Assembly (NCBI GenBank): GCA_947632695.1
Contig: CANRQC010000003.1
Coordinates: 1 to 36,857, forward strand
From: an uncultured Oscillospiraceae bacterium
GTDB lineage: Bacteria > Bacillota > Clostridia > Oscillospirales > Oscillospiraceae
Direction: 5' to 3'
DNA: 36,857 nt
Shown in pieces: positions 1 to 36,857 of this stretch. Position 1 is the stretch's first letter. Each line of letters starts with the position of its first letter. A program made the position numbers and the translations under genes. A model generated the notes under the pieces. It made no database searches. It saw only the letters and a list, made by a program, of their open reading frames with translations, and was not told where the DNA came from.

Positions 1-1
1 A

Positions 2-85
2 GCGGCACAGGCATTCCTGGACTTCGCGTCCAGCGAGGAAGCGGAGGAGTACATTACCGCGGCTGGCGCTGTGTATCCGAACTGA
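2..85 (+). CDS. pstS: C-terminal end of phosphate-binding protein PstS (truncated by window start)
   Basis: Frame 2 reads AAQAFLDFASSEEAEEYITAAGAVYPN* immediately before pstC; family from operon context and PBP-like C-terminus. Confidence 0.7.
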   Translation, partial: AAQAFLDFASSEEAEEYITAAGAVYPN

Positions 86-86
86 T

Positions 87-959
87 ATGAAAAAGGCAAA
101 ATTAAAAGCGGTAGAGAGGACCATGCAGGTCCTCTTTACCCTGTGCGGACTGGTGGCGGTGGGGTTTGTCCTGCTCATCACCGTTTACCTTGTCATTTCC
201 GGTATCCCGGCAATTCGGGAGATTGGCCTTTTCAAGTTTCTTTTCGGAAAGACCTGGGCGGCGAGTGGGGATCAGTACGGGATTCTCCCGTTGATCCTTA
301 CATCCATATACGGCACCGCCGGAGCCATCGTCATCGGCGTACCTATCGGCTTTTTCACGGCGGTATTTCTCGCCAAGGTGGCGCCGAAAAGGATCGCGAA
401 TGTCATTCGCCCGGCGGTCAGTCTGCTGGCAGGGATCCCATCGGTGGTCTATGGCCTTGTGGGGATGTGTGTCCTGGTCCCAGCCCTGCGCAGCTGGCTC
501 CATCTGCCCGCCGGGGACAGCCTGCTGGCGGCGATCATTGTATTGGCTGTGATGATCCTGCCCTCCATCATCTCTCTTTCGGAGACGGCGCTGGAAGCGG
601 TGCCGAGAGAGTATGAGGAAGCGTCCCTGGCCCTGGGAGCGACAAAGCTGGAAACCTATTTCCGCGTTTCCGCGACCGCGGCGAAAAGCGGCATCGCCGC
701 GGCGGTGGTGCTGGGGATCGGACGGGCCATCGGGGAGGCCATGGCCATTATGATGGTGGCGGGAAATGTGGCGAATATGCCGGCCCTTACGAAATCGGTG
801 CGGTTTCTCACCACCGGTATCTCCATTGAGCTGAACTACTCCCAAGACGGAAGCTTACAGCGGCAGGCGCTGTTTTCCATCGGGCTTGTGCTGTTCCTCT
901 TTATCATGCTGATCAACGCCTTTTTGAACCTGGTTTTGAAACGGGAGAAGGAGGCTTAA
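87..959 (+). CDS. pstC: Phosphate ABC transporter permease PstC
   Basis: 290 aa polytopic protein with EAA-type loop (EYEEASLALGATKLETYFRV), upstream of pstA/pstB. Confidence 0.93.
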   Translation: MKKAKLKAVERTMQVLFTLCGLVAVGFVLLITVYLVISGIPAIREIGLFKFLFGKTWAASGDQYGILPLILTSIYGTAGAIVIGVPIGFFTAVFLAKVAPKRIANVIRPAVSLLAGIPSVVYGLVGMCVLVPALRSWLHLPAGDSLLAAIIVLAVMILPSIISLSETALEAVPREYEEASLALGATKLETYFRVSATAAKSGIAAAVVLGIGRAIGEAMAIMMVAGNVANMPALTKSVRFLTTGISIELNYSQDGSLQRQALFSIGLVLFLFIMLINAFLNLVLKREKEA

Positions 960-1808
960 ATGAGACGAAAAATCTATGAGATCATAGGCCGTGTCCTTCT
1001 GTACGGGTGTGCGGCGATCACCGTGGGACTGCTCCTGTTTCTGATCGGATATATCCTGTTTCGGGGGATCGGCGGGATCAACTGGCGGTTTTTATCCACC
1101 GCCGAGAGCGTCATCCATGGTACGGTGGGCATTCTTCCGGCCATCAAAAATACGCTTTTTGTAATTATTGTGTCTCTGATCGTGGCGCTTCCTCTGGGCG
1201 TCGGCGCGGCGGTCTATCTCACCGAATATGCCCGGAACCGGCGGTTTGTAGCGGCCATCGAGTTTGCCTCCGAAACGCTGGCGGGGATCCCCTCCATCAT
1301 TTACGCGCTTGTGGGCGTCATTATCTTTTGTACGGCGCTGAAGCTGCAAAAGACGCTGCTGGCCGGTTCCCTGACCCTGGTGATGATGATCCTGCCAACC
1401 ATTATACGGTCCACGCAGGAGAGCTTGAAAACAGTACCCCAGTCCTATCGGGAGGGCGCGCTGGGCCTGGGGAGCGGAAAATGGCACATGATCCGCACGG
1501 TCGTGCTGCCGTCCTCCATCGACGGGATCGTCACGGGATGTATTCTCGCCGTGGGCCGGGTAGTGGGAGAGAGCGCCGTGCTGATGTATACCGCCGGAAT
1601 GAGTATGGCGATGCAGAGCTTCTCCATTGACCGTATTGCCGGCGCTTCGGGCGCCACGCTCACCGTCGCGCTTTACCATTACGCCAAAGAAAACGCGGAT
1701 TTCGCGGTTGCTTTTTCCATTGCGACCATTCTGCTGATCCTGACGGTCATCATCAATTTTTCCGCGAGTTTTCTCGGCAAGAAACTTAAGGAGTGGACCT
1801 ATGGCTGA
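960..1808 (+). CDS. pstA: Phosphate ABC transporter permease PstA
   Basis: 282 aa permease with [22 protein letters not shown] motif; overlaps pstB start. Confidence 0.93.
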
Positions 1809-2559
1809 AACCATTCTTTCCGCAAGGAATCTTGACTTTTTTTATGGAGAAACCCACGCCTTGAAGAATATCAGCCTTGATATTCCTGAACACAAGATCA
1901 CGGCGCTGATCGGGCCGTCCGGCTGTGGGAAATCCACATTCCTGCGTACTATCAACCGAATGAACGACCTAATCGAAGGGGTAAAAGTGACCGGTTCTCT
2001 GACCTACCGCGGTCAGGAGATTTATGCGCCGGGTCTGGATGTGACAGAACTTCGCAAGAATATCGGCATGGTATTCCAGAAACCCAACCCGTTTCCCATG
2101 TCCATCTACGACAACGTGGCCTACGGACCCCGCACCCACGGAATCCGTGCGAAAGCCAAGCTGGACGATCTTGTGGAGCAGTCTCTGCGGGACGCGGCGA
2201 TCTGGGACGAAGTAAAGGACCGGCTGAAAAAGAACGCGCTGGGGCTCTCCGGTGGTCAGCAGCAGCGCCTTTGTATCGCCCGCGCCCTGGCGGTCAGGCC
2301 GGATGTCCTCCTGATGGACGAGTCCACCTCGGCTCTGGACCCGATTTCCACTTCCAAGATCGAGGATCTGGCGATGGAGCTGAAAAAAGACTACACCATC
2401 GTGATCGTCACCCACAATATGCAGCAGGCGGTGCGAATTTCGGACAGAACTGCATTCTTCCTTTTGGGGGAGCTGATCGAATACGGAGACACAGAGAAAA
2501 TGTTCTCCCAGCCCGAGGATAAGCGAACCGAGGATTACATCACAGGGAGGTTTGGTTAA
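1801..2559 (+). CDS. pstB: Phosphate ABC transporter ATP-binding protein PstB
   Basis: Walker [10 protein letters not shown], signature LSGGQQQR, Walker B VLLMDEST. Confidence 0.96.
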
Positions 2560-3215
2560 TGAGGACGCGATTTGACGAGCAGCTTAATACATTGGGTCAG
2601 GAGCTTATCAAGATGGGGGCGCTGTGCGAGGAAGTGATTTCTTTGGCGGCTTCCGCCCTCATTCAAAAGGACGACGCCCTGGCGGCGAAGATCGCGCCGC
2701 TGGACCATGAGATCGATGAAAAAGAGCGGCAGATCGAATCCATGTGCCTGCGGCTGCTGCTCCAGCAGCAGCCGGTAGCGCGGGATCTGCGGCAAATATC
2801 CGCTGCCCTGAAAATGGTAACGGATATGGAGCGGATCGGGGATCAGGCGGAGGATATCGCGGAAATTCTGCCGTTTCTGAATGGCAGAACGCTGCCCGAA
2901 CATATCAAAATTCGGGAAATGGCAAGGGGGGCTTCTAAAATGGTAACGGACAGCGTGGACGCCTATGTGAAGCAGGATATAGCCCTTGCCGAAGCGGTCA
3001 TTGCTTCCGACGACATTGTAGACGATTACTTCACCAGCATTAAAAGCAGTTTGATTTCCCTGATCGCGCAAAATCCAACCGAAGGGGAATATGCCCTTGA
3101 CCTTTTGATGGTAGCGAAGTATTTTGAGCGGATCGGGGATCACGCGACGAATATTGCCGGATGGGTGTTGTTTTCTGTCACCGGGGAAAAAGGCGCGCAG
3201 TCACCAGGAGATTGA
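2559..3215 (+). CDS. phoU: Phosphate signalling protein PhoU
   Basis: Helical PhoU repeats (ERIGDQAEDIAE / ERIGDHATNIAGW). Confidence 0.94.
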   Translation: MRTRFDEQLNTLGQELIKMGALCEEVISLAASALIQKDDALAAKIAPLDHEIDEKERQIESMCLRLLLQQQPVARDLRQISAALKMVTDMERIGDQAEDIAEILPFLNGRTLPEHIKIREMARGASKMVTDSVDAYVKQDIALAEAVIASDDIVDDYFTSIKSSLISLIAQNPTEGEYALDLLMVAKYFERIGDHATNIAGWVLFSVTGEKGAQSPGD

Positions 3216-3240
3216 AAAAAGCCAGGAAAGGTGCTATTAT
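3212..3240 (+). promoter_or_regulatory. Candidate sigma70-type promoter for the response regulator
   Basis: TTGAAA-17 nt-TATTAT overlapping the phoU stop. Confidence 0.45.
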
Positions 3241-3279
3241 AGGCTTGCTTTTCTATTCCCTGAAAGGAAGGTGATTTTC

Positions 3280-3948
3280 TTGATTTTCTGTGTAGAAGAT
3301 GATAACGGAATCCGTGACTTAATGATCTATACCTTGAACGCCGCGGGCTTTGAGGCAAAGGGCTTTTCAGATGGAACGGCCTTTTGGGAGGCGCTTCGCG
3401 AGGACACCCCGGAGCTGGTGCTTCTTGATATTATGCTCCCCGGCGAGGACGGTATCAGTATCTTGAAAAGGCTGCGCGCAAGCGGCAATCCAGTGCCGGT
3501 CATCATGGCTACCGCCAAAGGAACCGAATACGACAAGGTGATCGGACTTGACCTCGGCGCGGACGACTATCTATCTAAGCCTTTCGGCATGATGGAAATG
3601 GTGTCCCGTGTAAAAGCGGTCCTCCGCCGCGTTTCTCCTGTTTCTCAAAGCGAGGTATTATCGCACAGCGGGATCCGGATGGACACGGCACAGCACATTG
3701 TAACCGTGGACGGGGCGCGCGTGGAGTTTACCTTTAAGGAATACGAACTGCTCCGCAAATTTATGGAAAATCCCGGTCGGGTGTTTACCCGGGACCAGCT
3801 TCTCACAAGTATATGGGGCGACTCGTTTCTAGGCGAAACCCGCACCGTGGACGTTCATATCGGTACGCTGCGGAGCAAGCTCCTGCGCTGCGGCGACTGC
3901 ATTGAAACCGTGCGAGGCGTTGGCTATCGGTTGGGGGCGGAGAAATGA
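3280..3948 (+). CDS. PhoB/OmpR-family response regulator
   Basis: Receiver (VEDDNGIRDL, LLDIMLPGEDG, K) and winged-helix C-terminus; TTG start with GAAAGGAAGG upstream (223 codons). Confidence 0.9.
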   Translation: MIFCVEDDNGIRDLMIYTLNAAGFEAKGFSDGTAFWEALREDTPELVLLDIMLPGEDGISILKRLRASGNPVPVIMATAKGTEYDKVIGLDLGADDYLSKPFGMMEMVSRVKAVLRRVSPVSQSEVLSHSGIRMDTAQHIVTVDGARVEFTFKEYELLRKFMENPGRVFTRDQLLTSIWGDSFLGETRTVDVHIGTLRSKLLRCGDCIETVRGVGYRLGAEK

Positions 3949-5609
3949 CAAAACGAATTTTCAGATCCATCTGTCTTGTCGCGATAGCTGTTTTTCTCGC
4001 TTCCGTGACGCTCTTTCTCTGGGTACTTTATGATTATTTTGGAAATGTTCAGCGGAATCAACTGAAAACGCAGACGGAGCTGGCAGCGCGGGGCGTCGAG
4101 GCTGTGGGGGCGGAGTATTTTGAGGGACTTTCCCCTAAAGGATACCGCGTCTCATGGATCAGCGCGAACGGCAACGTGCTTTACGACAGTGAAGCGGATT
4201 CCTCTGAAATGGAAAATCACCTTGCCCGTGAGGAAATCAAGGAAGCCCTTGAATCCGGCTACGGCGAGAGCGCCAGGTATTCCGCGACGCTGATGGAACG
4301 CACACTTTACAGCGCGAAAAGGCTGACCGATGGAACAGTCGTCCGGCTTTCTGTCGCGCAAAGTACACTTTTGACGCTGCTTTTAGGAATGACGCAGCCC
4401 ATCATCATGATCGCTGTGATTGCTGTTGTAGTATCTTTCTGGCTGGCACACCGCCTTTCCAAAAACATTACCGCCCCCTTAAATCAGCTCAATTTGGACG
4501 ATCCGCTGAATAATGAAGGATACGACGAACTTTCTCCGCTGCTCCGGCGGATCGACGCCCAGCAGCGCCAGATCCGAGGACAGGAACAGGAACTGCGGCA
4601 AAAGCAGGAGGAATTTGAAGCCGTTACGGAAAATATGGCCGAGGGTATTATTCTTCTGAACACGAAGGGCGTAATTTTAGGAATCAATCGGGCCGCGAGT
4701 ACCCTTTTCGGAACGAACCGAAACGCTATCGGCAAATACATTTTATCGGTCAATCGCAAGCTTGAACTATCGGAGCTTCTTTCGGGGATAGAAAGCGGGG
4801 TACGGAAGGAAAAAACCATAGACTTGAACGGCGGAAAATACCAGCTTGCGTTAAACCCGGTCAGAGAGCGTGATAAAGTATCCGGCGCTGTGCTTCTCAT
4901 GCTTGACGTTACGGAGAAAGAGCAACGCGACGAGATGCGCCGGGAGTTTACGGCGAATGTATCCCATGAACTCAAGACACCGCTGCATACCATCGCGGGG
5001 TGCGCGGAGCTTTTGGAAAACGGCATGGTGCGCCCCGAAGATACGGCGAGGTTCTATTCTCAAATTCGCGGCGAGGCCGGACGCATGATCGCTCTGGTGG
5101 AAGATATTATCCGTCTTTCCCATTTGGACGAGGGGGCGGAGGACATGAAGCGAGAGCGGGTCGATCTTTATGATCTGGCTGCCGAAACAGTGAAGTCCCT
5201 TTCCCGGGAGGCAGAAAGCGCCGGCGTCTCCTTAAGCGTAGAGGGTGAAAGCGCCGCTATAGTAGGCACGCCGCAGCTTCTTGAAAGCATAATTTATAAT
5301 CTCACGGACAACGCGATCAAGTATAACCGACAGGGCGGAACGGTAAAAGTATCGGTAGAATCCCTTTCAGATGGCGTTCGTCTTTCGGTAGCTGATACGG
5401 GGATCGGTATTCCGCCGGAGCATCGGGAGCGCATTTTCGAGCGTTTCTACCGAGTAGACAAAAGCCGCTCCAAAGAGCTTGGCGGCACGGGTTTGGGACT
5501 GTCTATCGTCAAACACGCCGCAAGACTTCATAACGCGAAAATAGAACTGCAAAGCGCAGAGGGTAAAGGCACAACCATCACCGTCATCTTTCCTAAATCT
5601 TCAAAATGA
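3945..5609 (+). CDS. PhoR-type sensor histidine kinase
   Basis: HAMP/PAS region, H-box VSHELKTPLHTIAG, N/G boxes NLTDNAIKYN, ADTGIGIP, GGTGLGLSIVK. Confidence 0.93.
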   Translation: MTKRIFRSICLVAIAVFLASVTLFLWVLYDYFGNVQRNQLKTQTELAARGVEAVGAEYFEGLSPKGYRVSWISANGNVLYDSEADSSEMENHLAREEIKEALESGYGESARYSATLMERTLYSAKRLTDGTVVRLSVAQSTLLTLLLGMTQPIIMIAVIAVVVSFWLAHRLSKNITAPLNQLNLDDPLNNEGYDELSPLLRRIDAQQRQIRGQEQELRQKQEEFEAVTENMAEGIILLNTKGVILGINRAASTLFGTNRNAIGKYILSVNRKLELSELLSGIESGVRKEKTIDLNGGKYQLALNPVRERDKVSGAVLLMLDVTEKEQRDEMRREFTANVSHELKTPLHTIAGCAELLENGMVRPEDTARFYSQIRGEAGRMIALVEDIIRLSHLDEGAEDMKRERVDLYDLAAETVKSLSREAESAGVSLSVEGESAAIVGTPQLLESIIYNLTDNAIKYNRQGGTVKVSVESLSDGVRLSVADTGIGIPPEHRERIFERFYRVDKSRSKELGGTGLGLSIVKHAARLHNAKIELQSAEGKGTTITVIFPKSSK

Positions 5610-5615
5610 CATTAA

Positions 5616-5732
5616 AACAGTGGAAAGCCCGCGGCTTTTCACTTTGAACAATTCACAGTGGATGCTGAAATACACGCCGAAGAAATTGGCCTTGGCAGCC
5701 GGACATATACCCTGGTAAATATTGATGAGTGA
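5616..5732 (+). pseudogene. Short coding-like fragment (…KPAAFHFEQFTVDAEIHAEEIGLGSRTYTLVNIDE*), possible mobile-element gene remnant
   Basis: Open frame between stops with protein-like composition but no start codon/upstream part. Confidence 0.3.
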
Positions 5733-6030
5733 GGTTGTCCTAGTTCTGCAATGGAACCCAAAAGGCATAACCGACCGCCTGTGGGGCCGTGTATCGCCGT
5801 TTGTGGCGATTGTTCCGCAGGGTGGGACAGGACACGGAGAACGGGAAAACGGGCCAATTTGCCCCCGTGTACGGGGAGCCGGGAGAGGCAGTAAATGACA
5901 AATTGGATGGAATCGCGCTGTCCGATTTCGTTGCGGGAATAAGCGCCGGGGTTGCTGTCGCACCCCGGTGCGTTTTGCAGCGGACGGCAATGCCGACCGC
6001 GCAAGGGGTTTGACGGTTTTGCCCAGATAA

Positions 6031-6079
6031 AAAATACGGCGCCGTATTTTCGGCCCTGACGCCGGGATACGGCGCCGTA
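6031..6079. repeat. Two palindromes sharing TACGGCGCCGTA
   Basis: AAAATACGGCGCCGTATTTT at 6031-6050 (perfect 20 bp) and TACGGCGCCGTA at 6068-6079. Confidence 0.9.
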
Positions 6080-6180
6080 ATTCCCAAAACCGCCGATTCT
6101 TCAAGGACTTTTTACGACGCCGCCGCGGGAACAGGGGTGATACTAATGAATAAAGAAACGGCGGCCCATAAAGCTTCAAA

Positions 6181-6223
6181 ACGCGGAGCCGACAGCAGTT
6201 CTAGCCTGCTGTCGGCTCCGCGT
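6181..6223. repeat. Perfect 18-bp-stem hairpin, 7-nt loop
   Basis: ACGCGGAGCCGACAGCAG-TTCTAGC-CTGCTGTCGGCTCCGCGT. Confidence 0.95.
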
Positions 6224-6325
6224 CTATGCGTCCGGCTCGTTTGTGATTATTCTTCGTTGGTAAATGGAGATATAGGAGAACACGTTTCGCCGTGAAACCG
6301 ATTAAGGGAAAAAGGAATTGCCATT

Positions 6326-6781
6326 TCACTGCCTGTTCGCTTTTTTCAATTCCTTTTGGGCGGCTTTAATCACACGCTGTAGCTCGTCAAGCTCCTGTTC
6401 CAGAGCTTCAGCGATATAATCTCCGGTAATCACGGCGGCACGGATCATGCAGGCGGTACTTATAATGGCGTCCTCCACCTCTTTTCCAAGGCCCAGGAGC
6501 TGCAGAGACCCGGTGCCGTTTTCATCGTACAGCACCACGTCCGGAATTCCGTTTTTATCCGTATCTCCGAAGTAGAGATTGAATTCTCCGTCGCCGGTGA
6601 GATCCACCGCCAGCGTGTCGATATCGCCGTCGCCGGTGGTGTCCAGCAGGGCCAGATCCGCCTCCTTGTCTCCGTCAATATCGATCAGGATCTCATCCTT
6701 CCCGCTGCGAAGCAGCGTCTTGTGCCAGTCGCGGTCAAATTTCATTTTGGTTTTCAGTTTTCTCAGGGTTCCCATAGTCAA
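6326..6781 (-). CDS. Small protein with repeated DxDxDG-like (putative Ca-binding) motifs
   Basis: DIDGDKEADL / DTTGDGDIDTL / DLTGDGEFNL / DTDKNGIPDV series followed by helical C-terminus; AGGAGCACTTG upstream of start. Confidence 0.75.
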   Translation of the reverse strand: MTMGTLRKLKTKMKFDRDWHKTLLRSGKDEILIDIDGDKEADLALLDTTGDGDIDTLAVDLTGDGEFNLYFGDTDKNGIPDVVLYDENGTGSLQLLGLGKEVEDAIISTACMIRAAVITGDYIAEALEQELDELQRVIKAAQKELKKANRQ

Positions 6782-6828
6782 GTGCTCCTTTCTTTTATTT
6801 TAGGCTTTTACAGCCTGTTTTATAGGGT

Positions 6829-6990
6829 TATTCTGTCCGCAGCGCGACAACCGGATCTTTCTTCGCGGCGCTTCTGGAGGGGATGATTCCGGCAATCAGC
6901 GTCAGCGCCATGCTGATCGCGATCAAAATGAGCGCGGCAGGCAGCGGCAGGAACGCGCTTAAATTACCGATGCCGGTCAAATGATGCAGA
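6829..6990 (-). pseudogene. C-terminal fragment of MacB/FtsX-like ABC transporter permease
   Basis: Reverse strand reads LHHLTGIGNLSAFLPLPAALILIAISMALTLIAGIIPSRSAAKKDPVVALRTE*; no N-terminal part upstream. Confidence 0.75.
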
Positions 6991-7069
6991 ATTTTGACTT
7001 CCTTTGAAGTGCGGTTCCGATGACTGCAACAGCGGTGGCATCCGTGAAAATCCGATATGGAATCACGCC

Positions 7070-8440
7070 TTACTTCTTACTTTCTTTGGCACACTTGGAA
7101 CAACCGGCACAACTGTCCCAAAGCTCCGTGGCTTTCGGCGTCCACTTTTCGGCATAGCGGGAGGTTTTCTCGCACAGATGCTCGGCGCTTTCCGGGCTTT
7201 GGTAGTCGGTGTTGACCGCGCCTGTCTCACTGACCATTTTCGGAAGAAGATCCGGATTTTCCAGCATGGGACACGGGCGAAGCATATTGTCATTGAAAGG
7301 CTGCCCGTTGTGGTAGGCCATGAACAGAGGGCTTTGGAGCGCGTCCAGAAGGGTCGTGTTGTGGATATTGCAGTTGGAATAGTGGATAAACACGCAGGGC
7401 TCCACATCGCCCTTGGCGTTGATATGCAGATACCGCCTGCCTCCAGCGATACAGCCGCCCACATATTGGCCGTCATTCTGGAAGTCCATGGTGAAAATGG
7501 GCTTCGTTTCACGGAAAGCACGGATGTTGCGCATCACCGTTTCTCGCTGTTCCGGGGTGGGGAGAAGCTCGATGGCCGCATCGTTGCCCACAGGCATATA
7601 GTGGAAGAACCAGCAGAACAGCGCGCCGGATTCGATCAGATAGTCGAAAAATTCCTCGCTGGTGATATCCGCGTAATTTCTGCTGGTGTAGCAGGTGGAG
7701 ATGCCAAAGAGCAGGTGGTGAGACTTCAAAAGCTCCATGGCGCGCTTGACTTTTGCATAGCTTCCCTCTCCACGGCGGCTGTCGTTTGCTTCCTCAAAGC
7801 CCTCCAGAGAGATGGCGGGAACAAAGTTCTTGACCCGCAGCATCTCCTGACAGAACGCTTCATCAATCAGAGTCCCGTTGGTAAAGGACAGGAATTCACA
7901 GTCCGGGTGCATTTCGCACAGCCGGATCAGGTCGGCTTTGCGCACCAGGGGTTCGCCGCCTGTATAGATGTACAGGTACACGCCCAACTCTTTTCCCTGC
8001 CGGATAATGGAGTCAATGGTTTCCAGACTCAGGTTCAGCTTGTGTCCGTATTCCGCCGCCCAGCAGCCGGTGCAGTGCATATTGCAGGCGGAGGTGGGGT
8101 CCAAAAGGATCGCCCAGGGAATATTGCAGCCGTATTTCTCGGCCATTTCGTTCTGCGTGGCGCTCCCTTTCAGGCTGCCGTTAAACAGAAGATTCTGGAA
8201 AAACGCTTTCCGGACGCCGGGATCCAACTCATATGCCTTCAGGATCAGTTGATACCAATTTCCTTTTTCTTCGATGGCTTGACGGACTGCCGCGCGCTGG
8301 CTCTCATACCAGCCGCTGGGGGAATGTCTGTCAACAAACGCCATCAGCTTGGGGATGTTTTCTTCTGGATTGTTTTCCACATAGTTCAGAGCCTGATTGA
8401 TCGCGAAATTCTGCATTGCGGTTTTCAAAGAAGTATTCAT
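7070..8440 (-). CDS. Radical SAM protein with SPASM-like cysteine-rich C-terminus
   Basis: CNMHCTGC (CxxxCxxC), YTGGEPL; likely start MNTSLKTAMQNF at 8440 with GGAAAG RBS; C-terminal Cys clusters incl. CAGCSKC. Confidence 0.9.
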   Translation of the reverse strand: MNTSLKTAMQNFAINQALNYVENNPEENIPKLMAFVDRHSPSGWYESQRAAVRQAIEEKGNWYQLILKAYELDPGVRKAFFQNLLFNGSLKGSATQNEMAEKYGCNIPWAILLDPTSACNMHCTGCWAAEYGHKLNLSLETIDSIIRQGKELGVYLYIYTGGEPLVRKADLIRLCEMHPDCEFLSFTNGTLIDEAFCQEMLRVKNFVPAISLEGFEEANDSRRGEGSYAKVKRAMELLKSHHLLFGISTCYTSRNYADITSEEFFDYLIESGALFCWFFHYMPVGNDAAIELLPTPEQRETVMRNIRAFRETKPIFTMDFQNDGQYVGGCIAGGRRYLHINAKGDVEPCVFIHYSNCNIHNTTLLDALQSPLFMAYHNGQPFNDNMLRPCPMLENPDLLPKMVSETGAVNTDYQSPESAEHLCEKTSRYAEKWTPKATELWDSCAGCSKCAKESKK

Positions 8441-8551
8441 ATTTTTTCTTTCCTTTCTATCACTATTTGAAACGAGAACCGACTCAGCATCCTGAGTTTC
8501 AAGCAAAGTATACTGTGAAAAAACGCGAAAGTCATGGGACAGAAGGGAATG

Positions 8552-8572
8552 CGCGTCCAAATTTCGGACGCG
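8552..8572. promoter_or_regulatory. Inverted repeat in divergent radical SAM / pseudo-radical SAM intergenic region (candidate operator)
   Basis: CGCGTCC-AAATTTC-GGACGCG. Confidence 0.5.
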
Positions 8573-8688
8573 ACGCTGACTTTGTTCCTTTTTTGGACGC
8601 GGCGGGCTGTTTGTCCCTTGCAAGGGGGTGCCATTAAGAGTATGATCCACACAGTAACATCCATGCCTTTTGCGCCACGGAAGGAGCA

Positions 8689-9723
8689 GTGAAAATGGAG
8701 AGCAGTATATCTAAAATATTAGTGGGTTCCATCGTAAAAAGGACACTGAAGGAAATGAAAGAGAACCCGGATCGCGGGATTCGGAATCTTGTGGATATGG
8801 CGCTGCAGTTTTCGGGCGGAAGATTTCAGGAGGATTTTTTTACAACGGCCCAGACCATGCTTCAAAACGAAAACAGCGCTTACTATCAGCTGGTGCGGGA
8901 AGTGGTGACCCATACGGATACCGACCGGCTTTACACCTTCGGAATGAATCTCGGATATAACGGATGCACTGTTGGCGCGCAGCGCATCCGCGAAAATGAG
9001 GAAAACCTGGGGTGCAACATTCCATGGACTGTACCGATCCAGATCAGTACGGACAATTTTGCGGATAAAGAACCAAAGTATCAAGCGGCGATCCGTTCTG
9101 GCGAGAAACTTGGGATTTACTCCTGGATGCTTTTCTGCGGCAGTCAGCCGAAATGTGTTCTGCCGCTTGTAAAAACACACCCGGACAGCGCCTTTTTCCT
9201 GTTCTGCGAACCGGAGGGACTGACTTCTGAATTTCTGGATGAGGCGGCCGAATCCTATAACCTGATGCTGGTCATCCGATATGATGAAGATGCCGGGGAA
9301 TTATATTCTCGGCTCCGTGATTTTGGACTGCTGTATTCCGCATGGTTTTCATACGGCCAAAAGGATTTGCAATCCATTGTAAATGGGGATCTTTTTTACA
9401 GCGTACAGCAATTCTCTCCTGCCTTTACGGTACTCCTGCCGGAACAGGGCTGCCCGGATGCCATTTCGCGGCTTGTCTATCAGACTGTGCAGCAGGCGCG
9501 TAAGGAACAAAGATACCATACCATGCTTTGGGATCTGAAGGGAGACAACAGTACGGTAGATCATATCATTTCCGATGATGTTTGTTGTGTCTTGTTTGAC
9601 ACGGATGGAAACCTGTGCGATTGGAGCGGGCCGGTAAAAAGTGGTCAGTACAATCTTTTTCAAAACGACTTGAAGGATATTTTTGTGCGTGCGTGCCCGA
9701 AGAAAGGATGTCTAGCAGTATGA
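8689..9723 (+). CDS. Radical-SAM-like paralogue lacking the CxxxCxxC motif (putative pseudoenzyme)
   Basis: Co-linear similarity to 7070-8440 product (LGCNIPWTVPIQI ~ YGCNIPWAILLDP; SGEKLGIYSWMLFCGSQP ~ QGKELGVYLYIYTGGEP) with STDNFAD replacing the cluster-binding region. Confidence 0.75.
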   Translation: MKMESSISKILVGSIVKRTLKEMKENPDRGIRNLVDMALQFSGGRFQEDFFTTAQTMLQNENSAYYQLVREVVTHTDTDRLYTFGMNLGYNGCTVGAQRIRENEENLGCNIPWTVPIQISTDNFADKEPKYQAAIRSGEKLGIYSWMLFCGSQPKCVLPLVKTHPDSAFFLFCEPEGLTSEFLDEAAESYNLMLVIRYDEDAGELYSRLRDFGLLYSAWFSYGQKDLQSIVNGDLFYSVQQFSPAFTVLLPEQGCPDAISRLVYQTVQQARKEQRYHTMLWDLKGDNSTVDHIISDDVCCVLFDTDGNLCDWSGPVKSGQYNLFQNDLKDIFVRACPKKGCLAV

Positions 9724-10568
9724 ATCAAGGAAAAATCGGCGTTGTAGATGTGGGCGGCGGATTTCGCGGCGTCTATGCCGCGGGCGTTTTAGATTATTGC
9801 ATGGATCAACAGATTCAATTTGATGTTGGAATTGGCGTTTCTGCGGGGAGCGCCAATCTAATTTCTTATGCGGCCGGACAGCGCGGGCGCAATCTCCGGT
9901 TTTACACGGAGTATGGACGGCGCGGACAGTACGCCGGGATCGGGAATTTCCTGTTCAAAAGATCCTTTGTGGACTTAGACTATGTTTACAGCACCCTGAG
10001 CAATTCAGATGGGGAAAATCCCTTGGATTATTTCGCCGCAATCGCCAGCCCCATGGAGTTCGTCGCCGTTGCCACCGAGGCGGAAACAGGCCGTGCCAAG
10101 TATTTTGGGAAACAGGATATGTCGCGGGACGATTACAGTATTATGAAAGCGTCCAGCGCGATCCCGTTTGTCTGCCATCCCTATTCGGTAAAAGGGATCC
10201 CGTATTTTGACGGCGCGTTAAGCGATCCGGTCCCCATCCAAAAGGCTTTTGAACGCGGGTGCGAAAAAGTCGTTCTGCTTTTGACCTTGCCGGAAAACAC
10301 GGTGCGAACCTCCGATAGAGACAAAATACTCGCCGCCCGAATCCGAAAAAAATACCCGCTGGCAGCGGAAAAGCTGGCACAGCGGGCAGAACAATATAAC
10401 AACGGCGTGGAAATGGCACGCAGATTGAGCGCGGAGGGGAAGGTCTTGATTATTGCGCCGGACGACACCTGCGGCGTCAGTACATTAAGCAGAAACACCG
10501 ACGCGCTCCATAGGCTCTATGAAAAAGGATACCGGGACGGAGAGCAAATCCAGTCGTTTATTCAATGA
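9720..10568 (+). CDS. Patatin-like phospholipase family protein
   Basis: GGGFRG oxyanion motif, GVSAGS nucleophile elbow, DGA; ATGA overlap with upstream gene. Confidence 0.92.
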   Translation: MNQGKIGVVDVGGGFRGVYAAGVLDYCMDQQIQFDVGIGVSAGSANLISYAAGQRGRNLRFYTEYGRRGQYAGIGNFLFKRSFVDLDYVYSTLSNSDGENPLDYFAAIASPMEFVAVATEAETGRAKYFGKQDMSRDDYSIMKASSAIPFVCHPYSVKGIPYFDGALSDPVPIQKAFERGCEKVVLLLTLPENTVRTSDRDKILAARIRKKYPLAAEKLAQRAEQYNNGVEMARRLSAEGKVLIIAPDDTCGVSTLSRNTDALHRLYEKGYRDGEQIQSFIQ

Positions 10569-11164
10569 CTGTTATGTTCCGGGCCAAGCGCTTCGGCTCC
10601 GGCTTCCGTGGAATTCATTTCCCTATAAATCGCCACCGCTCCGCCTTGAATGATTTGCTTGATTTTTGTGACAAACTCTTCCGGCGGCATACATTGTTTC
10701 TCCAACAGCCATCTTTCAATCGCGCAGAGCACGGCGTCCGCGAAAAAATTGATGGCGAACTCGTCGGCGGCGTCATCGCTGAGAAATTGAGTGATTCGCA
10801 TTTTAATCAGGGGAAAGAGATATTCCCGAAGATGGTCAGCTAAAGAGTTTTGGCCTTTGATCAAGAGTGCCTTGCGGTAAAACGTCCTGTTTGCGTAAAA
10901 GTGTTCGCAGGCCCGCTCGATCAGTTCCCAGCGGTCATCGGAGGGCAAATATTTCGCACTGTCTCTGGCGAACGAGATAAACTCCGTATCGAAGATCCAG
11001 TTGACCAGATCGTATTTGTCTTTGAAATGATAATAAAAGCTCTTTCGATTCATATCACACCGCTCGCATATCTGTGCGATCTGAATTTTATCGAAGGGCA
11101 TTTCCTCCATAAGCTCCCGCAGTGCGGCGGCCAGCGCCCGTTTCGTAATATTGGAATCTGCCAT
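10562..11164 (-). CDS. TetR/AcrR-family transcriptional regulator (DhaS-like C-terminus)
   Basis: HTH IQIAQICERCDMNRKSFYYHFKDKYDLVNWIF; GGGAGG upstream of 11164 start. Confidence 0.9.
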   Translation of the reverse strand: MADSNITKRALAAALRELMEEMPFDKIQIAQICERCDMNRKSFYYHFKDKYDLVNWIFDTEFISFARDSAKYLPSDDRWELIERACEHFYANRTFYRKALLIKGQNSLADHLREYLFPLIKMRITQFLSDDAADEFAINFFADAVLCAIERWLLEKQCMPPEEFVTKIKQIIQGGAVAIYREMNSTEAGAEALGPEHNSH

Positions 11165-11419
11165 CCGGTTTTCCTCCCTTACTGTCATCTCGGGATGCCA
11201 GGATATCCCGACATATCATCTCGCTGCCAAACTTGGTGATCCGCCGTGGATAAAATGAACGAGCCTTACCCACCGCGGCAGATAAGTCTCGTCGTTTCAG
11301 ATGATACCAGGAAAGATTCCGGTGTGTTGGAATCACCGCACAAAGGTGCCGACTACTCCCTTATTCAAAGCAATTATATCATGGAATCCGCGTTTTTTCA
11401 ACTGAATTCGGAAACTCCG

Positions 11420-11449
11420 TTTTGGACAGATAACGCTCTGTGTCCAAAA
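11420..11449. promoter_or_regulatory. Inverted repeat TTTTGGACA-N12-TGTCCAAAA, candidate operator
   Basis: Perfect 9-bp arms upstream of the TetR gene. Confidence 0.5.
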
Positions 11450-11470
11450 AAGGAACAATGTTTGTCCCAA

Positions 11471-11683
11471 AAGAAAAAGTCCTACGGGCGGACAGCTTTT
11501 CACGACCTGCGGCATACATTCGCCACCGTCGCTCTACAGAACGGGGTGGACATCCGCACGGTGTCCGGAATGCTGGGTCACACCGATCCTGGCTTCACCC
11601 TCCGCACCTACACCCACGCCACCAATCCCATGCAGGTCCACGCGGCGGAAACGATTGGTAAGGTCATGGCGGGGAGAAGATAG
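11471..11683 (+). pseudogene. C-terminal fragment of tyrosine recombinase/integrase
   Basis: HDLRHTFATVALQNGVDIRTVSGMLGHTDPGFTLRTYTHA: box II motifs only; no N-terminal/catalytic Arg I region. Confidence 0.85.
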
Positions 11684-11979
11684 ATAGAAAACGAATTCGG
11701 CGCACTCCGCCTCTGTTCAGAATTTGCGCCGCGGTAAACAAAGAAAAAATCCCTTTCGCAAAGAGCGCAAGCAAATAGGGAAGGAAAGCTGCTGTTCGCC
11801 GCGGGGGTCAGCCCCTCTACCCACACGCCGTTTCCTCTCCGGCCCTTTCCAGCCCTTTCCGCTTCTATCCGCTTGTGGGTCAGGGTGTGGGTCGGCTGTC
11901 CGGCCCTGCCAAAAACCCGTATCTTTTCCCCCAAAAAGGCAACAAATATCCCGGAAATCATGGGATTTCCGGGATATTT

Positions 11980-12007
11980 TGGAGCTGCTAGCCAGATTCG
12001 GACTGGC
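11980..12007 (-). repeat. Partial copy of tRNA-Thr 3' end (att-like remnant, copy C)
   Basis: TGGAGCTGCTAGCCAGATTCGGACTGGC, preceded on the left by hairpin CCCGGAAATCATGGGATTTCCGGG. Confidence 0.85.
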
Positions 12008-12147
12008 TACCGGTCTCCCGCAAAGCTATGCTTTGCGGGAACCCTCACGACCTCCGATTGAATCCCCGCTTCGCGGGTGGGGTGAGGTCGCCAGTCCCTG
12101 CCCGGAACAACAGAAAACTCGCGGAAGTTTCCCCCGCGAGTTTTTTT

Positions 12148-12192
12148 TGGAGCTGCTAGCCAGATTCGGACTGGCGACCTCATCCTTACCAA
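12148..12192 (-). repeat. att repeat, left end of integrated element (copy A of tRNA-Thr 3' end)
   Basis: 45-bp direct repeat of 21020-21064 with one mismatch (12169 G vs 21041 A). Confidence 0.93.
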
Positions 12193-12314
12193 TTATAATT
12201 TACCTTGTTATAAATTGCTTTAATTTACCGTGGCTTAAAACTGAAACCCCTTGATATATAAGGCTTTTTGCCGTTTTCCATGTTGTAGCTTGTCATAGCT
12301 TGCTATGGCCTTAC

Positions 12315-12359
12315 CTCAATCCTTTTAGCCTGTTGCTCAATCCTTTGCTCAATCCTTTT
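12315..12359 (+). repeat. Three CTCAATCCTTT repeats (putative arm-type Int sites, left)
   Basis: CTCAATCCTTTT at 12315, CTCAATCCTTTG at 12336, CTCAATCCTTTT at 12348. Confidence 0.8.
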
Positions 12360-12378
12360 TGGGCGCTCCAAATGATAC

Positions 12379-12420
12379 AAAAAGCGACGCCGGGGAGGTC
12401 CCCCAGCGCCGCTATTTTTT
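12379..12420. terminator. Bidirectional terminator-like hairpin at integrase 3' end
   Basis: AAAAGCGACGCCGGGGAGGTCCCCCAGCGCCGCTATTTTTTT. Confidence 0.65.
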
Positions 12421-13616
12421 TATCCGACCTGTGTTTTGAGTGCGTCCCTGACCGTTTGACCGGCCCGCCTGATAGATTCTGCATTTGCGTGGCTGTACAT
12501 CCGCAACGTGACCGCCGTATCACTATGCCCCAACCGTTCGCTGACGGAAACCACGTCCGCGCCGTTGGTGATGCCGATACTTGCCGATGTATGCCGGAGT
12601 TTGTGCGGGTGGAAATCCTCTATGCCATACTTCTCCCCAAACTTCTTAAAATACCTTGTTGGGCTTTGCGGATGCAGCGGCTCCGCTGTCCCGTCTTGCG
12701 TGAAGACCCATTTTGAGATGCAGGAATGGGCTTGCCCCTCCCGGAGCTGTTTCAAGAGGGCCAGCGTTTCCGGGCCAATGTCCACTACACGGGTTTTCCC
12801 GTTTTTGGGAGTTGTTTCATATACCCCTGTCGTGGCGGTATATTGCAGATTGCGCCGGATCGTGACCGTGCCGGAATCCCAGTCAATATCAGCCCATTGC
12901 AAGGCACACAGCTCACCCCTCCTGCATCCGCTGTCTGCGGCAAGATTGATATATACCCTCCATTTTAGCGGCTCTTGCTCCGCACAGGAAAGCACGCGGG
13001 ACAGCTCCGCAACCGTGAAAGCCTTGCTTTCTTCCTCTTGTATGCGCTCATCCTTGCGGGGTGCAGGCCGCTTGACCTTCAACATGGGATTCATGACGAT
13101 TGAATCGTCTAAAAATGCCATCTCAAACACGCCGTTGAGAATATTGTATAGCTTGACTGCTGTGGCGTGGGCATATCCGGCCTTTTGGAAGTCTACCAGC
13201 AGCTTTGTTATCATTGCCGGGGAAACATCCGTTAAGAGGAAATCTCCCAGTGTGGGGAGAATGTGCTTATCAAGGAACATTCGATAGCTGGATCGTGCAT
13301 TTTCTGAAAATGTGGCCTCTTTTGTGGGCATAAACACGCCATTGGCATATTGAGCCACCGTTTTGAGCTTTGCGGCCTCTGCGGCCTCCTGGGCGGTTTT
13401 CTCTCGCTCCTGGGCACGGTTTAGGACTTCCCCATTTTTGCAGGCAAGCTCAAATGCGGCCGCCTGCTTTGCGGCCTCTCTCTCCGCCGTCCGTTTGCTC
13501 CAGCCGTCCGGCCAGTACCAGCGGGTTTTATATGGGGCCTTGCCATATCCACGGGAAACGCAAATTTGAAAGAACCGGCGACCGTCTTTTGTTTCCATTA
13601 ATTTAGTGCTTGCCAT
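12420..13616 (-). CDS. int: Tyrosine-type site-specific integrase
   Basis: SAM-like N-terminal core-binding domain, GCRRGELCAL, HKLRHTSAS, LGHSDTAVTLRMYSHA; adjacent to att repeat. Confidence 0.95.
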   Translation of the reverse strand: MASTKLMETKDGRRFFQICVSRGYGKAPYKTRWYWPDGWSKRTAEREAAKQAAAFELACKNGEVLNRAQEREKTAQEAAEAAKLKTVAQYANGVFMPTKEATFSENARSSYRMFLDKHILPTLGDFLLTDVSPAMITKLLVDFQKAGYAHATAVKLYNILNGVFEMAFLDDSIVMNPMLKVKRPAPRKDERIQEEESKAFTVAELSRVLSCAEQEPLKWRVYINLAADSGCRRGELCALQWADIDWDSGTVTIRRNLQYTATTGVYETTPKNGKTRVVDIGPETLALLKQLREGQAHSCISKWVFTQDGTAEPLHPQSPTRYFKKFGEKYGIEDFHPHKLRHTSASIGITNGADVVSVSERLGHSDTAVTLRMYSHANAESIRRAGQTVRDALKTQVG

Positions 13617-14193
13617 CGTGATCCCCTTCCTTTCGTAACATTTCAACGGTGCTTGAAATGACTTTAGCGGACAAGTTAGCAGCTAATGCCTCAGATATTT
13701 CTTTCGATGAATGGTTTTGAAATCTGTCATCACCTGGGATTTTCAAAATTTCCTCTTTTGGGTCTGGAGCTTGCACACATTCAAAAATGACATTTAGGAG
13801 GTGGTAAAAAAAGTAATTGCCCAAAAGAGCATTTAGGACAACACGCCTATCATCATTGTGCTTATCTAAAGCCCGTTGCAAACATCCGATTGCATTTTCT
13901 GAAAGGCCAGTTGTCTTACAAGCCCCCTGTATATCCTCATTCACCGTTTTTGTACCGGTTCTACCAAGCAGATAATCAACCGATACATTATAGAAATCTG
14001 CGATTTTGCAAAGATTTTCAAGCGAAGGGCGCGAGATACCCAACTTATATTGATTTATCGCTTGTGCAGAAACATCTAAATATTTTCGTAGTGCGTCGCT
14101 GTCAGTAATTAAACCAGATAACCGGCTTGCGAGGGGTGCCGATTGCTTTTCTGCTACATCCATTTCCGAAGTAGCATTCTTTTTTCTGCCCAT
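13603..14193 (-). CDS. HTH XRE-family repressor (CI-like)
   Basis: LRKYLDVSAQAINQYKLGISRPSLENLCKIADFYNVSVDYLLGRT; start MGRKK with GGAGG RBS. Confidence 0.88.
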   Translation of the reverse strand: MGRKKNATSEMDVAEKQSAPLASRLSGLITDSDALRKYLDVSAQAINQYKLGISRPSLENLCKIADFYNVSVDYLLGRTGTKTVNEDIQGACKTTGLSENAIGCLQRALDKHNDDRRVVLNALLGNYFFYHLLNVIFECVQAPDPKEEILKIPGDDRFQNHSSKEISEALAANLSAKVISSTVEMLRKEGDHDGKH

Positions 14194-14290
14194 AATAACC
14201 TCCAATGTCAAGTTTTACTTTCAACTTATCAAAATGCTAAATTATCGCTTGCTTTTTCTGGCCCTTTGTGCTATCCTAACATCAAGAAGC

Positions 14291-14323
14291 ATAACTTGAT
14301 ATAAACTATTATAAACAAGTTAT
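14291..14323. promoter_or_regulatory. Candidate repressor operator between divergent repressor and xis-like genes
   Basis: ATAACTTG-N17-CAAGTTAT perfect inverted repeat in AT-rich intergenic region. Confidence 0.55.
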
Positions 14324-14373
14324 ACTTAAATGTCAATAGCATACACTAAAAAAGATGAAAGGACGATGAACAA

Positions 14374-14574
14374 ATGCAAGTGACAGAAACTAAACAGGCT
14401 ACCCCGTTCATGAAAATCGGAGCGGCCAGCAGGGCCACCGGCTTGTCGCAGTACTTTTTGCGGCAGGGGTGCAAGGACGGCACTGTTCCCCATATCAAGA
14501 GCGGAACCGTGTACCTTGTGAATGTCGCCAAGCTACTGCGACAGCTTGACGCAGAAGGGGGTGCAATGGAATGA
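14374..14574 (+). CDS. Excisionase-like / MerR-type HTH small protein
   Basis: 66 aa, MKIGAASRATGLSQYFLRQGCKDGTVPHIKSGTVYLVNVAKLLRQL. Confidence 0.75.
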   Translation: MQVTETKQATPFMKIGAASRATGLSQYFLRQGCKDGTVPHIKSGTVYLVNVAKLLRQLDAEGGAME

Positions 14575-14963
14575 ACAAAATAGAAACTCCCACCGGCGCG
14601 GCAACGTCGGCAGGAGCGAGGGCGGAAAGGACAACCGGGCAGGCGTCTATTTCCTTTACTTATTCTAACACAACTGCGGCCCACGGTCAACCTTTAATCG
14701 CTGACTTTTTGGGCCATGACAGAGAAAGCGCCCGCAAGGGCTGGGAACTGTGCGCCGCACTTCACATGGACAGCCGGACACTACGGCAGCAGATCGAGCG
14801 GGAGCGCAGAGCCGGGGCGCTAATCGTTTCAGACAACAAAAATGGCTATTGGCTGACCGACGACCCGGCAGAGGCCCAGGCGTTTGCCCGTTCCATGCGT
14901 CACAGGGCGCGGCAGATTGTCAAAATTGCACAAGCCGTTGAAAGGGGCGCTGGCCTTGACTGA
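14571..14963 (+). CDS. Hypothetical protein, possible winged-helix replication accessory
   Basis: 130 aa in operon; central HMDSRTLRQQIERERRAGALIVSDNKNGYWLTDD winged-helix-like segment. Confidence 0.6.
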   Translation: MNKIETPTGAATSAGARAERTTGQASISFTYSNTTAAHGQPLIADFLGHDRESARKGWELCAALHMDSRTLRQQIERERRAGALIVSDNKNGYWLTDDPAEAQAFARSMRHRARQIVKIAQAVERGAGLD

Positions 14964-15582
14964 TATTTTTCGAGAAGTCAGAGAGCGCCTAAACATGGAG
15001 GACGTGGCCCGCCACTACGGGCACGAACCCAACCGGGCCGGATTTCTTTGTTGTCCGTTTCACCGGGGCGACCGAACCGCCAGCCTAAAGCTCTATCCAG
15101 GCGGGCGTGGCTGGCACTGTTTTGGATGTAACCGAGGCGGGAGTGTGATAGACTTTGTGGCTCTTGACCTGGGACTTTCTCCCCTAGATGCCGTCAAACG
15201 GCTTAATACGGACTTTGCCCTGGGCCTACCCATTGACCGGCAGCAGACCCCCGCAGAGCGCCGGGAGGCCGAACAAGCGGCCCAGCGGCGGCGGGAAGTA
15301 GCTGATACTTACCGCGCCTTTGAACAGTGGCGAACCGATACCATCAACAGATTAAATGCTTGCTTTCGTGGAGCGCACCTGTTACAGATTTCCAGCCTTG
15401 ACCGGCTGACCGAGCGGGAGGCGCTGGCACTACGGGAACAAGCTACCGTTGAATACTTCTCCGACCTTCTATCATTTGGAACACTAGCGGAGCAAGTCGC
15501 GGTTTTCCGAGATAGGAAGGAGGTGGAGATCCTTTGCAACAGGATTTTACCCAGTACGCCGATGAAATCAGACGTGGCTTGA
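14956..15582 (+). CDS. CHC2 zinc-finger (DnaG primase type) protein
   Basis: CCPFHRGDRTASLKLYPGGRGWHCFGCNRGGSVIDFV; TTG start overlapping previous stop. Confidence 0.87.
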   Translation: MTDIFREVRERLNMEDVARHYGHEPNRAGFLCCPFHRGDRTASLKLYPGGRGWHCFGCNRGGSVIDFVALDLGLSPLDAVKRLNTDFALGLPIDRQQTPAERREAEQAAQRRREVADTYRAFEQWRTDTINRLNACFRGAHLLQISSLDRLTEREALALREQATVEYFSDLLSFGTLAEQVAVFRDRKEVEILCNRILPSTPMKSDVA

Positions 15583-16703
15583 TAGAGGACGCAACCGCAC
15601 CGCCTCCAGAGGCAGAACCGCCGAAGCCGTCACTATCTACCATCTCCGCCGCTGACCTCCAGCGCAAGGCCATACCCCCGATTCGTTTCATTGTGGACAA
15701 GCTCTTGACCGTGGGCCTTAGTATTCTGGCCTCTCCGCCGAAATATGGCAAAAGCTGGATGGTACTTGACCTGGGCTTGTCCGTGACCACAGGAGGGCGT
15801 TTCCTGGGTTACCAGACCAACAGAGCCGAGGTTTTATATCTGGCTTTGGAGGACTCCGAGCGGCGGCTAAAGGCCCGTATGTGCAAGCTGCTGGCCGGAA
15901 AACCGGCCCCCGCCGGATTCCACTTTGCTACCACGGCCCACGACGCAGATAACGGCCTGTTTGATGAATTGGAGGGCTTTTTGAAAGACCACCCGGACAC
16001 AGGTTTAATTATCGTTGACACCCTCCAACGTGTACGGGGAATCGCCCACGGTAAAGAAGGGGCTTATGCCGCCGATTATCGGGAAGTTGGAGCATTAAAG
16101 GCGTTTGCAGACAGTCACAATGTGGCCCTTCTACTTGTCCACCATCTACGGAAGATGAAGGACGACAGCGACCCGTTCAACATGATTTCCGGCACCAACG
16201 GTATCATGGGCGCTGCTGACACTACGATGGTTTTGTCAAAAGAGAAACGGGACGACGAAAACGCCACCTTGTCTATTGTGGGCCGGGACGTGGAGAGCGC
16301 CGATGCGGTGTTACACTTTAACCGGGATTCTTGCAAATGGGAAAATCTGGGTGATGCCGATTGGTTTGCAGAGCAACAGGCCCGCCGAGAGTATCAGGAA
16401 AGCCCCACAGTTAAGACCATCAAAAAATTATTGGCACAGTCCACGGATGGGGAATGGGGTGGGACAGCACAACAGCTACTTGACGCCGGTACATATATTG
16501 CCCGCACACGTCTGGCCGCGTCTGCCCGTGACCTGACCAGCCAACTCAAACAGATGGACAAGCTCCTGTTTGAGTACGACAACATCATCCACGAAAGAAA
16601 GAGCAATGGCACCGGCGGCGGGAAACATTTATTCTACTATGGCAACCTTGCCCCGCTTGAGGAAATGGAGCCAGACGAAAACAACCCGTTTCTACCCACC
16701 TAA
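15534..16703 (+). CDS. RepA-like AAA ATPase/helicase (AAA_25 type)
   Basis: Walker A-like ASPPKYGKSW, Walker B LIIVDTL, LLLVHHLRK motif. Confidence 0.85.
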   Translation: MQQDFTQYADEIRRGLIEDATAPPPEAEPPKPSLSTISAADLQRKAIPPIRFIVDKLLTVGLSILASPPKYGKSWMVLDLGLSVTTGGRFLGYQTNRAEVLYLALEDSERRLKARMCKLLAGKPAPAGFHFATTAHDADNGLFDELEGFLKDHPDTGLIIVDTLQRVRGIAHGKEGAYAADYREVGALKAFADSHNVALLLVHHLRKMKDDSDPFNMISGTNGIMGAADTTMVLSKEKRDDENATLSIVGRDVESADAVLHFNRDSCKWENLGDADWFAEQQARREYQESPTVKTIKKLLAQSTDGEWGGTAQQLLDAGTYIARTRLAASARDLTSQLKQMDKLLFEYDNIIHERKSNGTGGGKHLFYYGNLAPLEEMEPDENNPFLPT

Positions 16704-16705
16704 AA

Positions 16706-16818
16706 ACACCGTTGCAACCGTTGCGACCGTTGGAACCGTTGATATATAAGGGCTATTTTGGTAAATCATGTAATTCTTGCAACGATATCAACGAAGCCAA
16801 CGGAACCAACGGGCAACG
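16706..16818. repeat. Two opposed 9-bp iteron arrays
   Basis: 4 x (nnnCCGTTG) at 16706-16741; CAACGnnnn at 16780, 16789, 16798, 16807 and CAACG at 16814. Confidence 0.85.
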
Positions 16819-17300
16819 ATGCCCCCCTAAAAGAAGGCCAAAACAAATGGGCGGCTATCGCCTGGATGTGCAAAAACCAGCTAGGGCGCCGGAATCTGAC
16901 GCCAGAACAGAAAACCTATCTGACCGGGAAACAATACGAAGCTGAACGAAAGACTTCAGGGGGTCAACTTGAAAACAGAAATGCGCAAAAACGAGTTGAC
17001 CAGAGTGGTCAACTCGTTTCGGGAGGAACCACCCGCCAGCGCATGACGCAAGGCGGATTAAAAAACAAAAACAGGGAAGAAGATACTGGCCGATTCACCA
17101 CAAATGACCAGATTGGTCATTTGTGGCAGGACACAACTAGAAAAAAGATTGCAGAGCAATTTGGCGTTGGTGAAGGAACTGTACAGCGTTCGGAATATTA
17201 CTTGCAGGGCCTTGACCAGGCCGAAAGAGGTTGTGGAAGAAAAACATCCGCAACCTCAACACGGAAAAACAATGCAGAAAAGGGCAATTTACCATTCTGA
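16758..17300 (+). CDS. Hypothetical protein resembling C-terminal HTH part of ParB-like/plasmid proteins
   Basis: CKNQLGRRNLTPEQKTYLTGKQYEAERK…TTRKKIAEQFGVGEGTVQRSEYYLQGLDQAE; upstream ParB-like domain absent. Confidence 0.6.
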   Translation: MVNHVILATISTKPTEPTGNDAPLKEGQNKWAAIAWMCKNQLGRRNLTPEQKTYLTGKQYEAERKTSGGQLENRNAQKRVDQSGQLVSGGTTRQRMTQGGLKNKNREEDTGRFTTNDQIGHLWQDTTRKKIAEQFGVGEGTVQRSEYYLQGLDQAERGCGRKTSATSTRKNNAEKGNLPF

Positions 17301-17318
17301 CCAAAATGGTCAAAATGG
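16991..17318. repeat. Three palindromes with TGACCA-N3-TGGTCA core
   Basis: 16991-17017 (12-bp arms), 17098-17126 (13-bp arms), 17292-17318 (12-bp arms, 1 mismatch). Confidence 0.9.
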
Positions 17319-17417
17319 AATGACAACCCACCAGCGCAACCGTCAACCGTGGTTTGTAACAATGCGGTTGACCGATTGGACGGAGATTTACAACAATACC
17401 GAAAGGAGATATTGACA

Positions 17418-17612
17418 ATGTTTTACATCAAAATTGGAAAGAAAAAGCGCAATCTTCGGGAGGACAATATTTATACCCGCTGTCCGATTTGCGGACGTGA
17501 ACACGCCGTAGACCTCCAGGAGATTTTGAAGGGAGGTGACGCCGATTTGTACGGAACATCAGTATATTGCCCGGAGTGTTCCGAGCGGCAAAAGGCAAGC
17601 GACAACCTGTAA
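17418..17612 (+). CDS. Small zinc-ribbon protein
   Basis: CPICGREH…CPECSERQ; AAAGGAG upstream. Confidence 0.7.
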   Translation: MFYIKIGKKKRNLREDNIYTRCPICGREHAVDLQEILKGGDADLYGTSVYCPECSERQKASDNL

Positions 17613-17646
17613 ATTTACAGAAAAGCACAGAGAAAGGGGGGATAAG

Positions 17647-18009
17647 ATGAAAGTATCAGATGAAGCCATCATTGCGGCGGTACTCTCCAACAGCACAAAC
17701 CGGGATGCGGCGAGAGCTTGCGGATTGTCAGAAAAGCAATTTTACACCCGATTGTCACAGCCGGAATTAAAGGCAAAACTTGCGACGGCCCGTACACAGC
17801 TATTAGAGGGCGCGGCAAGCGTCATACAAGCCCGTGTGGGCGAGGCCGTGGAAACTATGGCAAATATCATGCACGACAAAGAAGCGCCGCCACAGACGCG
17901 ATTAAACGCCGCTGACGGGATTATCCGTAACGCCTTGAAGATGAATGAAACGGTTGATATTCAAGGCCAGATTGCGGAACTTAATAGGGCGGTATTCCAG
18001 AATGAATAG
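17647..18009 (+). CDS. terS: Phage terminase small subunit-like protein
   Basis: HTH RDAARACGLSEKQFYTRLSQPELKAKL, helical oligomerisation region; immediately precedes terL. Confidence 0.72.
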   Translation: MKVSDEAIIAAVLSNSTNRDAARACGLSEKQFYTRLSQPELKAKLATARTQLLEGAASVIQARVGEAVETMANIMHDKEAPPQTRLNAADGIIRNALKMNETVDIQGQIAELNRAVFQNE

Positions 18010-19363
18010 TAGTATTGAGAGACAGCTTGCGGCATTGAAACGGGAGATAAAGGCCAGACAGGGCGGCAAAGACGTGTTAGCCAAGCTGGACGTTACCCAG
18101 CATATAGCGCCGGTCTATCTGCCCTTACACGCCGATATAGAGGCCAACAGACACACCGTGTATAACCTCCCCGGCGGGCGTGGCTCTTGTAAATCCTCTT
18201 TCGTTTCCCTTGAAATCGTCAACGGCATTATGGCAGACCCCACCGGCCACAGCAACGCCATTGTGTTCCGGCTTTACGGTAACACCTTGCGGGAAAGCGT
18301 ATTCTCTCAGATCGCCTGGGCCATTGATACCCTGGGCGTGGGCCACCTCTGGAAAAGCCGTATTGCCCCCATGCAATGGGTATATACCCCGACCGGGGCG
18401 CAAATTGTTTTCCGTGGTCTGGACGATGCTAGCAAATTAAAGTCAATCAAGCCCACACGGGGGACTTTCCGCTTCATATGGCTGGAGGAATTTTCAGAGC
18501 TGCCAGGGCCGAACACCCTTAGAAACGTGATGCAATCGGTACAACGCGGCGGCGACACCTTCACCGTGTTTAGATCGTTCAACCCGCCCATTTCAAAGAA
18601 CAACTGGGCCAACGTCTACATACAAGAGCCGGACGAGCGGGCCACAACACTATTGACCGATTACACCATGATCCCCCCGGAATGGCTGGGCGATGCCTTT
18701 TTGTACGAGGCGGAGCGGTTAAAGGCCATCAACCCCACGGCATACCAGCATGAATACATGGGCATACCCACCGGCACCGGCGGCGAAGTCTTCCCCGCTC
18801 TGGAAATCCGGGAAATCACGGACGCAGAAATAACACAGATTGAGTACATTTACCAGGGCCTTGATTTTGGCTTTGCGCAAGACCCAGCCTGTTTTCTCCG
18901 TGTGGGCTATGACCGGCGGCGGGAGGTTATCTATCTGATTGATGAAATCTATCGGAAGGGCATGAGCAACCGCCAGATTGCCGACGCCATCAAAGGGAAG
19001 GGATATGACCGGGCAGAAATGGCTTGGACGGGGCGAGGTTATGAACGTGAACTTGTCCCTGTGATATGCGACAGTGCCGAACCGAAAAGTGTTTCAGACC
19101 TGCGAGACCTGGGCTTGCTTGCCTGGAGCTGTCACAAAGAACCGAACTGCGTTCAATATCGTGTGAAGTGGCTACAACATCGTACAATCGTAATAGACCC
19201 GAAACGGACACCCAACGCATACCGGGAGCTTGTAAATTATTCCTATGAGGCGGACAAAGACGGGAATTTTTCAAGCCTCTTGCCTGACCGTGATAACCAT
19301 TCGATAGATGCCCTTGCTTATGCTTTAGATCGGGTTATCTACCGGCGGGAAAATCCAGCATAG
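18002..19363 (+). CDS. terL: Phage terminase large subunit (PBSX-type)
   Basis: GGRGSCKSSFVSLEIV, FIWLEEFSEL, nuclease GLDFGFAQDPACFLRVGYD; start MNSSIERQ at 18002. Confidence 0.92.
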   Translation: MNSSIERQLAALKREIKARQGGKDVLAKLDVTQHIAPVYLPLHADIEANRHTVYNLPGGRGSCKSSFVSLEIVNGIMADPTGHSNAIVFRLYGNTLRESVFSQIAWAIDTLGVGHLWKSRIAPMQWVYTPTGAQIVFRGLDDASKLKSIKPTRGTFRFIWLEEFSELPGPNTLRNVMQSVQRGGDTFTVFRSFNPPISKNNWANVYIQEPDERATTLLTDYTMIPPEWLGDAFLYEAERLKAINPTAYQHEYMGIPTGTGGEVFPALEIREITDAEITQIEYIYQGLDFGFAQDPACFLRVGYDRRREVIYLIDEIYRKGMSNRQIADAIKGKGYDRAEMAWTGRGYERELVPVICDSAEPKSVSDLRDLGLLAWSCHKEPNCVQYRVKWLQHRTIVIDPKRTPNAYRELVNYSYEADKDGNFSSLLPDRDNHSIDALAYALDRVIYRRENPA

Positions 19364-19379
19364 AAAGGAGGGAGCCGAC

Positions 19380-19667
19380 ACGGGAAGTTTAGAAATTATA
19401 TGCCATAATTGCGGAGCCGTCACCGAGATAACCCCGGACATTATCATGGAGACCGACAAGCTCCAACCGGGGGTAATTCCGTACAGATGCCCCCATTGTC
19501 TCGCAAGAATGAATAAGCGAACATGGGACAAGTTGGTATTTGCCTTTTGGACTTTTGAAGAAGTCAACAAAGAATTGCGGGAATGGCATACCGGCTATGA
19601 CAATCACCCGCTGATGCAAGCGCAGATTAAGACCCACTATGTACCAAAAAACAAAATATTATTTTAA
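19380..19667 (+). CDS. Small zinc-ribbon protein; start uncertain
   Basis: GSLEIICHNCGAVTE…YRCPHCLARMNKRTWDKL; two CxxC; first CxxC lies upstream of the first in-frame ATG (19446). Confidence 0.5.
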   Translation, partial: TGSLEIICHNCGAVTEITPDIIMETDKLQPGVIPYRCPHCLARMNKRTWDKLVFAFWTFEEVNKELREWHTGYDNHPLMQAQIKTHYVPKNKILF

Positions 19668-19683
19668 AAAGGAGAATTACGAC

Positions 19684-20313
19684 ATGAACAAAAACCATTT
19701 TGACAACCTGGCAAAGGCCAGCACCGACTTTATTAAATCCGTAGATAGCATTATTCCCGACGTGCAGAAGAACGCGGCAGAGGATAAGAATTGGGCCGAA
19801 TTTGTCCAGAAAGACCGGCGAGAGGCCCGCGCCGCTTATGTTGCGGCCACCATCAACGAGGGCGCGGCCACGGCCAAGCGAAAGGCAGATGCAGAGCTTG
19901 ACGCCATGAGAGCCGCCTTTAAGAAGTACATGACCACCACCAGCGACCCCGGAGCCTTGCAGAGCCTCCAGGCGCTTATTGGCGCGGGCGTGAAGCTGTC
20001 CAGGGCGGAGGTGGAGGCATACGCCGCCAGCAACGATTATGCCACCTTGCGCCTTTTGGAGCCGCACAGCCAGGGCAGAGTAAAGGCCCCCGACCTGACC
20101 CGCTTTGAAACCGATATGAAAGAGATTGCCTTTTATTTTGGGGGCTTGTCCAGCTATTCCGGCCCCGCTTGCGAACTGGCCGACTACACCACGGCCCACT
20201 ATTTTGGGCTACCCTCCAAAACGGCGGGAACCATCGTAAAGGGCAAGGCCGACCACTTCCAGGCAATGCTTGACGAAATCGCCGCCCGCTGGAGCATGGT
20301 AAAGGAGGGGTAA
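19684..20313 (+). CDS. Hypothetical phage/satellite protein
   Basis: 210 aa, AAGGAGAATTACGACATG; no recognised family. Confidence 0.75.
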   Translation: MNKNHFDNLAKASTDFIKSVDSIIPDVQKNAAEDKNWAEFVQKDRREARAAYVAATINEGAATAKRKADAELDAMRAAFKKYMTTTSDPGALQSLQALIGAGVKLSRAEVEAYAASNDYATLRLLEPHSQGRVKAPDLTRFETDMKEIAFYFGGLSSYSGPACELADYTTAHYFGLPSKTAGTIVKGKADHFQAMLDEIAARWSMVKEG

Positions 20314-20316
20314 AGC

Positions 20317-20655
20317 ATGACAGACCGGCAGGAGAGCCGTGCAAAGGGGGAGGCCACCCGCAAGGAAAATGCAAAGGCCAAAGCCGCCCGCTATGAGCAA
20401 GAGCGCCAGGACAAGGCCCTTGTGGCCCAGGCCATGCGGGGCATTCTGGGCGACGATGGAGCCACCGCCCGCGAAAAGATTTTTGCGGCCCTGACCCTGG
20501 ACAATATCGAAATTGGCGATTTAGTCCCCTGGAGGGCCGCGAGGCTTTACGACAGCGACACCGACACCGCCGCATTTGCGAGGGCCGTGAGCGCCATTAC
20601 AGAGGTAAAGGGACAGGCAGAAACAGAAAATCAAGTCTTCAAAATGAAGACTTAA
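20317..20655 (+). CDS. Hypothetical highly charged protein
   Basis: 112 aa, closely follows previous gene (GGAGGGGTAAAGCATG). Confidence 0.7.
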   Translation: MTDRQESRAKGEATRKENAKAKAARYEQERQDKALVAQAMRGILGDDGATAREKIFAALTLDNIEIGDLVPWRAARLYDSDTDTAAFARAVSAITEVKGQAETENQVFKMKT

Positions 20656-20686
20656 AGGGCCCATTTTGAGCCTTTTCACTTTTGGT

Positions 20687-20839
20687 GTTAGTGGGTCCAT
20701 TTTGGACCCACTAACCGACATTGGTAAATGACCAAAGCGGTCAACGCTAACGCTGTAGTTGGTAGAGCCCAAAATGAGCCCCACCAAAGCGCGTTAGATA
20801 GAGAGAGCCGGGGGTGGTAGGTCCGAAACGGACCTACCA
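20687..20839. repeat. Series of hairpins with 3-nt spacers in right tail of element
   Basis: 20687-20715 GTTAGTGGGTCCA-TTT-TGGACCCACTAAC; 20729-20743 TGACCA-AAG-CGGTCA; 20815-20839 TGGTAGGTCCG-AAA-CGGACCTACCA. Confidence 0.9.
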
Positions 20840-20861
20840 AAACAACGAAAGATTCACAGGA

Positions 20862-20888
20862 CCGGGGAACCCTCCCCGGCCCATTTTT
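20862..20888 (+). terminator. Rho-independent terminator-like hairpin
   Basis: CCGGGGAacccTCCCCGG followed by CCCATTTTT. Confidence 0.6.
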
Positions 20889-20896
20889 AGGTCCAG

Positions 20897-20920
20897 CTCA
20901 ATCCTTTGCTCAATCCTTTT
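20897..20920 (+). repeat. Two CTCAATCCTTT repeats (putative arm-type Int sites, right)
   Basis: GCTCAATCCTTTGCTCAATCCTTTT at 20896-20920 is identical to 12335-12359. Confidence 0.8.
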
Positions 20921-21019
20921 GAGAAAACCGCATTTTTGACAAAAATCCGTTTTCCATCAAAAAGTTATAAAAACTATAAGAAAAACCACCCAAAACCTTT
21001 AGTTTTGAGTGGTTTTCAT

Positions 21020-21095
<76 letters not shown>

Positions 21096-21207
21096 ATTTT
21101 TCAGACAGCTTCGCTATTATAGCGCAGGATCTGAAAAATGTCAAGAGTTTTTCCGTGCTTCCTGGGGAATTTTTTGTATGGACTTGTCGTGGATTTTTTC
21201 TTGAACC

Positions 21208-22626
21208 TTATTTCAGCGCGGGGATGGTAACCGTCCCCTCCCATTCCCCGTCCCAGAGGACGGTGAAGACGTACACCGGCTGGAAAAAGCCCTTGGAATC
21301 GGCTTGGTAGGTAAGGGTATAGTCCAGAATCTGGGCCGTCTTGGCGGCAAAGTCGTCATACACGAAAAATTGGCCCTTTCGCAGCCGCTCATAGGCTTCC
21401 TTGGGGGAGCGGATCGGAACGGCTTTCTCTACTTCCTCCGCCTGGGGGACTCGGTATTCTACATCCTTAATCTTGCCCTCGGCCAGATAGGAGACCCGGA
21501 TGGTCCCGCCAAGAGGATATTCCTCCGTCGCTGGGAGGGTGAAGGTGTGCCACTGTTTCCCATCATAAGAGAAGTCCGCCTCCGCCGGGATCTGGATCTG
21601 GATCTCGGAGAGCAGCTCCGTCAGGGTTTGACGGTCCGCCTGCCGGTAATCCATGCCCTGCCAGGCGTCGTAATTGCTAAGGGTGAAGCTGCCGTCGGCA
21701 TAGGAAACGATCATCTGCCAGCCGGGGGCGCCATAAGTGGTGTAAATCACTTGGTGGTCATAGTACATTCTCTCCATCGGAAATTCCGGGTCCTTTTTTG
21801 GGTCCACCACGTCGATCCACTGCTGGAGCAGGGCGTCGCAGTCCGCCTGGGAGAACCGTTTGCCCCTGCAAATGGAGGCCTCCCCGGCCTGATCGGGCAG
21901 GTCGCAGGAGACGGTCCAGGCCACGTCCCGGACGTCCACGGTGTAGGACGGGGCGATGGCCAGGTTGCCGTAGGGCTGGAGGAAGTACAGCCCCACAAAG
22001 CCCAGAACCACGGCCAGGAAGCTCCCCAGCACCGCGCCGGCAGGAAGATACGCCTTCTTCGGCGCTTTTTCCAGGAGCAGCAGGACCATCGTCACCGCCG
22101 CCCAGCCCAGGACGGCTCCCAGGGTGTTGCACATGAGATCGTCCACATCGAAGGTTCCCGCGCCCAGCAGAAATTGGGCGGACTCAATAAGCAGGCTCAG
22201 GCCCAGGGCCGCCAGCAGGGAAACATACCATTTCCGCAGCCGCCGCCCGGTCAGGGGCAGCAGCACCCCCAGGGGGATGAACACCGCCGTGTTCAAAATG
22301 GGGTTGAGCCAGCTTTGCAGGGTGAAGCCGTTCCATGCCTCCCGGAGGGCTCGGAAAAGGTGGAGACTCACAGCTCCCTGCCGCTGCCCAAAATTCAGAT
22401 ACCCAAAGCTGAGATCCCGAAGTACGGTGACATACGCCAACCCCGCCAGGTAGCACAGCAGCCCCCAGAGGAAAAAGCAGCGCAAGACGGACACCTTTTT
22501 CTTGCCCACGAATTTTATCAGAGCGGCCCCAAGAATGACGGCCAGCAGAAGCCCGCCCCATATTGGGAGCAGGACGCTCACTGCGGATAACAGCAGGCTC
22601 AGAAGATACCTTATAAAATTAGCCAT
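21208..22626 (-). CDS. VanZ-like family membrane protein with extra C-terminal domain
   Basis: N-terminal VanZ-like segment (NPILNTAVFIPLGVLLPL…GTFDVDDLMCNTLGAVLGW). Confidence 0.85.
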   Translation of the reverse strand: MANFIRYLLSLLLSAVSVLLPIWGGLLLAVILGAALIKFVGKKKVSVLRCFFLWGLLCYLAGLAYVTVLRDLSFGYLNFGQRQGAVSLHLFRALREAWNGFTLQSWLNPILNTAVFIPLGVLLPLTGRRLRKWYVSLLAALGLSLLIESAQFLLGAGTFDVDDLMCNTLGAVLGWAAVTMVLLLLEKAPKKAYLPAGAVLGSFLAVVLGFVGLYFLQPYGNLAIAPSYTVDVRDVAWTVSCDLPDQAGEASICRGKRFSQADCDALLQQWIDVVDPKKDPEFPMERMYYDHQVIYTTYGAPGWQMIVSYADGSFTLSNYDAWQGMDYRQADRQTLTELLSEIQIQIPAEADFSYDGKQWHTFTLPATEEYPLGGTIRVSYLAEGKIKDVEYRVPQAEEVEKAVPIRSPKEAYERLRKGQFFVYDDFAAKTAQILDYTLTYQADSKGFFQPVYVFTVLWDGEWEGTVTIPALK

Positions 22627-22743
22627 AGACCTTTCCCGTCCTTTCCGCCCTCAAAATAGCACGTTCCATTTTCACCGTCAAGGGGGTTAAGGGATTCTTA
22701 TAGAAACCTTAAAATTCTTAAAAATCAAAGCCGCGGACCTGTT

Positions 22744-23439
22744 TTAGTCCGCGGCCAGCTCTTCGATTTCTTCCTCTGTCAGCTCCCGGAAGCCGCCTCT
22801 GGGCAGGTCCCCCAGGGTGAGAAACCCCTCCTGCCGCCGTTCCAGATAGGTCACCGGCAGGCCCTGGGCGGCCAGCATCCGGCGGACCTGATGATACTTC
22901 CCCTCCCGGAGGATCACCAGGCTCTCCCCGGGGCCCAGGGGTCGAAGCACGGCGGGCAGGCACTTGGTCCCGTCCCCCAGGACCAGCCCGGAGGCGAAGG
23001 CGTCCACATCCGCCGGACCCGCCGCACCCTCGTGCCGGGCATAGTACACCTTCTCCACCCCCCGCCGGGGAGAGATGAGCCGGTGGAGCAGCTCCCCGTC
23101 GTCGGTCAGGAGCAGCAACCCTTCGGTGGCCTTGTCCAGACGGCCCACGGGATTTAAGTCCCGGTGTTTTTCCGGCAGCAGGTCCAGAACGGTGGGGGCG
23201 CTCCGGTCCTGGGTGGCGGTGAGATACCCCGCCGGCTTGTTCAGCAGAACTACCCGCCGTCCCCTTTTCCCCAGCGCCGCCCCGGAGAGGGTGATTATTT
23301 GGGCGGCAGGGTCGATCTTCCGCCCACCGTCGGTCTCCGGCACGCCGTCCACCGCCGCCTGGCCCGCCTTTAAAAGCTGCCGCACCTGGCTTCGGGACAG
23401 CCCGCTGGCCTGAGAGAGAAATTTATCCAGCCGTTCCAT
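22744..23439 (-). CDS. RsuA/RluB-type 16S rRNA pseudouridine synthase
   Basis: S4 domain, catalytic GRLDKATEGLLLLT, EGKYHQVRRML. Confidence 0.93.
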   Translation of the reverse strand: MERLDKFLSQASGLSRSQVRQLLKAGQAAVDGVPETDGGRKIDPAAQIITLSGAALGKRGRRVVLLNKPAGYLTATQDRSAPTVLDLLPEKHRDLNPVGRLDKATEGLLLLTDDGELLHRLISPRRGVEKVYYARHEGAAGPADVDAFASGLVLGDGTKCLPAVLRPLGPGESLVILREGKYHQVRRMLAAQGLPVTYLERRQEGFLTLGDLPRGGFRELTEEEIEELAAD

Positions 23440-23519
23440 ATTGCCTCCAATATTCCGGTTCTATCCTCCGGGACAAGGGAATAGGCTTAACTGCCAATTC
23501 AAAACAGGAGGGATGAACT

Positions 23520-24062
23520 ATGATGGTAATGACCGCGAAGGTCGATAAGAAAAAGATCGCCCTGATCCTGACGGCAGTGGCGGTGGTGATTGTGGCGCTG
23601 GTGCTGTTCCTGCGGAGCGGGGATTCCTCGGCCCCTACGGCGGCGCCCTCGGTGGCCACCAACGACGGGCGGGTCAAGTTCCTGACGAGCTTCGGCTGGG
23701 ACGTGGCCAACTCCCCGGTGGAGAGCAGTCAGGTCCGGATCCCCAAGGAGCCCACGGAGGTATTTGAGCGCTACAACGCCCTGCAAAAGAGCCAGGGCTA
23801 CGATCTGAGCCAGTTTGCCGGGAAAACGGTGATGCGCTACGTCTATAAGATCAACAACTATCCCGGCGCCACGGATCCGGTCTACGCCACTGTGCTGGTC
23901 TACAAGGATCAGATCATCGGCGGGGACGTGACGGACACCGCCGCCAAGGGCGTGATCCGGGGCTTCCAGATGCCCCAGAATATCCCCGCGGCCTCCCAGC
24001 CCACCAAGCCCACCGCTCAGGAGCCTGCCCCGTCCCAGGGGACCGTGCCGCCCTCCACCTGA
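23520..24062 (+). CDS. DUF4830-like membrane-anchored protein
   Basis: One TM helix then FLTSFGWDVANSPVESSQVRIPKE…FERYNALQKSQGYDLSQFAGK. Confidence 0.7.
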   Translation: MMVMTAKVDKKKIALILTAVAVVIVALVLFLRSGDSSAPTAAPSVATNDGRVKFLTSFGWDVANSPVESSQVRIPKEPTEVFERYNALQKSQGYDLSQFAGKTVMRYVYKINNYPGATDPVYATVLVYKDQIIGGDVTDTAAKGVIRGFQMPQNIPAASQPTKPTAQEPAPSQGTVPPST

Positions 24063-24070
24063 CGCCTCCC

Positions 24071-24097
24071 GCTCCCGGCTCCGCCGGGAGCTTCTTT
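24071..24097 (+). terminator. Rho-independent terminator
   Basis: GCTCCCGGC-TCC-GCCGGGAGC-TTCTTT. Confidence 0.8.
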
Positions 24098-24101
24098 GCT
24101 G

Positions 24102-24130
24102 TTGACAATCCGGCAGATGCGTGGTATGCT
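24102..24130 (+). promoter_or_regulatory. Promoter for FMN riboswitch-ribU
   Basis: TTGACA-17 nt-TATGCT. Confidence 0.65.
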
Positions 24131-24149
24131 ATAAGAAATGAATCAGGTG

Positions 24150-24288
24150 TCTTCAGGGCAGGGTGAAAATCCCGACCGGCGGTACAGTCCGCGAGCGCTC
24201 CGGCGCAGAATCGGTGCAACTCCGATACCGACAGTGAGGGCAGTCCAGCCGCTTTGGCGGCGGGCTCCGAGTCTGGATGGAAGAAGAT
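24150..24288 (+). ncRNA. FMN riboswitch (RFN element)
   Basis: AGGGCAGGGTGAAAATCCCGACCGGCGGTACAGTCCGCGAGC…GGTGCAACTCCGATACCGACAGT…AGTCTGGATGGAAGAAGA. Confidence 0.97.
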
Positions 24289-24314
24289 GCGTGGCGGGAC
24301 CACGTTTATTTTCG

Positions 24315-24345
24315 CGCCCTGGGGTTCTCCCCGGGGCGTATTTTT
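24315..24345 (+). terminator. Riboswitch expression-platform terminator
   Basis: CGCCCTGGGG-TTCT-CCCCGGGGCG-TATTTTT. Confidence 0.85.
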
Positions 24346-24365
24346 GATTTACGAGGTGTTTCAAA

Positions 24366-25094
24366 ATGTTGGAAAATTTGCGGACTCTTTGGACCCAGGT
24401 CCAGGCCAATCTGGCGTTTTTGGGGATGTGTGTGCTGATCTGCGCCGCCCTGGGCCTGGCGGCCTGGCTGGCGGAGCGGTATCTGCCGGGAAGGCGGACG
24501 ATCTCCGCCACCCGGCGGGCGGCCATCGTGGCGGTCTGCGCCGCGCTGGCGGCGCTGTTGCAGCTGTGGGATTTCCCGCTCCCGTTCCTGGCGCCGGATT
24601 TTTACAAGGTGGACTTTTCCGAGGTGCCGCTGATGCTCTGCGGGATGTACATCGGCCCCACCGCCGTGGTGGTGGGGGAAGCGGTCAAGACCCTGCTGAA
24701 GCTGCTCCTCAAGGGCACCAGCACCGCCTTTGTGGGGGAATTTGCCAATTTTGTGGTGGGCTGCGCCTACGCCCTGCCGGCGGCTGTCGTCTACCAGGTG
24801 GCCCATACCCGGAAGGGGGCCTACTGGGGCCTGGCCCTGGGCACGGCGGTGATGACGGTGTTTGGGAGCCTGTTCAACGCCTTTTTCCTGCTGCCCAAAT
24901 TCGCGGAGCTCTACGGGATGCCCCTGGACGCCATTTTGGCCATGGGCACGGCCATCAATCCGGCCATTACCGGCCTGGGCAGCTTTGTGGCCCTGGCGGT
25001 GGCGCCGCTGAATTTCCTCAAGGGGCTGGTGGTGTCCTTGCTGACGGCGCTGCTGTATAAAAAGGTGGCCCGGCCCCTGTTTGGGAAGGAATGA
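24366..25094 (+). CDS. ribU: ECF riboflavin transporter S component RibU
   Basis: Polytopic S-component (YKVDFSEVPLMLCGMYIGPTAVVVGEAVKTLLKLLLKGTSTAFVGEFANF) downstream of FMN riboswitch. Confidence 0.93.
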   Translation: MLENLRTLWTQVQANLAFLGMCVLICAALGLAAWLAERYLPGRRTISATRRAAIVAVCAALAALLQLWDFPLPFLAPDFYKVDFSEVPLMLCGMYIGPTAVVVGEAVKTLLKLLLKGTSTAFVGEFANFVVGCAYALPAAVVYQVAHTRKGAYWGLALGTAVMTVFGSLFNAFFLLPKFAELYGMPLDAILAMGTAINPAITGLGSFVALAVAPLNFLKGLVVSLLTALLYKKVARPLFGKE

Positions 25095-25227
25095 CCCTCC
25101 GCGCCCCGGATGCCGCCGGATTTAAGACCATTCTAGCATAATTCCCCCACCGCCGTCAACCTTTGGAAATATTCCCGATCTTTTTTTGAAAAGATGTGCT
25201 ACAATATAAAAAAAGGGGGAATGGACT

Positions 25228-26220
25228 GTGCCGCTGAACATTGTCCGCAACGACATCACCAAAATGAAGGTGGACGCCATCGTGAACGCCGCCAATCCCA
25301 GCTTGCTGGGCGGCGGAGGCGTGGACGGGGCCATCCACCGGGCGGCGGGGCCGGAGCTGCTGGAGGAGTGCCGAAGCCTAGGCGGCTGCGAGACCGGTTC
25401 CGCGAAAATCACCGGCGCTTACCGCCTGCCCTGCAAATATGTGATCCATACCGTGGGCCCTGTGTGGCACGGCGGCTTTTTTGGGGAGCGGAAGCTGCTA
25501 TCGTCCTGCTACCGGGAGAGCCTGGATCTGGCCCTGGACGCGGGCTGCGAGAGCGTGGCCTTTCCGCTGATCTCCGCGGGGGCCTACGGCTATCCCAGGG
25601 ACCGGGCCCTGGACGTGGCGGTGGAAACCATCGGGGCGTTTCTAAGGGATCATGAAATGACGGTGTACCTGGTGGTCTTCGACCGGGCCTCCTTCCGGAT
25701 CGGGGAGCGGCGGTTCCAGGCCATTGAGAGCTACATTGACGATCACTATGTGGATCTGCGCCTGGACAAGACCAGAAGAGACCAGAGCGTGGGCTTCCCC
25801 CCGCCGCTGGCGGCGGCGCCAATGGCCTATACCCAGGAATGCGCCGCCCCCGGGAATCTCCGGGAGGCGCTGGCCATGATCGACGAGAGCTTTTCCGAGA
25901 TGCTCCTGCGGAAAATCGACGAGAAGGGCATGACCGACGCCCAGTGCTACAAAAAGGCCAACATCGACCGGAAGCTCTTTTCCAAGATCCGCTCGGACCG
26001 GCTCTATAAACCCAGCAAGCCCACGGCTCTGGCCTTTGCCATCGCCTTGGAGCTGCCCTTGGGGGAGACTCGGGAGCTGCTGGAAAAGGCGGGCTTCGCC
26101 CTGTCCCACAGCAGCAAATTTGACATCATCGTGGAGTACTTTATTCGCCAGGGCAACTACAATATCTATGAGATCAACGAGGCCCTCTTCGCCTTCGATC
26201 AAAGTCTGCTTGGAAATTAA
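25228..26220 (+). CDS. Macro domain protein with C-terminal HTH-like domain
   Basis: N-term [28 protein letters not shown]-term ~110 aa [55 protein letters not shown]. Confidence 0.9.
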
Positions 26221-26260
26221 ATGTCGCCTGCCAGGCGACCACTTCTTGAAAAACGGAAGG

Positions 26261-26297
26261 TATAATGTGGCTGTAAGAACCAAACAGCCACATTATA
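26261..26297. repeat. Perfect 13-bp inverted repeat in vWA gene leader
   Basis: TATAATGTGGCTG-TAAGAACCAAA-CAGCCACATTATA. Confidence 0.9.
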
Positions 26298-26317
26298 TTT
26301 TTAAGGAGGAATTTCCA

Positions 26318-26968
26318 ATGAAAAAGAATTTGACGGAGCTGGTATTCATCCTGGACCGGAGCGGGTCCATGGCCGGTCTGGAGTCGGACACCATCGGCGG
26401 CTTCAATGGGATGCTGGAGAAGCAGCGGCGGGAGCCGGGGGCGGCCCTGGTCTCCACGGTGCTGTTCGACAATGTAAGTCAGGTCCTCCACGACCGGGTC
26501 CCGCTTAGCAAGGTGGCCCCTCTGACGGACCGGGACTACACCGTTCGGGGCTGCACCGCCCTGCTGGACGCCATCGGCGGGGCCATCCATCACATCGGCA
26601 ACATCCACAAGTATGCCCGGCCCGAGGACGTGCCGGAACACACCCTGTTCATCATCACCACCGACGGCATGGAAAACGCCAGCCGGCAGTATACCGGCGA
26701 CCGGGTCCGGGCCATGATCCAGCGGCAGAAGGAAAAATATGGGTGGGAATTTCTGTTCCTGGGGGCCAACATCGACGCGGTCCAGACGGCGGGCCGGTTC
26801 GGCATCGGCGCGGACCGGGCGGTGAACTACCACGCCGACAGCCGGGGCACCCGGCTCAACTATCAGGTCCTCAGCGACGCCATTGGCGCGGTCCGGGCCT
26901 CCCAGCCCTTGAGCGCCGGCTGGAAGCAGCGGATCGAGCAGGACTATGAGGAAAGGAAGAAGAAATAA
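26318..26968 (+). CDS. von Willebrand factor A (vWA) domain protein
   Basis: MIDAS-like VFILDRSGSMAGLESDTIGG, TTDGMENAS; AAGGAGG RBS. Confidence 0.92.
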   Translation: MKKNLTELVFILDRSGSMAGLESDTIGGFNGMLEKQRREPGAALVSTVLFDNVSQVLHDRVPLSKVAPLTDRDYTVRGCTALLDAIGGAIHHIGNIHKYARPEDVPEHTLFIITTDGMENASRQYTGDRVRAMIQRQKEKYGWEFLFLGANIDAVQTAGRFGIGADRAVNYHADSRGTRLNYQVLSDAIGAVRASQPLSAGWKQRIEQDYEERKKK

Positions 26969-27017
26969 AGAAAGCGCCGGCCCCCTTCGTGGATCGCTTC
27001 CGGTGGCCGGCAGTATT

Positions 27018-27059
27018 CGAGGCTGGTCTGACAGAGCCATACCAGCCTCGGACTTTTTT
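27018..27059 (+). terminator. Rho-independent terminator
   Basis: CGAGGCTGGT-N13-ACCAGCCTCG-GACTTTTTT. Confidence 0.8.
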
Positions 27060-27094
27060 AACAAAACGGAAAGGAGCGGTCTTCCAGCGGCCCT

Positions 27095-27787
27095 TTACGG
27101 CACCCAGGGCCCCTGGGGAGGACGGGTAGACTCCCAGGTGGGGGGTTGAGGCGTCCAGGTGGGCTGGGGCGGGATCTGATCTTGCCGGGGCGGCATTCCC
27201 AGGTCCTTATTCCGCAGGGCAAACAGCAGGAACGGCTCGGTGACGCGCAGGAAAATGCTCAGCAGCAAAAAGACCACCGCGCTGCCGGGATCGCAGGAGC
27301 GATAGATGTCGTACAGGCAGAAATACTGGATGATGGTCAGGGGAATGCTCAGGCACAGATCCAGCAGGATCGAGCCGCTCATGCTGAGCACCGGGCCCAA
27401 AAGCAGATTCAGGGTCTGCTCCTCGGTCATGTTCATGGGCGGGTTCAGGGCGAAGCCGATCACGGCCCCCATGGCCCGCGCAGCCTGGAAGCTGACCGCA
27501 AGCTCCAGCACATGCTGCAAAATGCTCAGCACCAGCAGGGCCTTGCGCTTGTTGCGGATCTGGCCCTGAACCACATACTGGTATTGATCGGAGATGCAGC
27601 CCCACATCCATGCCCAGCCGATGGGCAGCCAGGCCAGCCAGGGATGGTTGACGCCCCGCCGCCGGGCGATGGTTTGGACCGCCAGCGCTTCCAGCACATA
27701 GGTCAGGATCAAGAAGCCCAGGGCCAGCAAGATTGACGGCAAATACAAAAGCGCGGCCACAGTATCGACAGCAGGTTCCATAGGCAA
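27095..27787 (-). CDS. Hypothetical multi-pass membrane protein
   Basis: Several hydrophobic helices and Pro-rich C-terminus (PPQPTWTPQPPTWESTRPPQGPWVP). Confidence 0.8.
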   Translation of the reverse strand: MPMEPAVDTVAALLYLPSILLALGFLILTYVLEALAVQTIARRRGVNHPWLAWLPIGWAWMWGCISDQYQYVVQGQIRNKRKALLVLSILQHVLELAVSFQAARAMGAVIGFALNPPMNMTEEQTLNLLLGPVLSMSGSILLDLCLSIPLTIIQYFCLYDIYRSCDPGSAVVFLLLSIFLRVTEPFLLFALRNKDLGMPPRQDQIPPQPTWTPQPPTWESTRPPQGPWVP

Positions 27788-27970
27788 TGCCTCCTTTTTT
27801 CTTTTTCGCAGCTCTAGTATACCACTTTATTTCCAAAAAAGCAAGGGGACCGGGGCGGGGGAGGGGCAATCTGACCGATAAAAAACCTTCATTTTCAAGG
27901 CGGCCCAAAAGGACTTGGGATATTTCCATAAAAAAGCCCTGAGATTTTGCAATAAAATGTCAAAAGGTAC

Positions 27971-27999
27971 TTGCAAAATGCGCAAAAGCCGTGTATAAT
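27971..27999 (+). promoter_or_regulatory. sigma70-type promoter
   Basis: TTGCAA-17 nt-TATAAT. Confidence 0.65.
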
Positions 28000-28059
28000 A
28001 GTTACGGAATTTTGTGGAATCCGTTTTTGTGCAGATTTAAAGATGGGGGCTTGTATCAT

Positions 28060-29148
28060 ATGTCCAACAGTGTGTTTCAGAGCGTGATTTTGCAGCTCAA
28101 GGACGTGACGGACCGGGTATTCGGCGTCATCGATACGGAGGGGTATGTGATCTCCTCCACAGATACCATGCTTCTGGGGGAGCGTTGGGCGGACTGCGCC
28201 CTGAAGGCCTCCGCGGCTGGCGAGGGGATCGTCACCTACCACCAGAAGGCGTTCAAGGCCATTCTGAACAGTTCCAATTACTTTGAGTACGCCGTGTTCT
28301 GCACCGGGGACGACGAAACCGCCAAGTCCTTCTGCGCCATGGCCCACATCGCCCTGAACGAGGCCAAGACCTTCTATGAGGAGAAGCACGACCGGGGCAC
28401 CTTCGTGAAAAACATCATCATGGACAATATCCTGCCCGGCGACATTTATATCCGGGCCAAGGAGCTGCACTTCTCCACGGACACTCCTCGGGCGGTATTT
28501 CTGGTGCGGCAGGTGGGCCACGCGGAGGTGACGGCGGTGGATGTGCTGACCGGTCTGTTCCCCGACCGGACCCAGGACTTTGTGCTGAGCATCAACGAGA
28601 CAGACATCGCCGTGGTGAAGCAGATCAGCCCAGGCACTCCCGACGGGGAGCTGGAGCGGCTGGCCAAGACCATGGAGGACACCCTGAAAAACGATCTGTA
28701 CGTCAAGACGGTGATCGGCATCGGCACCGTGGCGGAGCATCTGCGGGAGCTGGCGGATTCCTATAAGGAGGCCCAGACCGCCATCGACGTAGGCAAGGTC
28801 TTCGACACGGAAAAGTCCATCATCAACTATGAGAACCTGGGTATCGGCCGGCTGATCTACCAGCTGCCCACCACGCTGTGCGAGATCTTCCTGTCCGAGA
28901 TCTTCAAGAAGAGCGCCATCGACTCCCTGGACCAGGAGACGCTGTTCACCATCAACAAGTTCTTTGAGAACAACCTGAACGTCTCCGAGACCTCCCGGAA
29001 GCTGTTCGTCCACCGGAACACCCTGGTGTACCGCCTGGAGAAGATCAAGAAGCTGACGGGCCTGGACCTGCGGCAGTTCGACCACGCCATCGTCTTTAAG
29101 GTGGCGCTGATGGTCCGCAAATACCTGGCGTCAAGGGAAAATCGATAA
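28060..29148 (+). CDS. PucR/CdaR-type transcriptional regulator
   Basis: C-terminal HTH FFENNLNVSETSRKLFVHRNTLVYRLEKIKKLTGLDLRQF. Confidence 0.88.
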   Translation: MSNSVFQSVILQLKDVTDRVFGVIDTEGYVISSTDTMLLGERWADCALKASAAGEGIVTYHQKAFKAILNSSNYFEYAVFCTGDDETAKSFCAMAHIALNEAKTFYEEKHDRGTFVKNIIMDNILPGDIYIRAKELHFSTDTPRAVFLVRQVGHAEVTAVDVLTGLFPDRTQDFVLSINETDIAVVKQISPGTPDGELERLAKTMEDTLKNDLYVKTVIGIGTVAEHLRELADSYKEAQTAIDVGKVFDTEKSIINYENLGIGRLIYQLPTTLCEIFLSEIFKKSAIDSLDQETLFTINKFFENNLNVSETSRKLFVHRNTLVYRLEKIKKLTGLDLRQFDHAIVFKVALMVRKYLASRENR

Positions 29149-29154
29149 AAATAC

Positions 29155-29188
29155 CGGCGGGAAAGGGAGGCCTTTCCCGCCGATTTTT
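29155..29188 (+). terminator. Rho-independent terminator
   Basis: CGGCGGGAAAGG-GAGG-CCTTTCCCGCCG-ATTTTT. Confidence 0.88.
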
Positions 29189-29300
29189 GCGGTGCCGGGG
29201 GCGGAGCGCGAAGGGCGACGGGAAGCGGGACCTTTCGCCGGAGCGCCCCCGGTTCCACCTTTTCCCACGCAAAATATCGGTTTTTTTGGTGGATTTGCTA

Positions 29301-29329
29301 TTGACAGGTCATTTACAATGTGTTACAAT
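29301..29329 (+). promoter_or_regulatory. sigma70-type promoter for ftsEX
   Basis: TTGACA-17 nt-TACAAT. Confidence 0.75.
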
Positions 29330-29361
29330 TTGGTTACATCAATTTGGGAGCGAATATACAT

Positions 29362-30051
29362 ATGATTGCCTTTACCGATGTTGAAAAGTCCTACACCGTG
29401 GGGACCAAGGCCCTGCGGGGGATTTCCTTACAGATCGAGGACGGGGAATTTGCCTTCCTGGTGGGCCCCTCCGGCTCCGGCAAATCCACCATTATCAAGC
29501 TGATTACCGGCGAGCTGAAGCCTACCGCCGGCTCTGTTCATGTCAACGGGTACTCTCTGGAGCGGATCCGCAAGCGGGAGATCCCCTACCTGCGCCGGAC
29601 CCTGGGGGTGGTGTTCCAGGATTTCCGGCTGATCGGCACCAAGACGGTTTACGACAACGTGGCCTTCGCCATGCGGGTCATCGGCGCCCGGGAGAAGGAG
29701 ATCAAGGAGCGGGTGCCCTATGTGCTGGATCTGGTGGGGCTGGAGAGCAAGAGCCGCCGCCACCCCGGGGAGCTGTCCGGCGGCGAGCAGCAGCGGCTGG
29801 CCATCGCCCGGGCCCTGGTGAACAACCCCTCAACCATCATCGCCGACGAGCCCACCGGCAACCTGGACCCCGCCCGGTCCTATGAGATCATGCTCCTGCT
29901 GCAGGAGATCAACAATCTGGGCAACACCATGCTGGTGGTCACCCATGAGCACGATCTGGTGGAGCAGTTCTCCAAGCGGGTCATTGCCATCAACGAGGGC
30001 CTAGTCATCAGCGACGGAATGGATGGGTATTACGACTATGAAAATCAATAA
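29362..30051 (+). CDS. ftsE: Cell division ATP-binding protein FtsE
   Basis: [24 protein letters not shown], followed by ftsX. Confidence 0.95.
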
Positions 30052-30928
30052 CTTAGGATATCTGCTGGTAGAGGGCATCAAGGGCATTTTCCTCCGGGGC
30101 TTTATGTCCTTCGCCGCCGTGTGCGTCACGGTGGCCTGCCTGCTGATCGTGGGCAGCTTTTCCAGCCTGATTTATAACGTGAACATCATGGTGGAGGATC
30201 TGAACAAGACCAACGAGATCATGGTGTATGTGGACAGCGAGCTGTCCGAGGCGGAGGCCCGCAGCGTGGGCACCGAGCTGAACCGGATCGACAACGTCCT
30301 GCAGGCCACCTTCGTGTCCCGGGACGTGGCTCTGGCGGAATTTATCGCCGACCATGCCGACGAGGCCGAGGCCTTCAGCGGCGTGGAGCCGGAGACCCTG
30401 CGCCATCGCTTCGTGGTGACTCTGGAGGACAACTCCAAAATGGAGCAGACCGACGAGCTGATCCAGCAGATCCCCGGCGTTGCCAAGACCAGCGCCGCCT
30501 ATGAGCTGGCGGAGGGCTTTACCACCTTGCAGCGGGTACTGCACATCGCCTCTATCGCGGTGATCGCGGTGCTGCTGCTGGTGTCGCTGCTGATTATTTC
30601 CAACACCGTCAAGCTGGCCATGTACGACCGGCGGGACGAGATCGCCATTATGAAAATGGTGGGCGCCACCAACGGCTTTATCCGTCTGCCCTTCGTGGTG
30701 GAGGGCTTCTTCCTGGGCATGATCGGCGCGGCGGTGGCCTTTGGCCTGGAGTGGCTGATGTACGACGCCCTGGTGGAGCAGCTGGAATCGGTGGATTCCC
30801 TGAACCTGCTGAACTTCGTGCCCTTCAGCGAGCTGCTGGTGCCCATGGTGGCCACCTTTGCGGCGGCGGGCGCGTTCGTGGGCATTGTGGGCAGCTGGAC
30901 CTCCATCCGGAAGTTCATGGATGTGTAA
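30038..30928 (+). CDS. ftsX: Cell division permease-like protein FtsX
   Basis: [51 protein letters not shown]. Confidence 0.95.
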   Translation: MKINNLGYLLVEGIKGIFLRGFMSFAAVCVTVACLLIVGSFSSLIYNVNIMVEDLNKTNEIMVYVDSELSEAEARSVGTELNRIDNVLQATFVSRDVALAEFIADHADEAEAFSGVEPETLRHRFVVTLEDNSKMEQTDELIQQIPGVAKTSAAYELAEGFTTLQRVLHIASIAVIAVLLLVSLLIISNTVKLAMYDRRDEIAIMKMVGATNGFIRLPFVVEGFFLGMIGAAVAFGLEWLMYDALVEQLESVDSLNLLNFVPFSELLVPMVATFAAAGAFVGIVGSWTSIRKFMDV

Positions 30929-30940
30929 CGGAGGCGCGGG

Positions 30941-32185
30941 ATGAAAAAGCATCGGACGATGATCGCGCTGGCGCTGATCCTGGCGCTGACAGTGTCCATG
31001 GCGGGCGCTGCCATCCCGGAAGCCGAAGCCGCCTCCTCCAGCGAGATCCGGGAGCAGCTGGAGGAGCTGGAGGCGGAGCAGGAGGACTATCAGGCCCAGA
31101 TCGACGCCCTGGAGCAGCAGATCGCGGAAAATCTGTCCTCCATGCAGGAGATCGTGGAGCAGAAGAACCTGATCGACCAGCAGGTGACGCTGCTGAACAG
31201 CCAGATCGCCAACGTGAACGAACGCCTGGCCGCCTACGCCGTGCTGATCGCGGACAAGCAGGAGGAGCTGGAGGCGGCCCAGGCCCGGCTGGAGGAGCTG
31301 AACGAAAAGAACCGGGAACGGATCCGGGCCATGGAGGAAAACGGCGCCTTGTCCTACTGGTCGGTGCTGTTCAAAGCCAACAGCTTCGCGGACCTGTTGG
31401 ATCGGCTGAACATGATCGAGGAGATCGCCGCCGCGGACCAGGAGCGGCTGCGCCTGCTGTCTGATGCGGCCCAGCGGGTGGCGGATGCCCAGGCGGAGCT
31501 GGAAGCGGAGCGGGACGGCCTTCAAGACGTCCGGAACGAGTTGGAAGACACCCAGGCGGAGCTGGATCAGAAGCGGGCGGAGGCCGATGCTCTTCTGGAT
31601 CAGCTCCGGGCCAAGGGCGAGGAATTTGACCTGTACATGGAGGAGGCGGAGGAGCGCCAGGCGGATGTGATGCTCCGGATCGCCCAGAAGGAAGACGAGC
31701 TGGACGAGGCCGAGTATCAAGAATGGCTGGCGACCTATGTTCCCCCGGAGACCTCCTCCGGCGGCGGTGGGTATTTCACCAGCGCTACCCCCAACCCCGG
31801 CGGCTGGATCACCCCGGTGCCCTGGTACATCATTACCAGCCCCTTCGGACCCCGGATCCACCCCATCTATGGGGACTATCGGATGCACTACGGCGTGGAC
31901 ATGGCCTGTGACGAGGGCACGCCCATTTACGCCACCCGGGGCGGCAAGGTCATTGTTGCGGAGTATGACAGCTCCTGCGGCAACTATGTGACCATTGACC
32001 ACGGGGACGGGTATCGTTCCATTTACATGCACATGACCTATTTTGTGGTGTCCTACGGCGAGTATGTGGCTGCCGGGCAGGTCATCGGCTATGTGGGGGA
32101 GACCGGCGACGCCACCGGGCCCCATTTGCACTTCGGCATCTCCTATAATGGAACTTATGTAAACCCCATGGAGTATGTGGGCTAA
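30941..32185 (+). CDS. EnvC-like murein hydrolase activator / M23 peptidase
   Basis: Signal peptide, long coiled coil, M23 domain (GVDMACDEGTPIYATRGGKV, GPHLHFG). Confidence 0.92.
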   Translation: MKKHRTMIALALILALTVSMAGAAIPEAEAASSSEIREQLEELEAEQEDYQAQIDALEQQIAENLSSMQEIVEQKNLIDQQVTLLNSQIANVNERLAAYAVLIADKQEELEAAQARLEELNEKNRERIRAMEENGALSYWSVLFKANSFADLLDRLNMIEEIAAADQERLRLLSDAAQRVADAQAELEAERDGLQDVRNELEDTQAELDQKRAEADALLDQLRAKGEEFDLYMEEAEERQADVMLRIAQKEDELDEAEYQEWLATYVPPETSSGGGGYFTSATPNPGGWITPVPWYIITSPFGPRIHPIYGDYRMHYGVDMACDEGTPIYATRGGKVIVAEYDSSCGNYVTIDHGDGYRSIYMHMTYFVVSYGEYVAAGQVIGYVGETGDATGPHLHFGISYNGTYVNPMEYVG

Positions 32186-32194
32186 GGAGTCTCC

Positions 32195-33445
32195 ATGAAA
32201 CATCGCAAATTCTGGATTGCGCTGCTGGCGGCCTTGCTGGCGGCGGCAATGCTGCTGCCCATGCTGGTCAGCCTGATTCCCACCGCCCACGGCGCCACCT
32301 CGGACGAGATCCGGGCCGAGATCGACGAGCTGGAAGCCCAGTCCGACGAGCTCTCCGCCCAAATGGCGGCCCTGGAGGCCCAGATTTCCGACAATATGTC
32401 GGAAATGCGGCAGGTCGTGGAGCAAAAATACGTTATCGACCAGCAGGTGAACCTGCTGTACGCCCAAATTGAAAATATCAACCAGCGGCTCTCGGCCTAC
32501 GCCGTGCTGATCGCGGATAAGCAGGAGCAGCTGGACGCGGCCCAGGCCCGGGTAGAGGAACTGAATGAAAAGAACCGGGAACGGATCCGGGCCATGGAGG
32601 AAAACGGCACGGTTTCCTATTGGTCCGTGCTGTTCAGAGCCAACAGCTTTTCCGATCTGCTGGACCGGATCAACATGATCCAGGAGATCGCGGCGGCGGA
32701 CCAGCGGCGCTTAGAGCAGATGCGGGAGGCCGCCGAGCAGGTCCTCTCCGCCCGGGAGGAGCTGGAAGAGGAGCGGGACCAGATGGCCGAGACCCGGGCT
32801 TCTTTGGAATCGGCCCAGGCGGAGCTGGCGGAGAAGCGGGCGGCGGCGGACGAAATGCTGGACTCCCTCCAGGCCCGGCACGAGGAATTTCTGGAGATGC
32901 TGGAGCAGGCCGAGGACGCCGAGGACGAGCTTTTGCGGCAGATCGCCGAGCAGGAGGCGGAGTACGACGCCGCCAAGGACCGGGAGTATCTGGAATGGCT
33001 GGCCCGGCAGCCCAAGCCTGAGTCCAACGCCAGCAGCTACGGCACCGGCGGGGATGGCACCTGGCTTCCGCCTCTGGACTTCATCTATGTGGTCAGTCCC
33101 TTCGGTATGCGGCTGCACCCCATTCTGGGCTACTACCGGATGCACCGGGGGGTGGACCTGGACGCGGATCAGGGAGACCCCATCTACGCCAGCCGAAGCG
33201 GCGTGGTCACCGTAGCGGAAAGCGACAGCGAATCCGGCAACTATGTGGTGATCAACCACGGCGGCGGCTATTCCTCCGGGTATATGCATATGACCTACTA
33301 TGTGGTTTCCAAGGGAGACTATGTGCTGGCGGGGCAGATCATCGGCTATGTGGGCTCCACTGGCCTGTCCACCGGGCCCCATCTGCATTTCAGCGTGTAC
33401 TATAACGGCGAGGCCGTCAATCCCATGGATTATATCGGCGGTTGA
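32195..33445 (+). CDS. EnvC-like murein hydrolase activator / M23 peptidase (tandem paralogue)
   Basis: Same architecture; GVDLDADQGDPIYASRSGVV, GPHLHFS. Confidence 0.92.
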   Translation: MKHRKFWIALLAALLAAAMLLPMLVSLIPTAHGATSDEIRAEIDELEAQSDELSAQMAALEAQISDNMSEMRQVVEQKYVIDQQVNLLYAQIENINQRLSAYAVLIADKQEQLDAAQARVEELNEKNRERIRAMEENGTVSYWSVLFRANSFSDLLDRINMIQEIAAADQRRLEQMREAAEQVLSAREELEEERDQMAETRASLESAQAELAEKRAAADEMLDSLQARHEEFLEMLEQAEDAEDELLRQIAEQEAEYDAAKDREYLEWLARQPKPESNASSYGTGGDGTWLPPLDFIYVVSPFGMRLHPILGYYRMHRGVDLDADQGDPIYASRSGVVTVAESDSESGNYVVINHGGGYSSGYMHMTYYVVSKGDYVLAGQIIGYVGSTGLSTGPHLHFSVYYNGEAVNPMDYIGG

Positions 33446-33448
33446 GGA

Positions 33449-33488
33449 TTCCCCGCGGCCCCATGGGGCTGCGGGGAAATCATTTTTT
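33449..33488 (+). terminator. Rho-independent terminator
   Basis: TTCCCCGCGGCCCCATGGGGCTGCGGGGAA followed by ATCATTTTTT. Confidence 0.8.
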
Positions 33489-33503
33489 AAGAGGTGTTCT
33501 GCA

Positions 33504-34742
33504 ATGACCGAAGAAACGAAGATCGAGGAAGCGTCCTCCCAGATCCTAGAGCTGGAGGAACAGTGCCGGAAGCTGAAAAAAAGCGCCACTTTGGAACGAA
33601 TCGCCTACCTGTGCCTGATCGGGGCGCTGGCGGTGTCGCTGGTGCTGGTCAGCGTCCTGGCGGGAACCGCCTACCCCAAGGGAAGCGAACAGAGCAAGCT
33701 GGAGGCCATGAAGCAGCTGATCCTGGAGCGCTTTATCGGGGAGGCGGACGCCAAGGCCATGGAGGACGCCGCCGCCCAGGCCATGGTCAGCAGCCTGGGA
33801 GACCGCTGGAGCTATTATCTGACGGCGGAGGCATATACCGCCCACTTGGAGAACCAGAACAACGCCTATGTGGGCGTGGGCGTTACCATCCGGCAGCGGG
33901 AGGGCGTGGGCTTCGACGTGGTGGAAGTCACCGCCGGGGGCCCGGCGGAGGGGGCGGGGATCTTGCCCGGGGACGTGATCACAGCCATTGAAGGTCAGTC
34001 CGCCGCCCAGCTCACGGCGGAGGAGGCCAGAGGCCTGATCCGCGGCCAGGTGGGCACCCAGGTGGAGATCGTTGTGGACCGGCAGGGGAGCAGCCTGACC
34101 TTCTCCGTGCCTCGCCGGAGCATTCAGACCGCCGTGGCCACCGGCGCCATGCTGGAGGGGAATATCGGCCTGGTTCGGATCGTGAATTTTGACAGCCGCT
34201 GCGCCGACGAGACCAAGGCCGCCATTGAGGACCTGCTGGCCCAGGGGGCGGAGAAGCTGATTTTCGACGTGCGGAACAACCCCGGGGGCTATGTCTCCGA
34301 GTTGGTGGAGCTGGCGGACTATTTGTTGCCGGAGGGCCCGGTGTTCCGGAGCGTGGAGTACACCGGCCAGGAGGAGGTGTACACCTCGGACGCAAAATGC
34401 GTGGACGTGCCCATGGCGGTGCTGGTGAACGGGGAATCCTATTCCGCCGCGGAATTTTTCGCCGCCGTGCTGTCCGAGTACGATGTTGCCGTGGTGGTGG
34501 GCCAGCCCACCTGCGGCAAGGGCTATTTCCAGCGGACCTACGCCTTCGCCGACGGCTCCGCCATCGGCCTGTCTGTGGGCAAGTATTTCACCCCCGGCGG
34601 TGTGAGCCTGGCGGAGGCGGGGGGCCTGGTTCCCGACGTGGCGGTGGAGGTGGACGCCGATACCGCCGCCCTGATCGCCCAGGGCACCCTCCCGGCAGAG
34701 GAGGATCCCCAGATCCAGGCCGCTATTCAAGCGCTGAAATAG
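33504..34742 (+). CDS. S41 family C-terminal processing peptidase (CtpA-like)
   Basis: TM anchor, PDZ (VEVTAGGPAEGAGILPGDVI), NNPGGYVSELVELADYLLP, SYSAAEFFAA, GKGYFQ. Confidence 0.94.
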   Translation: MTEETKIEEASSQILELEEQCRKLKKSATLERIAYLCLIGALAVSLVLVSVLAGTAYPKGSEQSKLEAMKQLILERFIGEADAKAMEDAAAQAMVSSLGDRWSYYLTAEAYTAHLENQNNAYVGVGVTIRQREGVGFDVVEVTAGGPAEGAGILPGDVITAIEGQSAAQLTAEEARGLIRGQVGTQVEIVVDRQGSSLTFSVPRRSIQTAVATGAMLEGNIGLVRIVNFDSRCADETKAAIEDLLAQGAEKLIFDVRNNPGGYVSELVELADYLLPEGPVFRSVEYTGQEEVYTSDAKCVDVPMAVLVNGESYSAAEFFAAVLSEYDVAVVVGQPTCGKGYFQRTYAFADGSAIGLSVGKYFTPGGVSLAEAGGLVPDVAVEVDADTAALIAQGTLPAEEDPQIQAAIQALK

Positions 34743-34763
34743 CCGGAAATATTGGAAAATCCC

Positions 34764-34792
34764 TTGACTGCCCGGCAAAAATCCACTATAAT
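34764..34792 (+). promoter_or_regulatory. sigma70-type promoter for greA
   Basis: TTGACT-17 nt-TATAAT. Confidence 0.75.
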
Positions 34793-34833
34793 GTGGAAGC
34801 TATCTATTACTAATTACTTTGGAGGCGTCCACT

Positions 34834-35313
34834 ATGGCAAAGGAATATAAGATCACCAGTCTGCGTCTGGCGGATTTGGAAAAGGAACTGAACTATCTCA
34901 AGACCACCCGGGAGCGGGAGATCGCCGCCATGATCGCCGAGGCCCGGTCCTACGGCGACCTGTCCGAAAACTCCGAATACGACGCCGCGAAAAACGAGCA
35001 GGCCAAGCTCTATGGCCGGATCGGGGAGATCGAGGACATTCTGTCCCACGCCGTGATCATCGAGGACGAAAACGAGGCCAACGGACGGGTGGGCCTGGGC
35101 TGCACCGTCACAGTCCTGGACGTGGAAACGGGGATCAAGACCGAGTACCGGATCACCGGCTCCCAGGAGGCCAATCCCATGGAGCACAAGCTGTCCGACG
35201 ACTCTCCCTTCGGCCGGGCCATCGTGGGCAAGGCCGTGGGGGAGACCTTCACCGTCAACGCCCCCTCCGGAGCCTTTGATATGAAGGTCCTTTCCGTCAC
35301 CCGCGAGGGCTGA
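34834..35313 (+). CDS. greA: Transcription elongation factor GreA
   Basis: 160 aa coiled coil (YGDLSENSEYDAAKNEQ) and FKBP-like C-terminus. Confidence 0.95.
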   Translation: MAKEYKITSLRLADLEKELNYLKTTREREIAAMIAEARSYGDLSENSEYDAAKNEQAKLYGRIGEIEDILSHAVIIEDENEANGRVGLGCTVTVLDVETGIKTEYRITGSQEANPMEHKLSDDSPFGRAIVGKAVGETFTVNAPSGAFDMKVLSVTREG

Positions 35314-35316
35314 GCC

Positions 35317-36813
35317 ATGGCAAAGTTTACACCCCAGTCCGAGCTGCCCCTAGCCGACCAGATGCGGGTCCGCCGGGAGAAGCTGGAGGCCCTCCGTGCC
35401 GAGGGAATGGACCCGTTTCATCAGACAAAATTCGACGTGAACGCTACCTCCGCCCAGATCAAGGAGCGTTTTGAGGAACTGGAGGGCCAGACCTTCTCCC
35501 TGGCGGGCCGGATCATGAGCAAGCGGGGCATGGGCAAGGTGCTTTTCTGCGATTTGCAGGACAGCGCCGGCCGGATCCAGCTCTATGTGAAGATCGACGA
35601 GATGGAGGAGGACTCCTTCCAGCGGTTTAAAAAGTACGACATCGGGGACATCGTAGGCGTGACCGGTCCGGTCTTCCGCACCCAGCGGGGGGAGATCTCC
35701 CTGCGGGTACAGGAGGCCACCCTGCTGAGCAAGTCCCTGCTGCCCCTGCCGGAGAAATTCCACGGTCTGACCGACCGGGAGATCCGCTACCGCCAGCGGT
35801 ATGTGGATCTGATCGTCAACCCCGAGGTGAAGGAGACCTTCGCCAAGCGCAGCCAGATTCTTCGGGAGCTCCGGTCCTTCCTGGATGGGAAGGGCTTCCT
35901 GGAGGTGGACACCCCCATTCTGACCCCCTTTGAGATCGGCGCTTCCGCCCGGCCCTTCGTGACCCATCACAATACCCTGGACATGGATATGGTTCTGCGC
36001 ATTGAGACGGAGCTGTACCTGAAGCGGCTGGTGGTGGGCGGCATGGACCGGGTCTACGAGGTGGGCCGGATCTTCCGCAACGAGGGCATGGACCCCAAGC
36101 ACAACCCGGAGTTCACCTCTATCGAGCTCTACCAGGCCTATACCGATTACCACGGCATGATGGATCTGGTGGAGGAGCTGATGAAGACCGTGGCCCAGAA
36201 GGTCTGCGGCACCCTGCAAATCACCTACCAGGGCCAGGAGATCGACCTGTCCCACTGGGAGCGGATGACCATGGTGGAGGCGGTGAAGAAGTATTCCGGC
36301 GTGGACTTCGACCAGGTGCAAAGCGACGACGAGGCCGTGGCCCTGGCAAAGGCCCATCAGGTCCCATTGCCGGAGGCGCCTACCAAGGGCGCCATTCTGG
36401 CGGAATTTTTCGACGCGTTTGTAGAGGAGAAGCTGATCCAGCCCACCTTTATCTACGACTACCCGGTGGAGACCAGCCCCCTGGCCAAGCGGAAGCCCAG
36501 CAACCCGGCTTATACCGAGCGGTTCGAGTATTTCATCAACGCCACGGAGATGGGAAACGCCTTCTCCGAGCTCAACGACCCCATCGACCAGAAGGCCCGG
36601 TTTGAAAACCAGGTGGCCCAGCGCAAGAGCCTCGACCCGGCCAGCCGAGCCCAGGTGGACTATGACTACGTCACCGCCCTGGAGTACGGCCTGCCCCCCA
36701 CCGGCGGCCTGGGCTTCGGCGTGGACCGGCTGGTCATGCTCCTGACCGACAGCCCCTCCATCCGGGACGTGCTTCTGTTCCCCACAATGAAGTCCTTACC
36801 GAACGACAAGTAA
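35317..36813 (+). CDS. lysS: Lysyl-tRNA synthetase, class II
   Basis: OB-fold N-term; class II motifs RYRQRYVDLIVNPE, GRIFRNEGMDPKHNPEFTSIELYQAY, GLGFGVDRLVMLLTD. Confidence 0.97.
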   Translation: MAKFTPQSELPLADQMRVRREKLEALRAEGMDPFHQTKFDVNATSAQIKERFEELEGQTFSLAGRIMSKRGMGKVLFCDLQDSAGRIQLYVKIDEMEEDSFQRFKKYDIGDIVGVTGPVFRTQRGEISLRVQEATLLSKSLLPLPEKFHGLTDREIRYRQRYVDLIVNPEVKETFAKRSQILRELRSFLDGKGFLEVDTPILTPFEIGASARPFVTHHNTLDMDMVLRIETELYLKRLVVGGMDRVYEVGRIFRNEGMDPKHNPEFTSIELYQAYTDYHGMMDLVEELMKTVAQKVCGTLQITYQGQEIDLSHWERMTMVEAVKKYSGVDFDQVQSDDEAVALAKAHQVPLPEAPTKGAILAEFFDAFVEEKLIQPTFIYDYPVETSPLAKRKPSNPAYTERFEYFINATEMGNAFSELNDPIDQKARFENQVAQRKSLDPASRAQVDYDYVTALEYGLPPTGGLGFGVDRLVMLLTDSPSIRDVLLFPTMKSLPNDK

Positions 36814-36857
36814 GAAAAAGCCAGTGTTTATGCGGGTTTCGGGACTTTCCAAACTGA

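Follow-up and report, generated by a model that had tools for sequence, protein, structure and literature searches.

Do two facing arrays of 9-bp repeats, lying directly behind a RepA-like ATPase gene, form the replication origin of a mobile element, and which protein would read them? The question arises in a 36,857-nucleotide stretch of DNA from an uncultured Oscillospiraceae bacterium (the window), for which an initial annotation, made from the sequence alone, had proposed a satellite origin. The repeats are present as it described them. The ATPase stop codon ends at position 16703, and the left array begins 3 bp beyond it with four 9-bp iterons on the plus strand (16706-16741), which share the core CCGTTG and follow each other at 9 bp from start to start (ACACCGTTG at 16706, CAACCGTTG at 16715, CGACCGTTG at 16724 and GAACCGTTG at 16733). 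The AT-richer separator of about 38 bp corresponds to a gap at 16742-16779 that is exactly this long and has a GC content of 26%, compared to 51% for the element and 56% for the window, making it a candidate site for melting and loading. The right array (16780-16815) consists of four 9-bp iterons on the opposite, minus strand with the core CAACG (CAACGATAT at 16780, CAACGAAGC at 16789, CAACGGAAC at 16798 and CAACGGGCA at 16807). The additional CAACG unit, CAACGATGC at 16814-16822 on the minus strand, lies out of the 9-bp phase, 7 bp past the fourth unit. The core common to both arrays is CGTT/AACG, and the two right-hand units closest to the gap read CAACGA, not CAACGG.

The strict pattern of four plus four opposed units occurs a single time across the window, and neither this nor a three plus three pattern appeared in 300 dinucleotide-preserving shuffles. 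When the whole window was scanned at lags of 7-13 for tandem arrays in opposed orientation, the site gave the top score of 0.76, with a runner-up at 0.61. Within the 189 contigs of the genome, and allowing up to two mismatches, a three-unit CCGTTG array is found at one location, the 16706 site. The ORF downstream of the arrays contains palindromes of the type TGACCA-n-TGGTCA (16989-17019, approximately 17090-17125 and approximately 17297-17315), one of which is a perfect 14-bp inverted repeat; these are possible operators.

The arrays are part of an 8.9-kb element bounded by a 46-bp direct repeat with one mismatch. The left copy (attL, 12147-12192) duplicates the 3' half of a tRNA-Thr gene, while the right copy (attR, 21019-21064) lies within the tRNA-Thr gene itself (21020-21095, minus strand). 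A tyrosine integrase (12420-13646; Phage_integrase, 4e-29) and an HTH repressor (13603-14211; HTH_3, 7e-9) are encoded leftward on the minus strand. The rightward genes, on the plus strand, begin with a small excisionase- or HTH-like protein of 66 residues (14374-14574), which is named from its sequence and gene order and has a weak match to a PHROG of unknown function, and a 130-residue protein without assigned function (14571-14963). They are followed by a primase-like protein with a DnaG-type CHC2 zinc ribbon (14953-15579; Zn_ribbon_DnaG, 6e-12, and the N-terminal part of NCBIfam dnaG), in which the zinc ribbon was the only DnaG part matched and a TOPRIM domain was not found, and by the ATPase, the putative initiator helicase (15534-16703). 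Beyond the arrays and some small ORFs lie a terminase small subunit-like ORF (TerS, 17536-18009; PHROG 2538, 7e-6; start uncertain), the terminase large subunit (TerL, 17945-19363; Terminase_3, 1e-30) and two ORFs of unknown function. The ORFs tested between the two att sites gave no match to capsid or tail genes. The satellite label is in keeping with this combination of size, direct repeats at tRNA-Thr and gene content, and the sequence fits an integrated PICI-like island in tRNA-Thr, with dependence on a helper as a prediction. In a sibling element (L006) the downstream order is likewise zn87, TerS, TerL and two ORFs.

A 25-bp direct repeat, GCTCAATCCTTTGCTCAATCCTTTT, made up of two GCTCAATCCTTT units, is located near both ends of the element (12335-12359 and 20896-20920) and possibly represents arm sites for the integrase or excisionase. 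A third copy of the tRNA-Thr 3' end, 22 bp long (11979-12000), lies 168 bp outside attL and is perhaps the remnant of another insertion.

Iterons at the equivalent position in homologs were found in all nine of the nearest full-length ATPase relatives on genome contigs (L006-L014, 47-91% identity). The opposed 9-mer arrays start no more than about 45 bp from the stop of the ATPase gene and in two of the nine (L011, L012) overlap it. The CGTT/AACG core is constant among them and the adjoining letters vary (CGTTG, CGTTC, CGTTT, CGTTA). More remote relatives exhibit the same layout with other words, including CGGTYGCGA, GTGACGRTN, GTGACGGGA, GTGACGCAA and GGGTCGATA. Position, 9-bp phase and opposed polarity are thus kept while the words change, which supports the iteron-origin reading of the initial annotation, since this is what is predicted for an iteron origin beside its initiator. 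We scored 101 relatives between positions -240 and +180 relative to the stop, with three units per side and a score of at least 0.70. Opposed arrays with a best lag of 9 were obtained in 47 of these, with a lag of 6 in six and a lag of 7 in one, and in none of the 101 gene-internal control stretches. A simpler earlier test had found significant downstream periodicity at 39 of 99 loci, of exactly 9 bp in 35. Among 80 viral contigs, 27 have arrays at lag 9 and three at lag 8, with none in the control. Helicase and opposed 9-mer arrays occur together on nine viral contigs of 10-12 kb (L182, L184, L188, L191, L195, L197, L198, L200 and L201), a size that suggests satellites.

The layout varies in several respects. 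The number of units ranges from 3 to 9 between loci, and at several loci the reading frame takes in the left array or both arrays just past the winged-helix part of the gene, where they translate to DGSDGSDG-like tails. In 38 of 47 relatives the GC content of the gap is below that of its own locus, but at a mean of 46% GC an AT-rich gap is not universal; a constant AT-rich gap was therefore dropped as a defining feature, being true for the window and a mere tendency in the relatives. Gap lengths at GACG-type loci cluster at 24-25 and 33-35 bp, and those of the window clade include 36 and 46 bp. We make no claim of gap lengths quantized by helical turns, as the loci are related and the step of 9-10 bp is also the length of one unit. 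No array was recognizable in some of the relatives, among them L020 and L021 with about 52% identity.

The arrays are tightly linked to the helicase gene. Across 1.13 Mb of loci, 110 arrays of lag 9 lie within 500 bp of the helicase 3' end and six lie elsewhere, four of them still within about 840 bp; part of these loci was fetched by the array pattern, which partly biases the count of nearby arrays and leaves the rarity elsewhere unbiased. For any other lag, at most four arrays were found near the helicase 3' end in the same 1.13 Mb. A strict GACG pattern matched 46 places in 301 genomes of the family. At 37 of these places a helicase match lies no more than 1.5 kb away; the remaining nine are about as numerous as matches to a reversed control pattern. 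The strict CGTT pattern matched in two of the 301 genomes, in both adjoining this ATPase, and its control matched in none. One 5.3-kb viral contig (L048, IMGVR_UViG_3300028549_001799) carries opposed arrays of GATCGTTTN-like 9-mers (1675-1780 and 2313-2440) that flank an apparent tail tube gene beside a tail sheath-like gene, and no helicase was seen on the contig. It is unrelated to the helicase loci and combines an equal array geometry with a different context.

The ATPase matches Pfam AAA_25 (2e-27; core at approximately residues 30-277) and weakly DnaB_C, and no other Pfam family. Its AlphaFold2 model, built from 12 sequences (its own and fetched ones), has a mean pLDDT of 81 and consists of a RecA-type core and a C-terminal winged helix (approximately residues 290-370) with the order H-E-H-H-E-E, which reached a pLDDT of 90 when modelled alone. 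With the full model, Foldseek retrieved DnaB, Twinkle, RadA and RSF1010 RepA, the RepA structures 1nlf and 1olo giving TM-scores of 0.69-0.71. The C-terminal domain retrieved only generic winged-helix proteins, every match being weak. RSF1010 RepA is also the best PDB match by sequence (1g8y, E 0.01). As modelled, the ATPase combines a RepA/DnaB-like helicase with a winged helix at its C terminus.

As binders of the iterons, the initial annotation had put forward both the product of 14571-14963 and the RepA-like ATPase. The former was rejected and the winged helix of the latter is the likelier reader, because most array loci have no counterpart of the 130-residue protein. Among the array loci compared, no protein other than the ATPase with its winged helix is shared by all, and the genes for the 66-residue protein, the 130-residue protein, the repressor and the CHC2 protein are each absent from many of them. 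At 56 loci, the distance between iterons correlates with that between winged helices (r 0.77) and with that between cores (r 0.73). In partial Mantel tests, which leave some shared ancestry in the correlation, iterons remain associated with the winged helix when the core is held fixed (r 0.36, P 0.0005) and much less so with the core when the winged helix is held fixed (r 0.10, P 0.04). Between the window and its sibling L006, the cores are 94% and the winged helices 83% identical, and the word changes from CCGTTG to CCGTTC/T. This co-divergence supports the proposal that the winged helix, encoded by 16365-16649 on the plus strand (residues 278-372), reads the iterons.

Opposed arrays of one word can also pair with each other, and folding of the region is favorable for RNA (-41.8 kcal/mol, z -4.6) as well as for DNA (z -4.3). 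Selection for such pairing, as a transcript hairpin or terminator or as a cruciform after the ATPase gene, is nevertheless very improbable, given that such folding is shared by any pair of opposed arrays built from one word. In 52 arrays, facing units agree at 0.497 of their variable positions, compared to 0.528 in permuted order (P(perm>=obs) 0.97); pairing slipped by one unit agrees more (0.60), chiefly owing to a single clade in which one letter alternates between A and G. The arrays of several relatives lie inside the ORF, ahead of the stop, which argues against a terminator because it would truncate its own gene. The RNA or cruciform hairpin was rejected on the in-register pairing test and the in-ORF arrays. 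Rfam gave no match near the gathering score, and two sub-threshold microRNA matches were attributed to chance.

Iteron-like arrays also serve partition and repressor proteins, and the element encodes several HTH proteins, so that the arrays could instead be operators, or a partition or incompatibility site, for a small HTH protein of the element. We consider this unlikely: most array loci lack the genes for the 66-residue protein, the 130-residue protein and the repressor, whereas the ATPase is common to all, and the word tracks the ATPase winged helix. Moreover, the arrays come after a gene, and may sit inside it, and are not placed ahead of a promoter. The iterons could still have an autoregulatory side role. 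Hardly any weight is left for a neutral expansion of tandem repeats or a functionless mobile 9-mer. The variable unit number and the arrays of L048 in their unrelated context would agree with it, but over many words and in two phyla the spacing stays at exactly 9 bp and the opposed polarity and the position are retained, and there are almost no lag-9 arrays elsewhere in the 1.13 Mb.

The sequence 16706-16822 is most probably the replication origin of the 8.9-kb PICI-like island, and would be bound by the winged helix of the helicase encoded directly upstream. Exact-lag arrays at the gene end in relatives, on viral contigs and on plasmids support this origin reading, as do the helicase fold with its winged helix and the way in which the word tracks that domain. 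We infer the following sequence of events. The C-terminal winged helix of the helicase would bind the 9-bp iterons, and the facing arrays would position helicase rings on both sides of the AT-rich gap. The gap would then melt and the helicase load itself, after which the primase-like neighbor or the host would begin DNA synthesis in both directions. Replication may be timed to follow excision.

The closest working match among known systems appears to be the rep-ori module of PICIs and SaPIs, from which the locus differs in helicase family and, for the element, in TerL. In the SaPI/PICI pri-rep-ori arrangement, an initiator helicase gene is likewise followed by two iteron sets and an AT-rich stretch (PMC6092414). 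The mirror arrangement, called notable in the initial annotation, is nothing unusual, since in PICI origins an AT-rich stretch is always flanked by two sets of iterons (PMC6092414). SaPI Rep and SCCmec Cch2 each use a C-terminal domain to read iterons that lie directly 3' of their own genes (PMC7581432); the corresponding role of the window protein is a prediction that draws on the co-divergence of winged helix and word. The gene map, with integrase and repressor leftward and the small HTH protein, primase-like protein, helicase, origin and TerS rightward, matches that of Gram-positive PICIs (PMC6092414), and site-specific integration, the integrase with its divergent repressor and the lack of a match to structural genes among the ORFs tested are also in line with a PICI. 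In contrast, known SaPI Reps are DUF927 or D5/primase-C proteins and the window protein is an AAA_25 protein with a RecA fold like that of RepA and DnaB. Its units are phased at exactly 9 bp and, in this type of array, can run in frame within the helicase gene; the helicase-array module also occurs outside PICIs; and PICIs have TerS at most as a packaging gene, whereas the element has a full TerL beside TerS.

For SCCmec Cch2, the isolated C-terminal domain binds repeats directly 3' of the helicase's own gene (PMC7581432). However, Cch2 is a D5-type helicase with three AAGTG direct repeats, and no opposed 9-bp arrays have been described for it. With the RepA of IncQ/RSF1010, the window ATPase shares a RecA-type helicase fold, RepA being hexameric and the window protein a putative hexamer. 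In RSF1010, iteron reading and unwinding are carried out by separate proteins, RepC and RepA. In contrast, one protein appears to combine both activities in the window, where no separate partner is common to the array loci, and the IncQ iterons are 20 bp long compared to units of 9 bp.

The same layout is present on native plasmids and in Actinomycetota. The 8.3-kb plasmid pATHE01 of Caldicellulosiruptor bescii (L111) encodes a protein with Prim-Pol, AAA_25 and winged-helix parts, and ATTCACTCT units with facing AGTGAACRG units lie in frame just past the winged helix, with a score of 0.905. The Tsukamurella plasmid NZ_LR134447 carries AGTGATGAA, AGTAGTGAA and AGTGGTGAA facing TTCACCACT, TTCACTACT and TTCATCACC after a Prim-Pol and AAA_25 protein. 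Data from the pBAS2 shuttle vector were dropped as experimental support, because C. bescii has two native plasmids and the 8.3-kb one with the arrays is pBAL/pATHE01 and not pBAS2. We lean towards regarding AAA_25 proteins that end in a winged helix, together with their opposed 9-bp arrays, as a widespread, undescribed class of self-contained replicon, in which one protein would unwind DNA and pick an origin in or at the 3' end of the gene encoding it, and the word would diversify with the winged helix. No paper on AAA_25 proteins with iterons was found in the open-access literature, and an earlier description elsewhere is possible. The published design of an origin read by its own helicase would recur here with helicases of an unrelated family, in two phyla and on native plasmids as well as on integrative elements and satellites. 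If such a class exists, protein sequence would allow origin specificity to be predicted in both Bacillota and Actinomycetota, for satellites and plasmids as well as for integrative and phage-like elements. Confirmation would provide a straightforward rule by which to locate origins in many uncultured mobile elements of the gut, ready helicase-origin pairs with different words for studying sequence-directed loading of ring helicases, and candidate vector replicons for Oscillospiraceae, for which, to our knowledge, genetic tools are few.

Within the pATHE01 helicase gene (L111, 1741-1915), the in-frame 9-bp iteron-like array encodes a SIHSIHSIHS... stretch, a peptide that may exist only because its DNA is needed. 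Relatives of the helicase also lie near tet(O), tet(W) and Tet(40) in records from Enterococcus, Subdoligranulum and Streptococcus (L112, L113 and L114), which look like integrative elements.
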